Source of the DNA: Thermogutta terrifontis | Lineage (GTDB): Bacteria > Planctomycetota > Planctomycetia > Pirellulales > Thermoguttaceae | Reading direction: 5' to 3' | NCBI RefSeq assembly: GCF_002277955.1 | Contig: NZ_CP018477.1 | Location: forward strand, 2,687,206-2,751,205 | DNA length: 64,000 nucleotides | Shown here: positions 1 to 64,000 of the stretch, in pieces | How the letters are laid out: each line of letters starts with the position of its first letter | How positions within the stretch are numbered: position 1 is the stretch's first letter | The notes under the pieces: generated by a model | Told to the model about the DNA's origin: nothing | What the model saw: only the letters and a program-made list of their open reading frames with translations | Database searches by the model: none | Position numbers and translations under genes: made by a program

Positions 1-44
1 AGGTGCCCCGAAAGGGGTTGCGGGTTCGAGTCCCGTGCCCTCCG
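1..44 (+). tRNA. tRNA-Ser, 3' part only (5' end outside window)
   Basis: The first 44 bases are the 3' half of a class II tRNA. A long variable arm is seen as GTGCCCC-GAAA-GGGGTTGC. The T arm follows at 20-36 with loop TTCGAGT, then the 3' acceptor strand GCCCTCC at 37-43 and discriminator G at 44. A long variable arm, a G discriminator and an implied GGAGGGC 5' acceptor fit tRNA-Ser rather than Leu (A discriminator) or Tyr. No CCA is encoded (CTA follows). The anticodon lies outside the window, so the isoacceptor cannot be named. Confidence 0.85.
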
Positions 45-675
45 CTAGGATAAAGCGATGCTTTAAGAGACGGTGCTGCGATCGGTTGCCAGGCCTGTCG
101 AACTCGCCAGGCCGCGAATGATCGTCTAAAAAGCTGGTCATGTGACGGGCGGGGCAGGCTAATCAATTTTCCGTGAGCGATCTTCTTGCGTGAGAATTAG
201 TCGGTGCGCCCGTCGATAGCTGAGCGTAATCAGCAGGCGCGCTCTGTTTTAGGGATTCTCCAAAAAGTAAACCGTCCCCAAGAATTTAGGCCAATTCTCA
301 GGTTTTCGCAGAGGTTCGTGCTGACTCCCTGCCTGTCTTTTCTTTTTCGCTGCCGTCGCGTGTTGCCATATTAGGTCCAGTTACGTAAAGATGGTGGTGC
401 AGATCGCGCCGGTGGTGTGGTCGGCCGGTGCCGCATGAAAAGCGCCGGGGCTTTCCAGTGTCTGAGCCCTCCGGGGTGCACGTCTGGCGACGTGTTTTCC
501 CCTACGTTACATTGTCTGGTGGGAGGCCCAAACCGGACAGGAAACAGAACGGTAGGGAACTGCCCGAGAAGGCCTGGCCCATGAGGTGGGGCCTCTTGTA
601 CAGTTCGGGCAACCTCGGCAGGAAGGCCGGTGCTATCACCCTTTTGCGGCTTTGACGTTAATCGTGGAGCGTTCC
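45..675. other. Intergenic stretch, no gene seen
   Basis: About 630 bases lie between the tRNA and the GYF protein. Short open frames occur (for example 428-655), but none has a convincing ribosome site or a recognisable product. There is a direct repeat of GCCAGGCC around 88-112. No tRNA-like, 6S-like or SRP-like fold was recognised. Confidence 0.5.
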
Positions 676-2031
676 GTGGCCCAGGGCTCCTTATGGTTTA
701 TCTATCGAACCGCCAGCCAGCAGGTCGTCGGTCCGATTCCGGCGGCACAGGTGGCTCAGTGGCTGAGTGGGGGCGGATTGGGGGAAGACGATCTGATTGG
801 GCCTTCTCCGAACGGCCCCTGGTCGCCACTCCGAGATTGGTCGAGGGCTCAGGTTTCGGCGGTTCCGCCAGCCGCACCCCCAACCCCAGTTGCCGGTTCA
901 ACAGTTAGCCACCGATCGGCAAATCCACTGGCCGGCGATCCAGAGTTCCTTCGCAAACAGCGGCAGCGTGCCCGGGAGCGGGCAAAAAAGATTACTTATT
1001 TTTTGGTTGGCACCATCGGGGTGCTGTTTATCCTGTTTATCGTTGTTCTCACGCGGCCGTTGCAAAGTATCTTGGGAGGTAAATCAAGCGGAAAAACAGT
1101 GCCACAGCCAGCTGGACTGGGAGACCCGGCGGCCCAACTGGCCAGCACCGCGTCTGCGGATCTTCGGCAATTGTTAGGCCCTCTGGATGCCAATAACGAT
1201 CGCACAATTGCGTCTCCGGGAGGTAACGCTGCTATTCTTAAGAATCCCGTTGAGCGGCTTGCCGAGGCCGCGAGGGCATTTGGGGGAAGCGGAGAAAAGC
1301 TTCGCGATGCCCACGACGGCATCGAAATTCGAGTGCAGGGCGTGGAGATTACACCGCTTCGTGTGCGTCTCGGGGAGCGGTCCTTTCGAACTCGATCGCC
1401 CTATCTTGTCGTTCGAATACGAATCGCTAACCAAACAAGTGATCGGTTTGTAACATATTCCCCAGCCCATAGCAGCCAGCCGAGTGCGACACTCACCTGG
1501 GCCGGGAGCACCGATCCAGTGCGTCCTTACTGGAGACAGGGGTACGATATAGACGGCCAGCAGCGGAGCCCTCTGCGTCTTGGGCCAGGTGAGGCTGCGA
1601 TGGATGCCTATGCCTTCACTGTGCCTCCCGAATCGGTTGACCAGGTCGCGCTGACGTTGCCGGGTCAGTCGCTGGGCACGAAAGAAGACTTTGCTTTTAT
1701 TCTTTCGCTCGATAAGTTGAACCGTGCGGAGCGAGCAAACCCGGAACCAGCGGAAGGCGGCATCGAAGAGGATTCTGGAATTGGTCCGTTGTCGCCAGCA
1801 ACCTCCGCGTCTTCCGATCAATCTGAGGACGCTTCGCCACCCGACGAAGAGGCTCTGCCGATTCCCGGAATTCACGATACCCCTGGAACCGGCCAGCCGA
1901 CAATGTCGGAGGAGGATTTGCGACAACAGGAGGAACTCCGCCGCAAAGCCGAGGTGATGCAGGAACTCCTCGACCGTCAGAGGGAAAAAGCCAGGTCCGA
2001 TGGGACACGGAGCCCAGCCAGGACGCGGTAG
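676..2031 (+). CDS. GYF-domain (DUF4339-like) single-pass membrane protein
   Basis: The N-terminus (about residues 4-50, WFIYR...VGPI...) matches the GYF_2/DUF4339 pattern found in many planctomycete membrane proteins. This domain is thought to bind proline-rich partners. A transmembrane segment (YFLVGTIGVLFILFIVVL) lies near residues 105-125 after a basic Arg/Lys patch. A beta-rich extracytoplasmic domain and an acidic, low-complexity, Glu/Gln/Arg-rich tail follow. I chose GTG 676 because GGAG at 666-669 sits 6 nt upstream. The frame is open back to GTG 586 and GTG 664, but those have no good ribosome site. Two envelope-type genes follow on the same strand. The specific function is unknown. 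Confidence 0.75.
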   Translation: MAQGSLWFIYRTASQQVVGPIPAAQVAQWLSGGGLGEDDLIGPSPNGPWSPLRDWSRAQVSAVPPAAPPTPVAGSTVSHRSANPLAGDPEFLRKQRQRARERAKKITYFLVGTIGVLFILFIVVLTRPLQSILGGKSSGKTVPQPAGLGDPAAQLASTASADLRQLLGPLDANNDRTIASPGGNAAILKNPVERLAEAARAFGGSGEKLRDAHDGIEIRVQGVEITPLRVRLGERSFRTRSPYLVVRIRIANQTSDRFVTYSPAHSSQPSATLTWAGSTDPVRPYWRQGYDIDGQQRSPLRLGPGEAAMDAYAFTVPPESVDQVALTLPGQSLGTKEDFAFILSLDKLNRAERANPEPAEGGIEEDSGIGPLSPATSASSDQSEDASPPDEEALPIPGIHDTPGTGQPTMSEEDLRQQEELRRKAEVMQELLDRQREKARSDGTRSPARTR

Positions 2032-2164
2032 CAACCGTTGCCCGTTAAGAAAGCGCGGGTTGCCCTGAAGGCCACCTGTGACAAATTTATGACCCCACAT
2101 GGCGGCGTGGGCGCAAGAATCTGGAAAACGCAAAACCGCCGGTTGATTTGATCTCGCTCTCGGG

Positions 2165-3448
2165 ATGGCAACAATGGAAAAAATTTCACGGCATTCGGCG
2201 ACCTGGATCGCGACCGCCTTTGGTCTGTTGACATGCGTCCCATTAGTCTCATATGCCCATGAAAGCTGGCCACGGTTTCGGGGACCGAACGGCTCGGGCA
2301 TTTACAGGACTCACGAGTTTCCTGTTGTTTTTTCCGCCAATTCATTTTTGTGGACTGCCGAATTGGCGGGCATTGGCCATTCTTCTCCCGTCATCGCAAA
2401 TGGTCGGGTGTTTACGGCATCTGCAAATCAGCAGACCGGAGAGCAGATACTGGAAGCGTGGGACTTGCTTTCCGGAACAAAGCTTTGGTCGCGGCCACTT
2501 CCCGGCCATGTTTTCCCAAAACACGAATTCAACAGTTTCGCCTCGTCCACTCCGGCGCTGGACGGAGCGCGGTTGTATTATGCCTGGGCGGTCCCGGAAT
2601 CCTTACATGTGGTGGCCCTCAGCCAGAGCGACGGAACTGTGGTCTGGGAGGTTGATCTCGGTCCTTTCGTGTCGCAGCATGGGTTTGGGGCTTCTCCCAT
2701 CCTGTATAAGGACCTGGTAATCCTTCCCGATGAACAGGATCAGGAAAGCAGCGTGGTGGCGCTGGATGCGGCCACGGGAAAAATTCGCTGGAAAACACCG
2801 CGACGGACGCAGAAAACGGCTTACTCCACGCCTTGCCTCATGGAAACAGATGGGGCAAGCTCGCAACTGATTCTGACGAGCTGGGCGCATGGCATCGCGA
2901 GCCTCGATCCGGAATCCGGTCAGCCATTATGGGAGTTGAATCTCTTTCATAATCGAACCGTGGGGTCTCCCGTAGTGGTGGGTGACGTTATTGCGGCTTC
3001 CTCGGGCGAGGGAGGGATTGGGCGTGAAATGTTCGTCGTTCGATCTCCCAGTTCCTCCACCGAAAGACCCGAAGTATTGTACGAAGTCAAAAGCAACATT
3101 CCCTATGTACCTACTCCTGTGGCATACGAGGGCAAGCTCTACCTCCTCTATGACAAGGGTGTCATGAGCTGTCTAGAGCTGAGCACTGGCGCACTCCTCT
3201 GGCGAAATCGATTGCCGGGGGAATACTTCAGTTCTCCTGTCATTTTGGGTGGAAAGATTTACTGCATTTCCCGAACGGGAACGGTGGTTGTTCTGGCCAC
3301 TAGTGAGCAGTTTCGCCTCCTTGGCACGAGCGAATTGGGTGAGGGAACACACAGCACACCGGCAGTGGCGGACGGCATCCTCCTCATCCGCACGTTTCGC
3401 AAACTGTTTGCTGTAAAAGCGATAGGTCATTTGCACGCAGGCCTTTGA
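2165..3448 (+). CDS. Secreted PQQ-like beta-propeller repeat protein
   Basis: About 427 residues. A signal peptide (hydrophobic ATWIATAFGLLTCVPLVSYA) is followed by HESWPRFRGPNGSG, the typical opening of planctomycete PQQ-repeat (outer membrane assembly BamB-like) proteins. Repeated blades carry GxxxWxxxL-type motifs (TKLWSRPL, TVVWEVDL, KIRWKTP, QPLWELN, ALLWRNRL). No PQQ-dependent dehydrogenase active site was seen, so a structural or binding role is more likely than catalysis. ATG 2165 and ATG 2174 are both possible; neither has a strong ribosome site. The next gene starts 16 nt after the stop, suggesting co-transcription. Confidence 0.85.
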   Translation: MATMEKISRHSATWIATAFGLLTCVPLVSYAHESWPRFRGPNGSGIYRTHEFPVVFSANSFLWTAELAGIGHSSPVIANGRVFTASANQQTGEQILEAWDLLSGTKLWSRPLPGHVFPKHEFNSFASSTPALDGARLYYAWAVPESLHVVALSQSDGTVVWEVDLGPFVSQHGFGASPILYKDLVILPDEQDQESSVVALDAATGKIRWKTPRRTQKTAYSTPCLMETDGASSQLILTSWAHGIASLDPESGQPLWELNLFHNRTVGSPVVVGDVIAASSGEGGIGREMFVVRSPSSSTERPEVLYEVKSNIPYVPTPVAYEGKLYLLYDKGVMSCLELSTGALLWRNRLPGEYFSSPVILGGKIYCISRTGTVVVLATSEQFRLLGTSELGEGTHSTPAVADGILLIRTFRKLFAVKAIGHLHAGL

Positions 3449-3464
3449 GGAGCCTTCGCTTTTT

Positions 3465-4220
3465 ATGCGCCATCTGGAACGCGAAAATCCCGCTTCTCCC
3501 GACTTCCAATCCGGGGTCTCCCAACCACTTAAAGACCGAGCAGATACATCTCAGGACGTAGCGCGATTGTTGTCAGAGTACGTGCTGATAAGGCGTGCGG
3601 CTCTGTCCTGGTACTATTTTGTGCTCGTGGGTTGTACTCTGGGAGGCCTGGCCATCGGCTGGTTGGCGGCATCTTCCTTTCGGCAGCCGAGGGCGGTGAG
3701 TTCCCCTGCGAATGCGGCCTCGGGCGAGCGAGTCCTGCTCAGCGGTAAGATTCGTTTCATCGATGCTGGGGGAATGGGCCATCCAGATACCGGCGCCGTG
3801 GTGATTGCGCTCCCCGCAAGACAGTTTCCCGATTCGCCCGTGCCCATCGAGGGGCTTCGGCCGTGGGATAGGGATTCCGCTCAGAGGCAACGCAATCTTG
3901 AGACGCTGGCGGAAAACGGCGGAGCGTGGACGACCGTCGATGAAGCTGGTGAATTCAGTCTCGTATTGCCGATGCAAGGGGATTACTGGGTGCTCGTGAT
4001 CTCCAAGAACCTGGCACGACCCAAATCGGTGACGGAACAGCCGAACCGGGGCATTGCGGAATTGGACCTATCCCAACTTTCGCGTTACTTTGAACGCCCG
4101 GGGGATTTAATCGGCCCACAGGAGTACTACTGGTCGCGACAGCGTGTCGAGGTTAGCGGAGGGCGAATCCATCACGTCTTTGATGGAAGCTCCTGGAGCG
4201 ATCTGGATAAGATTCGGTAG
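3465..4220 (+). CDS. Membrane-anchored protein with carboxypeptidase-regulatory-like domain
   Basis: 251 residues. A cytoplasmic N-terminus of about 45 residues is followed by a transmembrane helix (YYFVLVGCTLGGLAIGWLAA). An extracytoplasmic beta-sandwich then begins VLLSGKIRFIDAGG and ends ...DEAGEFSLVLPMQGDYWVLVISK. That shape, a G-x-V/I strand, a variable insert and a 'G-x-F-x-L-x-x-P-x-G-x-Y-x-V' closing, is what carboxypeptidase regulatory-like (CarboxypepD_reg) domains show. The ribosome site GAGGAG overlaps the stop of the preceding propeller gene, so the two are probably translated from one mRNA. No enzymatic motif was seen. Confidence 0.65.
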   Translation: MRHLERENPASPDFQSGVSQPLKDRADTSQDVARLLSEYVLIRRAALSWYYFVLVGCTLGGLAIGWLAASSFRQPRAVSSPANAASGERVLLSGKIRFIDAGGMGHPDTGAVVIALPARQFPDSPVPIEGLRPWDRDSAQRQRNLETLAENGGAWTTVDEAGEFSLVLPMQGDYWVLVISKNLARPKSVTEQPNRGIAELDLSQLSRYFERPGDLIGPQEYYWSRQRVEVSGGRIHHVFDGSSWSDLDKIR

Positions 4221-4235
4221 CGTCAGCTCGGCATC

Positions 4236-4721
4236 TCAGTCGATAACGAACGGTGAATCGGAAAGATCTTCGTATCGAATCTCGTCCACTTTCTCCTTTT
4301 TGCCCCATCCCGCATAAAGCCGATTTGGTGCGTTGAAGACCAGCCCTGGCCTGTCAGAAATGTTCTTATACGCGTGGACCACCCCTGGGGGAATGGTGAC
4401 ACACACCGCGTTCGATTCGCCCACAATCAGTTTCTGAGCTACCAAGTAGGTGGGCGAATCCCTTCGGTAGTCCCACAGATAGAGCTTGAAATCACCCGGC
4501 CCAATAAAGGCAAAATAATCTGTTTGGTCTCGGTGTTCGTGAGGTCCACGAACAACGCCAGGAAGGGTTTCACTGACGTAAGCCATCACCGGATAGAGTT
4601 CTGGGACGAGCTCATCGTGACGGAACAACTCCACGAGCCATCCCCGCGCGTCAGAGAAACGTCGCAAAGGACGAATCTGAACTCCCTCGATTTGACCCTC
4701 ACGAAATAGCACTTCAGACAT
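4236..4721 (-). CDS. dTDP-4-dehydrorhamnose 3,5-epimerase (RmlC-like cupin)
   Basis: 161 residues from ATG 4721, which is preceded by GAGGAG 9 nt upstream; the frame extends to 4751. The RmlC fold is recognisable: RFSDARGWLVELFR, then VMAYVSETLPGVVRGPHEHRDQTDYFAFIGPGDFKLYLWDYR, then VTIPPGVVHAYKNIS. The His in the GPHEH segment corresponds to the family's catalytic base region. True RmlC enzymes are about 180 residues and sit with rmlA/B/D. This gene is isolated and slightly short, so it could act on another NDP-sugar. It converges on the preceding plus-strand gene with 15 nt between the stops. Confidence 0.75.
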   Translation of the reverse strand: MSEVLFREGQIEGVQIRPLRRFSDARGWLVELFRHDELVPELYPVMAYVSETLPGVVRGPHEHRDQTDYFAFIGPGDFKLYLWDYRRDSPTYLVAQKLIVGESNAVCVTIPPGVVHAYKNISDRPGLVFNAPNRLYAGWGKKEKVDEIRYEDLSDSPFVID

Positions 4722-4969
4722 CGCAGACAACTCCTCACAACTCGTTAACACTGCGGTTAGATTTCTATTGTATTTTCATTGTTGCGTGCCGGGAAAGCGA
4801 AATCTTTTCCTCAAGGCGTCATTGAGGGAGCCACAGTCATCCCCCTTGTGGGATATACGGCGGCGGCATTAGCCTAGCGGAAGGTCGCGAATATCGACCA
4901 CTTGCGATTAGAGCATCGGACAATCCAGGTGCACATCTGTCCAACAATCAAGCATAGCGGTCAAAACGA
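4722..4969. promoter_or_regulatory. Divergent intergenic region
   Basis: This 248-base gap separates the RmlC-like gene (minus) from the regulator gene (plus) and must carry both promoters. An imperfect dyad GGTCG-cgaatat-CGACC is at 4883-4899, about 70 bases before the regulator start. It could be an operator, but nothing else supports that. Confidence 0.3.
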
Positions 4970-6364
4970 ATGATGTCGCAAAAGCGTCCACGCAGTCAGA
5001 TTGCGCGTCTTCTCAATCTTCTTCGGGAACCTGTTTACTTTGTGGATGGACAATGGCGAATCCGATTTTGTAATCGCGCGTGTTTGGAATGGCTGGCCTG
5101 CCGGGAAGAGGATATTATTGACCGCCGATGCGCATTCCACAGCAGCCTCGATCTGGAACCGGGGGACGCACTGGCCGCCGGGCTGTGCCCACCCCCGGGG
5201 GCTTTCGACCGAGAGGAGACCATGGGGACTGTTGCGTGTCTGACTCCCGATGGCCAGCTCCGCAGGCGGCACGCCCGGTTTTTGCGCGTCCACGACCTCG
5301 AAGGGCGACCGGCCCTGCTCGTGGTTGTTGCCGACAAGGACGGCATCGATACTGTGCCGCGATTGACCGACATCTCGCCGGAGACCACCCACCAACAGTT
5401 ACAGGCCTTGGCACTTCATGAGCAGATTCGCGAATTCCGGCAGGGTATTGCCACGCGATTCCACGCGCACCTGTTGATGGGGACCAGTGCTGTGGCTAAG
5501 AGGATGCAGCAGCAGGTGGCGGCGGCCGCAAGTCTCGCCAACCATGTGGTTGTCGTCGAACCTCCTGGGGGGCATGGTGCTGAATTGGCAAAAGCGATTT
5601 TTTACGCAGCGCGCCCGGATCCCCAGCAGTGCCTGGTTCCCCTGCCCTGTGAGGAGCTTGACCCGGATATTCTGCGAAACACCCTTCAGGCATTTGCAGC
5701 AATCTCGCTCCCATCAGGATTGACGCATACATTCATCCTGGAGAATTTGCATCAACTCCCCTGGCCCACGCAGCAGGTCCTCTATGAATTCCTGCGGCGT
5801 CCTCCGCACGGAATACGGGTCATTGCCACAACTCAGTCCGACCTGATGACACTAGCCTCCCAGGGCAAGTTGATCGAGGACCTTGGCCAGATGTTGAGTA
5901 CGTTCCTCATTTTTATTCCACCCATTCGGGAGCGCCGCGAAGACATTCCCCTCATTGCACAGACGTTGCTTGAAGATTGTAATGTGAGGGAGTCGAAGCA
6001 AGTGATGGGATTCACATCGGAAGTGCTGGACATTCTGGTGCAGCACGATTGGCCAAATAATTATGCTGAGCTAGCCAGCGTTATTCAGCAAGCTCATAAT
6101 CGTGCGGCAGGAACGCTCATTGCTTCCGGGGATCTACCCCAGGACTTCCGCTGGGCTTTTCAGAAAAAACTGCGGAGTCTGAAGGAGCCAGAGAAGATTT
6201 CCCTTCCTGCGTTTCTTGCCCAGGTCGAAAAGGAACTTCTAGCAAGGGCGCTGCGGCGAGCGCGTGGGAACAAATCACTGGCCGCCAAAATGCTTGGCGT
6301 ATCCCGTCCGCGTCTGTACAGACGGCTGGTTCAGTATGGACTCATTTCTCCGGAGGAGGAATAA
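4970..6364 (+). CDS. PAS / degenerate sigma-54-activator-like regulator with Fis-type HTH
   Basis: 464 residues in three parts. A PAS-like domain spans about 12-60 (LREPVYFVDGQWRIRFCNRACLEWL). An AAA+ region at about 165-350 aligns with sigma-54 activators, including the family signature PPIRERREDIPLIAQ. A Fis-type helix-turn-helix closes the protein (ALRRARGNKSLAAKMLGVSRPRLYRRL). The ATPase centre is degraded: Walker A reads VVEPPGGHGAELAKA with no GKE/GKT, Walker B reads THTFILENLHQLP instead of LFLDE, and no GAFTGA loop is present. It probably binds DNA and senses a signal without remodelling sigma-54 polymerase. ATG 4970 and ATG 4973 are both possible. Confidence 0.8.
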   Translation: MMSQKRPRSQIARLLNLLREPVYFVDGQWRIRFCNRACLEWLACREEDIIDRRCAFHSSLDLEPGDALAAGLCPPPGAFDREETMGTVACLTPDGQLRRRHARFLRVHDLEGRPALLVVVADKDGIDTVPRLTDISPETTHQQLQALALHEQIREFRQGIATRFHAHLLMGTSAVAKRMQQQVAAAASLANHVVVVEPPGGHGAELAKAIFYAARPDPQQCLVPLPCEELDPDILRNTLQAFAAISLPSGLTHTFILENLHQLPWPTQQVLYEFLRRPPHGIRVIATTQSDLMTLASQGKLIEDLGQMLSTFLIFIPPIRERREDIPLIAQTLLEDCNVRESKQVMGFTSEVLDILVQHDWPNNYAELASVIQQAHNRAAGTLIASGDLPQDFRWAFQKKLRSLKEPEKISLPAFLAQVEKELLARALRRARGNKSLAAKMLGVSRPRLYRRLVQYGLISPEEE

Positions 6365-6461
6365 TCCGCTGGGGTAAAGAAGGGAGCCAAACGCTGCATG
6401 CAGGGACTCGCCGGTCCGAGATCTTTTAACGAATGATGTCCCGGCGAGAGATTTCCTCTGT

Positions 6462-9400
6462 TCAGTCGAATTTCAGGATTCCAAATCGCCACGGACGGTG
6501 GAAATCCACAGCTCCGGGCGGCACCCAAGAGTAATATTCACGCTCCTGCGGGTTAAGGGCGTCAATTCTGAACAGGTTGATAAACCATTGCTCGCCAGGC
6601 TGCGGAATCTCCGTCGGACCTCCCACGATGGCCTTAAAGGGAATTGCATATTCCACACTCCAGCCCTTGGCGCCGCGCTCACCTACTTTCCCGTCAATAG
6701 CCACCTTGGTCACAAGTCCATCACAGGTGAAGTCTTTCAGGCCGATAAACCGTACACGTTCTCCGCCAACGGGACGACCATTGAGGATGAAGGCATCGAA
6801 CACCGTGTTGAGCGGACTCACGTTCAACTCGTAATAAAGCCGGGGATTCCCCGTTGGACAGAGGAAGACTTCAACACACTCCTCATCGTAGATAGGACTA
6901 TCTCGTTCCTGGAGGGTTCCCCAGACGAAATCATCCTCACATTCAAACGCCACATAGAGATACCGATCATTGTACAGGAGTCTCGCTCGCGTCTTGTGAC
7001 GGGCAGGTTTTCCCGCAATTGGGTCGCCTAGCTCAGCGACGGGTGCCGCGTGCCACAGTGGATCGTCGAGAGCGCCGGTCAATTCCAGATCACGCTCAAT
7101 TTTGAAGCACCGGTAAACGGGTTCAAAGAGAAAAATTCGCTCTGCACCCAACCCTGGTGGCAACTCCCGAAGGGCTTCGGCACATTTCTGCCGATATTCA
7201 TCCTGCTCCCCCGGAACAGAAGGCATGCCTGCTCCGACCTGCCAGGCCTCTTTTGCCTCCTCCAAGCGACCCAGTTTGGCCAGGGCAACCCCCTGCCAGT
7301 ATCGGGCGGGAGCTTCAATCGGTTTATTGGAACGCCCGACATGCAGGTTCTTCGGATAAGTGAGAGCGGCTTCAAAATCTGCCAGCGCGGAGCGAAGATC
7401 GCCGCGATCCATGCGTTGCTGACCGCGACGTATATGGGCGCGATTAAAAAGCCGCCACACGATGTCTTGACCTTCCCAGTTGGTGAAATAGGGTGCGTTC
7501 TCCAGCACCCGCAGGCAGTCATCGTATTGCTCGCTATCGAAGTACATTTGAGCCAGGAGTACGGTGAGATCGGTCCGTCGCACGCCAGAGAGCGGCATGG
7601 TTTCAACAAGGCTGATGGCCTCGCTGCGGCGACCGGCGGCAACGAGAAGCTCGGCCAGATCGCGATAGAGCGTCTGGTCCTGCGGATTTGATTTGATGGC
7701 CTGCCGATAATACTTCTCCGCGGCAGCGAGATCGCCCCGTGCTGCTGCCTCCAATCCCAGATTGCGCCAGGCCACGCTGTTTGACGGCTCCAACTCCACA
7801 GCTTTCGTCCAGGGAGGTATCGCTTCGTCCACACGGCCCAACGCGGCCAACAGACAACCAAGCTGGAACCACGCGTGACTGTCCGAAGGATTGGCGGCCA
7901 CAACGTATTTCAGAACGGGAATTTCTTCCACACGCGAAGCAAACCGTTTGGGCACTCTGTGCTGCATAGCCTGGGCCAGCATCTGCTTTGCGGCTTCCGT
8001 TTTGCCCTGCCCATCCAGTAACCATGCGAGCGTCCAGTAAGTCATTGCCGAAAGCTTGGGCACGGCCTGCGGATCCGCCGTGACAATCTGTACAAGCCGG
8101 GTGGCAAGGGCATCCTGACCAACATCCTTAAGAAAATGAACGGCCTCCAGGACTTCAAACTCGAATTCCCCCAATCGATCAAGCATGCGTTTGAGGAATA
8201 CTTTTTCATCCTCGCTCTTGCCAATCACAAGAATCCATGCAGGGACGATGGCTGTTGTTTCTTGGGCGGAACGCGATGCCGCCCGATTAAGAGCTTCTTC
8301 CCGTTCGCCCTTTGCATACAGGGCCAGAATGAGGTGGTCCTCACTGACAGGATCGTCGGGTTTTGCTTGAAGGGCCCGACGGAAGGCAGCCTCCGCAGTT
8401 CCGAAGTCGCCTCGCCGCATCGCAATGCGGCCCAAAAGGTCGGCTGATGCTGCAGCCGTTTCGGGATGTTTTTCCGCTCGGGCGGTTAGATTCCACGCTT
8501 CCTGCCAGTTTTGCAGTTGATATTGAGATGCGGCCGCATAAAAGAGAGACCACGGATCGTCCGGAGATTCTTTCAGGGCGTGCGTCAACCAGGTAAGCGC
8601 CGACTCATATTGTCCGGCCTCAAAATCGAGAACCGCCAGTCCGCACAGTGACCGCACGTGTTTGGGGTCTTTCTCCAAAGCTTTTTGGTACAATTCCCGC
8701 GCGCGACGACGATCGGTGGCCAGGTCAGCCTTCTCCCCGGCTTTGTAAAAATCATCGGCTAATTTTTCCGCGTCAGGTTTTTCGCGGAATTGCGATGGAT
8801 CAGGCGGTTCCACTTTGGGAATTTCCAAGGGGGACTTGTACGCGGCAAGCAAACTACCGTCTTTGGCACGGAACTCCACGCAAAAGCTCTGCGATGCTGC
8901 GACCGGCACGGCGAGGCGAACGGGTTTTTGGGGTGAAAGGTCAACCGAATACCGGGCGATTTCTCGATTTTCCTGGCTGATAATGCAGGTCGCTCCGTTA
9001 TAAACGCCCGTTGCAATCGCGCGAACTTCCACACCTTTTCGCCCACGCATCACATTGATGGCAACATGCCGGGTGGCGAATTCGAATCCATCCCCCAGCC
9101 CGTGGACAGGATACCACCATTCTCTCCAAGCCACCGTTTGTCGGGGACGCAACCGGCCGTAGTCAGACTGTGTGGGAAGAGGGCCACTTTGCACTTCAAT
9201 ATAAGGACCATCCTCATCCGTGAGATCCTGTTCTGCAACCCTTCCGAACTCCCACTCGCCCCAGGTCCACGCCTTTTTGCCACTGAGTTCTCGATGATCC
9301 GCCCATTGAACGAGGCCCCGATCTGCGTCCACGTCGTAGGCCCCAAAAAAATCGTGCGTGCACTGTACGGCAAACACGGAGGCGTACGTGTCATAGTTTT

Positions 9401-10232
9401 TCAGCCAAGACAAGTCTTGCCCCTCGTGAATCGGCCAGCGAAAGAACTCTCGGGCATTGTGATCTGTTCCAAGACTCATAGGGAAAATAAACCGCGTTCC
9501 GGTTTTATTGGGGAAAGCCGTGCAGTTCCAGAAATAATAGGGGTGCATGCCGTCAGTGGGATTGTAGAGCGAAATAGTTTCCTCCAGGAACGCCTTGCCC
9601 GGACGGAGTGTCACGCGAACGATCCAGCGGGTCCGAAAGATTTGCTCGGTGTTCGAAATCTCCAGGGTGGCGGAACCATCCGGATTCTGACGGGCTGCCA
9701 CGTTAACGGGCGAGAGACACGTGACGGTGTGTCCGTGGGGACCCGAGTTCCATTCAATGCCACCGGAAATCCAGGCTCCGCGCATGGCGATCATGGCGGG
9801 TTTTATCACACGATTCAGATGGAACATCTCCTGGCCGGTTGTCTTGTCCAACACGGAATGAATGCGCCCTCCCAATTCCGGAAGGCAGATCACGCGCAGG
9901 TACTCATTTTCCAAGCCCACTGCTCGGTAGGTCCGTTCCACTTTGGTGCGCAGAAGATGGTCTTGCATGACATAGGGATAGACGATGCTCCCGTGAACGG
10001 TTGTGGAAAGCCGTGGACCGCCTTCCAAAGCCCAGAACTTGGGGTTGATGTCTTCTTCCCAGGGATAGGTGGGAATTGTAAGCTCCTGTTCGAAAACGCG
10101 AACTTTTTCGGGAGTCTCCATTCCTGTCGCTCGAACCCCTAATGGACAAAGTACTAATGCAATTGTCCAGTACGTCAAAACCGGCCAAGGATGTTTGCCA
10201 GATTGAACCTTGCCATATCTGGAATTGTTCAT
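6462..10232 (-). CDS. Giant secreted DUF5107-TPR-CBM9-like protein
   Basis: 1256 residues. A signal peptide (VLTYWTIALVLCPLGVRA) is followed by a DUF5107-type domain at about 45-400, a galactose-mutarotase-like beta-sandwich (ELGGRIHSVLDKTTGQEMFH, YYFWNCTAFPN). TPR arrays at about 505-960 include units such as DLATDRRRARELYQKALEKDPKHVRSL and PWTKAVELEPSNSVAWRNLG. The C-terminus (about 1060-1256) resembles family 9 carbohydrate-binding modules (LLYNDRYLYVAFECED, EVFLCPTGNPRLYYELNVSP). Ribosome site GAGGAGGTGA lies 4 nt before the ATG. It is the second gene of a pair, 29 nt after the propeller gene's stop. Probably involved in extracellular glycan handling; the exact reaction is unknown. Confidence 0.85.
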   Translation of the reverse strand: MNNSRYGKVQSGKHPWPVLTYWTIALVLCPLGVRATGMETPEKVRVFEQELTIPTYPWEEDINPKFWALEGGPRLSTTVHGSIVYPYVMQDHLLRTKVERTYRAVGLENEYLRVICLPELGGRIHSVLDKTTGQEMFHLNRVIKPAMIAMRGAWISGGIEWNSGPHGHTVTCLSPVNVAARQNPDGSATLEISNTEQIFRTRWIVRVTLRPGKAFLEETISLYNPTDGMHPYYFWNCTAFPNKTGTRFIFPMSLGTDHNAREFFRWPIHEGQDLSWLKNYDTYASVFAVQCTHDFFGAYDVDADRGLVQWADHRELSGKKAWTWGEWEFGRVAEQDLTDEDGPYIEVQSGPLPTQSDYGRLRPRQTVAWREWWYPVHGLGDGFEFATRHVAINVMRGRKGVEVRAIATGVYNGATCIISQENREIARYSVDLSPQKPVRLAVPVAASQSFCVEFRAKDGSLLAAYKSPLEIPKVEPPDPSQFREKPDAEKLADDFYKAGEKADLATDRRRARELYQKALEKDPKHVRSLCGLAVLDFEAGQYESALTWLTHALKESPDDPWSLFYAAASQYQLQNWQEAWNLTARAEKHPETAAASADLLGRIAMRRGDFGTAEAAFRRALQAKPDDPVSEDHLILALYAKGEREEALNRAASRSAQETTAIVPAWILVIGKSEDEKVFLKRMLDRLGEFEFEVLEAVHFLKDVGQDALATRLVQIVTADPQAVPKLSAMTYWTLAWLLDGQGKTEAAKQMLAQAMQHRVPKRFASRVEEIPVLKYVVAANPSDSHAWFQLGCLLAALGRVDEAIPPWTKAVELEPSNSVAWRNLGLEAAARGDLAAAEKYYRQAIKSNPQDQTLYRDLAELLVAAGRRSEAISLVETMPLSGVRRTDLTVLLAQMYFDSEQYDDCLRVLENAPYFTNWEGQDIVWRLFNRAHIRRGQQRMDRGDLRSALADFEAALTYPKNLHVGRSNKPIEAPARYWQGVALAKLGRLEEAKEAWQVGAGMPSVPGEQDEYRQKCAEALRELPPGLGAERIFLFEPVYRCFKIERDLELTGALDDPLWHAAPVAELGDPIAGKPARHKTRARLLYNDRYLYVAFECEDDFVWGTLQERDSPIYDEECVEVFLCPTGNPRLYYELNVSPLNTVFDAFILNGRPVGGERVRFIGLKDFTCDGLVTKVAIDGKVGERGAKGWSVEYAIPFKAIVGGPTEIPQPGEQWFINLFRIDALNPQEREYYSWVPPGAVDFHRPWRFGILKFD

Positions 10233-10261
10233 AGCTCACCTCCTCAGTGAGAGAAAACCGT

Positions 10262-11512
10262 TTACAAGGCCTTCTCGATAATCGACGAAATGTCAATCAA
10301 ATAGATTTGACGCCCGCTCTCGTGGGGAGAATCCACGGTGATGTATCGCCCGGTCCGACTCACCCGAGGATGGGTATCGCACCGCCATTCTCCTGTATAC
10401 TGGGGCGGTGAGAGGAGCGCGGCCAGCTCAACACGGGTATTCGTGGGCACGTGGTAGAGATAGACGTGTTGCAGACGCTGGGCATCGGGATAGGTGTCGC
10501 ACACAATCCACTCGCCCCCGGGCAAATAGTTGCAATGGCCGTCGCCCGGCCCCATGACTCCCTGTCCCACTGGTTCGACACGTCCTTCCGGACGGTCCTC
10601 CCAGAGGAAGAATCCCCAGTTCTCCTTGGGATGCCGACGAGAATATGCCAAAACGTGACGTCCATCCCGCCAGACGAAATGGGAAACGTAACCCGAGTCG
10701 ATCACCACGCGCAGATCTGTGCCATCCAGATTCGCCGAGAGCATCCGCGTGTACCACGATTTACTGTCGCTTTTTTTCCACCGGTGTAGGAAAACGAAAC
10801 GATCACCTGATGGATTGACCAGCAAATGATTGAACCAGTGGACACATCCTTCCAAAGAGCCATGCTGCCAGGGAATGCTCGCCACTTCCGCGAGAGAGAG
10901 AATCAGTTCGCTCTTTCCCGTTTCCAAATCCACACGCCAGATCCCCGAGTTCTCGGGCGCCGGCAGATCGGCGTACGGATCGGGTATGCCGTTATACCCG
11001 TAACCGGGACGGGCCCATCCGAGACGACGGAAGTCCGTCGTCACTGCTGTCCGGCCATCTGGCGACACTGCGTAGATAGGACAGCTAATCGTTCGGCACC
11101 GACCTGTGCGCACATTCAAAATTCGGGCAACGTAGCGATCCCCTTCTCGATCGTTGAATATTACCTCGGAATCGCTCCCGGGTCGCCACTGGAGCATGCA
11201 TCCCTGCTGCCAGCACCACGCGGTGGTCCGGGCGAAAGGTATCCACTCATCGTCATTGTTAAGATCGATCATGCCCAGCGTGATGACATCGTCCGGGCGC
11301 GGCGACCGGTGTTCGAAATCAACCGCCATCCCCAGAACATAGCGATCACTGGGGTCGAACTGGAATTTATCGTAGTATCCGAACCAGTGGTAACTGGGCG
11401 GTCGTGTCAATGGCCGAAGAGAGGTCTGCGGAGGGAGTTGCCAGCGTATGAACGACCCGGCCGCGAAGGTCAGGTTCAACCCGAGCCACCTGCGACGCGA
11501 TAATCGTGCCAT
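10262..11512 (-). CDS. Tat-type exported beta-propeller protein (TolB/oligogalacturonide-lyase-like)
   Basis: 416 residues. The N-terminus MARLSRRRWLGLNLTFAAG carries a twin-Arg-like RRRWLGL motif followed by a hydrophobic stretch. The rest has repeated beta-blades with short 'SPDGR'-type turns (YAVSPDGRTAVTTDFR, LVNPSGDRFVFLHRWKK, WRDGRHVLAYSRR, VSRTGRYITVDSPHE), as in TolB/WD40-like or oligogalacturonate-lyase propellers. His residues are frequent (HWFGYYDKFQFDP, DGHCNYLPGGEW, CDTHPRVS), hinting at a metal site at the propeller face as in PL22 lyases. It lies 29 nt upstream of the DUF5107-TPR gene and is probably co-expressed with it. Confidence 0.7.
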   Translation of the reverse strand: MARLSRRRWLGLNLTFAAGSFIRWQLPPQTSLRPLTRPPSYHWFGYYDKFQFDPSDRYVLGMAVDFEHRSPRPDDVITLGMIDLNNDDEWIPFARTTAWCWQQGCMLQWRPGSDSEVIFNDREGDRYVARILNVRTGRCRTISCPIYAVSPDGRTAVTTDFRRLGWARPGYGYNGIPDPYADLPAPENSGIWRVDLETGKSELILSLAEVASIPWQHGSLEGCVHWFNHLLVNPSGDRFVFLHRWKKSDSKSWYTRMLSANLDGTDLRVVIDSGYVSHFVWRDGRHVLAYSRRHPKENWGFFLWEDRPEGRVEPVGQGVMGPGDGHCNYLPGGEWIVCDTYPDAQRLQHVYLYHVPTNTRVELAALLSPPQYTGEWRCDTHPRVSRTGRYITVDSPHESGRQIYLIDISSIIEKAL

Positions 11513-11990
11513 TTTCTACACCGCGATTGTAAGTTGGCGGATCAAAAACCCCGTGCGATAGTCGTACAACCCGCTGAGACTCCAGCAAACAGGCACCGGT
11601 ATTGTAACGCTGACTCTTGCTACCAGTAACCCGGGGAATAGCCATGCTCCGGGGCGTTTCAACACGGTACGGGATATCAACGGTCTACACGCTTCAAGCC
11701 ATTTCGTCCGTGGGATCGAGAAGAAAAGACCATTGTGGCAACGGGAATCGGGGAACGAAGCCGCTACGTCAAACCAATAGCCACGGTTTCATGCTGGGCG
11801 CGGTAACTCCGAAATTGCCGCCGAAGTTAGCCCAACGGGGAACCTTAAGCCGCTATGTGGTGTAAACCTGAATCAGGCCTGACTCATCCCTACTTTTCCT
11901 CTGCCAGTGAACACGCAGGCGTCCACACGCGTTCGCATGAAAGTGAGACTCAGCCCGAAGGGGCATGGTTATCTTGCCCGCTGAAAGCCG
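11513..11990. other. Intergenic stretch, no gene seen
   Basis: Nearly 480 bases lie between the propeller gene start and the repeat array. No frame here has both a ribosome site and a recognisable product. It should contain the promoter of the minus-strand propeller/DUF5107 pair. Confidence 0.45.
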
Positions 11991-12210
11991 GTGGATCTTC
12001 GATGTTGGAAATGTGGACCTGACAAGCAGGTCCCTCCAGAAAAAGATCGGAGGGGCACGCTTGTCGTGCCCGGAAGGACGTGGCTCCACATGTGGAGTGC
12101 GGGGCTTCAGCCCCGCTTTCAGCGCGGGACTTCAGTCCCCGGCGAAAGTCAATGAAGGTTGAATGAAGGACCCGACAAGCGGGTCCCTCCGGGAGAGGTC
12201 CGTCGGCAGA

Positions 12211-12466
12211 AAGGTCGGGGGGGCACGCTTGTCGTGCCCGGTGAAATGAAATGGATCACCCATGGTGGAAAAGCGGACCTGACAAGCAGGTCTCTCCATT
12301 GTGTGGATTGGAGGATCGGGTGCCGCCGACCGGTCACCCTGGTTCCATCCGGGCGGACGGCAAGGTGGTGAAGGCTAAAGCCTTCACCGAAAAGCGGCGA
12401 TGAATCGCCGCACTCCATGGAGTGCGGGGCTTCAGCCCCGCTTTCAGCGCGGGACTTCAGTCCCCG
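12211..12466 (+). repeat. Direct repeat copy 1 (about 256 bp)
   Basis: This segment recurs almost base for base 318 bp downstream at 12529-12784 with no insertion or deletion. Differences are single bases, for example AA versus GA in the loop at 12377 and TTCAGCCCC versus TTTAGCACC near 12431. The segment holds the run of type A and type B hairpins. Its own left flank (12122-12260) recurs a third time at 12765-12903, a constant offset of 643. Confidence 0.9.
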
Positions 12467-12528
12467 ATGAAACGAAAATAATGATCGAACGTTGACAAAC
12501 GGACCTAACAAGCAGGTCCCTCCAGAAA

Positions 12529-12784
12529 AAGGTCGGAGGGGCACGCTTGTCGTGCCCGGTGAAATGAAATGGATCACCCATGGTGGGAAAGCGGACCTGA
12601 CAAGCAGGTCTCTCCATTGTGTGGATTGGAGGATCGGGTGCCGCCGACCGGTCACCCTGGTTCCATCCGGGCGGACGGCAAGGTGGTGAAGGCTGAAGCC
12701 TTCACCGAAAAGCGGCGATGAATCGCCGCACTCCATGGAGTGCGGGGCTTTAGCACCGCTTTCGGCGCGGGACTTCAGTCCCCG
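12529..12784 (+). repeat. Direct repeat copy 2 (about 256 bp)
   Basis: This is the near-identical second copy of 12211-12466 at an offset of 318 bases. It runs directly into the partial third copy (12765-12903). The arrangement looks like tandem segmental duplication of a pre-existing hairpin block. Confidence 0.9.
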
Positions 12785-13020
12785 GCGAAAGTCAATGAAG
12801 GTTGAATGAAGGACCCGACAAGCGGGTCCCTCCGGGAGGGGTCCGTCGGCAAAAAGGTCGGAGGGGCACGCTTGTCGTGCCCGGTGAAATGAAATGGATC
12901 ACTTATCGTGGAGAAACGGATTTGACAAGCAAGTCTCTCCGAGGCGCGCGGCATGCCCTTCCCGGTGTTGACACCCGCGCACCACATCGGTCGGGCAACC
13001 CCAGTAGGGCAGGTTCATGA

Positions 13021-13391
13021 ACGACCCCCACCAAACCAATCGATCCCGCACGGATTGCCCCTAACGAATGGGCCACTCAATCCATCAAGCATGCATTGCC
13101 CTTCCTGATGCGGCGAAAAAAGGTTGCGGTTCTTACTTTTCCCCGGATCGCCGTTCGCTTTGATACTTGTGAATGGATGAACTCCTTCAGTGATTTCATC
13201 TTGTCGCCTGCCCCACGTTTTTGATAACATGGGCAACCTGGAGAGTCGGTCGATCTGAACGTGGCACCTGTCGCGAGACGGAGGATAGATCGTTAACGTA
13301 GCTGGCTCGATCCGGAAAGTGGCCGATTACACTGCTTTCACCCGTGACAGACGGTAACTAAAGCCTTCATCAAACCATATGAGGGGAACGG
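13021..13391. other. Intergenic stretch upstream of exporter gene
   Basis: About 370 bases between the repeat cluster and the RND exporter. No gene or strong structure was recognised. The exporter promoter is expected here. Confidence 0.4.
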
Positions 13392-16316
13392 ATGCCCCAG
13401 TTGCAGAAGATTCATTTCCTCGCCTATCTTTCCCGGCAACTTGTTACGCTGGCTACATATCGGCCTGTACTTACACTGATTCTCGGAGGCTTTATCGCGG
13501 CCATTAGCATATTTGCGGGTATTCGGTTCATTGAAATCCACACAAGCCGGGCGGATCTTCTCAATCCCCGAAACGAATACCACCGCCGCTGGCTCGCGTA
13601 TGTGCGAGAGTTTTCTGATCAGGAAGACGTTTATGTGGTCGTCCAGGGCGATTCTCCCGACCAAATTAAGCCGATCCTCGCTGAGATCGCCAGCCAACTG
13701 GAGAAACACCCTGAATTTTTCCATTCCATCCTTTGGCGCGTAGACAAAAGCAATCTTAAACGAAAAGGCCTTTATTACCTGCCGAAGGATGATCTCGCCC
13801 GACTTGCACAGAAGATCGTTAGCTTTCAGGCTGTTCTCGGCTCCCAGATACACCTCGTCGACCCAGCGGCGTTTGTTGCGGGACTGGCGCAACTCGTCGC
13901 GCAAACCGGTTCGCCTGAACCACTCCTGCAATATCACTCTCAGCTTGTGGAAAGTCTCTCTCTTCTCGGCCGGATTTTAGCCGGTAGCAGTCCGTCAGGT
14001 GACGGTCTGACCCAAATGAGCGGAGTAAGTGCCTCACACCCCGCCAACGATTACGGGAGGGCAGAAACCACTACTGGGGATTTTTCCATTGAGAAAACGG
14101 ATGCCGAGGAGATGTTCTTCTCCCCCGATGGCCGACTGGGGCTCCTCACACTTCGATTTACTCCGGATAGCGGCAGGCAATTCACGCGGTTCAGTGAACA
14201 TATCTGTACCCTCCGAGCCATACTGCACGAGGTGGAATCCCAGCATCAGGGGGTGTCCATCGGCGCCACAGGTCTTCCCCTGCTGGAATACGACGAGATG
14301 AAGTCCAGCAGTTCATCAGCGGCAATGGCTGTCCTCTCGCTGGCGGGGGTCGTCTTCGTATTCTTTGCCGGATTTGGGGGAGTCCGCTACCCTGTGGCCG
14401 TCAGTTTGTCGCTTTTGATGGGTGTCACCTGGTCAGTTGGATATGTTGCAGCCGCGGTCGGGCATCTCAATATTCTGACGAGTGCCTTTGGGGCGATGCT
14501 CATTGGTCTGGGCGACTACGGTGTCCATTTCGTCTCGCACTATCTGGACACCAAGCGGAAGACCCGTCAAACGCGGGAAGCGTTAATTGCAACGGCGACA
14601 CAGGTTGGACCAGGAATCGCGACCGGTGCCATCACCACAGCGGCCGCATTTTTTGCAGGTGCGTTGACCGATTTTCTCGGCGTGGCAGAATTGGGGATTA
14701 TTGCCGGTGGCGGGGTGTTGCTTTGCTGGCTTTCCGATATGACGGTCCTTCCGGCTGTCATCTGCCTGATGGATCGTGAGACTGATGCGCGTTCTTTACC
14801 CCACGACCTTGAGCTTGCACCCTGGTTCAGCTTCATAGCGAAGGCACCGCGGGGTATCACCCTGGGTATGGCAGCAGCGACAGGCTTTCTTGCACTGGGG
14901 TTATCCGGCTTACAGTACGATTACAATCTGCTTAATCTCCAGCCCGTGGGCCTGGACAGCGTGCAAACCCAGGAAAAACTTGTGACCCATATGAGCCGAA
15001 GCAGCTACTTTGCCCTATCCATGGCCCCGTCCCTTGAGGAGGCTCGCCGCCGCAAAGCGGAATTTCTGGCTCTTCCCACCGTCGATCGGGTGGAAGACCT
15101 GGCTTCCGTCATCCCGGAGGATATTGGTGCCAAAAAGCCTTATGTGGAAGCTATCGTGGCCGCCGTTCAGCCACTCGTCAATTCAGCTGCGATTTCTTCT
15201 GAACAACTCAGTCAGGCCCTGGCTGTTCTAGCAAGCGCTGCTACCGAGCTGCAAGGCGGCTCACAATTGGCGCAATGGATCGGTCAGATGCGAAATCAGG
15301 TGGCGCACTTTACCTCTGAAGAGTTGACGACACGCTTGGAAAAATATCGGGAAAGTGTCAGCCAGGCATTTCCACTGAAACCGGAAATGGTCAGGAATTT
15401 GACAGCGGAACCGCCAGAATTGACTGACCTTCCGCCAGCCCTTGTTGATCGGTTTGTTGGTCGAACGAGCCAGCACCTGCTTCAAATTTACTGCAAAGGA
15501 GACTTTTGGGATCCCGAGACGATGCGGGAGTTTGTAACGCAGGTCCGGCGGGTGGATCCGGCGGCCACAGGAAATCCTATCCAGATCTATGAGGCCTGCC
15601 ATCAAATGAATCGTGCCTACATCGAGGCCGCGTTATACGCATTTTTTGCGATTCTGATCGTGCTTTACATTGATTTCCGCAACCTGAAGGATGTCCTTCT
15701 GGCTCTTATCCCGTTGTTCCTGGGAATGGTGTGCTTATTCGGTTTGATGGGCTGGTTGAACCTACCGTTAAACCCGGCAAACATGATCACGCTGCCACTC
15801 ATATTGGGTATTGGAATCGATAACGGGGTGCACATCGTTCACGACTTCCGCAAGCAGGGAATAGACTACAAGATGCCCAGCAATGCGACCCTGGTTGCGG
15901 TCGTTGTCAACAGCCTCACAACCATGATTGGGTTTGGAGCACTTATGCTCTCTCCCCATCGTGGGCTGGAAAGCCTGGGGCGTGTGCTGACTTTCGGGGT
16001 GGGATTGACGCTGGTTACGGCCCTGCTCATGCCCGGCTTTCTTCGGTGGATCCACGGCCTGCTGAGATCCGAATCCACATTGAACACCGAGTGGACGACA
16101 TTTATCAAGGAAATTCTCGATGAGCGGACAGCGGAAGGCGCGGGAACGGATTCAGATACGCCAGCCGTAGTCCCGATCCGTGCAAAAAACCGGGTGTCCA
16201 CCAATCCGCAGCCCACAGATAGAGACGAACAACAGCAACCCACAACCGTAGATGGTGCACCGCTCTCTCAGACAGAACCAGCAATGGGAGGCGTCCGACC
16301 CCGACGCGCGGCGTGA
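13392..16316 (+). CDS. RND/MMPL-family exporter (HpnN-like)
   Basis: 974 residues. One N-terminal transmembrane helix (PVLTLILGGFIAAISIFAGI) is followed by a large extracytoplasmic loop. A first set of helices at about 310-460 includes the sterol-sensing-type pattern GMLI-like AFGAMLIGLGDYGVHFVSHYLD. A second loop and a duplicated helical set at about 745-890 follow (PLILGIGIDNGVHIVHDFR). The paired GxGxDxGxH motifs in each half are typical of MMPL/RND transporters, and the closest remembered group is hopanoid-associated HpnN. The C-terminus is a polar, disordered tail. The ribosome site GAGGGGA precedes ATG 13392. The substrate is not evident; it could be a lipid or hopanoid. Confidence 0.85.
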   Translation: MPQLQKIHFLAYLSRQLVTLATYRPVLTLILGGFIAAISIFAGIRFIEIHTSRADLLNPRNEYHRRWLAYVREFSDQEDVYVVVQGDSPDQIKPILAEIASQLEKHPEFFHSILWRVDKSNLKRKGLYYLPKDDLARLAQKIVSFQAVLGSQIHLVDPAAFVAGLAQLVAQTGSPEPLLQYHSQLVESLSLLGRILAGSSPSGDGLTQMSGVSASHPANDYGRAETTTGDFSIEKTDAEEMFFSPDGRLGLLTLRFTPDSGRQFTRFSEHICTLRAILHEVESQHQGVSIGATGLPLLEYDEMKSSSSSAAMAVLSLAGVVFVFFAGFGGVRYPVAVSLSLLMGVTWSVGYVAAAVGHLNILTSAFGAMLIGLGDYGVHFVSHYLDTKRKTRQTREALIATATQVGPGIATGAITTAAAFFAGALTDFLGVAELGIIAGGGVLLCWLSDMTVLPAVICLMDRETDARSLPHDLELAPWFSFIAKAPRGITLGMAAATGFLALGLSGLQYDYNLLNLQPVGLDSVQTQEKLVTHMSRSSYFALSMAPSLEEARRRKAEFLALPTVDRVEDLASVIPEDIGAKKPYVEAIVAAVQPLVNSAAISSEQLSQALAVLASAATELQGGSQLAQWIGQMRNQVAHFTSEELTTRLEKYRESVSQAFPLKPEMVRNLTAEPPELTDLPPALVDRFVGRTSQHLLQIYCKGDFWDPETMREFVTQVRRVDPAATGNPIQIYEACHQMNRAYIEAALYAFFAILIVLYIDFRNLKDVLLALIPLFLGMVCLFGLMGWLNLPLNPANMITLPLILGIGIDNGVHIVHDFRKQGIDYKMPSNATLVAVVVNSLTTMIGFGALMLSPHRGLESLGRVLTFGVGLTLVTALLMPGFLRWIHGLLRSESTLNTEWTTFIKEILDERTAEGAGTDSDTPAVVPIRAKNRVSTNPQPTDRDEQQQPTTVDGAPLSQTEPAMGGVRPRRAA

Positions 16317-16565
16317 CATTTTGACTGGTCAGGCACAACATTCCAAAGTCGGTGTGCGTCATCACACACGCGGACGGTGGTGGGAATCTTAGGAGCCTCC
16401 CGAGGCAACGGTGGTAAACGGGCAATGGGTTGCCTCAGGCGCGGAGTGGATGAAGATCACAAAAGCATCGAAGAATGCGGGAGCGAAATAAGATCACGCG
16501 GGTATGGAATTTGGCACGGATGCTGGCATGAGACAACGAACGCTGACATGAGACTCTTACGTCCC

Positions 16566-16898
16566 TCAGGATAGTTCATCCCGTGGCTCCACGTCTTCCT
16601 CCTCTTCCTCGATCCCGGGAGAGAGCTCGCCCGTCTTCTGTTCCACCACTGGTTTCTCGGCAAGAGCTTCCGCGCGAACCAGTTCGCCCAGCAGGATCAG
16701 AGAAATCCAGAACACCAGGACCGTCAACGTGATTCCCGCGATACATCCCACACCAAGGCCAATATAGCGAAAGGTAGAGGCGGCCGCCGAATCTCCCACG
16801 GCAGCTATCACCTCGGCGACTGAAAGCACCGCCGCCAGCGACACGATCGCCAGAAAAAGTATTGCCAGCAAGGCCAGCAAGATCCGCAGTCGAAGCAT
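16566..16898 (-). CDS. Small two-helix membrane protein
   Basis: 110 residues. The first helix (ILLALLAILFLAIVSLAAVLSVAEVIAAV) and the second (YIGLGVGCIAGITLTVLVFWISLILLGELV) are separated by a short polar turn. The tail is very acidic (EEEEEDVEPRDE). AAGGAACG stands upstream of ATG 16898. The composition and ribosome site support a real gene, but no family was recognised. It converges on the exporter gene. Confidence 0.6.
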   Translation of the reverse strand: MLRLRILLALLAILFLAIVSLAAVLSVAEVIAAVGDSAAASTFRYIGLGVGCIAGITLTVLVFWISLILLGELVRAEALAEKPVVEQKTGELSPGIEEEEEDVEPRDELS

Positions 16899-17554
16899 CC
16901 CCCACGTTCCTTGTAGTTCGGTTCACCATAATAGCCCATGAAATGTTTATCTTCAGCAGTTTCCGCATTCTCGTCAACATATGTATAAGGGTTGTATTCA
17001 GCCAATGTGCGGCGCATGGGGGTGCTGTGGGGAAAAGAAAAGCCCTGTTCCATCCAGGTGCCCCGCGTAGGGGCAATTCATGAATTGCCCCTATCAGAAC
17101 TGCCTGGCCACGTTCCCCATGTTGCAGGACCAATTCACGACGCTACCCTAGCGGTGGCCCAGACGCCGGAGACGTGGGTTGCAAGCCAGGTTCACGTTTT
17201 CATCCAACGGCGACTTCGAAAGTACTTGCATTGCGGGGATAAGGCTCTCGCCTCATTTCGATCAGAGGCAAACCACGGAGCGGAAATGACGAGAACGTCC
17301 CTCGAAGAGTACCCCAAAAATATTTCACGCTTTCGTGCCCATTGGGAACCGATGGAACCTAAATTTTTTGAGATTTCCGCAAAATATGATAGTTTCAACA
17401 TCCGGCTACGTACCTGCATGGCTCTTTTTTGCAGATCGGGGCAATTGAGTGTACGCATACGGTAGCAGGCCGGATAATGAAAGAAGAGTGCCGAGGCATA
17501 TGGTACTGAAAGAAAAGGACGGGGTCGCAAACCGAGGCACACAGGGGAGAAGGG
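16899..17554. other. Intergenic stretch with one dispersed palindrome
   Basis: About 650 bases between the divergent small membrane protein and the pseudo-hydrolase gene. The palindrome at 17068-17093 is annotated separately. The open frames at 16992-17465 and 17192-17581 have no recognisable product or ribosome site. Confidence 0.45.
17068..17093. repeat. Dispersed palindrome, perfect copy
   Basis: Perfect 26-base palindrome with arms TAGGGGCAATTCA and TGAATTGCCCCTA. Related copies stand at 26989-27014, 42786-42807, 42898-42912 (half), 59645-59670 and 62710-62739, all outside genes. Confidence 0.9.
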
Positions 17555-19966
17555 ATGATTTACATGGTCAAAGTTGCTCACTTTGCGTCACTCGTGCAGG
17601 AGCGCTCGGTTTTGATCCGGACTTGTACGGCAGCTCTGGCCGCCCTTTTTCTGCCCGTAGCCACTGCAGAAGAGGTGATTTTAAAAGATGGGCGGATCCT
17701 GACGGGGAAATTGGGTCTTGTGACGGGACTTGTCGATATACCCAAGCTCGTCGATCCAGAGGGTGCTGGACCAATTCCGTTGATCGTTTTTGTCGATGAT
17801 GACCTTCGCCGAACCTTCGTCTCCAAAAGACAAATTCGGGAAATTCGGCCGGGCATTACCGCGGAAATTCAGGAACGATTTCGCCTTCGCCAACCGGTGG
17901 CCGAGCAGGGAGCCACGATCAGCAGTGTAGGATTTCCCGTGCGGGTAACTCCCTTTGACGAGTTTGGTCGGCGGATCTACACAATGCTCACTACGCGGGG
18001 AAAGGTCGATGTCATCCAGGGCATTACGGAAATCACGCCGCAATGGGTACGGATTCAGGGAATCACCCATGTTTGGGATATGCGGCTGGCCACAACGAGT
18101 CTTCCCAAGGATGTGCTTTACCGGATCCTGGTCAAGGCTTCAGGAGATAGTACCAGCGTCGATACCCGAAAACGGATTGCGCGTTTTTTCGTACAGATGG
18201 GCCGCTATGAGGACGCAGTGCAGGAGCTTCAGAACCTGCTGAACGATCCGCAACTCCCTGCAAACGAGAAGCCAGATATTGAGCAATCGCTCCGATCACT
18301 CAAACAGTTATCGGCAAGAAAGATTCTCGAGGAACTCCGGTTGCGTTCCAAAGCTGGCCAACATCGAACGGTTTATACTCTGCTGGAGAAATTTCCCACG
18401 GAGGGCGTGGCTGGTGAAATCCTTCAGGAGGTCCGCGAATTCCGTGAGAATTACGAAAAACAGGCCCAACAAGCCAAGGACCTTCTTTCCAAGCTGGAAG
18501 CTCTGATCCAAGGGATCGACCAAACAGCCGTCCGACAATTGTGTTTAGAGATCTTTCAGGAAATTGCCGCACAGCTCAGTCCCGATACTCTGCCCCGTCT
18601 GGCAGCTTTCTCACAGTTGGTTGATGACAATTCGGTACCGGGCGAAGATCGGGTGGCACTGGCCATCAGTGGTTGGTTGGTGGGTGCCGATCGAGCGACA
18701 CGCAATTTATCGGTCGCTCTTTCGATGTATCGAACCCGGGCGTTAATTGTCGAGTACCTTAATGAGAATGACACAATGAAGAAAGGGGAAATTCTCGAGC
18801 GGTTGCGGAAAGAGGAAGGGAGTTTGCCGGTGTATTCGGTGGGCATCCTCGCCAGCATGGCCCCGCCTCGGCCGCTGCCCGCGGAGGTTCCCGGCAAGTC
18901 CGGCTTTTTTGAGGTCGAGATCAACTGGGATGCCAAGGAACCGCCCGCCCGCTATTTGGTGCAGCTTCCTCCTGAGTATCATCCGCTGCGTCGCTATCCG
19001 GCAATCGTGACTTTGCACGGGCTGCAGACCACTGCCGAGCAGCAGATCGACTGGTGGGCTGGTCCGTTCGACGAAAACGGCTATCGGCATGGACAGGCTG
19101 GACGTCACGGCTACATTGTGATTGCTCCTCAATGGACTCAGGAACGACAGGTAGCATATCAGTACTCGGCCCGAGAGCATGGGCTGATTCTCGCAGTGCT
19201 TCGGGACGCCCTGTCGCGGTTTTCCATCGATACGGACCGCGTTTTTCTCAGCGGGCATTTTGCCGGAGGAGACGCGGCCTGGGACATTGGTCTGGCCCAT
19301 CCCAGTCTCTGGGCAGGGGTCATTGTCATTGCCGGGCGATCGGATAAGTACTGCACGTTTTACTGGGAAAACGCAGCCCAACTACCGTTTTACGTGGTAC
19401 TTGGAGAGCTTGACGGCACTCTCATGGCGGATAATGCCCGGGATCTGGACCGTTGCCTCAACCGGGGCTTCAACACCACCGTGGTGGAGTACCAGGGCCG
19501 GGGACGAGATTCCTTTTCGGACGAAATCCTGCGGATTTTCGAATGGATGTCGTATCACCAGAGAGATCCTGCCCCCCGGGATTTTACGGCTCGAACAATG
19601 CGTTTGTTTGACAACTTCTTCTGGTACGTGGAGCTCCAGGAAATGCCGCCGGCCGTCGTTGAGCCGCCCCTTTCCTGGCCTCCCGCGAACCCCACGCCAC
19701 TTATCGTGCGGGGCCGAATTCCCAGCGAAAACACAGTGATGCTTCAAGTGGGAGCAGCGAAAGCAACGATCGGTTTAAACCCTGAGATCATTGATTTCGA
19801 CAAGCGTTCGACGATTCTTGTGAACACCCGGCGCCTCGATACGCGTGAGTTAGCCCCCGATGTGGAAACCCTCCTCAACGACGTGGCCCGTCGCTGGGAC
19901 AGACAGCATCCTTTTTGGGTGACCATCGAAACGAGCACCGGACGCGTTATCCGGCCTCGCCGTTAG
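17555..19966 (+). CDS. Secreted alpha/beta-hydrolase-fold protein lacking the catalytic Ser
   Basis: 803 residues from ATG 17555, preceded by GGGGAGAAGGG. A signal peptide (CTAALAALFLPVATA) is followed by a small beta domain opening EEVILKDGRILTGKLG, which resembles the opening of the 41569-42249 protein. A helical middle with TPR-like segments (residues 200-330) leads to an alpha/beta-hydrolase domain at about 445-690 (RYLVQLPPEYHPLRRYPAIVTLHG). The nucleophile elbow reads VFLSGHFAGGDAAWD, where esterases of the PHB-depolymerase type have G-x-S-x-G. Phe569 therefore replaces the nucleophile. It is probably non-catalytic or catalyses by an unknown route; a binding or scaffold role is possible. 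Confidence 0.75.
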   Translation: MIYMVKVAHFASLVQERSVLIRTCTAALAALFLPVATAEEVILKDGRILTGKLGLVTGLVDIPKLVDPEGAGPIPLIVFVDDDLRRTFVSKRQIREIRPGITAEIQERFRLRQPVAEQGATISSVGFPVRVTPFDEFGRRIYTMLTTRGKVDVIQGITEITPQWVRIQGITHVWDMRLATTSLPKDVLYRILVKASGDSTSVDTRKRIARFFVQMGRYEDAVQELQNLLNDPQLPANEKPDIEQSLRSLKQLSARKILEELRLRSKAGQHRTVYTLLEKFPTEGVAGEILQEVREFRENYEKQAQQAKDLLSKLEALIQGIDQTAVRQLCLEIFQEIAAQLSPDTLPRLAAFSQLVDDNSVPGEDRVALAISGWLVGADRATRNLSVALSMYRTRALIVEYLNENDTMKKGEILERLRKEEGSLPVYSVGILASMAPPRPLPAEVPGKSGFFEVEINWDAKEPPARYLVQLPPEYHPLRRYPAIVTLHGLQTTAEQQIDWWAGPFDENGYRHGQAGRHGYIVIAPQWTQERQVAYQYSAREHGLILAVLRDALSRFSIDTDRVFLSGHFAGGDAAWDIGLAHPSLWAGVIVIAGRSDKYCTFYWENAAQLPFYVVLGELDGTLMADNARDLDRCLNRGFNTTVVEYQGRGRDSFSDEILRIFEWMSYHQRDPAPRDFTARTMRLFDNFFWYVELQEMPPAVVEPPLSWPPANPTPLIVRGRIPSENTVMLQVGAAKATIGLNPEIIDFDKRSTILVNTRRLDTRELAPDVETLLNDVARRWDRQHPFWVTIETSTGRVIRPRR

Positions 19967-20006
19967 CGAGGTAATCACATTGCCATCGTGCAACTACAGG
20001 CTCTGC

Positions 20007-21398
20007 TCACCCCGAAAAGAATGCTCCCGGGAGCAACCAGGCAAAGAGCAAAGTCACAACAAAAGCAGCCACTCCGGCCAGGGCGGCCGTCACTGTCCAC
20101 AGTTTAAGGGCTTCTGTTTCGCTCCAAACACTCATTCTCGCGACGACCCAGAATCCACTGTCATTCATCCAGCAAAAAACCAAAGAACCAGCCCCTATCG
20201 AAAGCGCCAAGTAGACGGGATGGCAGTGAAGATATTGCACCAGGGCTTCCGGGGTCTTGAATAGCGAGCCCATAATTCCAGCCGTGGTGAGCATGGCCAC
20301 GGTACTTGAGCCCTGGGCCGTTTTCATGATGGCCGCCACGAGAAAACCGGTCACCAACAGCAAAAGTCCGCCGGCCTGTGATTGTGATTCGACAAACCGT
20401 CCCACGTTCTCGCTGATGCCTGTTTGCCGTAACATGGCACCGAAAGCCCCGCCCGCCGACGTGATCAGAATGATCATCCCGGCACTCATTAGAGCCTCTT
20501 CCGTCATTCGGCCCAATTCTGTTAGAGACAGGCGACGGTTCCAGACGGTGGTGACCATCGCCACGATGGCGGCAAGGAAAAGAGCCAAACTGGGATCTCC
20601 GATGATCGAAGCCACAAGGGCCGCGGAGCCCAACTGAGGGTTTTGCTTAGCAAGGACTTTCAAAATGGTGTTCGCTGAGATAAGAACGACCGGCAGGACA
20701 ACCGGGGTGCTGGCCAGCCAGAAAGGGGGCAACTCTTGATCGGGACGAGGTGGGGCTTCCTGTTCACCTGGATACGGGCGGACCGGCAACGGCGAAAGTT
20801 TTTCGAGGACATTGAGGAATGGAAATACAAGCATCGCGGCAGGTACGCCTATAAGAATTCCCATGAGGATCATATGTCCCACGTCCACTCCCAGTAGCCC
20901 CGCTACAGCGAGCGGACCAGGGGTGGGCGGTACGAGCGTGTGTGTCAGGGCGGCGCCAGCTCCAATGGCGAGGACGGACAGCACATATCCCGATCGTATG
21001 ATACGGGAAAAAGATCGGGCCAGGGGGACGAGAAGGTAGAAAACGGTATCAAAAAAAACGGGAATGGAGAGCACAAAGCCACTTGCCATCAGAGCGATGG
21101 GAGCGCGGCGCTCGCCCAAAATGCGAAGGCAAGTGCGGACAATCCGGTCGGCGGAGCCGCTTTCCATCAGGCACTTGCCGATGACAGCGGCCAGGGCAAT
21201 CATCACCCCAATGTTGCCGGCGGTCGTGCCAAAAGCCGCTGTCGCGCGAGAAATCTTTTCTCCCCAATCACCGGGGGCCAGCAGACTCACCGCAAAAGCG
21301 GCTAACATCAAAGACAAAAAAGCATTGAGCCGGACAACCACGATGAGGAGGATGACAAGGCCGATCCCACAAAGCAGAACCAGAACCGGGCTGACCAT
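20007..21398 (-). CDS. GntP-family gluconate:H+ symporter
   Basis: 463 residues from ATG 21398, within a frame open to 21494. Many hydrophobic segments cover the whole length. GntP hallmarks are seen in GNIGVMIALAAVIGKCLMESGSADRI, SIPVFFDTVFYLLVPLAR, THTLVPPTPGPLAVAGLLGVDVG and AAIMKTAQGSSTVAMLTTAGI. The length equals the usual 440-460 of the family. It imports gluconate or a related sugar acid across the inner membrane with protons. It converges with the pseudo-hydrolase gene (40 nt between stops). No gluconate kinase stands beside it; a mannonate dehydratase lies 31 kb away. Confidence 0.92.
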   Translation of the reverse strand: MVSPVLVLLCGIGLVILLIVVVRLNAFLSLMLAAFAVSLLAPGDWGEKISRATAAFGTTAGNIGVMIALAAVIGKCLMESGSADRIVRTCLRILGERRAPIALMASGFVLSIPVFFDTVFYLLVPLARSFSRIIRSGYVLSVLAIGAGAALTHTLVPPTPGPLAVAGLLGVDVGHMILMGILIGVPAAMLVFPFLNVLEKLSPLPVRPYPGEQEAPPRPDQELPPFWLASTPVVLPVVLISANTILKVLAKQNPQLGSAALVASIIGDPSLALFLAAIVAMVTTVWNRRLSLTELGRMTEEALMSAGMIILITSAGGAFGAMLRQTGISENVGRFVESQSQAGGLLLLVTGFLVAAIMKTAQGSSTVAMLTTAGIMGSLFKTPEALVQYLHCHPVYLALSIGAGSLVFCWMNDSGFWVVARMSVWSETEALKLWTVTAALAGVAAFVVTLLFAWLLPGAFFSG

Positions 21399-21511
21399 CG
21401 TGTGCTGAAACCTGTGAATGCTAATCTCAGAAACGTTAAGCGCTGCCGACAGCAGCGCCCCAATTGCCCGCCGGCCGCAAGGTAATGTCCGCAACCATTT
21501 TGGATGGCTTT

Positions 21512-23404
21512 TTATTTTTTGGGGAGAGTGAACCCCTTAATAAACCAGCCGTCATTTTCCGTCACCGCGAAGACTCCCGCCGGCCCCAGGTGGCGTCGTA
21601 CCACCTCGTAGTCCGGAAGTTTGCTTCCATCGATCCGTTGCTTGCGGACAGCGCCTTTCTCTGGGGGCGCAAAGATCGTATTGAGGATTCGTCCCAGCAT
21701 CGTCTCGCTTTCCGGCATTTTTCCCTGACGAATAAGTTCATAAGTGGGACGATATTCCTCGTCAGTCAGCGAGAATCCGCGCCAACAGGCCTTTTTGCCA
21801 CCCAGTTTCTCGATGGTTTCCATCACCTCGAGAAAATCTGGATTCCTAACAATCGTCTCGCGCTCGCTTTGCAGGCCCAAAATCTCGGTCAGGTAGTCGA
21901 AGTGTGACGCAATGAGAAGATATCCTTGGTGAACCGTGACTGATGTGTTGGGGAAAAGTGGCTCGGTCTCCTCGCTGTCACTTGGTTCGGGCTGCGCCAA
22001 TCCGGGCACGCCGCCCAATTCAATCCGTGGCACCGCCCGTGTTTCTGGCGGCTTCCGTTCCCATATGACCTTTCCCTTGTGCTCGCGTTCGCGGAAGTGC
22101 TTATCATTGGCAAAGACCTTCGCGATGCCCTTTTCAGTGGCCTGCTCATCTTTCACTTCAATGGCAATGAGGATGCGCTCGCTCGTCGTGGTGATGGGCA
22201 ATCGATACGCCGTAAATATTGCCACTTTTTCACCGAAATGGGCGAACAATTCGTTCCGCAGATCTATCTGCGGCCCCTGCGGGTCATCTTTCAGGCCGGC
22301 AAGAACCTCATCCCAGACGCCTTCTTCCCCCTCGCCGATGACCTGGTCGAACACCGGCCCGATGTTGTCGAACCCGGTCAACAGATTGCAATACCCCATC
22401 CCTATTGTGGCCAGATCCCGGGGAATGAACTTGGGAACTTGAAATGCTTCGCCATTGGGAAAATCAAACATCTTGGCCGACTTTTCACGCGGAGGCGGAG
22501 CGTAAACAAAGGTGCGATGAATGAGTTCGAAGCCTTCTGTGGAAAAGCTTAAAAAGCCTCCGATTCCCTGAAATACGGAAAACCCAGCCGCCTTGAGACG
22601 CTCCAGTTGCAGCCGGCGCTGTTTCCGTCGCTCAGGGGGGATGGTCGTGCGGATGGCCTCCGCATAGCCGAATGGGTCGACAAACCACCGGATTTGGGGT
22701 TCCTCTCCATCAGGCAGGTCCCTCCGACACCGATCCATGATCGCGCTAAACCCTTTCACTTCCGTTAGCGAGTTGCCTTTTTGTTTCTGAAGAGTCAGGA
22801 TCGACTCGATAGCCGCCTGATTGCTTGCGGTGATCAGAAGATCATTCTGTAGGCAGCAAAACACCTTCCCGCCGGTCGTTCCATCAGGCCGTTTGGGCAT
22901 GGTGATGGCCAGAACCTCTTCACCGCGAATAGTTATCTTTTCTGTACTTCCCCCACGCTTTTTGACGTCGTCCACTATTCTGTTAATAAGATCCTGTGCC
23001 TTTTGGCGCTCTCCTGTGATGGTGATGACGGCAGCCAAACCGGCCTCCTCTTCACCCTCTTTATGAATAACGCCCACCGCTACCTCTCCCGTCGCAATCT
23101 GAGCGACGTCTTCCGCCGTGATACCCAGTTGCTCGCGGCTTCCCGAAAGACGCTCCTGAATCTGCTGTCGCAGATCTTCCACAAATGGCTGAAGAGCGGG
23201 GTCTTTCAGTAATTGACCGATTTGCGTCTTCTCGAAATGTTCACGCAATTCCTGGACGTTTCTCACTGCCAAAAATCCCCGAGTTGTCGAGGGGAACAAA
23301 GATTCTAACGGGGTGCTTGCCCAACCCGTCGCAGCCAACTCCAAGACAACCAAGGCTGCCAAACCGACCATCCGTGATAATGAGTTTGCGTACATTGTTT
23401 TCAT
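21512..23404 (-). CDS. DUF3352-like secreted protein
   Basis: 630 residues from ATG 23404 (frame open to TTG 23437). A signal peptide (LAALVVLELAATGWA) is followed by TPLESLFPSTTRGFLAVRNVQELREHFEKTQIGQLLKDPALQPFVEDL. This is the characteristic start of large planctomycete secreted proteins that resemble DUF3352. The remainder alternates beta segments and amphipathic helices, with no catalytic motif. It lies 113 nt upstream of the gntP-like gene on the same strand, so the two could be co-transcribed. Function unknown. Confidence 0.7.
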   Translation of the reverse strand: MKTMYANSLSRMVGLAALVVLELAATGWASTPLESLFPSTTRGFLAVRNVQELREHFEKTQIGQLLKDPALQPFVEDLRQQIQERLSGSREQLGITAEDVAQIATGEVAVGVIHKEGEEEAGLAAVITITGERQKAQDLINRIVDDVKKRGGSTEKITIRGEEVLAITMPKRPDGTTGGKVFCCLQNDLLITASNQAAIESILTLQKQKGNSLTEVKGFSAIMDRCRRDLPDGEEPQIRWFVDPFGYAEAIRTTIPPERRKQRRLQLERLKAAGFSVFQGIGGFLSFSTEGFELIHRTFVYAPPPREKSAKMFDFPNGEAFQVPKFIPRDLATIGMGYCNLLTGFDNIGPVFDQVIGEGEEGVWDEVLAGLKDDPQGPQIDLRNELFAHFGEKVAIFTAYRLPITTTSERILIAIEVKDEQATEKGIAKVFANDKHFREREHKGKVIWERKPPETRAVPRIELGGVPGLAQPEPSDSEETEPLFPNTSVTVHQGYLLIASHFDYLTEILGLQSERETIVRNPDFLEVMETIEKLGGKKACWRGFSLTDEEYRPTYELIRQGKMPESETMLGRILNTIFAPPEKGAVRKQRIDGSKLPDYEVVRRHLGPAGVFAVTENDGWFIKGFTLPKK

Positions 23405-23723
23405 CCGGGTTTCCCGAAAGTGTGCCTGGCTGTTCAAATCACCGCAGATCTGCCAGATCTCCTCTACTCACCATTTTTCAGTTGAGTCTTCCCATCTTCA
23501 CGACGCGATTCTACACCTGTGGTCCTTTTCTCTCATATCGGTCAAACAACTGCTGAAACCCCACTTAGGTGGTTATCCAAAGGGCTTCCCGCGGTCATTG
23601 GTTAAGCTCAGCGCTGTGAAGGTTCACGGATCGCCTTCGCCAGCCCCCATTGACATGCGCAAAAAATGGGCATTCTTCCCTCACGCGATCGGCCAGCCAC
23701 GTTCAAGGTATTTCCCATCAAAG

Positions 23724-24593
23724 CTACTGATTGCTCTGGGACTGAGCCTCTTCCCGATTCTCGGATTGTGCCGTCTTTTCCTCGGGTTTTTCGGAAGTGC
23801 TGCTGACCGAAACGCCCCACATTGCGGCGATCAACGCGAGTGTTTTCGGGTCATACTTTTCCAGGTCGTCCCGCGTGAAGGGATAAAAGTCATTTTTGCC
23901 GAAAAATGCCTCAGAATTCTCGGCAAAGAATTCCATGACATTTTTCAGGGCATAAGCCTCTTGCTCTCGCCCGTTGACGTGCTTCACCTTTTGATAAAGG
24001 GCTTCCTTCCTTACCTCCTCAAATCGCTGACGAAGCCGCCGGTTGCCAAAGCCCCCCGGCAAAAACTGATCGTGGTAAGCATGGGCCAGTTCGTGGAGAA
24101 CCATCCATGGCTGCGTTCTGGACCAGTTCACGAAATTGCGACCGTTGGCAATTTCCACACACTTGGCCTTATCCGGATTCATGTCGTGATTACGGAGCCA
24201 CCCCGGATCTGGGTGGTAGGCCATACACGGGTGATGCCCCTCCTGTTTCTCGATCCAGATGGGGACCTGCATAATCTTTTTGAGAGCCTCCGGTGGTACG
24301 GCTTCTGTGATCTGTTTGAGCTGCCTTTCCAGCTCGGCGAACACTCGGTTGCTCAGCTCTTGATCCTCCAGCAGATCCGGGGCGACGTACAACTTCCATC
24401 CCAGAAGATGCTGCACCTGATATTCAGAATTGGGGCGATACTTCGGGGGAGGTGCAGATTCCAAAACCGCCCCTTCCGGTCGGTTGGTTTCCGAAGCGGC
24501 TTCAAATCCGAAAATACTGGCCGGGGATAACAGCAAGAAACTTCCCAGCACCAACGCGGTGGTTAGCTGCTGCCGCGCCAAGCGTTTTCTCAT
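23724..24593 (-). CDS. Secreted zinc metallopeptidase (HELAH), anthrax-LF-like fold
   Basis: 289 residues. The signal peptide is TTALVLGSFLLLSPASIFGF. The zinc motif HELAH is at residues 167-171 inside VLHELAHAYHDQFLPGG. A downstream EFFAENSEAFFG segment would supply the third (Glu) ligand, as in anthrax-toxin-lethal-factor-like peptidases. The tail is a disordered, Glu/Gln/Ser-rich stretch. ATG 24593 overlaps the TGA of the upstream oxidoreductase in an ATGA, indicating translational coupling. TTG 24602 is an alternative. The substrate is unknown. Confidence 0.8.
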   Translation of the reverse strand: MRKRLARQQLTTALVLGSFLLLSPASIFGFEAASETNRPEGAVLESAPPPKYRPNSEYQVQHLLGWKLYVAPDLLEDQELSNRVFAELERQLKQITEAVPPEALKKIMQVPIWIEKQEGHHPCMAYHPDPGWLRNHDMNPDKAKCVEIANGRNFVNWSRTQPWMVLHELAHAYHDQFLPGGFGNRRLRQRFEEVRKEALYQKVKHVNGREQEAYALKNVMEFFAENSEAFFGKNDFYPFTRDDLEKYDPKTLALIAAMWGVSVSSTSEKPEEKTAQSENREEAQSQSNQ

Positions 24594-25879
24594 AGGCTCC
24601 AACCTTCGCGATAGGGTTTCTTGATCCAGATGTCAGCTTCCGGACAGTTGATAGCTTTCAGGTTGACGGGATCCCAATTGATCTTTTGGCCCACGCGAAA
24701 AGCCACCATTCCCAGGAGAGCAGCTTCGGTCAAGGGGCCTGAGTATCCAAAATGGCACGTCGTTGTTCCGCCTGTTTTGCAGGCTTCGACCCATTCGCGG
24801 TGGTGGCCGATCGAGGGAGGAATCGTCTCCGGGGGTGGCTGAAAACCGGCGAATTTTTCCTCAGGCCAAAGTAGGCGCCGCCCATAGTCGGCAAGGATCA
24901 TCCCTTTTTCTCCCACGAACAGCACGCCGGATGCCCAGTCGGGCAGCTTGACTTCAGCCTGAATGGGTGGCCGCTTGCCCCCGTCGTACCAAGTTAAGCG
25001 TACCGGAGGGAGCTCGCCCCGAGCCGGAAATTCATAACGGACGATCAGCCAGGGAGGTGTGCTGTCAGGGTGAGGCGGGGGACCTTCAGCCTCCACGGAA
25101 GTTGGATACTTGAGGCCCAGGGCCCAAAAAGCGAGGTCTGAATAGTGGCAGAAGAAATCTCCCAGGGCTCCGCTCCCAAAATCTTTCCAACCTCTCCATC
25201 GGAAAGGTACGTACGCTGGGTGATACGGCCGGTAGGGCGCGGGACCGAGCCACAGGTCCCAATCGAGATAGGGCGGAACCGGCGGGGTATCTTTCGGCGT
25301 ATCTCCCCCGCTGTAACTCGCGGCACACCAAACATGAACTTCCTGAATGGGGCCAATGACTCCCGCCTGCACCCATTCCACAACGCGGCGGTAGTTGTCA
25401 CCTGCATGAATCTGTGTCCCGATTTGCGTGACAACTTTTTTCTCAGCCGCTAGTTCAGCCAGATACCGGGCTTCATACACACAATGGGTAAGCGGCTTTT
25501 CGCAGTAGCAGTGTTTGCCAAGCTTCATCGCCGCTGCCGCTGCCGGGGCATGTGTGTGATCGGGAGTGCTCACGACCACGGCATCGATCGAGTTCCCCAT
25601 TTCATCGAGCATCCGACGGAAGTCCCGGTACAGCTTGGCCCGAGGAAATAGTTTCGCCGCCTCGGCCAAATTGTTTGCGTCAACATCGCACAGCGCGACA
25701 ATGTTTTCGTCCTTCACACCGTCGAGATTGGCTCGGCCTCTTCCTCCGACGCCAATCGCAGCAATGTTGAGCTTCGATTGAGCGGTTTCGCCCCGAGAAG
25801 GGACAATTTGCGCACAATATGCTAGCGAGGCGAGCGCGGCACTGCGTTTGAGAAACTGGCGACGATGTAGCCTGGCCAT
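24590..25879 (-). CDS. Tat-exported Gfo/Idh/MocA-family oxidoreductase
   Basis: 429 residues from ATG 25879, preceded by GGAG 7 nt upstream; the frame is open to 25960. The Tat signal is MARLHRRQFLKRSAALASLAYCA. The NAD(P)-binding Rossmann fold follows (NIAAIGVGGRGRAN, NIVALCDVDANN). The canonical EKP motif is present (GKHCYCEKPLTH) and so is the 'STPDHTHAP' loop. A family C-terminal half (PYLDWDLWLGPAPYRPYHPAYVPFRWRGWKDFG) shows it belongs to the planctomycete exported subgroup. It probably oxidises or reduces a sugar outside the cytoplasm, or carries its cofactor out folded. It is coupled by ATGA to the metallopeptidase gene. Confidence 0.92.
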   Translation of the reverse strand: MARLHRRQFLKRSAALASLAYCAQIVPSRGETAQSKLNIAAIGVGGRGRANLDGVKDENIVALCDVDANNLAEAAKLFPRAKLYRDFRRMLDEMGNSIDAVVVSTPDHTHAPAAAAAMKLGKHCYCEKPLTHCVYEARYLAELAAEKKVVTQIGTQIHAGDNYRRVVEWVQAGVIGPIQEVHVWCAASYSGGDTPKDTPPVPPYLDWDLWLGPAPYRPYHPAYVPFRWRGWKDFGSGALGDFFCHYSDLAFWALGLKYPTSVEAEGPPPHPDSTPPWLIVRYEFPARGELPPVRLTWYDGGKRPPIQAEVKLPDWASGVLFVGEKGMILADYGRRLLWPEEKFAGFQPPPETIPPSIGHHREWVEACKTGGTTTCHFGYSGPLTEAALLGMVAFRVGQKINWDPVNLKAINCPEADIWIKKPYREGWSL

Positions 25880-26209
25880 GATGGTGCTCCTACGCGTTGG
25901 AAATTCACAGATGGTCCGCCGGTTAAGCGACACCTCCGTTACTGGGAAAAATGGTGTCACACCCGGCCACTACCATAACATGTGAAAACTGCCCGCTCAA
26001 GAGCCTGGTAAAAATCTCCACCCCGTCATCAGTTCAAAATCATTTCACAATCAGATCCCCGCCAAAGAACGGCAGAAAACGTTTCTCGACAGTGTGGGAC
26101 ACAGCGAACACCAGTTCTCCCCGGGCGACGGAGAGGCAGGCCCATCGACGCCCATTCCTTGCGGTACGCAAAATTGTCGCCGGAGAGGACGCATGGCTGG
26201 AGAAAACAA
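25880..26209. other. Intergenic stretch, no gene seen
   Basis: About 330 bases between greA and the oxidoreductase gene, both on the minus strand. Nothing was recognised except the region that must hold the oxidoreductase promoter. Confidence 0.4.
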
Positions 26210-26689
26210 TTATTCCTCGTAACTGATCTCAAGGACTTCCAACCGTCGGATTCCGGCAGGAACTCGGATTTCCGCCATTTCGCCAGGTTTTTTACCGATC
26301 AGACCTCGACCCAAGGGACTATTGGCCGGGATGCGTCCCTGCTCAAAGTCCTCCTCGCCCATGCCCACGAGGGTGTATTTGATGACCTCTCCGGTGGTCA
26401 GATCTCGAACCGTCACAGTGCACCCCATCGCCACCCGATCGCGCGGCATCCGGCTAAGGTCCACAATTTCGCACCGCGCAATCTTGTCCCGCAGGTAATT
26501 GATTTTTGCCATGATCAGTCCCTGCGTTTCGCGGGCGCCATGATATTCCGCATTCTCTCGCAAATCGCCCTCTTCCCGAGCGGCGGCCACCCGCTTGGTC
26601 ACTTCCACCAACTGATCTTCCAGTTCAGCAAGCTCTCGCTGGAGTTTTTCGTAGCCTTCTCGGGTAACGGGAATCCTTTCGTCGTGCAT
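26210..26689 (-). CDS. greA: Transcription elongation factor GreA
   Basis: 159 residues, the usual GreA length. The N-terminal coiled coil begins IPVTREGYEKLQRELAELEDQLVEVTKRVAAAREEGDLRENAEYHGARE. It carries the acidic tip D/E pair needed to stimulate transcript cleavage by RNA polymerase. The C-terminal FKBP-like domain includes VTVRDLTTGEVIKYTLVG and NSPLGRGLIGKKPGEMAEIRVP. Ribosome site GGAGG lies 5 nt before ATG 26689. It rescues backtracked polymerase in the cytoplasm. Confidence 0.97.
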   Translation of the reverse strand: MHDERIPVTREGYEKLQRELAELEDQLVEVTKRVAAAREEGDLRENAEYHGARETQGLIMAKINYLRDKIARCEIVDLSRMPRDRVAMGCTVTVRDLTTGEVIKYTLVGMGEEDFEQGRIPANSPLGRGLIGKKPGEMAEIRVPAGIRRLEVLEISYEE

Positions 26690-26899
26690 CTCGTCCTCCG
26701 CCGTGTTGGGTGATGCTCAAAGTTTTTCCGGTCAAAAGATCTTTTACACCATATTACGAGGCCTGTCTTACTCATTTTACCCACGAGCGGACTCGGCAGT
26801 TACCCCGTTCTTTCCCGAGTTATCCCCGCTTTCCTCGACGCCAGTAAGAAGTCTGGGCATGGCCGAAACCTCCCGCGGGAGTCAAATTGATGCTCGGAG

Positions 26900-26918
26900 G
26901 GACCTGCCTGTCAGGTCC
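26900..26918 (-). repeat. Isolated type A hairpin, reverse orientation
   Basis: Read on the minus strand this is GGACCTG-ACAGG-CAGGTCC followed by CTCC, the same unit seen repeatedly at 12.0-12.9 kb (loop ACAAG there, ACAGG here). Its flank GTGGACCTG also matches 12013-12021. Confidence 0.75.
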
Positions 26919-26988
26919 ACACTCCGACGGCGGGTCGTCCAATTCGCGGACTGATCTTTGTCTGCTAACTTCACTTCCGGTTTGGCCG

Positions 26989-27014
26989 TAGGGGCAATTC
27001 ATGAATTACCCCCA
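26989..27014. repeat. Dispersed palindrome, near-perfect copy
   Basis: Left arm TAGGGGCAATTCA, right arm TGAATTACCCCCA. Two bases differ from the perfect copy at 17068-17093. Confidence 0.8.
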
Positions 27015-27078
27015 CTCCATGTCGGAGCTTTGGCTTCTCAGGGGCCCATATAGAAAGTGGGGATGGGGCAGCGTTTTT

Positions 27079-28935
27079 TCACCCCGGGTGGGATTGGCCA
27101 TCAGCCGAAGCCGCTGCTGCTGGTGGCTGAGGCGAAGACGGATCCTTCCCCGGGCAGACCAGGGCGATGACTGTGTCGCCGGGCCGGATGTCTGCCAGCG
27201 GAGCATCTGTAACCACGAAAACAACGCCCCCAGTTCGTAGCACAAAGAGAGGATAGGCTTTGTCGCCGTATAACTCTCTGTACTGGGCAAAGTCAAATTC
27301 CTTCGTGATTTTCGTGCTTTTAAACCGCCCACCCTGGTAAAAAATTTCAGTTATCCTCGAATAGGTCAGGTCTTTTCCGAACAGCAGCCGTCCCCTGTGC
27401 TCAGGCGACACAGGATCGCGAGGCTTTTCTTTGGGGGGCAGCCAAGGGAGTTGATAGACTTCCTGCCTGCCAAAGTCCTCCGCGTAAATCATGCAGGCAA
27501 GCGAATTGACTTCGTTGTTGGATGTCACGGCCAGCATCCGCCCCAGTCCCATGTAGTCGATGCTCTCGCGTGTCACTTCCAAAAGGGCGTCGCCATGAAT
27601 GGCAGGAAGCCCAGCCAGGCGGGCGGCGGTGACATTCTGTCTATTGGAGTCCACCAGCACGACCCGGCAATCCTCTCGTTGAAGCACGACTGCAAGTTCA
27701 CGCACCCAGTGACTGGCGCCGACAAACAGGATGCCCTGAGGATTCTCCTGAATCAAATTGAGAAAGCGAGCCAGAGGCGCGGCTAACAATCCGTACACGG
27801 CGGCTGTTCCAAACACGACGAGCAATGTGACAGGCACGAGCTTTTCGGCCCCCTCATACTGGCCCTGGGAAAGAGCCAGCGCTGCTACCGAAGCGACCGC
27901 CATAGCCACAACGCCGCGTGGCGCCATCCCGGCGAGAAACAGTCGCTCATTCCAGCTCAACGTTTTTCCCCAGGTGGACACAAATACTGCTACTGGTCGA
28001 ATGACGAGGATGACCAGTAGTAAAAAGACAACGCTTTGCCATCCCAGTCCTTGAAGATACTCCCATCGGATGCGAGCTGCCAAAACGACGAACAAAACAG
28101 ATATGAGCAAAACGGTTAAGGCTTCCTTGAACTCCAGCAGTTGGCGGATGGCGAATTTGTGCTGATTGGCCACAACCATACCCGTGACGGTCACCGCCAA
28201 AAGGCCTGATTCACGACACAGGGTGTTCGCAAGGACAAATGCCACCAGCGTCAGCATAAGGGAAATCGGATTTGTCAAGAAGTCGGGAATCCAAAATCGG
28301 GCAAAGGCAGCCACCATCACGAAACCCATCGCAATCCCCACACCGAATCCTGCAAGCAGGGTTTGAATCAGTCGGATCCCGATTTCCCAGACGCCAGCAT
28401 TGAGGCTCTGCTGTTCGAGAGCTGCGAAAACAAGAACTGCCAGAATGGCCCCCAGTGGATCAATGAGGATGCCTTCCCACTTAAGAAGTGAGGCTACCCG
28501 ACCGCGCAGACGGAGGTGCCGCAGGATAGGACCAATCACGGTTGGGCCGGTGACGGTCAGAATGCATGCAAGAAGGGCCGCCACCGGCCAGGTCAACCCC
28601 AGAACCAATCGACCGGCAACGGCCAGAAGTCCCCATGTGACGGCCGCTCCAATTGTCATCAAACGACCAAAGACCCCGCCAATTCCCCGGAGCTCGCGGA
28701 AACGCAGGTTGAGCCCTCCGTCAAAGAGGATCAATCCTACCGCGAGAGCGATGAACGGCCGGATCAATTCACCGAAGACCTCGTCGGGATGCAAGAGTCC
28801 CAGAACGGGGCCGGCAAGGGTCCCCAGACCAAGGAGCAAAACGATTGCAGGAATACGCAGCCGCCACGCCAACCATTGTCCCAAGCCGCCGAGAGCGACA
28901 ATCGTGGTTATTTCAACAATCGATTCGTCAGCCAA
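27079..28935 (-). CDS. Cation:proton antiporter (CPA family) with RCK/TrkA domains
   Basis: 618 residues. About twelve hydrophobic helices occupy residues 1-390 (FGELIRPFIALAVGLILFDGGLNL, ACILTVTGPTVIGPILR, WEGILIDPLGAILAVLVF). A cytosolic Rossmann-like domain follows (ILFVGASHWVRELAVVLQREDCRVVLVDSNRQN), then a TrkA-C-like end (FVLRTGGVVFVVTDAPLADIRPGDTVIALV). The nucleotide loop is GASHWV rather than GxGxxG, so binding may be altered. I chose TTG 28935 because AGGAAG lies 7 nt upstream. The frame is open to GTG 28977, which has no ribosome site. It likely exchanges Na+ or K+ for H+. Confidence 0.85.
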   Translation of the reverse strand: MADESIVEITTIVALGGLGQWLAWRLRIPAIVLLLGLGTLAGPVLGLLHPDEVFGELIRPFIALAVGLILFDGGLNLRFRELRGIGGVFGRLMTIGAAVTWGLLAVAGRLVLGLTWPVAALLACILTVTGPTVIGPILRHLRLRGRVASLLKWEGILIDPLGAILAVLVFAALEQQSLNAGVWEIGIRLIQTLLAGFGVGIAMGFVMVAAFARFWIPDFLTNPISLMLTLVAFVLANTLCRESGLLAVTVTGMVVANQHKFAIRQLLEFKEALTVLLISVLFVVLAARIRWEYLQGLGWQSVVFLLLVILVIRPVAVFVSTWGKTLSWNERLFLAGMAPRGVVAMAVASVAALALSQGQYEGAEKLVPVTLLVVFGTAAVYGLLAAPLARFLNLIQENPQGILFVGASHWVRELAVVLQREDCRVVLVDSNRQNVTAARLAGLPAIHGDALLEVTRESIDYMGLGRMLAVTSNNEVNSLACMIYAEDFGRQEVYQLPWLPPKEKPRDPVSPEHRGRLLFGKDLTYSRITEIFYQGGRFKSTKITKEFDFAQYRELYGDKAYPLFVLRTGGVVFVVTDAPLADIRPGDTVIALVCPGKDPSSPQPPAAAASADGQSHPG

Positions 28936-29229
28936 CGGTTGCTTCCTTTCTAAATGGCAAGGGATAGTTGAAAACACATACTCGATGGCGGCCTCCCCCT
29001 GCTCTGTAGGATTATTCTAGATTCAGCTTTTCAAGCGCTTCCTGGTTGGCAGATCGCATGACAAAAGCAAACGCTGGAGCGTTGTCCGAACGGTTCTCCC
29101 GGACGGATCACCAAACCTAAATACCCAATCTTGTCTGCTTGCGGAAAAACCGCTCGATACCAAACCAATATCACCGGCCTGACAGTCGCAATTCAAAAAC
29201 GCTGCCGTGGCTTGTGCTGGCAAGGTCGT

Positions 29230-30678
29230 TCACTTCGGCTCAAATCCCGGTCGGATTGTGCCATCATAGTCGATGAGGGGACGAGGATTAGCAACCCGCC
29301 CCAGCGGACGGCAACCGGGTCCTATCCCGTCACGGCCAAGGTCCTGATCCATTTCGGCCATCAGTTTTTCCAGCCTGGCGACGATCTCGGGATGTTCGGC
29401 TGCCACGTTGCGAGACTCGCCGATGTCTTCTCGCAGGTTATAGAGTTCGGGCTTGCCCTTTGCATTAGGTGCGACCCGCAACTTCCAGTCGCCATGACGA
29501 ACACCTTCCAGGACCAGTCCCCTGAAATAGTAGAATGTCTCGTGTGCCGGCCTTCCGTCTGCCTCGCCGGTCAAATGCGGCCAGATGTTGATTCCGTCTA
29601 ATCTGCGGTCCTGTGGAAGCGGAACACCGGCCAGGTAGGCGAACGTGGGCAGAACGTCGAACATGCCCACAATCACGTCTGTGCTCGTTCCTGGCGGAAT
29701 TTGGCCCGGCCACCAGGCAATCGCCGGAACTCGAATTCCGCCCTCCCAGGTGCTTCCTTTAAATCCACGTAAGGGACGATTCACGGCCCGTTGCGTGCCA
29801 CCATTGTCACTTACCAACAGGACAAGGGTTTTTCGATCCAGCCCGGTTTCCCGAAGCGTGTCGAGCACCTGTCCCACGCTCCAGTCCACTTCCTCAACCC
29901 AGTCCGAGTAAATCCCGTGCGGCGAGCGTCCCGCCCATTTTTTGCCTGGGTAGATCGGAAAGTGCACGGCGTTGTGAGCAAGGTACAGGAAAAACGGTCG
30001 GTCCTGATTGTCACGAATGAATCTTACCGCCTCCTTGGTGTACAGCTCCACGAGGGCCTGCTGATCGTCAGGCAGCACACGTTTGATCACCGTGTTGTTC
30101 CGCATGAGTGGCAGGGGAGGTTGTCCCTTTTGGCCAGGGCGAGGTTTGGGAAGCGGCTCGCCGAGGCTGCTCTTCACCCCATCTTCCGCGGGTCCCATGT
30201 CATTGGAATACGGGAGTCCAAAATACTCATCGAACCCTTGCTGGAGCGGCAAAAATTCCGGTTGATCTCCGAGATGTCACTTGCCGATCAGAGCCGTTCT
30301 GTAACCAGCAGATTTGAGGAGTTCGGCAACGGTTACTTCTTCTGGTGCCAAACCCACTGGGTCGGCCGGAAAGAGCACATGGGGAATAGGCAGAGCACGT
30401 TTCGCATAACTCCCCGTCATCAGGGCAGCGCGTGATGGAGAGCACACAGGCGCGGCATAAAATGAGGTGAGTTTACGGCCTTCCGCGGCCATCCGGTCAA
30501 GATGAGGGGTTCGATTGATCTCCGATCCGAATGGCCCAATGTCTGCATAACCCAGGTCGTCGATGTTGATAACGATGAAGTTGGGCCGTTCTGGACGCCC
30601 TTGTTCGCTCGCTGCGGCGAGCAACGAGTTGGCGACAAACGCGAAGCAGCTAGCCCAGAGCAGTAAACGTTGGTACAT
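29230..30678 (-). pseudogene. Sulfatase gene interrupted by an in-frame TGA at the KWHLG motif
   Basis: Full-length (482 codons) formylglycine-type sulfatase with a signal peptide and a GGGAGG ribosome site before ATG 30678. The N-terminal metal motif is PNFIVINIDDLGYADIG, and the Cys to be converted to formylglycine is Cys79 in CSPSR. Codon 134 (30279-30277) is TGA and sits exactly where family members have Trp in GK-W-HLG. Reading continues in the same frame as HLGDQPEFLPLQQGFDEYFGLPYSNDMG through LAHNAVHFPIYPGKKWAG and SDNGGTQ to a normal C-terminus. A single TGG to TGA change explains it: pseudogene, readthrough or sequence error. Other genes here use TGA as stop. Confidence 0.85.
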
Positions 30679-30908
30679 CGGTAAGCCTCCCACTAGATAA
30701 ACGTTCGCACGACCCTTTATTTTGGAACCCCATTCTGAGGCACAATTTGGTTTTGGACAACCCTGTCCGTTGACGCCTCTCCATGTCAAGGCGGGCTTCC
30801 CCCACAAGTATAATGGTTGAATGGACGCCTGGGAAACGCAAACGTTTCGCTCTGAATGCTGCAATTATGGCAATTTTAGGCCAAGAATAAAGGGACTCTC
30901 GTTAATAC

Positions 30909-31529
30909 ATGACTGACTCACATCGCCGAGAGCTTGTCCTGGCAAGTCAATCTCCGCGCAGAAGAGAACTGCTAGAGCAATTGGGCATCCCCTTCCGTGT
31001 TGTTCCACCCGACGACTCTGCCGAGTGCGGCATTTGCAGCGGCGAAAATCCCGCCCAATTTGCCGCCAGAATGGCATTTCAGAAGGCCCGGAATGTTGCC
31101 CAGAAGGTAGGACGTGGCTTAATCCTCGGATGCGATACCGTGGTGGAATGTAAGGGGCAACTTGTTGGAAAACCCCGTGACATGGACCATGCCCGAGAGA
31201 TATTGCATCTGCTGCGGGGCACCGAGCATCGTGTGTTCACGGGAGTATGTCTCTGGGATTATCCGGATTGTTCCCCTGACATCCGCGTGGCCTGCACCCG
31301 GCTTATGATGGATTTCATCCCGGATGACGCGATTGAAGAATACCTGCGGACCGGTTTGTGGGAGGGAAAAGCGGGGGCCTTCGGGTACCAGGACCGCTTG
31401 GGATGGCTGAAAATCCTTGAGGGAAGTGAGAGTAATGTCGTGGGGCTGCCGCTCGAACTTCTCCAAGAAATGCTCGCGGCGGTGGAAGAAACGGGAAAAC
31501 AAAGATCCCCGGGTGCACCTGATAACTAG
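30909..31529 (+). CDS. maf: Maf-family nucleotide pyrophosphatase
   Basis: 206 residues. The family opening LVLASQSPRRRELLEQLG is present. It is followed by FQKARNVAQKVGRGLILGCDTVVECKGQLVGKP, containing the catalytic Asp in CDTVV, then REILHLLRGTEHRVFTGV and the closing EGKAGAFGYQDRLGWLKILEGSESNVVGLPLELL. Maf proteins hydrolyse non-canonical or surplus nucleotides (dTTP/UTP, m7GTP or CTP) in the cytoplasm. Subclass cannot be fixed by eye. It starts 230 nt from the divergent sulfatase gene; the ribosome site is weak. Confidence 0.93.
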   Translation: MTDSHRRELVLASQSPRRRELLEQLGIPFRVVPPDDSAECGICSGENPAQFAARMAFQKARNVAQKVGRGLILGCDTVVECKGQLVGKPRDMDHAREILHLLRGTEHRVFTGVCLWDYPDCSPDIRVACTRLMMDFIPDDAIEEYLRTGLWEGKAGAFGYQDRLGWLKILEGSESNVVGLPLELLQEMLAAVEETGKQRSPGAPDN

Positions 31530-31904
31530 GGACTCACCAGTTGGGACTGACCCGCGGACTATTGGCTGAAGTACTGGAGCCACCTGGGTAAGAGCAGAGA
31601 AACGTGGCAGGGAAAGTAGGCAAACTCCCTGCCACGTTGGTACGGCTCAAAGGAAAATGATCCTATGATCCTACCTCCATCTGCGCTAAGTGCCCCGGCT
31701 CAGCCGATCTGATGATAAATGGTGCGGCAGGCCGAAACTCAACACACATCCTTTCCCGCAGACGCTCCCGCGGAAAGGACGTAAAGACTTCTGACCGTGG
31801 ACAGCACCACTTAGCCGCCCGGTGATTGCCACTACGTTTCTCCAGCGGCAGTTACGCGCTAACGGCGTTCAACAGTTTCGGCGATCGCAGGCGACTCGGG
31901 CGAC
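31530..31904. other. Intergenic stretch with a perfect hairpin
   Basis: About 375 bases between maf and the convergent HU-like gene. It contains the inverted repeat at 31601-31638 and nothing else recognised. Confidence 0.45.
31601..31638. repeat. Perfect 13-bp inverted repeat between convergent genes
   Basis: Arms AACGTGGCAGGGA (31601-31613) and TCCCTGCCACGTT (31626-31638) flank a 12-nt loop. No T-run follows on either strand. It could be a transcription boundary for both convergent genes (maf and HU-like), but it is not a canonical rho-independent terminator. Confidence 0.6.
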
Positions 31905-32231
31905 TCAGACCATCTCTTTGAGTTGCTTCAATGCCCGAATGCGAACCACGTTCCGGGCAGGTTTCGCGGGGATCGTGATGATCTCATCCGGCTTGCCGGG
32001 CTTGGGCATCTGACGGGCAGGCGTCGGCTTGGTTTTGGCCTTCTTGATCTTCAGCAAGCCGGGGAGTACGAATGCTCCCGGTCCGCGAGGGCTCAGGGCT
32101 TTTTTCACTTCCTCGGTGAGGGCGTTCAATACCGCCTCCACATCGGCTTTCTTAAGACCGGTCGCTTCTGCCAGAGCCTTCACGAGCTGTGTTTTGGTGA
32201 GGGGCTTCTTCTCAGCGGTGTCCTTTGCCAT
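31905..32231 (-). CDS. HU/IHF-family nucleoid DNA-binding protein
   Basis: 108 residues. The HU dimerisation helices are seen in LTKTQLVKALAEATGLKKADVEAVLNALTEEVKKAL. The beta-arm region is unusual: FVLPGLLKIKKAKTKPTPARQMPKPGKPDEIITIPAKPARNVVRIRALKQLKEMV, rich in Lys and Pro. It is longer than the usual 90 residues by an extended N-terminal acidic/basic leader. AGGAGG lies 11 nt before ATG 32231. It compacts or bends DNA in the nucleoid. Confidence 0.85.
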   Translation of the reverse strand: MAKDTAEKKPLTKTQLVKALAEATGLKKADVEAVLNALTEEVKKALSPRGPGAFVLPGLLKIKKAKTKPTPARQMPKPGKPDEIITIPAKPARNVVRIRALKQLKEMV

Positions 32232-32608
32232 ACGCCACGTACCTCCTAAACCATGCGATCCACGATGCGAACCAAATCCGTCCGTCCTACGTCCCGCAAC
32301 CGCGGGCTCCAGCCACGTTTGTCATGATTAGACCGAATTTTTCCAAGATTTCAAGATGGGAACCTGCAAAAATCCCCGAAAAAACGCCCTTTCGGAGGCA
32401 ACGCACCACCATCTTGTCCAAAAGCATCGGCTAACTTCCCCGGCTTGTGCAGTTTTTCGGCGTTTTTTCCGCGAAAAGCCCGTTCAGGTGCCCGACACGT
32501 GGACTATGGACGAACGAGTGACTTTCCCTCGGGTTTCGCTCGTGTAGCGACACATCCCAGGGACGGCCTCAGCGGTTAACCCCCTGGCAGTCACTCAGCA
32601 GGGTTTTT
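32232..32608. other. Intergenic stretch, no gene seen
   Basis: About 375 bases upstream of the HU-like gene and downstream of the radical SAM gene, both on the minus strand. Nothing was recognised except the expected HU-like promoter region. Confidence 0.4.
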
Positions 32609-33739
32609 CTAATAAGGCTGAAAAGGAACTTCCGTGTCGGAGAAAAACACGCAGTCCGGTTCGGGGGCGAGATAATCTCCGGTCACCGCATACGACCGAG
32701 CCCTGCTGCCGCCACACACGTAGCGGTACCGACAAACGCCGCACTTTCCGCCAAGCAGATTCGGATTGCGGAGCGCCCGAAAGACCTCGTGCTCCTGGTA
32801 CGTCTTGACAATCGAGTCTTTGGGGAAACGCCCGCACTGGATAGGCAAGAAACCGGCAGGGTAAATCTCTCCCGTATGGCCCACAAACATGATTCCTTTG
32901 CCATCGCCGACACCTAGCGTAAGGCGTTTCGCCAGTTGAACTGCCCTGGGTGAAACCTTCTCCTCCGGGAGGTGGCGCAGCTCTTCCAGAACGAACCGGC
33001 GGTAATGCGGTGCCTCCGTGGTCTTAATCGCATACGGGCGAGTCTGAGCCTGTTCCCACAGTATTTTGAACACCTGTTCGTATTCCTCTGGTGCAATCCG
33101 CTGTTCAAACGCGCCACGGCCGACAGGAACCAGGAAAAACACAGACCACATGTGGATTCCCTGGTCATTCAGCAACTCGGCCATCGCCTCCACCTGGCCG
33201 ACGTTTCGCTTGGTGATCGTGGTGTTAACCTGGAGGTAGAATCCCAAATCTCGCCCGGCCGCCAGAATCTCCATCGTGCGGTCAAAACTACCCTGCCAGC
33301 CGCGAAAGGCATCGTGAGTCGCCGCGTCGGCACCGTCCAGACTCACTCCCAGTGCCGTCACCCCAGCATCTTTTGCTCGTTTCAGAGCACTGGCAGTTGC
33401 TAGCGGAGTTGCCGACGGCGTCAAAGCCACATTGAGACCGCACTCCTTGGCGAAGGCGATCAGGTCAAAGATGTCGGGACGCTTAAGCGGGTCGCCTCCA
33501 GTGAAGACGATGTTCGGCTTTTTAGGAAACAGCGAGGCTTCCCGAATGAGGGCCTGCGCCTCGTCAGAAGACAGCTCCTCGGGATGCGCGGATGGCTGTG
33601 CCGAGGCTCGGCAGTGCTTGCACACCAGGTCGCAAGCCTGGGTAACTTCATAGTAGAGCATGAGCGGGCTGTGCTGGATATCTTTCCAGGAATAGTCCGC
33701 GAATCGCTGTGTAAACTGGGGGGCTGTAGATTGGGTCAT
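32609..33739 (-). CDS. Radical SAM/SPASM protein, TIGR04053-like
   Basis: 376 residues from ATG 33739, with GGAAG 7 nt upstream; the frame is open to 33766. The radical SAM cluster Cys36-x3-Cys40-x2-Cys43 lies in CDLVCKHC. SAM-binding GGDP occurs in NIVFTGGDPLKRPDIFDLI, then TPSATPLAT and VSLDGADAATHDAFRG, an exact echo of the TIGR04053 pattern. A SPASM-type domain with extra Cys closes it (GGKCGVCRYRYVCGGSRARSYAV...PDC). Related enzymes modify peptides or heme precursors (AhbD/NirJ). No precursor peptide or heme gene lies next to it, so the substrate is open. Confidence 0.88.
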   Translation of the reverse strand: MTQSTAPQFTQRFADYSWKDIQHSPLMLYYEVTQACDLVCKHCRASAQPSAHPEELSSDEAQALIREASLFPKKPNIVFTGGDPLKRPDIFDLIAFAKECGLNVALTPSATPLATASALKRAKDAGVTALGVSLDGADAATHDAFRGWQGSFDRTMEILAAGRDLGFYLQVNTTITKRNVGQVEAMAELLNDQGIHMWSVFFLVPVGRGAFEQRIAPEEYEQVFKILWEQAQTRPYAIKTTEAPHYRRFVLEELRHLPEEKVSPRAVQLAKRLTLGVGDGKGIMFVGHTGEIYPAGFLPIQCGRFPKDSIVKTYQEHEVFRALRNPNLLGGKCGVCRYRYVCGGSRARSYAVTGDYLAPEPDCVFFSDTEVPFQPY

Positions 33740-34149
33740 TGCGTAACTTCCGAACCCAAAACGCAATATGGGCCACAGAGTTGGGTAGTTCCTTTACGGA
33801 ATTTTAGCTGCCGTCCTCGAATCGGAAAGTCGATTTTCTCAGGCAAACCAATGTGTCGCAAAGACTAAAGCGAGTCGGAACAGAGCGTTTGTTTCCTTTG
33901 CTATTTCCGGCAGGAGAGGTTCCGGCCGCGTCGGGTGCGCCCATTGCCTTCCCAGTACCATCCAAGGTTCCTTTACGCAATAATATGACCGGTCCTGAAA
34001 CATGACGCGATGCCGCGTCCGTTGAGGGGGTCCATAACTTCGTGCGCTCGGATCGCTTCAGTGCGGACCGTTGCGAAACAGTCTCGCGACAGAAGTAGGA
34101 TCCGCGCCAGGTTACTTGAGTGCGAAGGTATTCTTTGGGGAGGTGGACC
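33740..34149. promoter_or_regulatory. Divergent intergenic region
   Basis: 410 bases between the radical SAM gene (minus) and the DUF4091 gene (plus). Both promoters must lie here. No operator-like dyad or RNA structure stood out. Confidence 0.35.
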
Positions 34150-35907
34150 ATGAAAGCACATCAATCTCGTCGCTGGATTGTCAGTTGCTCGCCAACCTGC
34201 GTGGCGATCTTGAGTAGTTTCGTGTGGATTACACTCTATGGATCACTCCTGGCGGAACTAACTGTTTGGGTGGAAACGGCGACGCGATGCTTGTGCCGCG
34301 AGGACCTGCCCCCGCAACGTCCCGCGCGTCACATCGAGGTGGCCGCGGCCAGAAATGAGTGGGTTGGTTTTCAGGTCTTCATGCGAAGTTCCCAGCCGGT
34401 TCCGCAAATCGAACTTGTTATTACGGCCCCGAAAGGACCTCAGGACGCGACGATAACCCCGTCGAATTTTCGAGTATATCGCGAGCATCAAATCCATATC
34501 GTCAACGGGACACATCGCAACGAGGCCTTTCGCCCCGGTTGGTATCCCGATCCCCTTATCCCGAGCCGCGATCCCGTAAAGGACGTTCCACTTCGGGGTA
34601 AGTACCAGGCCTTTCCTTTTGATTTACCCGCTGACGAAACACACGGATTCTATGTGGATCTCTTTATCCCTCCAGGAACGCCGCCCGGAAAATACGCGGG
34701 AAAAGTTACGGTCCGGGGCAGCGGCGTTAACCAAGTTGACATTCCTTTGTCAATAGAGGTCTGGGACTTCACCCTTCCCAGTACACCGGCGCTCGTGACA
34801 GCGTTCGGCTCACCGTCGCAGCGAATGCGTTCTTACTATGCCAAGCGTGCCCGATCAGGGAAGGAGTCACCACCGGAAAATTGGGAAGAAGTGGACCGTC
34901 AATGTGCCGCGCTGGTCAGCGAACATCGTATGAATGCTTATCCACCGTCAGAGTGGCTCGCACTGCAACGAAATGACAAGGGGTACCAGTTGCCTGATGA
35001 GAGCATCGCCCAGCTTAGGGAATGGATTGATCGTTATCACGTCAACGCGGTTCAAATTCCTTCGCCGGTGGGCAGGGTCAAAGATCCCGCGGAGTCGCCG
35101 GAGGATTTAAGGACGTGGCTGGCAGCCTGGGACAAAGCCATCACAGAAATCGCACGCCCTCACGTAATCTTCTACATCTACCTCAAAGATGAACCCAATG
35201 ACCCGGAGGCGTACGAGTTCGTTCGTCACTGGGGCAAGCCGATTCGTGCGGCGCAGACCAAAGTGAAGGTGCTTGTCGTGGAACAAACTCTGACACAGGA
35301 CCCGGCCTGGGGCGATCTTTATGGTGCCGTCGATATATGGTGTTCCCTGTTTCCGCTTTACGATGAAGCGACCGCCAAGCAGCGGCAAGCGCTCGGGGAG
35401 ATTATGTGGGCATACACGGCGCTTTGCCAGGGAAAGCGAAAATCGCCCTGGTGGCACATCGACTATCCACTCCTCCATTATCGTGTGCCGTCCTGGATTT
35501 CATGGCGATTCGGAATCACAGGATTGCTTTACTGGGGCGGGATGAGTTATTGGGATCAGGTGGAGGATCCTTGGACGGACGCCAACACATACAGACCTGG
35601 TCCTGCCGATCGACCGTTAACCTTCAACGGCGAAGGAACACTCGTGTATCCTGCCAGACCGTGCGGCTATGAAGGTATCGTCCCCTCCTTGCGACTAAAG
35701 GCGCTGCGAGACTCAATTGAGGATTACGAGTATTTGGAGATCTTACGCCGGGCGGGTAAGGCCGACCTTGCTCAACGTCTTGTTCTGTCGCTGACTCCCA
35801 GTTGGTTCGAGTGGTCGGAAACACCGGAGGATTATGAAGAGGCTCGGCGAAAACTCGCGGAGTTGATTCTCACGTTGCCGCCTGAAACCCGCAATGCCAC
35901 CCGGTGA
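34150..35907 (+). CDS. Secreted DUF4091 / GH123-like glycan protein
   Basis: 585 residues from ATG 34150, with GGGGAGGTGG just upstream; the frame is open to 34120. A signal peptide (CVAILSSFVWITLYGSLLAE) is followed by a beta-sandwich (VETATRCLCREDLPP...ARNEWVGFQVFM). A TIM-barrel-like region of the DUF4091 type then follows, with motif IFYIYLKDEPNDPEAYEFVRHWG. The DEPN segment is where GH123-type beta-N-acetylgalactosaminidases carry the catalytic Asp-Glu pair. The C-terminus (LRLKALRDSIEDYEYLEILR) is the DUF4091 signature. Probably hydrolyses an N-acetylhexosamine-containing glycan outside the cell. Confidence 0.85.
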   Translation: MKAHQSRRWIVSCSPTCVAILSSFVWITLYGSLLAELTVWVETATRCLCREDLPPQRPARHIEVAAARNEWVGFQVFMRSSQPVPQIELVITAPKGPQDATITPSNFRVYREHQIHIVNGTHRNEAFRPGWYPDPLIPSRDPVKDVPLRGKYQAFPFDLPADETHGFYVDLFIPPGTPPGKYAGKVTVRGSGVNQVDIPLSIEVWDFTLPSTPALVTAFGSPSQRMRSYYAKRARSGKESPPENWEEVDRQCAALVSEHRMNAYPPSEWLALQRNDKGYQLPDESIAQLREWIDRYHVNAVQIPSPVGRVKDPAESPEDLRTWLAAWDKAITEIARPHVIFYIYLKDEPNDPEAYEFVRHWGKPIRAAQTKVKVLVVEQTLTQDPAWGDLYGAVDIWCSLFPLYDEATAKQRQALGEIMWAYTALCQGKRKSPWWHIDYPLLHYRVPSWISWRFGITGLLYWGGMSYWDQVEDPWTDANTYRPGPADRPLTFNGEGTLVYPARPCGYEGIVPSLRLKALRDSIEDYEYLEILRRAGKADLAQRLVLSLTPSWFEWSETPEDYEEARRKLAELILTLPPETRNATR

Positions 35908-36041
35908 TGGCGCGTCGAGGCGGGTGTTCTCCTTTGAGCACTCGAAGAAAATCACCGATTCAACCCTGGATTAGACTGCGGCCCCGCATCCATGCCCGAC
36001 GTACAGCCTGCCCCGGACCGCAGCCGAGCATTGGCGGTTCG

Positions 36042-38318
36042 TTAACACCACTTTATCGTGACGGCAAGGTCTCTCCAGCCGAGTTGCGGAGCAAGGCGTC
36101 GTGTCGGCCTGTAGCTTTCCAGCGGCCGGGGGCGATTTTCGTCATCGCGCGGGCTGAACCAGTTGGAGATAAAGGTCTCAAACACGAGCCCGAGTAGCAC
36201 GAGGGTTAAGAAAAATTCAGCCAAACTTCTACCGTGTCGCAGAAAATCAAATGTTTTGGACAAATCCTCAGGATCCTCGGCGAAAACCAGGGGAACTCCC
36301 GAAAAGGCCTCTTCCAGGGTTGCGTTTTCAATCTTTCCGGGATCGCTTTCGTCGGGGTCCACGTTAACAGCGAAGGCTTTTTGCACCGGCCGAACGGAAG
36401 CAAGAAGTCGCAATTGATATACGCCCACTTGATGAGTATCTGTATATCGAAACTCTTTACTTTGCGGCTCAATATTAAACCGCATGAGTGAACCACTTGG
36501 GGGCGTTACCTCGACCACGCCCGGCGGAATTTGACCCAAAAATGGTATGATCAGCGGCTGCCCCGCAAGCCCGGCAAATTGTGTCGGTTCACCACCTGCC
36601 AGATAGAAAGCGAGTCTCGCCATGAGCGGGGCGAAAATGGGTCTCAGTGGGAAATTCGTCCATTCCACGTGCACGCTGGTTCCAAGGAACAACACTATTC
36701 CATGGCCAACCTGTTTTTCCACCAGCAACGGATCCCCCTCGCCATCCAGCCGCAGCAAAACTCTTACCCCATCGGTTTCCGCGGCTTTCGGCTTAACATA
36801 TTTGTAGACCAGGATTGACTGATAGAGCGATGGTGGCTCTGCGAACCCAGTGAGGGCCGGATGCTGAACGTCGAGCCAGTTCACACGCCAGCTGTCACGA
36901 CCTTCTTCGGCCTGAGCTGATCTTACAGTGTCTAATGGGATAGGGAGTAAGCCCCCGTTGGCCATTTCATTCCAAGCATTGTAGTTTGCGGGATCGACTT
37001 CCTCGCCCGCGATCCACACGAGGCGCCCTCCATTTTGGACAAACGCCGCAAGCTTTTCTAAAACCGTCGCCTCAAGGGACCGCAGATTTACCAGGTAGAT
37101 GATGCGGTAATTGGAAAGGGGTTCCGTCGTGACTTCATTTGGCGTGAGGAGGGTCGTTTTAATCGACCAGTTTTGGCCCTCGATGGGCTGCAGCGCCTTT
37201 TCCAGATAGAAGGAATCATTAAGGTAGGGAATTTCTTTGCGCTCGTTGATAACAATGGCGACGGGAATGGCCGCTTCAATTTCGATTGTGAAAAAGCGCC
37301 GGTCATCAAAACGTGCTCCGTCTTCTCCGACCAGTCGTACCTCACCCTGGTGAATGCCTCCCCGATCCAAAGTGAAAACGACCTCGGCGGGGAGGGCACC
37401 CTCCGGGGGAATTGTCAGTTCGGGCGTCGTGCCGACTTTATTGCCATCCACGTAGACTTCGGCAACCCGTTGCTGCGGGATGGATGACGCATTGAAGAGT
37501 TCGAGCACGACCTTCATGGGTACACCGGCCACGGGAAGCACAGATTGAACGGTCACCTTCCGTACGGCGACGTTGGGCCGCGGGGTCCGCTGACAGTCCA
37601 CAACGACAATCGGGATTTCGCGTAAACGCCGATCATCCGCGCTGCTCTGGCGGGTTGCGGCGTCCTCGCTTGCTCGATTGCGGTTTTCCTCCAATCCTTC
37701 CCAAGCCACATTCTGATTGTCGGTGATGACAAACAGGTAACGTTGCGGAGCCTGCGATTGGGCGAGCTGTTCCCGGGCCTGGTTTAGCAGGGGCATTAGC
37801 GTGCCCCGCTCGAAAGTTGGGCCCTGCTGCGCAATCTGAGCCAAAAGCTGCCGGACCTTATCATGCTCACGATCAAATTTGCCAAGTTCGGGATAAAAAC
37901 GGCCGCTGGTCACCCACAGGGCGACCTCATCTCCTGCCTGAAGTTCCGCGAGAATTTGGTTAACTGCCGCGACGGCCAGTTCAAAACGTGGCCGTCCCTC
38001 GTCGATCCACCCCATGCTTGCCGAGTTGTCCAGAACAATGGCCACGGCCGCCTGAGAACCGCCAAACAGCGAGCGGACCTTACTGAGCGTGGGACGGGCC
38101 AGCCCAATTGCGATAAGAATAAGAACCGCCATGCGCAGTATCATTAGAAAGATATCTCTGATCTGGCGCCGTCGCCTCGTCTTTTGGACGCTGATTTTCA
38201 GAAACCGCAGGGTGCTGAAAGGCAGTTGCTTGGCACGCTGCCGATTGATCATGTGAAGAATGGGCGGAATAATCGCCGCCAGAGCTGCCAGTAAGAAGGC
38301 CGCCGCACCGAACGTCAT
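36042..38318 (-). CDS. BatA-type VWA membrane protein
   Basis: 758 residues. The BatA N-terminal signature is present: two helices around LPFSTLRFLKISVQKTRRRRQIRDIFLMILRMAVLILIAIGLARP. A von Willebrand A domain follows with MIDAS start VLDNSASMGW. A long periplasmic part with Ig-like and glutamine-amidotransferase-like segments leads to a C-terminal helix (FFLTLVLLGLVFETFIS). It is the last gene of a four-gene minus-strand operon, and its ATG overlaps the previous stop as ATGA. In other bacteria such proteins act with MoxR ATPases in envelope stress or aerotolerance; no MoxR gene is in the window. Confidence 0.88.
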   Translation of the reverse strand: MTFGAAAFLLAALAAIIPPILHMINRQRAKQLPFSTLRFLKISVQKTRRRRQIRDIFLMILRMAVLILIAIGLARPTLSKVRSLFGGSQAAVAIVLDNSASMGWIDEGRPRFELAVAAVNQILAELQAGDEVALWVTSGRFYPELGKFDREHDKVRQLLAQIAQQGPTFERGTLMPLLNQAREQLAQSQAPQRYLFVITDNQNVAWEGLEENRNRASEDAATRQSSADDRRLREIPIVVVDCQRTPRPNVAVRKVTVQSVLPVAGVPMKVVLELFNASSIPQQRVAEVYVDGNKVGTTPELTIPPEGALPAEVVFTLDRGGIHQGEVRLVGEDGARFDDRRFFTIEIEAAIPVAIVINERKEIPYLNDSFYLEKALQPIEGQNWSIKTTLLTPNEVTTEPLSNYRIIYLVNLRSLEATVLEKLAAFVQNGGRLVWIAGEEVDPANYNAWNEMANGGLLPIPLDTVRSAQAEEGRDSWRVNWLDVQHPALTGFAEPPSLYQSILVYKYVKPKAAETDGVRVLLRLDGEGDPLLVEKQVGHGIVLFLGTSVHVEWTNFPLRPIFAPLMARLAFYLAGGEPTQFAGLAGQPLIIPFLGQIPPGVVEVTPPSGSLMRFNIEPQSKEFRYTDTHQVGVYQLRLLASVRPVQKAFAVNVDPDESDPGKIENATLEEAFSGVPLVFAEDPEDLSKTFDFLRHGRSLAEFFLTLVLLGLVFETFISNWFSPRDDENRPRPLESYRPTRRLAPQLGWRDLAVTIKWC

Positions 38319-39214
38319 AGCTGGTTCCGCTTAGTCAAATATCGAGAGAGCATAAAATCGTATGGAACAGAAGTGTCCGTCATGACATACTCGACCGCGC
38401 TTTCCAAACACGCCTGCCGATAACGGCCGATGAACTCCGCAAGGAGCTTTTGATATTCTTCACGCACATAGAGGGGGTCCACCTGCAGGCGTTCGTCTGT
38501 CTCGAGGTCCTGGAAAAGTACCAGGTCATCAAACGGAAAATCGATTTCCGCCTTGTCGAAAACATGAAAGAGAATAACCTCATGTTTGCGATGGCGAAAA
38601 TGATGAAGAGCGCGAATCACCTTGTCTTCATCATCATAAAGATCGCTGATTAAGATAATGAGGCAACGTCTTTTGAACCGATTGGCCAGCTTGTGAAGCA
38701 CTTCGGCCAGGCCAGTCTTTTTGCCGGGCGTCAGGTTTTCCAACTGATACATCATCTCATTGAAATGCTGTGGCGAACTCCTTGCCGGCATGTCGAGGCG
38801 GATGTCTTCATCAAACACAGTCAGTCCCACGGAATCCTGCTGTCGGACCATCATATAGGACAGGATAGCCGTGAGATAACAACCGTATTCAAGTTTGGTT
38901 ATTTGCGCGTCGTGCCGGTAATTCATTGATCCGCTCGCGTCAAGCAGTATCTGGACCCGCATATTGGTCTCTTCTTCGTACTGCTTGACATACAGTCGCT
39001 CCGTTCGTGCAAACATCCTATAATCCAGATGTCGGGGGTCGTCACCCGGCACATATTCCCGGTGTTCCGCAAATTCCACGCTGAAGCCTTTGTAAGGGCT
39101 CGCGTGGAGTCCGCTGATGAAGCCTTCCACCACTCCGCGGGCCACCAATTGCAGATTCTTGACCCTAGCCAGTGCGGACGGCTCGACGTATCGGTAGGCG
39201 ATCCGCGGGCTCAT
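38315..39214 (-). CDS. DUF58-family VWA-like protein
   Basis: 299 residues from ATG 39214, with AGGAGG about 10 nt upstream; the frame is open to 39277. The DUF58 motif GFSVEFAEHREYVPGDDPRHLDYRMFARTERLYVKQYEEETNM is unmistakable, and the MIDAS-like LLDASGSMNY follows. The soluble cytoplasmic protein probably works with the BatA and VWA proteins encoded on both sides. Both junctions are ATGA overlaps (39214-39211 and 38318-38315), so the three are translationally coupled. Confidence 0.93.
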   Translation of the reverse strand: MSPRIAYRYVEPSALARVKNLQLVARGVVEGFISGLHASPYKGFSVEFAEHREYVPGDDPRHLDYRMFARTERLYVKQYEEETNMRVQILLDASGSMNYRHDAQITKLEYGCYLTAILSYMMVRQQDSVGLTVFDEDIRLDMPARSSPQHFNEMMYQLENLTPGKKTGLAEVLHKLANRFKRRCLIILISDLYDDEDKVIRALHHFRHRKHEVILFHVFDKAEIDFPFDDLVLFQDLETDERLQVDPLYVREEYQKLLAEFIGRYRQACLESAVEYVMTDTSVPYDFMLSRYLTKRNQL

Positions 39215-41457
39215 CGGAGTTGAAACCTCCTGCGGAGAATCCATTCCACCGTAAGGACAGTGACGAACATGGCCCAAAACAGGGGCGGCCAGAATAACGG
39301 TTGCTCAACATAGATTTTCTTTTTTCTCTGTTCTTTGTTGAGCTGGTCAACAAGGTAGTCGGCGGCCGAAATATGCGCATACCGCCCCCCTGTATCGCTG
39401 GCGATGGCCGTCAGAGTTTTTTCATCGAGGTCGAGCTTCTCAAACTCCAAATACGGGCGGCCTACTTCCACAACGATCTTCTCGGTTGTGAGCTTTTGCT
39501 CACCCAGTTCGGCTTCCACTTGAATCTCAAGCGGCCCGCTGAAGCGGGGTTCGTACGAGGCGCTGTAATGTCCTCCTGGTCCCGGACGACTCACCAGGGT
39601 CACCTTGTCGGAGGCGCCCGACTTGGCACGAATCGTGGCCACAACCTTGGCTTTGTCGGTGCCCTCTCCTCTTTCGTCGCGCACGACGGCACTGATCTGA
39701 ATGACTTCGTCCGGCTCGTAAGCGGCTTTGTCAGTACTCGCGACAAGGGACGCCTGAGTTTCCACCTGTTCAAATCGCCCAGCGGCCCAGCGGATGAGCT
39801 GGCCCCAGAATTGCAAAAACGGCGATTCCTGATCGAGGACGCGTGGCACCTGCTGCCATTTCCTGGTGGTGTCTCCCGTAAAGACGACTGATCTTCCCTT
39901 ATCGATCGGCATCACCGCGAGGACCGGCATCCGCTCCGGGGTAATTGGACAGACTGCCAGCACTGTCGCACCTGGCCTGGCGTTCCCCACCCGCGTGCAT
40001 CCGTCCAGAGGTGGAAGCGTGGAGTCCTCAGGCCCTTTTGATGAAGATGGAAAAAATCTGGCAATGTTGGCCAAAATCGGATGCTGCCGGCCATCGGGCG
40101 TTAGCTCCGGCAGGAACGGGTCTGTCACCTGTCCCATATCACGCCCGCCAACCTCTATGGGTAGGATTTCGCCAATGGGAGTTCCTCCGTAACCACCCGG
40201 GCCGAGGCTGTGATAACCCCCAAGCATAATCAATCCCGCACCCTCTCGCACCCGCTTGACGATGGCTTGCTGCTGCTCCGCGGACAGATAGCTGCTGTCC
40301 AGATCGCCGATCAGAAAGACATCAAACTGGCTGAGTGTGTTTTCGTCAGAGGGAATTTCTGAGAGATTAAGTCCTTCGATATTTGTACGTTTCACAAACA
40401 CGTTTTTGCGAACCTGTACCATCGCGTAAAACTCAATATTGGGATCTTTAGACAAAAACCGATCTACAATTGCTCCGTACTCCGCTCGGAGAGTTCCCTC
40501 GAGATAGAGCACGCGAATTTGTGCCTCGATGACAAGCGCGGAGGCCGACCGCTGATTATTCTCCGCAATTTTCTCCTCACTGACCGGCGGTATCTCGACT
40601 GTATACGTGTGTCGGCCTTTCACGGCGGGGCGGTATTCGAAGACGACTTCCTGAGCCCCGGGCTGATCATCCAGGACCAATTCCTTCTCCTCGATAAGCT
40701 TGTCGTCTTCATAGAAACCAACTTTGACCACACGTCCCAGCAGTCCTACCGCTTCGACAGAGGCTCGGATCCGGGCCAGGTTGTTGAGCATCAGCCGCTC
40801 TGGGCAATCAAGCCCTACAATTTGGATGTCTCTGTACGAGGTGCTGTCCCGCAAACTCGCGCCTACTCCAATCGCATACACGGGGATTCCCAAGCGGGAT
40901 GAGACTTCCTGAGGTTTACGAGCTGAATTGTGAATTCCATCCGAGAGAAGGAAGATGCCTTCCATTTCATTGCGCGGTGCGGCTTTGGCCGCCGCCACGA
41001 GCGCGCGGGACAGCGATGTGGCCTCGCCATCAGGGGAAAGCTCGCCCAATTGGGCAACAGTCAATATTTCACCTGCCCGTTCGGCAAAGGGGATAACAAC
41101 AAGCTGGAAGTTATCTCGCAGTTTTTCCGCCCATTGCACGATTTTTTCCCGGGCTTGGATAAACCGTGGTACACCGCTGACATCATCACTGATCTTCATT
41201 GAGGCCGAGCGGTCGAGCAAAAACACAAGCACCGGCTTGCGATTCTCTTCGCGGTAGAAATGGACCACTGGCCGGAACAGTAACAGCACGACAATCACGA
41301 TGGCGATGAGCCGGAGAACCACCAGAGTTTGCCATCGGCCGCGCTTCAGATCGCCAAATTTGCGCCAGTAGAAGAAGATGACAAGGCCTGCCGCCACAAC
41401 GAGCACCAGGCCCATTGTGAAGAAACTTGCACCGTTGGCAAGGGAGATATCAATCAC
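39211..41457 (-). CDS. VWA membrane protein with amidotransferase-like domain
   Basis: 748 residues from GTG 41457. Two N-terminal helices (FTMGLVLVVAAGLVIFFYW, LVVLRLIAIVIVVLLLFRP) and one C-terminal helix (PLFWPPLFWAMFVTVLTVEWIL) frame a periplasmic region. Within it, VWA MIDAS VFLLDRSASMKISDD is followed by a glutamine-amidotransferase-like fold (FDVFLIGDLDSSYLSAEQQQAIVKRVREGAGLIMLGGYHSLGPGGYGG). Domain order matches paired BatA-like proteins of planctomycetes. The stop is inside the ATGA with the DUF58 gene. Confidence 0.85.
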   Translation of the reverse strand: MIDISLANGASFFTMGLVLVVAAGLVIFFYWRKFGDLKRGRWQTLVVLRLIAIVIVVLLLFRPVVHFYREENRKPVLVFLLDRSASMKISDDVSGVPRFIQAREKIVQWAEKLRDNFQLVVIPFAERAGEILTVAQLGELSPDGEATSLSRALVAAAKAAPRNEMEGIFLLSDGIHNSARKPQEVSSRLGIPVYAIGVGASLRDSTSYRDIQIVGLDCPERLMLNNLARIRASVEAVGLLGRVVKVGFYEDDKLIEEKELVLDDQPGAQEVVFEYRPAVKGRHTYTVEIPPVSEEKIAENNQRSASALVIEAQIRVLYLEGTLRAEYGAIVDRFLSKDPNIEFYAMVQVRKNVFVKRTNIEGLNLSEIPSDENTLSQFDVFLIGDLDSSYLSAEQQQAIVKRVREGAGLIMLGGYHSLGPGGYGGTPIGEILPIEVGGRDMGQVTDPFLPELTPDGRQHPILANIARFFPSSSKGPEDSTLPPLDGCTRVGNARPGATVLAVCPITPERMPVLAVMPIDKGRSVVFTGDTTRKWQQVPRVLDQESPFLQFWGQLIRWAAGRFEQVETQASLVASTDKAAYEPDEVIQISAVVRDERGEGTDKAKVVATIRAKSGASDKVTLVSRPGPGGHYSASYEPRFSGPLEIQVEAELGEQKLTTEKIVVEVGRPYLEFEKLDLDEKTLTAIASDTGGRYAHISAADYLVDQLNKEQRKKKIYVEQPLFWPPLFWAMFVTVLTVEWILRRRFQLR

Positions 41458-41568
41458 TCGTTACGACCACGCTCTTCTCAATGTTCCGGATATCGTTTCG
41501 AGGTTTCCATTTGGGCTGCGGCCAGAAGCTCACGAGTCCCGCTCGAATGGGGACCGACAGCCTGCCAA

Positions 41569-42249
41569 CTACTGCCCACGGGGCCTGGGACCATACACCC
41601 CTTTGCCCCCGGTTTTCTTCATGCCTTCCTGGTAGGCTTCCTGACCCAGCCGTATGGCTTTCACGTAGGTAAGCGACTTCAAGTCCTGGCCAACCGATCC
41701 TTTGTGCGTCTTGTACAGGATATAACGCATGGGCTCGATCTCGGGTCGGTAGCTCCCCGTTTTTGCCGCCGTTCCGGGATCCGGTTGGATGTAGATCACT
41801 TCGGACAGCGGCCCTTCAATGGTCCTTCCGTCGGTGAGCGTGATGCGATGCACGTATTCGCGCAGGGGATATGTCCGACCGGTGTATTCCTTGACGTCGG
41901 AAGTGGTCTCTTTGAACCGCCATTCTTTTTCCATTTTTTCGCTGACCACAACGGATTCAATCTGTTTGACGCGATTGAGAGGAATCTCCCGTTGTCGCTG
42001 CAACTGAGAATCGTAAATCTTCAGCCGCTTGTCACGCGTCATATAGATTTTCCCCACAATGATTTCCCCGCTCGAAAGCTCGATGTAACCGGGAACGGCG
42101 TCTTCGCGTTCCGTCGTTCTTGGACCAAACGGGTTGATGGCGGGGGGCTCCTCCGCAGAGAGGATATGGACAACGACGCACAGGAAAATGAGCCCTCCAA
42201 AACCAAAAATGGGAATACCGAAATTTCGTAAGTCCGAGCTTTTCCCCAT
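41569..42249 (-). CDS. Secreted/anchored protein of unknown function heading the VWA operon
   Basis: 226 residues from ATG 42249, with GAGGTGAC 3 nt upstream; the frame is open to 42300. An N-terminal hydrophobic segment (NFGIPIFGFGGLIFLCVVVHILSA) may be a signal or anchor. A beta-rich domain follows with YIELSSGEIIVGKIYMTRDKRLKIYD, a strand-turn pattern also seen at the start of the 17555-19966 protein (VILKDGRILTGKL). The VWA gene begins 111 nt after its stop. No known family was recognised. Confidence 0.6.
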   Translation of the reverse strand: MGKSSDLRNFGIPIFGFGGLIFLCVVVHILSAEEPPAINPFGPRTTEREDAVPGYIELSSGEIIVGKIYMTRDKRLKIYDSQLQRQREIPLNRVKQIESVVVSEKMEKEWRFKETTSDVKEYTGRTYPLREYVHRITLTDGRTIEGPLSEVIYIQPDPGTAAKTGSYRPEIEPMRYILYKTHKGSVGQDLKSLTYVKAIRLGQEAYQEGMKKTGGKGVYGPRPRGQ

Positions 42250-42785
42250 TGTGTCACCTCGTCCGACGCATTCGGTCCTGGACAAGACCTGAACTTGCAC
42301 CCAAGTGATTCACATCACCATGGAAGCCCAAATGCCTATCTGTGGCCTTGCGATTCTTGAGCCACCACGCATCCAATTTCTCATTGTGGTCAAAAAATTG
42401 GGCCGTCGCTACCTCCGCGCTCCGACCCTTCCGGCCATGTTGGAAAGTGACAGTTCCCAGCCGGCGTTCCGTCCCACAACGATTAGCAATCTGGGCTTCG
42501 TTTGTCCTGCCCAAAGCTGAGCTAAAGGCAACCAACTGTTCGGGGAGTTCTGTCTCGTGAGGGGGGTTTTTGCGGATGCACCCGAAATCCAGACCGCCGG
42601 GTGACAGAGGACCGCTCCCGAGCTCCGTCATTAATACCAAAGTCGGACGCAGAACCTGCCTCCCAGAACGTCGGCCACTGCCGCTCTGCCGGAGCCCATT
42701 CGTTTTCCGAATCCCTGTTGGGCGAAAATTCGGGCTTGACGAAAGTCACGAAGTTTCTTGACAAAACTCGTGAAATATCTCGCCA

Positions 42786-42807
42786 GGGGGGATTCATGAA
42801 TCGCCCC
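42786..42807. repeat. Dispersed palindrome, variant copy
   Basis: Arms GGGGGGATTCA and TGAATCGCCCC: one mismatch from a perfect 22-mer. It shares the central TTCATGAA with the other copies but has CG/AT at the fifth and sixth positions. Confidence 0.75.
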
Positions 42808-42897
42808 ACACCGCTTTGAGCACGCCTAAACAGGTCCCGGCGCAGCTGTCCGCTAACTGCCTCCACGTTCATGTACCATTGCTGAGTTGCAATCCGG

Positions 42898-42912
42898 AAG
42901 GGGCAATTCATT
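42898..42912. repeat. Half palindrome
   Basis: AGGGGCAATTCAT alone, the left half of the dispersed palindrome, followed by unrelated sequence. Confidence 0.6.
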
Positions 42913-43023
42913 ACCGCCGCAATGTAATTCCTGCGCCGTCATCCACCCCCACAAGTGGGTGAATTTCAGGTGCTTCCCCACGTTGACGTCGTAATCGGAA
43001 TGCCGTAACATACGAATTTCACG

Positions 43024-43085
43024 CGCTGAGAGCCCAGCCGCGCCGAAGCGGAGGCAGGAAAGCCTGTACTGCGCGGCTCTCAGCG
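43024..43085 (+). ncRNA. Structured element with alternative hairpins upstream of rpmF
   Basis: Arms CGCTGAGAGCC (43024-43034) and GGCTCTCAGCG (43075-43085) pair perfectly over 11 bases. A second pairing, AGCCGCGC (43036-43043) with GCGCGGCT (43071-43078), uses part of the same right arm, so the two helices exclude each other. Small inner hairpins (CCGC/GCGG; CAGG/CCTG) fill the loop. It lies 155 nt before rpmF and could be a leader element or a repeat. It is a candidate only. Confidence 0.35.
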
Positions 43086-43240
43086 GTGCAGGGGTCGGAG
43101 TGCCAACCAGAATCGACGCGATTTGGCCCCTCAATAGTAGGGTAGCCTACTGTGATAGGTGGGCTTTTCAATGCCGCTCAGCATCTGAGTGGTGTCAACG
43201 GGTCTGGAAGAATTCGTTTTTGAAGGAACGGAACGTCGAG

Positions 43241-43465
43241 ATGGCTGTCCCAAAAAGACGACAAAGCAACGCGCGTACTGGATCGCGGCGGGCGCACGAT
43301 CATTTGATCGTTCCCCCGCCCACCTACTGTCCCCAGTGCAATGCCCCGGTTCCATCGCACGTCATGTGCCCCCGGTGCGGGCATTACATGGGGCGGACAC
43401 TGACGGATATGGAGGAGCTCGAACGGCTGAAAAAGCAGCGCCAGGCACGTAGGGGCAAATCCTGA
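43241..43465 (+). CDS. rpmF: 50S ribosomal protein L32
   Basis: 74 residues from ATG 43241. The start MAVPKRRQSNARTGSRRAH is the L32 signature. A zinc ribbon is made by CPQC and CPRC (about residues 30-48). It is slightly longer than the usual 56-60 because of a basic C-terminal tail (ERLKKQRQARRG). As in many bacteria it stands at the head of the fatty-acid synthesis operon; fabD begins 20 nt later. Confidence 0.96.
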   Translation: MAVPKRRQSNARTGSRRAHDHLIVPPPTYCPQCNAPVPSHVMCPRCGHYMGRTLTDMEELERLKKQRQARRGKS

Positions 43466-43485
43466 CGAGGTCGAGTGAGGCAACC

Positions 43486-44394
43486 TTGAGCAGAATTGCA
43501 TTTTTGTTTCCAGGTCAGGGCGCGCAATTTGTAGGGATGGGCCGACGGTTGTATGAGACCCTCCCTGCAGCAAAACAGCTCTATGATCGCGCAAGCCAAA
43601 TTCTTGGCTACGACCTCGCCAAGCTTTGCTTTGAAGGGCCGTCAGAAGATCTCGACTCGACGGTCATCAGCCAACCGGCGATCTTCGTGACAAGCTTGGC
43701 CGCCCTCGAATCGCTGCGTGCTGATTCCCCCGATGTTGTGCTCTCCTGCGAAGCGACGGCCGGATTGAGCCTCGGGGAATACACGGCCCTGGTATTCGCG
43801 GGGGTCATTGATTTTGAGGACGGCGTGTGGCTCGTGCAGAAGCGCGGAGAAGCCATGCAGGAGGCTTCCGATGCCACCCCCGGCGGGATGGTAAGTATTC
43901 TGGGGTTGGAAAGATCCGAGGTGGAACGACTTTGCGAGGCGGCGCGGCAAGGTGAAATCCTACAGATTGCCAATCTGCTGTGTCCCGGAAACATTGTCGT
44001 TTCTGGAATGTTGAAGGCGTGTGAACGGGCGGCGGAGCTGGCCTCGCAATTTGGCGCCATCAAGGCGGTCCCGCTCGCCGTTGCGGGGGCTTTCCACACA
44101 CCCATCATGCGGCCGGCGGATGAACGTCTGGCCGAGGCCCTCGAACGAATTACTCTCCGCAGGCCGAGAATCCCCGTGATTTCGAACGTCGATGCGCGAC
44201 CGCACGACGATCCCGAAGAGATTCGCCAATTGCTAATTCGACAGGTGGTTCAGCCCGTGCTCTGGGAGGACTCCATGCGATACCTTCTCGCCGAGGGATT
44301 CGACACTTTCTACGAGGTAGGTCCTGGGCGAGTCCTGCGCGGGCTACTGCGCCGAATCGACCGAAACGCCACGTGCCAGAATGTGGAAGTCTAG
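43486..44394 (+). CDS. fabD: Malonyl-CoA:ACP transacylase FabD
   Basis: 302 residues from TTG 43486; ribosome site GAGTGAGG is 5 nt upstream. It opens AFLFPGQGAQFVGMG. The active-site Ser95 is in GLSLGEYTA (usually GHSLGE; here Leu replaces His), and His is in AVAGAFHTPIM. It transfers malonyl from CoA to acyl carrier protein in type II fatty acid synthesis. It is followed by fabG, acpP and fabF on the same strand. Confidence 0.96.
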   Translation: MSRIAFLFPGQGAQFVGMGRRLYETLPAAKQLYDRASQILGYDLAKLCFEGPSEDLDSTVISQPAIFVTSLAALESLRADSPDVVLSCEATAGLSLGEYTALVFAGVIDFEDGVWLVQKRGEAMQEASDATPGGMVSILGLERSEVERLCEAARQGEILQIANLLCPGNIVVSGMLKACERAAELASQFGAIKAVPLAVAGAFHTPIMRPADERLAEALERITLRRPRIPVISNVDARPHDDPEEIRQLLIRQVVQPVLWEDSMRYLLAEGFDTFYEVGPGRVLRGLLRRIDRNATCQNVEV

Positions 44395-44489
44395 GCGAGT
44401 CGGATATCCCGGACGACAGGTAGGAAATGGTCGCTGACGGTGCAGCAACAGTGCGAGTTTAATCAATCTAACCAGCGCGGGGAAGCGGT

Positions 44490-45263
44490 ATGAGCGACGC
44501 TCAGACACGAAGGATCCAGGTGGATTTGTCGGGCAAGGTAGCATGTGTTACAGGTGCGGGTCGGGGCATCGGCAGAGCCATTGCCGTTACTTTGGGGCAG
44601 GCGGGTGCGAGCGTTGCTTGCGTGGACGTGAACCTGGAAATGGCGCAGGAAACTGCGGCAACGATTCGCAGTTTTGGAAAGGGCCAGGCGGAGGCCTTCC
44701 CGTGCGACGTGACCGATAGTAACCAGGTCAACGCGACGGTTGAATCCATTGTGGAGAAGTTTGGGGGGCTCCACATTCTGGTCAACAATGCGGGAATCAC
44801 CCGAGATGGTTTGTTGCTCCGCATGAAAGACGAACAATGGGATGCCGTGATCGCGGTGAATCTGCGGGGCACGTTCCTATTCACTCGGGCGGCGGCTCGC
44901 TACCTCATTCGCGCAGGTGGGGCACGAGTTATTAATATCGCCAGTATTTCAGGGTTGATGGGCAATCCCGGTCAAGCGAACTACTCAGCTTCCAAAGCGG
45001 GGGTCATCGGGTTCACAAGAACGGTGGCTAAAGAGCTGGCCTCCCGACAGGTCACGGTGAACGCCATCGCGCCGGGCTTCATCGCTACCGAGATGGCCCA
45101 CGCGCTTGGGGAGCAGGCTTTGGAGGAGATCAAGAAACGCACCCCGCTTGGTAGGCTCGGTGATCCCCAAGACGTGGCGGATCTTGCACTATTTTTGGCA
45201 AGCGACTCTGCGGCGTTTATCACGGGGACGGTCATTCGGGTGGACGGTGGATTGGCGGAATAG
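44490..45263 (+). CDS. fabG: 3-oxoacyl-ACP reductase FabG
   Basis: 257 residues, a short-chain dehydrogenase. The NADP-binding motif is TGAGRGIG, then NNAG in LVNNAGITRDG. The catalytic Ser-Tyr-Lys set appears as NIASISGLMGN...YSASKAG. FabG hallmarks IAPGFIATEMA and VIRVDGGLAE close it. It reduces 3-oxoacyl-ACP to 3-hydroxyacyl-ACP. GGGGAAGCGG precedes ATG 44490; 95 nt separate it from fabD. Confidence 0.95.
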   Translation: MSDAQTRRIQVDLSGKVACVTGAGRGIGRAIAVTLGQAGASVACVDVNLEMAQETAATIRSFGKGQAEAFPCDVTDSNQVNATVESIVEKFGGLHILVNNAGITRDGLLLRMKDEQWDAVIAVNLRGTFLFTRAAARYLIRAGGARVINIASISGLMGNPGQANYSASKAGVIGFTRTVAKELASRQVTVNAIAPGFIATEMAHALGEQALEEIKKRTPLGRLGDPQDVADLALFLASDSAAFITGTVIRVDGGLAE

Positions 45264-45590
45264 GCTGCGGACGCGAGTTTGGCGGGGATGTGAAACGACA
45301 TGCTTCTTTGGCTCGGTCGCACTGTGAAGAGCACACCTTTATGGGCAATCTCCGGAGAGACGGGGGCTGGCGGAAGGAGCCAAAGGATGAGGCAGTACCG
45401 TCCGATTTCTTTTGAGATGGCGGCGAAGTCGATATGGACATCGCTGATAAAAATCGGTAACGTATTAGGATTGCGTAGTCCAGGTAAAGCTTCAATGTCG
45501 GTGGATATTTCCGTGTGGCGGTGTGTGGGACACTGCCGCCGAAGTAACATTTAACGAGACAATATTGGGTAACAAAGGAGGATGACCGCC
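45264..45590. other. Gap inside the fatty-acid operon
   Basis: 327 bases between fabG and acpP. An open frame 45300-45554 exists but has no recognisable product. A separate acpP promoter may lie here, which would fit the very high ACP demand of cells. Confidence 0.4.
45574..45581 (+). promoter_or_regulatory. Strong ribosome binding site of acpP, deciding its start
   Basis: AAAGGAGG directly abuts an ATG at 45582 (no spacer) and stands 9 nt before GTG 45591. The spacing favours GTG as the true start. Confidence 0.75.
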
Positions 45591-45863
45591 GTGGCCTCGA
45601 TTGAAGAACGTGTCATCAATATTGTTGCTGAGAGTTTAGCTACCGACAAAGAGAAGATCACCCGATCATCCCATTTCGTCAACGATCTCGGGGCTGATTC
45701 GCTCGACTTGGCAGAGCTTGTGATGGCTTTGGAAGACGAGTTTGATATTTCCATTCCCGAAGAGGTCGCTTCGGAGATTCAGACTGTCGGCCAGGCCATC
45801 GATCACATTAAAGCGGCGGTGGAAGGAGAAGGCACCACGGCAACCGCGGATGAGAATGCATGA
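45591..45863 (+). CDS. acpP: Acyl carrier protein
   Basis: 90 residues from GTG 45591. The sequence [22 protein letters not shown] matches the usual ACP start. The phosphopantetheine Ser37 lies in [25 protein letters not shown], as expected for Ser36/37 of ACPs. A slightly extended acidic tail ([12 protein letters not shown]) follows. It carries growing acyl chains in fatty acid synthesis. Its TGA overlaps the fabF ATG (ATGA). Confidence 0.95.
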
Positions 45864-47107
45864 AAAGACGGGTCGTTATTACGGGAATGGGAGTTGTCAC
45901 CCCGCTGAGCTGCCAGGTCGACGATCTGTTCGACCGGCTCTGCCGGGGTGAGAGTGGCATTCGGTTGATCCAGGGGTTTGATACTTCCATCTTTCGAGTC
46001 AAATTCGGCGGGGAAATACGGGACTGGAACCCCGTCGGATATCTGGACCCCAAAGAGGCGAAAAGGATTGACCGATTTGCCCAGTACGCGCTTGTCGCGG
46101 CAATGGATGCCGTTCGTCAGGCTGGGCTCGATTTTTCTCGCGAGGACCCCTACCGATGTGCCGCCATCATCGGCTCGGGAGTTGGGGGGTTGGGAGAAAT
46201 TGAAATGCAGCACCGTCGGCTCCTGGAAAAGGGGCCGGAACGGGTTTCGGCATTCACGATCCCGAAGATGATGCTGAACGCGGCCAGCGGTTGTGTGTCG
46301 ATCCAGTTCGGCATTAAAGGGCCCAGCTACGGCGTCGTCACTGCCTGTGCAAGTGCTTCCAGTGCGGTGGTGGAAGCCGCCAAAGAGATCCAGGATGGAC
46401 GCGTTGACGTCGCGATCACGGGAGGCACGGAGGCAGCCGTCACCCCGCTCGGGATTGCTGGCTTCAGTGCGATGAAGGCCCTTTCTGAACGTAACGATGC
46501 CCCCGAAAAAGCCAGTCGGCCGTTCGATCGCGATCGGGATGGGTTTGTGCTGAGCGAAGGCGCGGGCATCGTCATCCTCGAAGATCTGGAGCACGCTCGT
46601 AAACGGGGAGCACCGATTCTGGCCGAGCTCCTCGGGTATGGTGTGAGCTCCGATGCGGGCCACATCACCCAGCCGGATGATAACGGTACTGGGGCAGCCA
46701 GGGCGATGGCCGATGCCCTCCAAAACGCGGGTCTAAATCCGGAGGATATTGGCTACATCAATGCCCATGGGACAAGCACTCCGCTGGGCGACCGTGCGGA
46801 AACCGTGGCGATCAAGGCCGTGTTTGGCGATTACGCCAAACGGGTCAGCGTGTCGAGCACCAAAAGTCAGCTGGGGCATTTACTGGGTGCCAGCGGTGGC
46901 GTGGAGCTGGTGATCTCCGTGCTGGCGGTTCGCCGTGGCGTTATCCCACCGACGATCAATTACGAAACCCCGGATCCCGAGTGCGACCTGGACTACACAC
47001 CCAATGTTGCGCGGGAGCGAAAGATCAGCGCGGCAATGTCCAACAGCTTTGGATTCGGCGGGCACAATGTGTCGCTCATCGTGGGAGCACTCCGAAACGG
47101 CGATTAG
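45860..47107 (+). CDS. fabF: 3-oxoacyl-ACP synthase II (FabF)
   Basis: 415 residues, the usual length. It opens [15 protein letters not shown]. The active-site Cys163 is in [12 protein letters not shown], and the two catalytic His are in [12 protein letters not shown] and [12 protein letters not shown]. The ending [15 protein letters not shown] is the KAS II signature. It condenses malonyl-ACP with acyl-ACP. It is translationally coupled to acpP by an ATGA overlap and is the last gene before a clear terminator. Confidence 0.97.
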
Positions 47108-47174
47108 GCCGGTTCTACAGTCTTCCTTAACCCAGGCCAAGCCAGGGGCAGTCAAACGGTTTTAAGAAGTCAGC

Positions 47175-47209
47175 GAGGCCGGTGACCATCACCGGCCTCG
47201 GTTTCTTAT
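47175..47209 (+). terminator. Rho-independent-like terminator after fabF
   Basis: Perfect 11-bp stem GAGGCCGGTGA (47175-47185), loop CCA, TCACCGGCCTC (47189-47199), then GGTTTCTTAT. The T-run is imperfect, but the position 68 nt after the fabF stop fits the end of the rpmF-fab operon. Confidence 0.8.
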
Positions 47210-47354
47210 CAGATTCTTATCAGAAGCAATTCACACAGACCCTCTGGCGTTAGGGGCATCGACAAGGTGGGCTGGAGAATTCGAAACGCGATCCCAAACG
47301 AACGTGAGCAAAAACATGGGTGGGCTTTCTGGAGGAAATACCCCTAGGTATGGT

Positions 47355-47612
47355 TCACTTCTGACCGACCGCCGGCGTGTTGATCGAGGCCTGAATCTCT
47401 TCCAATCCACGCCCGAGCTTTCTCCGGCTGCCGCCCTGGGGACCGGCGAGCCTTTTCCATTGCCCAGCATCCGGACTTGCCCGGAGAACTTCGCCAATTT
47501 TTTGTCGGTAGTCCCCACCGTCTGGTGATGTCCCCAGGCTGTCAACGGCGTCTGCCACCCCCAAAAGGACGGCCTGGCGTACTCCCTCACGAATCCAAGC
47601 GAAGAAATTCAT
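47355..47612 (-). CDS. Small conserved-looking protein of unknown function
   Basis: 85 residues, starting MNFFAWIREGVRQAVLLGVADAVDSLGT. The ribosome site AGGAGG lies 8 nt before the ATG, a strong argument for expression. The N-terminal half is an amphipathic helix; the C-terminus has a basic Arg/Gly-rich part (SRRKLGRGLEEI). I recall similar small planctomycete proteins starting this way but cannot name a family. Confidence 0.6.
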   Translation of the reverse strand: MNFFAWIREGVRQAVLLGVADAVDSLGTSPDGGDYRQKIGEVLRASPDAGQWKRLAGPQGGSRRKLGRGLEEIQASINTPAVGQK

Positions 47613-47941
47613 GGACTCAACCTCCTTGTTCCTGTGGGTCTATTGCCAATGGCCAATCGAATGTCCCTGTTCGTGTTTTTCACTACGCAGGGTTCGCGCA
47701 ATGAGGAATGTAGCAATTTCTCGCATCCATCGCCAGCGTGATTTTGGCAGAACTGATGAGGGTGCGTATTCCCCGCGGAGAGGGAAAAAAAGACACTGGA
47801 TCGGGGCGGTGGCAGCCGAACCACGTAAAGCCCACCGGGACACCCCGTCGAAAAAATGCCCACGTTACCTCGACGCCCTGCCATGTGCCGGCCCCTCGAG
47901 GAAATCTCGGGCCACTCCAATACCTCCCTACTGGTTAGGAG
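47613..47941. other. Intergenic stretch, no gene seen
   Basis: About 330 bases between the 85-residue gene and the FHA gene, both on the minus strand. Nothing was recognised. Confidence 0.4.
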
Positions 47942-49945
47942 CTACCTCTCAGGAAGGAGTGGCTTCTGGGGCGGGACCAATTTTCTCATTTCCCGTCCGA
48001 TCCGCCGCTCGGCAAGCTGAAGTTGCCCGCGAGGGTTAATGATCAGTTTTCCGGTGAGTACCGCATATTGTATACCGTACACGAGGGCGACCAGGATGGA
48101 AACGAAGAATGCGATTCTGCCCAGCGGACTGACTCCCCAAAGCCAATCAAGGGCGAAGATGGCCGCGGCAGCCCCAATCGCTGTTAAAACGACTGCCGCC
48201 TTACTGCGCTGGGCCTGGTGGAGCTTTGCCCGGGCGTACCGATCGATCGCCGCTTGAGAGGCCAGATTCGCCAACTCTCTCATTGCGGCGAAATTGAGGT
48301 TCTTTTCTGGGGCCACCGCTCGCCTTCTCGCCCCACGGGGCCGACTCAACGGATTCGGTGCAGGAGGCCGCCGGGTCTTCGTGGGTGACATCTCCCGAGC
48401 GGTCACCGCTTGCGGGCTCGGTTCTGGCCCTTCCATGTCCGCATTCTCAGACTCACCTCTCCCCGAAGCCAGGCGAAGTCGGGAAAGGAGTTCCCGCATA
48501 TACTCGCGAACGGCCCGTTCGTGGTCGCCAGATTCGGAGTGGCCATCTGAGCTGGGCGAGGCTTCGCCGTTGCAACCAGCGCCGTCCTCGGACTCTTTGG
48601 CAACCGATTGATCGAGCTCCTGGGGTGTATCTGCCTCCTGGCCGCCCGGTGTGCACGGGGAAATCTGTACTCCATCCTCCCCATAGTGGGAGTATCGTCG
48701 GACGCCTTCCTCCACTGCGGCTTCATCCGGCGAGTTGATTGCGACACACGATTCTAGGCTTGGCGGTGCTTCGTCTTTTTGATCCTCTCCTGGACCGCAC
48801 TCGAGGGGTATCTGCATTCGGAATAATTCCAGCGTACCATCCGGCCTGCCAGTACTTTCCGGGTACCCTGGCAAATCCTTTCCACCAATTTTTGCGTCCA
48901 AATGTATCGGACCCGGCTGTTCCTCCACGATTGCGGCACGGGCCACCGTTTCCTGGCCAATCTGAGGTTCTTCGATGGCTGCTTGCACCGCGTCACTGGA
49001 TTCGCCAATGCACGGCGATTCCACAGGCGACATCTCACCCCGTTCCTCCACGCCTTCCTCGGCAATGTTGAGGCTCCGACCTGTCGAAGATCGCGACTCC
49101 GTGGACAACCGAATCCATTCCTGCAACCTCTCCACCAAATGAGCCAAGCGGTCCCCGGACAGCCGCACAGAGGAAAGGCTCTCGGCAAACCGGTCAGTCA
49201 GCGATTCCAGTCGACCAAGCGATTCCTCGATGGCTGTCAAATTGGCAGTCTGCGTTAAACTAGGATCATCACACGCGACCGAGTTAACGGCGTTCCATTC
49301 TGGGAGACAATAATGCCATTCCGCGAACCCGCACGGATTCCAGACCGTTTCGGTGATGAAGCCGGGTACTGAGCTCCCGTTTTGACCAGGATTATTCGTC
49401 AATATTGGCCAGCCAACGGTTTGGCTGATTTCGTCGCTCGCAGCCTGGCTGGCGTTTTTTCCCGTGTGCGCATCGGCCACCAGCGCCGCCTGGGATTGGA
49501 ATTGGGTATCAACACCAAGCGGGCGTGACGTTGGCTCGCCTCGGTGCGAAACTGCCTCACCGAAAGATTGGCCAAGAGTAGCGTTGCAATTTAGGCCATT
49601 CTGTCCCCGGGCGAACCGCAATTTGACCGGACCGATCGCGAGAATGTCGCCGGGGTTGAGCACGCCCCTCTCTGCCGCCTGACCGTTATGCTCGAAGTGC
49701 CCGTTTAGGGCATGGAAGATGGTCCTTTCCCGCCCGCGAATGATCAGGCAGTGGTAGGGCGCCACCCCTCGGGCGACCAAACGCAGGGTACACCGCTGCG
49801 AGGATCCCACAAGAATTCGCGAGGATTGCAATGCGAGACGCCGTCCGTTATGGGTGGAGCCTTCGATTGTGAAAACGGTTTCCGGCGTTGTTTCGACGTC
49901 CCCAGGGCTCTGCACTCTCGACGGGATGATCTCTGCAGTGATCAT
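47942..49945 (-). CDS. FHA-domain membrane protein
   Basis: 667 residues from ATG 49945, with GAGGCG upstream; the frame is open to 50014. An FHA domain occupies about residues 25-110 (RRLALQSSRILVGSSQRCTLRLVARGVAPYHCLIIRGRERTIFHAL...LNPGDILAIGPVKLRF), with the usual G-R/S-S...H core for phosphothreonine binding. A very long low-complexity middle rich in Glu, Ser and Pro follows. The C-terminus has two helices (VVLTAIGAAAAIFALDW, IAFFVSILVALVYGIQYAVL) and a short basic end. It probably recruits phosphorylated partners to the membrane. No Ser/Thr kinase is nearby. Confidence 0.8.
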   Translation of the reverse strand: MITAEIIPSRVQSPGDVETTPETVFTIEGSTHNGRRLALQSSRILVGSSQRCTLRLVARGVAPYHCLIIRGRERTIFHALNGHFEHNGQAAERGVLNPGDILAIGPVKLRFARGQNGLNCNATLGQSFGEAVSHRGEPTSRPLGVDTQFQSQAALVADAHTGKNASQAASDEISQTVGWPILTNNPGQNGSSVPGFITETVWNPCGFAEWHYCLPEWNAVNSVACDDPSLTQTANLTAIEESLGRLESLTDRFAESLSSVRLSGDRLAHLVERLQEWIRLSTESRSSTGRSLNIAEEGVEERGEMSPVESPCIGESSDAVQAAIEEPQIGQETVARAAIVEEQPGPIHLDAKIGGKDLPGYPESTGRPDGTLELFRMQIPLECGPGEDQKDEAPPSLESCVAINSPDEAAVEEGVRRYSHYGEDGVQISPCTPGGQEADTPQELDQSVAKESEDGAGCNGEASPSSDGHSESGDHERAVREYMRELLSRLRLASGRGESENADMEGPEPSPQAVTAREMSPTKTRRPPAPNPLSRPRGARRRAVAPEKNLNFAAMRELANLASQAAIDRYARAKLHQAQRSKAAVVLTAIGAAAAIFALDWLWGVSPLGRIAFFVSILVALVYGIQYAVLTGKLIINPRGQLQLAERRIGREMRKLVPPQKPLLPER

Positions 49946-50812
49946 TTTTCGCCTCGTGGAGCATTGTACTACACCACTAAGTGGGGTTTTGTGTACATCT
50001 TCGTTGGTATTCACTTTGGTGGCGGGCGGGATATCATTTCATGGCCTGATCCAAAAGGCTCGCCGCCGGATGGGCATGACTAAGGCTTTGAGCGGTTACC
50101 GGTGACTTGTCTGGCCGCGCTTTTTCAGCGAACCAAACGGATTCGAGCTGCGTCCAAAATGACCGACTTGACTCGGCCGGTATGCAGCGGGGTTCTAGTG
50201 TGATCTAGGCTGTCGAAAGCGGGCTGTCAAATAGTTCGCCGTTGGGGTGGCTAGAACTGGGGAAATATCTTGGATATATTTTTTGGTTTTGTCGATTATC
50301 CGATAGCGCTTGGCGGGCAAGCGGGCTGGAGCGTACAAAACGACGGGCGCCAGGGCGACATTGCCGTATTTGGCACGCCATTTGCTATGAGAATTGGCGG
50401 TCGTCCAAATCGGCGTGCAATGTCGGCCGACGGCTTAACGAACTGATTTGGCAGGAGAAAGAGCGACTTGGTGCCCAAAGCACCAGCGCTCCAAACCGTT
50501 AGGACTTGTGAACGGTTCGGCCCTGTTTTCGTACTATACTTGGTAAGCCCGCCGCAGAAAACGCACTCGGTTGGGCTATCGCATATCCGGCCGTGCAGGC
50601 AAAGTATGCACGGGACCAAAAAACAACAACTCCGGGCAACGAAACCAACTCGACCGGAAACATTAAGACAAGGGTATCGAGAAAAGATTGCGGAACTTTA
50701 ACCAGTTAACGATTGTCAGCATGCGGGAGGGCGGTCGTTGCGAAATTACCAGGGAGAACGGATGGAAACACACCTATCACAGCAAAACGAGGAAGCACGA
50801 GGTACAAAAGCT
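49946..50812. other. Gene-poor stretch between FHA and DksA-like genes
   Basis: About 865 bases that should hold both divergent promoters. A Cys-rich open frame on the minus strand (50296-50619) has no ribosome site or recognisable fold. No repeats of the hairpin or palindrome families were seen. Confidence 0.45.
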
Positions 50813-51265
50813 ATGAACAGGCGACAAGCGATTCTCAACATGCGACAGATTCTGCTGAAGAGGCGGGATGCCTTGCGTCGGGCCCTTGCCGGGGACCTCA
50901 GCTTGTTGCGGGAACTCCGCACTGAGGCGGGTGGGGACATTGCCGACTTCGCTCTCGATTCGGTGCAGGATGAGATTTCCTCACAATTAGCGGAAATTGA
51001 AAGCCGCGAGCTTGCCCGAATCGAAAAGGCCCTTCAGCGGATGGACGAGGGGCTGTACGGCATTTGCGAGTACTGCGGATGCTCCATCCCCATGGCACGG
51101 CTCAAAGTCCTGCCTTATGCCACATTGTGCGTGAAATGCCAGCGCGAGGCGGAGCTTGAGGGAGAGGTCCAGGAGCGCCGCGAAGTGGACTGGAGCAGGA
51201 TTCTCGATACAAACGGCTCAGACAACGATATCACAATCAACGATATCGAACTGGATGTGCCGTGA
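50813..51265 (+). CDS. DksA/TraR-family zinc-finger protein
   Basis: 150 residues from ATG 50813 (alternative ATG 50762 with GGGAGA just upstream). The coiled-coil N-terminal part is MNRRQAILNMRQILLKRRDALRRALAGDL, where the family usually begins. The C4 zinc finger is CEYCGCSIPMARLKVLPYATLCVKC, followed by an acidic tail. DksA-like proteins bind RNA polymerase's secondary channel and modulate initiation. The D-x-x-D/A tip of DksA is not obvious here, so it may be a different member of the superfamily. A strong terminator follows. Confidence 0.85.
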   Translation: MNRRQAILNMRQILLKRRDALRRALAGDLSLLRELRTEAGGDIADFALDSVQDEISSQLAEIESRELARIEKALQRMDEGLYGICEYCGCSIPMARLKVLPYATLCVKCQREAELEGEVQERREVDWSRILDTNGSDNDITINDIELDVP

Positions 51266-51622
51266 TACGGGGATCCTCGCGATGCGGTCTCTCCAAGCGC
51301 AACCTCGTCGGAGCGTTGGAGTTTCACCCGGCAGCTTGGAGTCCGCGCGGGTAGGGCAATCCGCACGCGAGGGCTTGACCCAATAGCTTCATCTTCCGTC
51401 TCGGAACAAGCGCCAGAATCTGGCGCTTATTTTTTTGCGCCGCATGACCGTCGATGGTACACCAATAGGCGGGACAATAAAATTCCAACATTCTGTTCTC
51501 GGGCGTCGGTTTTTCCAGACCGGCTTGGCTCGATGAGCGGCCCTGTTTAGAGAAAAAATCTTTTGAAGGCTATCAAGCCCCCAAGGACTAAACTAGGGAA
51601 AACTGAGAAGTAAGGTACGCAA
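51266..51622. other. Intergenic stretch with terminator
   Basis: About 355 bases between the DksA-like gene and the mannonate dehydratase gene. The terminator at 51408-51436 is the only feature recognised; the promoter of the following gene should be downstream of it. Confidence 0.5.
51408..51436 (+). terminator. Rho-independent terminator after the DksA-like gene
   Basis: Stem AAGCGCCAG (51408-51416), loop AAT, CTGGCGCTT (51420-51428), then ATTTTTTT. It is a textbook terminator. Confidence 0.95.
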
Positions 51623-52681
51623 ATGAAGCTCGGGTTTGGCTTGTACCGTCACCAACTCACGACGGAAAACTTTCGTTTTGCCCGGCAATGTGGAGCGCAG
51701 TGGTTGGTGGTGCATCTCGTGGACTATTTTCGTGGACATAGGGCTACCGACAATCAGCCGGTAGGCGAGGATGCGTGGGGATGGGCAGGCGATCCCGATG
51801 ACCCCGTCTGGTCGGAAGAGTTCCTGGCTCAGTTGCAGGAACAGGCCGAAAAAGAAGGGCTGAGGATCTGGGCCATCGAAAATTTTGACCCCAGCATGTG
51901 GTACGACATTCTGCTGGATGGCCCCCGGAAAGAAGAGCAAATGCAGTTTTTGCAGGAGGTTATTCGGCGGCTCGGCCGGGCTGGGATTGCGGTGATGGGG
52001 TACAACTTCTCAATCGCGGGTGTAGTCGGACGCAAGACGGGGCCACTTGCCCGAGGTCAAGCCGAAACCGTGTTTGTGGATGGTCCCGACGAGCGGCCTA
52101 TTCCCGATGGGATGGTCTGGAACATGTGGTACCGGGAGCGCGGTTCCGGCCACATCCCGTTTTTTCCTCATGATGAATTGTGGCGGCGGCTGAAATGGTT
52201 CCTCGACCGCCTTATTCCCGTCGCCGAAGAAGCCGGTGTCAAACTCGCCGCCCATCCTGACGACCCTCCGTTTCCTGTTCTCCGTCAAACGCCGCGACTG
52301 ATTTATGAACCCTGGATGTTCCAGAAGCTCATAGACCTCCATCCGAGTTCCGCCAACGCTCTCGAATTCTGCGTCGGAACAACGGCCGAAATGCAGGGAG
52401 ACGGCGATCTGTATGATGTTCTCGACTCATGCAGCCGGCAAGGCAGGATTGCGTACATCCATCTTCGCAATGTGAAGGGCAAGATTCCCAGTTATCAGGA
52501 GACGTTCCTGGACGAGGGGGACGTCGAGGTTCGCAAGGTCCTCCAGATTCTCCAGAAGAATAATTTTGACGGTGTCATCATTCCTGACCATACGCCTCTT
52601 CTTTCCTGCGCCGCGCCCTGGCATGCGGGGATGGCCTATGCAATGGGATACATCCGGGCGATGCTTCAATCTTTGGAATGA
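51623..52681 (+). CDS. Mannonate dehydratase (UxuA-like)
   Basis: 352 residues. A TIM-barrel of the xylose-isomerase-like superfamily with UxuA motifs: VMGYNFS, KLAAHPDDPPFPVL, ANALEFCVGTTAEM, IAYIHLRNVKGKIPSYQETFLDEGDV and a final GVIIPDHTP. Metal ligands are suggested by the His/Asp/Cys in these motifs. It dehydrates mannonate to 2-keto-3-deoxygluconate in hexuronate breakdown. No uxaC, kdgK or related gene is adjacent. AAGTAAGG precedes ATG 51623. Confidence 0.88.
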   Translation: MKLGFGLYRHQLTTENFRFARQCGAQWLVVHLVDYFRGHRATDNQPVGEDAWGWAGDPDDPVWSEEFLAQLQEQAEKEGLRIWAIENFDPSMWYDILLDGPRKEEQMQFLQEVIRRLGRAGIAVMGYNFSIAGVVGRKTGPLARGQAETVFVDGPDERPIPDGMVWNMWYRERGSGHIPFFPHDELWRRLKWFLDRLIPVAEEAGVKLAAHPDDPPFPVLRQTPRLIYEPWMFQKLIDLHPSSANALEFCVGTTAEMQGDGDLYDVLDSCSRQGRIAYIHLRNVKGKIPSYQETFLDEGDVEVRKVLQILQKNNFDGVIIPDHTPLLSCAAPWHAGMAYAMGYIRAMLQSLE

Positions 52682-52813
52682 TTCGGTTCGCCTCGACCGA
52701 TCACCGCCCGACCAGGTGCCGAGCCCGAGACAAAGGTCGGTTTTCTGCAACCGCCGTATGCCCAAAGAATGTCACCATCTGGGCTGGACAGTGTCGAGTC
52801 CAGCTTCCAAAGA

Positions 52814-54289
52814 TCAGAGGAGATAACAACGCTTAAGCTCAGTGAGGACTTCCGCGACCGGTTTGAAACGCCGGGTCACGTCCAGCAATCCCGAATGGGG
52901 AAACTCATGCGGTTGAAAATCTGCCCAGTTTGACCACAAAAACCCCCTGACGAACGGTTTGGCCAAAGCCATCAGGAAATAGCTCCTTGCCCATCGTGCG
53001 TGCTCCTCCGGCGTCCACTCGCAGTGGACAGGACGGGTTCTGCCAGTGGCCAGCGGATCAGGACTGGTCTGACTTGGAGCAGAAAAACGGACATAGATGG
53101 GCAATCCCATTTGCCCCCAGTACTCGAGCTGGCGGTGCCATTCGAAAACATCCCGCAGGTACGAACCACCAGGAACGTAGCCCAGATCAACTTCCAGGAC
53201 TAAAGCATCCAGACCGACTCTGGCCCGGATGAGGGCATCTACAACAAACGGCGCCGGATACTGACATTCTCGCATCCGCAAATCCTCGAGCCACGGCTGC
53301 CGAACGCTCAAAGCGATCACGGCCCCGGGGTCCAGGTCCCGCGCCATCTGAATGGCACCGGCCACGAAGGCTGCCAATTTGTCTTCTGGCAGAGGAAAAG
53401 GCGTTGCCACATTCAGCGGTCCGGCCACTTCCCAAAAATCCACCCGACCGCGGTAACGCCTCACGGTTGCCTCAACAAACGAAAACGCACTTTGCTGAAT
53501 GAGGGACCAGGGCTGCTCGAGGTCGATCCAGGTAGGCACTCCCTGGGGACGGAGATCGAGTAGTGGGCCCAAACCGCGATACATTCCCGTTTCTCGACAC
53601 CAGAGTAACCACCGATCCGGCCAATCAAAAGAAAACTGCCGCGGACCGGTCGCACCGGCCTTCCATGGGAACGCTGCGACCGCCGCGTTCGCGAACTCCA
53701 TTAGCCGCTGCGTTGCCGATGAGTCGGGAAGAACATCGCTCACTGTGATCCCAAGCCAAAACGGAATCTTGCCCCGAGAAAGCACCCTCCGAACAGAAAT
53801 GGCTTGGGCGATGTAACGCTGACAGAGCTCTGACGAGGCTTCCAGAGCCAAGTGAAGTCCATCCCAGGCCAGCTTTGACGCCGAGTGTTCCCTGGACCGC
53901 TTCGTGATCGCCTGAGCGAGCAGCGCTGTGGCCTGATTGACTTGCTCCACGACTGGGCTCGGCACATCAAGTCCCAGGAGTTGCCATTCTTCCATCTGAT
54001 TGCGGAGATGGCCTACCCGCCCCCTCGTCAGCTCGACTGCCAAATCGTACGGAGAATATCGTTCCGCCAGAGTTCCCGTGGGCAGTGCCAGCCGTGCGTG
54101 TTCGGACACCTTAACCGGGATTATAAGGGTCCCCGACTGTTCCCCATCACGCCATATCCTGAGGATACCACCGTCAAATTCCCCCCGAGTAAGCCAGGGC
54201 ACACGGTCCAAGCCCGCGAAATAGGCACACTGCACGATTTCCGGTGACAAACCCAGCACGTCATCAGCATGAAACTCTAGCATTCCCAT
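52814..54289 (-). CDS. GH10-like TIM-barrel protein with altered acid/base motif
   Basis: 491 residues, no signal peptide. The C-terminal two thirds resemble a GH10 xylanase: LGITVSDVLPDSSATQRLMEFANAAVAAFPWK, VDFWEVAGPLN, LDALVLEVDLGYVPGG and FVRGFLWSNWADFQPHEFPHSGLLD. The nucleophile strand (ELDI in xylanases) reads LEVDL. The acid/base site WDVVNE reads WEVAGP, so the usual Asn-Glu is replaced by Gly-Pro. The N-terminal 180 residues are an extra beta and helical part. It may bind a glycan or use a different catalyst. Confidence 0.6.
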   Translation of the reverse strand: MGMLEFHADDVLGLSPEIVQCAYFAGLDRVPWLTRGEFDGGILRIWRDGEQSGTLIIPVKVSEHARLALPTGTLAERYSPYDLAVELTRGRVGHLRNQMEEWQLLGLDVPSPVVEQVNQATALLAQAITKRSREHSASKLAWDGLHLALEASSELCQRYIAQAISVRRVLSRGKIPFWLGITVSDVLPDSSATQRLMEFANAAVAAFPWKAGATGPRQFSFDWPDRWLLWCRETGMYRGLGPLLDLRPQGVPTWIDLEQPWSLIQQSAFSFVEATVRRYRGRVDFWEVAGPLNVATPFPLPEDKLAAFVAGAIQMARDLDPGAVIALSVRQPWLEDLRMRECQYPAPFVVDALIRARVGLDALVLEVDLGYVPGGSYLRDVFEWHRQLEYWGQMGLPIYVRFSAPSQTSPDPLATGRTRPVHCEWTPEEHARWARSYFLMALAKPFVRGFLWSNWADFQPHEFPHSGLLDVTRRFKPVAEVLTELKRCYLL

Positions 54290-54724
54290 AAAACATGTGA
54301 GGATTCATCAGCACCGCGCACCCTGACCCGTCCAAATCCTGAACCTTTTCTGTAAGTGTACCACTTTTTGCAGTGCACACGTGCCGGTATTTTGCTCTCC
54401 TCGCGCTCCAAGACGTGCGATTTTGCAGCTCTTCTGGCGGGCCCCCACGGGGCTTCGTTTTTCACAATCGCCTCAAAAGCGAGCCACTCCGTGTGGCGAG
54501 AGGCGTCGAACCATCTGCCAAGCCAACGCAGGTATGAAACGCCAATCGGCGGCCATTCTTCAGTGTGCAAACCAGCACGAAGCAGGCCGCGTGTGTTCGG
54601 GAAGATATCCGCCGACAGTTGAAACCCTAGCGGCATCCGGGTTGTCCGTGGGTTTTCTGGATCTCACAATTCATACAGACTCCATTCTCCGCGAAGCCCT
54701 CACTCACCGTGATCTGGAAGAGCC
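54290..54724. other. Intergenic stretch, no gene seen
   Basis: About 435 bases between the divergent GH10-like gene and the zinc-ribbon gene. Small frames (54277-54636 minus, 54381-54728 plus) have no ribosome site or recognisable product. Confidence 0.4.
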
Positions 54725-55843
54725 GTGAAACCCAAACCGCTCACCATTTATTGTCCCAGCGGTCATCGATTCCTCGCGCCCTCGGCGTTTGCTGGAAATG
54801 AGGTGAAATGCCCGTACTGCGGGCTTCCAACCATCGTTCCACAACCCGGCGACGCCGCACCGGACGAATCGACTTCGATGTCCCACATCCCACCGAAAAC
54901 GCTTGCCTCGCCGAGAAGGCCCAGTTCTCAACCGCCGCCTGGACCAACTTCGAAGGCCCGGCCACACGCTCAGGAACTAACCCCGCCGGACAAAACGGGA
55001 GCGCGGGAACCTGATCCTCCCGAACTCATTGCAAGGCGCAGCGGGGGGTCGCGGGCCGACTCTGCGCTCCCCGAGCGCCATTCGATACCCGAGAAAAGCC
55101 CAGCCGACTCGACCGAGCAACCGCCTGCCTCCCAGGCCAATGCTTTGCCCCCTCTTGTCGAGACGTCCGCAGCGGCAGGTCGTAGCGATGGGGCAAAGAG
55201 GGATTCTCGCCAGGCTAAACGGGAAACAACCCAGGAGAGAACAGCTTCATCTTGGCCCCTGCCACACGCCACGCCGGAACTCCTGGCCTGGTGGCAACGG
55301 ATTGCCCACGTGCAGCGGGAAGGTCTGGTCTTGGCCGTGGGTTGTGTCCTGGCGTCTTCAATTCTGACCACAATGGGCGGCATTATCGCCCTCGCAGCAG
55401 GATTTCCCTTTTGGGGCTGGTCCCTTCTCGCCCTGACTGTTCTCTGCATGGGGACGGTGTACGTGCTCGTCGCGCTGCCCGATTGGACCACCACGAGGAA
55501 TACCGGTCTGTTCTTTGGGGTACTCGCATTTCTTTGCGCGCTGGGTACGGGGCTTGTCGCGTTCGCACCTCCGGAGCACCTTCAGTCGTGGCAACTTGCC
55601 CCTGTTCACAACCAGGCCCTTCGCTGGATCGCGTCTCTCACGCTGGTGTATATGGCTATTACATTCGTCCTTCTTCGCGTTGCCGAGAATCAGCGCCGTA
55701 AAGCCACCGCGTTTCTTCACGTCACCCGACGAGGCTTCGAACGCCGCAAAAGAATCGCCCAGATCGACCCAAGGGCGCATCGAAGCGGAAACGCTGAACC
55801 CGCGTCATCGACTTCGCTGCCCCAACCGGATCCACAGAGGTGA
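54725..55843 (+). CDS. Zinc-ribbon membrane protein
   Basis: 372 residues from GTG 54725 with GGAAG 6 nt upstream. An N-terminal zinc ribbon is seen: YCPSGHRFLAPSAFAGNEVKCPYCGLP, four ligands from C-x3-H and C-x2-C. A long disordered Pro/Ser/Ala-rich stretch is followed by four membrane helices at about 205-325 (LVLAVGCVLASSILTTMGGIIALAAGF, WSLLALTVLCMGTVYVLVAL, TGLFFGVLAFLCALGTGLVAF, WIASLTLVYMAITFVLLRV) and a basic tail. This domain order is common in planctomycete proteins of unknown function. Confidence 0.7.
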   Translation: MKPKPLTIYCPSGHRFLAPSAFAGNEVKCPYCGLPTIVPQPGDAAPDESTSMSHIPPKTLASPRRPSSQPPPGPTSKARPHAQELTPPDKTGAREPDPPELIARRSGGSRADSALPERHSIPEKSPADSTEQPPASQANALPPLVETSAAAGRSDGAKRDSRQAKRETTQERTASSWPLPHATPELLAWWQRIAHVQREGLVLAVGCVLASSILTTMGGIIALAAGFPFWGWSLLALTVLCMGTVYVLVALPDWTTTRNTGLFFGVLAFLCALGTGLVAFAPPEHLQSWQLAPVHNQALRWIASLTLVYMAITFVLLRVAENQRRKATAFLHVTRRGFERRKRIAQIDPRAHRSGNAEPASSTSLPQPDPQR

Positions 55844-55913
55844 GACGCCGGGGCTGCATGAATCTCAGGTCACCCCGCCCCGGGAATCACATTTTGTCCC
55901 GTGTGGTCCTTCC

Positions 55914-58900
55914 TTACTCCAATCGAAGGGACACCAATCCGAAGCCGGGTACCGTCACCGGTCCCCTGAGGGGAGCGCCAGGTCGTTCCGACAAATCTGT
56001 CAACCACACCCTGCTCAGTTTCTTTTCGTCCAATTTGACTGCTGCCTCCGCGGGAGCCTGTTGCGGGTTGAAAAGCCGCAGAATTATTCCCCGTCCATCG
56101 CGACTCGGTTTGCACTCCACAGGAAGCACTGACTCCGAGTCAACCGTGACCGGCGATGGTAATTCCGCAGGCGTTCTGCTGTCCACCAGGAGAGCGATCA
56201 ATGGCCGTGTTGTTTCGATCCCGAATCGGGTGGCCATCACGGGATCGTATCCTCCCCGATGTGGCAAAATGAAGTATGTGAACAGCGTGGGTCCTTCCTG
56301 GTCCGCTTTATAGTTGGTTTCCCAGTAGTTATTCATCACGTACGAAAGAATCGTCTGCGTGGGCTCGATCTTCGTCAGCCAACCCTCAGGACTGAAAGGC
56401 TGTGGTACATCTGTTCGAATCGTTCCGAGCTCCACCAGCGGCGCATCCCATGCGCCCCATAACACGCCGAATTGATCATTGCTCACGTCGATCCACCGCT
56501 GCACGGTAAAGTAGTTCTTGCATGCACCGGGAAGCTGATCGGCTTCGGGCCGGATGATTGCCCACGCGAGTTCCATTCTTATCTGTCCATCCGGGACATC
56601 GAACGGAAAGGCTATGTGAACGCCTTCCGCCGAGCGAACCTTTTCCTTGTCCAAAATCATGTCAACTTTGATCTGAGCCTTGACGTCGCTTAACTCGTAG
56701 ATCCATTTCACAGTTCGACATCCCGGAGCCCGACTTTCCACGGCCCAGCGTCGCACGAGCGGCCCCTGTTCAAGCCTTGTCACCGTGCAGGCTCCGGTGA
56801 TTCGCTGGACCTTGTCCGGATCCCGGCCAGGTACGTAAAGGTATTCGGCAAGGCCCCAGCCTTTGGTTTTATCGACGAGATCGTGGTTCAACTGCTTGTC
56901 GACCAATCGCCGCAGCGCGCCGGTTTGCGGCTCGACTTCAAGGGTGTAGCGTGGCGTTTCTATCGCTGTACCACTCTCCGGCACTCCATTCTCGGAATCG
57001 CGCGGTACATTCCCCTGCCCGCCAAAAACAAGCCTGAAGCGTCGTCCCCCAAAGGCTGGCACATCCTGTGCCCAGAATATAACACGACCGTCACTTAACC
57101 TTTGCCACGGCACCGCTGCACCCTGACCGTCCTGGATCGACATGAGCGACCCCACCTGGGCGTCCAGCGTGACCAGGTCGCTCCGCACCCAACCCGTGGG
57201 GTTGAGTACCATGACAAACCGATCGGCAGCCTCGTTTCCTTGTTCCGAGACCAATCCCTCCAGCGACCGGGCAAGCAGTTCCCGGGATTGCCGATCTGCC
57301 TCGAGAGCAAAGCTCTGCTTGATTTGCCACTGACTCTTTGCAAATTCACTGTCTGGCTCGGTTATGCTGTTATGAGCTCCCCAGGTATGTTCATCGTAGA
57401 GGACCACGTTGCGCCAAGCCTGGTAAAAAAGCTCGTCGGGATAGTCGCCAGGACGAAGCATGGCCCACAGCGTCTCGGCCGAGGACAGCCGGTCGGCAGC
57501 TCGTCGGACCAATCCCGTCTCTCTCGCTGAGGACGCCGCACCATCTTCCCAGTAGGGGGTAAAGTCACCAGCAACTTCCGGTAACTTATCGCCGTAACGC
57601 CTTTCAAACTCCCTCATCATCTCGGAGCATGTTGCGATGACCAATCGCGGATACGCATATTTTTCATTCCATTCTTTGACGAAATCGCTGATGCCCACGT
57701 CGGGTGCCGCATTGTCGCCCAAGCAATGGCGAAGTTGTACCATCTCGAAGGGATACTGACTCTCCTGCAACTCCCGCAAATATGCAAACAATTCGGCTTT
57801 TCCTCGAAAGCCGCGCCAGTATCCGCGGCGGGGAATCCAGCACAGCACGCGTTCCTGACCACTGGGTGATTTCCACCAGAACGCCTCGTCGCCCCAAACT
57901 CGCAGAGTATGGCCAATCCGATGTCCCCCGTTAGGCCCGATGGAAAAGTATCGCACACCTGCCTGCGCAAGCGCCGTTACAATGCCCCAGGTGTATCCCG
58001 GGACATCGCTGATCATGGCTGAGTCAATCGGCACGCCCATTTGTTCCTTCAGCCGCTGCGAGTAATCGAGGAGACGAAGCAGCTCCTCAGGACGGCACAG
58101 CGCTGTTAGTTCATTGCCGTACAGGGCCTGAAGCCCGATGACTCCTTTTCGCACCCCTTCTACGAACGCCGCTCTTTTCTCCGGCGAGGATTTTCGCAGA
58201 TAACTATCCACAGCCCAGAGGACTTCCACGTTCCACTTGAATTGCGCCTCGGGAGGATAATCAGCGGTTTTCGCAGCCGTTTCCAAGGCCTGTTCGTAAA
58301 AGTGCCAGTGATTCTCCTCGATCTTCGTCTGAATATCCGTATATCCAATATCCACGTGAGAATGTGGCAAAAGATAGACGACCCACTCCCGGACAGGGTC
58401 CAGCGTAAGCTTGGTTTCAAGAATCACCTTATCGGATGTACGAACGACGAGATTCACGTCCTTTCGTTCGGTCACCCGTGGTACGGGGACGATAACCTCT
58501 TGCGTTCCATCATTAACGCTTCCCGACCAGCATGGTGTTCCCCCGCAAATAACCTCGACCGATTCAGGCCCACCCGCCCGAATGACCACCATCTCTATCA
58601 CCTGCCGGAGTTCACCGTGGGCTTTCACCAAGGCGGGCACAGCTTGAACGGACCTGACCGCCGTGACGTCGCCAAGGGGTGCCATCCGAACGCCCGCCGG
58701 CGCCAAAAACATCACGGCGTCATAAAGCATCCAACTCCCGTCCTGAGTACTTATCGAGATTACGTTGGTACCAGTCCGAAGCGCACCGGCAGGAATAGTA
58801 GCCCGCACTTCACAAGGTTTCGCCTCTTTCAGATCGCCCATAATCGTTGCGTCGGGCCCGCCTGGCGGAAGTGTTTCCTGCAAAACAATTTTGCCATTCG

Positions 58901-59294
58901 CGCTGATGGCAACCCTGGGAGGCGAACGGTAGTGAGTATTTGCCAGATAAAGGACGAGTTCGCAGTCTCCAGAGGGTGGGCTTTCCAGGCCGAAAAGAAC
59001 CGTCGCCGTGTGAGGTCGCCCACCTGCCCACACGTCGGCCGGGCCTGGCTGGACGTACGGCCAGTCTCGGGCTGGATCCGACACACCAACCAGAAAAATG
59101 GGATCTTCCCGGTACTGACTGAAAGCGTTCGGGGCCAGGGCAAACCCCTCGGTCTTTCCATCCTTCTGACCGATCTGCCAGAGGACTGTACGGGTGTCGC
59201 TGCTTTCCCCACCGAAGCACCGCGAGCACAACCTCGGCCCCGGGTTCAGTAAAGCACAACTCACAAGCGCGAAGATAACAGAACGAAGTCGCAT
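55914..59294 (-). CDS. Secreted GH38 alpha-mannosidase-like glycosidase
   Basis: 1126 residues with GGGAGGTGAC before ATG 59294. A signal peptide (RSVIFALVSCALLNPG) is followed by an N-terminal beta-sandwich (rhamnogalacturonan-lyase-like, about 30-200). The GH38 catalytic barrel begins PHSHVDIGYT (zinc-binding His and Asp). The nucleophile Asp lies in SDVPGYTWGI. A later zinc His motif is DEHTWGAHNSI. The C-terminal part is the GH38 beta-rich domain. It probably hydrolyses alpha-mannosides outside the cell. It converges with the zinc-ribbon gene. Confidence 0.92.
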   Translation of the reverse strand: MRLRSVIFALVSCALLNPGPRLCSRCFGGESSDTRTVLWQIGQKDGKTEGFALAPNAFSQYREDPIFLVGVSDPARDWPYVQPGPADVWAGGRPHTATVLFGLESPPSGDCELVLYLANTHYRSPPRVAISANGKIVLQETLPPGGPDATIMGDLKEAKPCEVRATIPAGALRTGTNVISISTQDGSWMLYDAVMFLAPAGVRMAPLGDVTAVRSVQAVPALVKAHGELRQVIEMVVIRAGGPESVEVICGGTPCWSGSVNDGTQEVIVPVPRVTERKDVNLVVRTSDKVILETKLTLDPVREWVVYLLPHSHVDIGYTDIQTKIEENHWHFYEQALETAAKTADYPPEAQFKWNVEVLWAVDSYLRKSSPEKRAAFVEGVRKGVIGLQALYGNELTALCRPEELLRLLDYSQRLKEQMGVPIDSAMISDVPGYTWGIVTALAQAGVRYFSIGPNGGHRIGHTLRVWGDEAFWWKSPSGQERVLCWIPRRGYWRGFRGKAELFAYLRELQESQYPFEMVQLRHCLGDNAAPDVGISDFVKEWNEKYAYPRLVIATCSEMMREFERRYGDKLPEVAGDFTPYWEDGAASSARETGLVRRAADRLSSAETLWAMLRPGDYPDELFYQAWRNVVLYDEHTWGAHNSITEPDSEFAKSQWQIKQSFALEADRQSRELLARSLEGLVSEQGNEAADRFVMVLNPTGWVRSDLVTLDAQVGSLMSIQDGQGAAVPWQRLSDGRVIFWAQDVPAFGGRRFRLVFGGQGNVPRDSENGVPESGTAIETPRYTLEVEPQTGALRRLVDKQLNHDLVDKTKGWGLAEYLYVPGRDPDKVQRITGACTVTRLEQGPLVRRWAVESRAPGCRTVKWIYELSDVKAQIKVDMILDKEKVRSAEGVHIAFPFDVPDGQIRMELAWAIIRPEADQLPGACKNYFTVQRWIDVSNDQFGVLWGAWDAPLVELGTIRTDVPQPFSPEGWLTKIEPTQTILSYVMNNYWETNYKADQEGPTLFTYFILPHRGGYDPVMATRFGIETTRPLIALLVDSRTPAELPSPVTVDSESVLPVECKPSRDGRGIILRLFNPQQAPAEAAVKLDEKKLSRVWLTDLSERPGAPLRGPVTVPGFGLVSLRLE

Positions 59295-59831
59295 CGGTCA
59301 CCTCCCAGCAGCATCGTTTATTTCGAAAAAGCTGTCCTTATCTTTTGCGGGCCAAACTCAGGACCACGGATCGGCGGCGCGCCATCAATTCCACCCGGTA
59401 AATGCCTCCTTCGCGGTGATTAACGCGCCAGATGGCAGGTGCTTGTGGCAATGCTCTTGCTCAAAAACAACTGCCCAACGCTAGCCGATGTGAATCTCCC
59501 ACAAACGCCACCCATGTACCGGTGGCAAACGCTTCTCCGGCAAGCAAGCTACATCAGCTTCCAACCCCCGTCAAGTATTACCGAGTCTGATTCCTCCTCG
59601 CTTTTTGTAACGGATTGGTAAAAGGCTAAAGACGGAGCGTGAGGTAGGAGCAATTCGTGAATTGCCCCTACGTCTGAGCTAGATCCTAACTGAGCAAACG
59701 GGACTGGTTGCTGATAGAATCATCCAAATCTCGAAATGTGGGCGCGAAGAGCGGCTCTGAATCTCACTCCCGTGCAAGATCACGTGATGGTCAGCGTCCT
59801 ATTCATGCGACAGAGGAAAAGTAAGGATGAA
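59295..59831. other. Intergenic stretch with one dispersed palindrome
   Basis: About 535 bases between the BioF-like gene and the GH38 gene. The palindrome at 59645-59670 is listed separately; no gene was recognised. Confidence 0.45.
59645..59670. repeat. Dispersed palindrome, variant copy
   Basis: Arms TAGGAGCAATTCG and TGAATTGCCCCTA, differing from the perfect copy at 17068-17093 by two bases. Confidence 0.8.
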
Positions 59832-61034
59832 TCAGTTACCGAGGCCCAGCTTTCGTTTTGCCTCGCCGAGCGTCTCCACAAGCCGTTCCAGGTCGCTGTG
59901 TTGATGGTGGAAAGTCACACTCACCCGAAGGCACGCCTCATCGTCAGGTACCGCCGGAGGCCGGATCGCAGGGACAAAAAACCCGCGAGTTTCCAGAAAT
60001 CGAGCGAGCGACAAAGCTACGTTCGGCTGCCGCACAACAATCGGAATAATCTGACTGGCCGAAAGCCCGATATTCCACCCCTCGCGTTTAAGCGCTTCTC
60101 GCAAAAACTCAGCTTTCTGGACGACCAGCGCACGTCGATGCGGCTCCTGTTCAACGACTTTCAGAGCCGCCATTGCAGCATAACACGCAGCACCCGGCAG
60201 GGCTGTGGAAAACATGTAGGGCCGGGCCTTTTGCACCAACCACTCAACCAGTGCTGTGCTTCCCACGACAAATCCGCCGACGGAACCGAGGCCCTTGCTG
60301 AGCGTCCCCACGCGTACGGGTACCCGTTCCTCAACACCATAAAACTCCACCACGCCACGACCTCTATTGCCAAAAACGCCGGTCGCGTGTGCCTCATCGA
60401 CCATGAGGATAGCACGATGCCGTTCACATACGTCCACGAGCTGAGGAATGGGAGCCAGATCCCCATCCATGCTGAAAAGCGTATCCGTAACGACAAGCCG
60501 TCGCCGATGCCTGTGCGGTTTGGCCAGCAGGTGATCCAGAGTATCCACGTCCGCATGTGGAAACACCCGCAAATCCGCCCGGCTCAGCTTGCAGCCGTCA
60601 ATGATGCTGGCGTGGTTCTTTCGATCGCAATAAACGGCGTCCCCAGGCCCGACAAGGGCGGCAATCGTCCCCGCATTCGCCGCAAATCCGGTAGGAAATA
60701 CGAGTGTCGCCTCACAGCCCTCAAACTTTGCCAGGGCCTCCTCCAAAGCAGCGTGGGCTGAGGACCTGCCGCAGACAAGCGCACTTGCCCCGCTTCCCCA
60801 TCCTTCCTTCTCCAAACCCTCTTTTACCGCTGCAACCAGTCTCGGATCACTCGCCAGTCCCAGGTAGTCATTAGAGCCAAAGTTTACGAGCTCGCGTCCG
60901 TCCAGCCAAATAATGCGCCCCTGAGCACTCTGGCGGCATCGCCGTATCCGCCGAAGAGACTGGCAATCCAATTCCTCCAAAGCGTCGGCGAGCCATCCGA
61001 GTACATCCACGTTGTGCTGCGCTCGGCCTTCCAT
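59832..61034 (-). CDS. 8-amino-7-oxononanoate synthase-like (BioF) alpha-oxoamine synthase
   Basis: 400 residues from ATG 61034 (the frame reaches TTG 61124 inside the HIT gene; no good ribosome site supports either). PLP-dependent alpha-oxoamine synthase motifs are clear: FGSNDYLGLASDPRL, GWGSGASALVCGRSSAHAALEEALA, DRKNHASIIDGCKLS, VDEAHATGVFG and the PLP Lys in GTLSKGLGSVGGFV. It condenses an amino acid with an acyl-CoA. No other biotin gene is in the window, so glycine C-acetyltransferase or another member of the family is possible. Confidence 0.88.
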   Translation of the reverse strand: MEGRAQHNVDVLGWLADALEELDCQSLRRIRRCRQSAQGRIIWLDGRELVNFGSNDYLGLASDPRLVAAVKEGLEKEGWGSGASALVCGRSSAHAALEEALAKFEGCEATLVFPTGFAANAGTIAALVGPGDAVYCDRKNHASIIDGCKLSRADLRVFPHADVDTLDHLLAKPHRHRRRLVVTDTLFSMDGDLAPIPQLVDVCERHRAILMVDEAHATGVFGNRGRGVVEFYGVEERVPVRVGTLSKGLGSVGGFVVGSTALVEWLVQKARPYMFSTALPGAACYAAMAALKVVEQEPHRRALVVQKAEFLREALKREGWNIGLSASQIIPIVVRQPNVALSLARFLETRGFFVPAIRPPAVPDDEACLRVSVTFHHQHSDLERLVETLGEAKRKLGLGN

Positions 61035-61104
61035 GCGTGGTAGTAATGTGAGGAAGGAGAGAATCGCCCTATCGATCCCGAGGCCACTCGTCGGACTTCG
61101 GACT

Positions 61105-61449
61105 TCAACCAGGAGGCCATCCAAACTGCCGCCCGGCCAGCATATGAAAGTGCAGATGCATCACTTCCTGACCGGCATCCCTCCCATTATTGAGCACCAC
61201 CCGGTACCCCTGACTTAAGCCTAATTGAGTGGCAATCGTTTGCATAGCCAGGAAGCATCGGCCAATCAGCTCGGCATCCTCCTCCTGAAGCGCCTCGATG
61301 TTGGGAATCTCTTTTTTTGGGATGACGATAATGTGGACGGGAGCCTGTGGGTTGATGTCCTTAAAAGCAATACAATCGGCGTCCTCGTACACAATGTCGG
61401 CCGGAATTTCTCTGTCGATGATTTTTTTGAAAACTGTTTTCGGAGACAT
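61105..61449 (-). CDS. HIT-family nucleotide-binding protein
   Basis: 114 residues from ATG 61449. The HIT core is seen: TVFKKIIDREIPADIVYEDADCIAFKDINPQAPVHIIVIPKKEI, then the histidine triad HLHFHML. HIT proteins hydrolyse nucleotide-phosphoramidates or related adducts. It stands 92 nt after the Trm112-like gene and 70 nt before the BioF-like gene. Confidence 0.95.
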   Translation of the reverse strand: MSPKTVFKKIIDREIPADIVYEDADCIAFKDINPQAPVHIIVIPKKEIPNIEALQEEDAELIGRCFLAMQTIATQLGLSQGYRVVLNNGRDAGQEVMHLHFHMLAGRQFGWPPG

Positions 61450-61541
61450 CGTGACACCCCCATTGCCCAAATCCTGCTGCGTCTACATACCAGTTCAGTT
61501 GTCTACCATCACTTCTGAGAATTGCTGCACAGTTTTCTCAG

Positions 61542-61829
61542 CTAGCTTGAACGATCCGATTTGGAAAGCTGATTGACGAACCGACCGATGTAAATGCCTT
61601 CGTCAATCAGCAGCGTCGGAATGTCATCCCAGACGGGATAGGCAATCTCGTTGTCCTCGCGGATCAACAACGTTTCCACAGGTCGCTCGACTTTTCGTGA
61701 GGCCCGATTGACGAGCTCCCCACGCTCGATGGCGGCATTCACCGCATCGACCAAAACTTGCGAGGCCACCCGAAGGCTTTGCTTCGTTTCGGGACAGGCC
61801 AAAAGGTTAAGCAATGTCGCGTCCAGCAT
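61542..61829 (-). CDS. Trm112-like / UPF0434 small protein
   Basis: 95 residues from ATG 61829, with GGAG 6 nt upstream. The family start MLDATLLNLLACPETKQSLRVA and the later EDNEIAYPVWDDIPTLLIDEG match Trm112-like proteins, although only one Cys of the zinc ribbon remains. Eukaryotic Trm112 activates methyltransferases; the bacterial role is uncertain. First gene of the HIT-BioF operon. Confidence 0.85.
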   Translation of the reverse strand: MLDATLLNLLACPETKQSLRVASQVLVDAVNAAIERGELVNRASRKVERPVETLLIREDNEIAYPVWDDIPTLLIDEGIYIGRFVNQLSKSDRSS

Positions 61830-62219
61830 CGAAGTCTCCACTCACGGTCTCTCCCCGAGTTACCGGTTTACCGTTAGCAACATCACACATTGTACAGAGT
61901 TCTTCACCATTCAGGAAATTGACCACCCAGGCATACCACACTTGATCCTAATGAACATTAGGCTGTGAAATCGCACACAGTACCCACGGCACTCCCGATT
62001 TCACCAGCCTAACAATTCCTTTTTGTGCCGTGGAATCGGCGGTCTTTTCAGCTTGCAGCTTGTATTAAATGTTGCGCTCATGCCAATCGTGAGAAATAGT
62101 GACCTTTGAACGTAAGAACATTCCTCACATGCCGGTTTGCCTCGCCTGCGAGAATGTTCTAAACTTTTCAATTGAAGTTGGATGGATTCCGCTTTTTGTG
62201 GCCTGCCGGTTGGTTCTCC
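61830..62219. promoter_or_regulatory. Divergent intergenic region
   Basis: About 390 bases between the Trm112-like gene (minus) and the receiver gene (plus). Promoters for both should be here. No repeats were recognised. Confidence 0.35.
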
Positions 62220-62690
62220 ATGACCACGCCACAATCCCAACTCCAGCCACAACTAAATGTTCAGGGCCGGGAGCGGCCGGGGAGAATTCTCATCGTGGAC
62301 GACGACCTGGCCGCCGTCGAGCCGCTCGCTCTCCGTTTGCGGTGGCAGGGATATGAGGTGCTGGCCACCGCTTCCGGTGAAGAAGGCATCGCCCTCGCGC
62401 GTGGCTCGCATCCTGACGTCATACTGTTGGATCTTTGCCTGCCGGACTTCAACGGTCTGGAAGTGGCAAGAATTCTCACAGCAGACAACCAAACATCAGA
62501 CATACCCATTGTATTTCTCAGCGGGCTGGGGGACGACGAGACTTTGGTTCGCGAATGTCGGGCTGCCGGGGGAACCTACTACCTTCGCAAACCCTACGAT
62601 TGCAATGTCCTTCTCCTTGTGCTTTCCCAAGCGGTGGCCGAGCACCGTCTCTGGCACGACATGTCTGCACCTGAAGAGGATTTCACTTGA
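62220..62690 (+). CDS. Stand-alone response-regulator receiver
   Basis: 156 residues from ATG 62220 (the frame is open to TTG 62172). Receiver residues: DDD in RILIVDDDLAAV, phospho-acceptor Asp in VILLDLCLPDFNGLEVA, Ser in IVFLSGLGD (usual Thr/Ser), and Lys in YLRKPYDCN. It ends shortly after the domain, so it has no output domain. It must act through a partner. The sensor kinase is not in the window. Confidence 0.92.
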   Translation: MTTPQSQLQPQLNVQGRERPGRILIVDDDLAAVEPLALRLRWQGYEVLATASGEEGIALARGSHPDVILLDLCLPDFNGLEVARILTADNQTSDIPIVFLSGLGDDETLVRECRAAGGTYYLRKPYDCNVLLLVLSQAVAEHRLWHDMSAPEEDFT

Positions 62691-63287
62691 CCCATCCCCA
62701 CTTCACTATTGTAGGGGCGATTCATGAATTGCCCCTACACCTTTAAACATACTGGCGGAGATCGGTCCGCGGCGTGGACCATCCGACGTGCGAACATTGA
62801 GAGGACGAGCACCTCCCACCGGGCCAGATCTCGCACCCGGTTAGGGCGTTGTCGAAGTCCGCGTCGCTTTCCAGCAAGAGAACAGTGGGGACGACTCAGG
62901 GGCCTCACCGATTGACGTGCCACCCCTCGATGATTTACGATTTTTGTTGGGCGCCAGTACCAGCCTGCCCTCAGAACTGGACGATTTAGAATCTCAGCCT
63001 GGTGTGCCGGCACTGGGAAAATTCCTGCACGTTTCTCAAAGCGCACGGATCGCCTCAGCAATACAGTCGGGACCGCAGCCAGGTTTCGGGTTGCATCAGC
63101 TTCACCCAAGCACGGAGCCAACCACCTTCCAGTTATCGGTGCTTCCGATTATGTGTTTGCCAGTTGCCTGCCTTTCCACGAAAGTTGGCCGGGAACTTGC
63201 CAAAAGCACGATAAGTCATTATTGTGGCACGTATTCGGCAGTGTGCCTGGATTGAGTTTTGTCCCCATCTGTGTAGGAGGATCTGCC
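62691..63287. other. Intergenic stretch with one dispersed palindrome
   Basis: About 600 bases between the receiver and the second oxidoreductase gene. The palindrome at 62710-62739 is the only feature recognised. Overlapping frames (62735-63121, 62917-63255) have no recognisable product. Confidence 0.5.
62710..62739. repeat. Dispersed palindrome, longest copy
   Basis: 30 bases with arms TGTAGGGGCGATTCA and TGAATTGCCCCTACA. One G.T wobble is seen; otherwise perfect. It lies 20 nt after the receiver stop and may mark its transcript end. Confidence 0.85.
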
Positions 63288-64000
63288 ATGGCGTTTCGCT
63301 CAAGTCGTCGGGAATTCCTGCAGACGTCCGCCGTCATTGGTATCGGTTACTGGGTAGCCGGCGGAGTCCGCGCCGAGGAGAGCAAATCCCCCAACGAGAA
63401 AATTCAGTTTGCGTGCATTGGCGTGGGTGGCAAAGGCCAGAGTGACTCGGCAGATGCGGGAAACGCGGGTGTGGTCGTCGCAATTTGCGATGTCGATGAT
63501 AGGACACTCGACGCCGCCGCCAAGCGATTTACCAACGCGAAAAAGTACTATGACTTCCGCAAGCTGTTCGATGAAATGGCCGACAAGATCGACGCGGTCA
63601 CCGTTAGCACGCCCGACCATACCCACGCGGCGGCTTCTCTGCTGGCGATGCGGCTGGGCAAGCACTGCTTCTGCCAGAAGCCTCTCACCCGTACCATTTA
63701 CGAAGCCCGACTGATGGGACAAGTGGCTCGGGAAAAGAAAGTGCAAACCCAGATGGGGAATCAGGGCACAGCCAATCCGGCTCTCCGCCGTGCGGCCGCC
63801 TTGCTGAAGAAGAACATCCTGGGCACGGTGAAGGAAGTCCATGTGTGGACGAACCGCCCGATCTGGCCGCAAGGCGGCACCCGCGCGCCGGAACAACCCG
63901 TTCCTCCGTACCTCCACTGGGAAGAATGGATTGGCCCGGCCAAGTTCCGCCCCTATGCCCCGGGCTACCACCCGTTCTCGTGGCGCGGCTGGTGGGACTT
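63288..64000 (+). CDS. Tat-exported Gfo/Idh/MocA oxidoreductase (partial, runs off the right edge)
   Basis: 237 residues visible, with AGGAGG 7 nt before ATG 63288. The Tat signal is MAFRSSRREFLQTSAVIGIG. Rossmann motifs are FACIGVGGKGQSD and VVVAICDVDDRT, then TVSTPDHTHAAAS. The EKP motif reads CFCQKPLTR: Gln replaces Glu, which is seen in one planctomycete subgroup. The end PFSWRGWW shows the family C-terminal half has begun. It is a second member of the exported oxidoreductase family in this window (the first is at 24590-25879, with EKP). Confidence 0.92.
   Translation, partial: MAFRSSRREFLQTSAVIGIGYWVAGGVRAEESKSPNEKIQFACIGVGGKGQSDSADAGNAGVVVAICDVDDRTLDAAAKRFTNAKKYYDFRKLFDEMADKIDAVTVSTPDHTHAAASLLAMRLGKHCFCQKPLTRTIYEARLMGQVAREKKVQTQMGNQGTANPALRRAAALLKKNILGTVKEVHVWTNRPIWPQGGTRAPEQPVPPYLHWEEWIGPAKFRPYAPGYHPFSWRGWWD

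Follow-up and report, generated by a model that had tools for sequence, protein, structure and literature searches.

In the thermophilic planctomycete Thermogutta terrifontis, a type I sulfatase gene has very probably (roughly 84%) lost its function through one nonsense mutation, of very recent origin, in the tryptophan codon of its GKWHLG motif. This reading is drawn from the sequence of the locus and from comparison with its relatives, and the change is most likely an ordinary chance mutation, not a new reading of the genetic code. The locus lies within a stretch of 64,000 nucleotides, here called the window, to which all coordinates refer unless they are given as genome positions. The genome of strain R1 (CP018477; PMC5673643) forms a single contig of 4,810,751 bp.

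Structure of the Interrupted Sulfatase Frame

The sulfatase frame occupies positions 29230–30678 of the minus strand and comprises 482 codons with codon 134 taken as Trp, an extent delimited by the open reading frame, the Pfam match and the intact copy in a sister genome. It contains one TGA, located at 30277–30279 (minus strand) in the context ATC GGC AAG TGA CAT CTC, which the sequence and the alignments to the sister and to outgroups place at the Trp of GKWHLG. As the initial annotation had stated, the frame is intact apart from this codon and remains open up to its own stop, a TGA at 29232–29230. Just 5' of the ATG, a Shine-Dalgarno-like GGAGG was noted by eye at 30686–30690 (minus strand), and it is present in the sister too. 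The part before the stop (30280–30678, minus strand) encodes 133 amino acids with a hydrophobic N-terminus, by eye an apparent signal peptide, and contains CSPSR at residues 79–83. The part after the stop (29233–30276, minus strand) comprises 348 codons.

The proposal that homology runs straight through the stop is borne out by the PF00884 profile, which spans residues 32–352 of the read-through protein (profile positions 1–301, E 3e-56). Both halves also match the family separately, the pre-stop part at profile positions 1–99 only and the post-stop part, searched as the piece 29233–30249, at positions 141–301 together with C-terminal domains. By sequence, arylsulfatase A is the closest relative of solved structure (1e2s, E 3.9e-73), and Trp134 aligns to the GKWHLG Trp of the human enzyme. 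All NCBIfam sulfatase models scored below their cut-offs, with choline-sulfatase highest (112.9 vs 433.45 bits), and at gathering thresholds Rfam gave no match in the window. The formylglycine motif of type I sulfatases is C-x-[PSA]-x-R, in which the first residue is Cys or Ser, and CSPSR agrees with it. The interrupted frame resembles type I sulfatases (PF00884) in its CSPSR with a modifiable Cys, in GKxHLG and DNGG, and in covering the family profile end to end if codon 134 is Trp; it differs from them in the stop at the GKWHLG Trp codon. The predicted product therefore ends at the Lys, and in translation with table 11 the GKxH motif is not intact, the protein ending after GK.

Termination at the codon-134 UGA is presumably efficient. 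Translation would begin normally and stop after 133 residues, giving a product that would retain Cys79, the Cys of CSPSR, which lies upstream of the stop as had been noted initially. Because the GKWHLG His would be missing from this product, along with the DNGG region and the C-terminal domain, it is expected to have no activity and to be degraded.

Comparison With the Sister Genome and Other Relatives

In the sister, a Thermogutta MAG (G002), the encoded protein is 95% identical, codon 134 is TGG and the stop is absent. The codons differ by a single base, in agreement with the proposed TGG-to-TGA change, and the protein alignment contains only one single-residue gap, near the N-terminus, which likewise agrees with the claim that no frameshift is involved. 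The flanks are collinear with the sister in two DNA blocks of 5.4 and 4.0 kb with 81% identity. They include a divergent gene for a Maf-like protein (30909–31529, plus strand; dN/dS 0.075) and a gene for a Na+/H+ exchanger with a TrkA_N domain (27079–28977, minus strand; dN/dS 0.081), both collinear in the sister. A GH123-like protein is encoded near the sulfatase at 34120–35907, is also collinear and has a dN/dS of 0.106. Furthermore, the window encodes a radical SAM/SPASM protein at 32609–33766 which matches TIGR04053 above its cut-off (427.5 vs 395 bits); the next best model is the heme b synthase AhbD, below cut-off, and no sulfatase-maturase model is found among the best 25 of its 44 matches.

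Both the sister and 18/18 aligned outgroups have Trp at codon 134, which upholds the initial description of this Trp as conserved. The outgroups were 20 loci taken from 79 other related loci; two of the 20 were excluded because the compared range contained a stop or a break of the frame. A motif scan that included the flanks identified GKWH in 80 of 80 related loci, one of which also has GKQH. When the position of the Trp codon was set to TGA or TAA in the exact pattern, no match was obtained in 391 other genomes of the phylum (392 drawn). With TGG or TAG at this position, 43 of 57 genomes drawn from the order were matched, and all 134 sites were TGG and none TAG; this TGG denominator was counted in the order draw (57 genomes), not in the phylum draw (392 genomes).

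A survey of the family recovered at least 140 matches (E <= 1e-60) in 41 of 61 genomes, with at most 26 first-look candidates scored per genome and the sister G002 outside the draw, and only the target has a mid-gene stop. Nine of these matches, the target included, were flagged as containing a stop. The other eight flags (five TGA, two TAG and one TAA) were realigned, which placed four of the stops at the C-terminal end and left four with a realigned stretch free of stops. Wider sulfatase decay in the genus was also considered, as two further sulfatases were flagged with an inner TAG, and was rejected when realignment gave no mid-gene stop: one TAG lies at the C-terminal end and the other outside the realigned stop-free stretch. 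None of the ten non-target flags is mid-gene, and a flag alone should therefore not be taken to mean a broken gene. A recurring stop at the GKWHLG Trp among relatives was likewise rejected, having been found in neither the phylum, the order nor the family survey. The initial annotation had recommended comparison with sister strains; the relatives compared here yield an intact TGG orthologue in the sister and no stop at this position in the others. Programmed readthrough is expected to leave the stop conserved among orthologues, and this stop is not conserved.

Age of the Stop and Selection

Compared with the sister, the 133 codons before the stop have a dN/dS of 0.052 (dS 0.87) and the 348 codons after it a dN/dS of 0.026 (dS 0.75). 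The Pfam-named neighbours range from 0.017 to 0.106, with GreA at 0.017 and the radical SAM protein at 0.062; open frames on other strands, either short or overlapping, had dN/dS values of 0.07–2.4 and were left out of this comparison. Eleven amino-acid differences follow the stop, and polarization with the 18 outgroups assigns six to the T. terrifontis lineage and four to the sister with one tie, some assignments depending on one or two outgroups. One change derived on the T. terrifontis lineage is Leu288, located just before DNGG, where the sister and 18/18 outgroups have Phe; it may be a faint hint of relaxed constraint.

Amino-acid counts limit unconstrained evolution to at most 3.0–3.5% of the T. 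terrifontis branch under a Poisson model that assumes branches of equal length. The 11 differences are underlain by 15 nonsynonymous base changes, for which the limit becomes 3.8% (split 9:6) or 5.2% (split 11:4), and in the extreme case in which all 15 fell on the T. terrifontis lineage the unconstrained share would be 2.9–8.0%. Given the low post-stop dN/dS and this small share, either the stop arose recently or full-length protein continues to be produced; the latter case would likewise give a low dN/dS. The locus has two properties of a recent nonsense pseudogene, namely an intact orthologue in a close relative and no long neutral decay after the stop.

Decoding of UGA in Thermogutta terrifontis

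TGA is the commonest stop codon, ending 91 of 162 long coding-like ORFs in a 464-kb sample (TAA 41, TAG 30), and RF2 is present, with prfB above cut-off. In a genome that recodes UGA the codon would be unused as a normal stop, which is not the case here. Editing of the UGA in RNA by TadA was considered as well; the motif of this enzyme is TACG, which is absent at codon 134.

Selenocysteine was rejected as an explanation. The genome contains no SelB match above cut-off and six below it; the best of these six, a frame of 401 aa within a cluster of tRNAs, was interpreted as EF-Tu. The tRNA-Sec model, with 150 of 774 candidates scored, gave two matches above its cut-off of 47 bits (49.9 and 49.1 bits), which ARAGORN identifies as tRNA-Ser (tga) and tRNA-Leu (taa). 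A suppressor or altered tRNA-Trp was rejected as well: the tRNA search found 46 tRNAs, equal to the published count (PMC5673643), and none has a UCA anticodon according to ARAGORN. Over 73 bases the tRNA-Trp (CCA) does not differ from its counterpart in the sister, and it has A9, G24 and a 5-bp anticodon stem. Reading of UGA by tRNA-Trp is described as promoted by A9C, by G24A (Hirsh) and by a 4-bp anticodon stem (PMC13092985), features which the tRNA-Trp of T. terrifontis therefore does not have. UGA-to-Trp decoding by a 4-bp-stem tRNA-Trp, as presented there (PMC13092985), would insert the residue expected at codon 134; the T. terrifontis tRNA differs in its 5-bp stem, A9 and G24, and the same tRNA-Trp occurs in the TGG-bearing sister. 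The search for a suppressor tRNA which had been suggested at the outset accordingly found neither a candidate nor any known suppressor feature.

Other Interrupted Genes in the Genome

PF00884 matches 43 times in the genome, some matches being pieces of one gene, and only the target has an inner stop. Among the matches listed, the closest paralogue has 51% identity and is intact. The motif expression recognizes 12 of the genome's 30 own sulfatase loci, 11 of them with Trp and one being the target. Two partial matches were observed as well, one at genome positions 2496165–2496473 covering the N-terminal part only (frame of 210 aa) and one at 3073086–3073643 covering the C-terminal part only (frame of 199 aa); both are possibly older gene remnants. 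For another family, PF01408, no inner stops were found among the matches listed from a total of 196 in four genomes of the genus.

Interruption by same-frame stops was surveyed in 464 kb, consisting of the window and 20 stretches of 20 kb, and the target is among 14 of 620 cases. Four of the 13 other stops, in which the next ATG or GTG follows at least 14 codons on, were checked, and no Pfam family extends across the stop; the remaining nine have a start codon within 7 codons. This survey is weak evidence because its sensitivity is modest. At a run of six T (near genome positions 2791593–2791599, within the region 2790500–2792700), the frame of a class V aminotransferase breaks into two that overlap, which may reflect a real frameshift, a slippage site or a leftover 454 homopolymer error.

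Alternative Explanations

A sequencing or assembly error, with a normal gene in the organism, would look like this locus, in which a single stop interrupts a gene under strong constraint, and the split aminotransferase frame of the same assembly may be a 454 homopolymer error that was left uncorrected. The change at codon 134, however, is a substitution outside any homopolymer, and the genome is reported to have been sequenced with 320x Illumina and 454 data, with base errors corrected by the Illumina reads (PMC5673643). On the strength of this published coverage, a base error is unlikely, though possible. Since the species is represented here by one strain, the TGA may be confined to this strain or have arisen in the laboratory, or it may be a base error. 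The same source indicates that RNA-seq of T. terrifontis exists, and the words “sulfatase” and “pseudogene” are absent from its main text (PMC5673643).

Low-level misreading of the stop by the normal tRNA-Trp (CCA), a near-cognate, would yield a little full-length sulfatase and restore the family residue. UGA followed by C is a weak termination context, and C does follow the codon-134 UGA; yet UGA-C also terminates 19 of the 91 ordinary TGA-ended ORFs in the 464-kb sample. UGA leakage with Trp insertion is stated for Escherichia coli and Salmonella, and 6% readthrough is cited for a Bacillus subtilis reporter (Belinky et al., 2021; PMC7918605). No specific signal is seen at the locus, however, as the 86 nt from the Lys codon before the UGA give no structured readthrough element, their folding being marginally weaker than the average of shuffled sequences (z +0.79). 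Basal leakage of this kind, possible as it is, would be common to any UGA and would be neither a special property of the locus nor an adaptation of this sulfatase gene, and as the explanation of the locus it is very unlikely. Even less credence is given to the idea that T. terrifontis reads UGA as Trp often enough for useful sulfatase, with the stop serving as a dial that lowers expression of the exported enzyme at high temperature. Selected and regulated recoding, by selenocysteine or a dedicated suppressor, is the least probable of all and hardly credible: its only favorable point is the conserved frame past the stop, and against it stand the lack of SelB above cut-off, the identity of the tRNA-Sec matches as tRNA-Ser and tRNA-Leu, the lack of a UCA anticodon, an unaltered tRNA-Trp and the lack of the codon-134 stop in relatives.

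Discussion

The initial annotation had left three options for the stop. The very recent pseudogene is the best fit, considering constraint almost to the present, the one-base difference and the fact that no stop at this codon was found in any other member. The naturally suppressed stop and the UGA readthrough site are without specific support from suppressor tRNA, SelB, fold or stop conservation, and RF2 is present. Bacterial genes are described as holding many in-frame stops of short persistence at the scale of polymorphism, and readthrough has been suggested as a short-term regulator (Belinky et al., 2021; PMC7918605). The locus resembles the young nonsense pseudogenes of that account in its single in-frame stop, in flanks under purifying selection and in being short-lived, consistent with mutations of polymorphism age; carbohydrate genes are among the commoner categories there. 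It differs in that the focus there is on stops shared between two or more species (Belinky et al., 2021; PMC7918605), whereas the stop described here was seen in a single genome. No published account of the interrupted locus was found in the literature searched on Thermogutta pseudogenes, sulfatases and in-frame stops.

Loss of this sulfatase is probably tolerated because dozens of other sulfatases are encoded, the closest at 51% identity among the matches listed, and redundancy is presumably the reason for this tolerance. The finding has little importance past annotation, where the appropriate label for the locus is a disrupted sulfatase, and neither a pair of proteins nor a recoded gene. It does provide a clean example that strong constraint after a stop can mean a young stop instead of readthrough.
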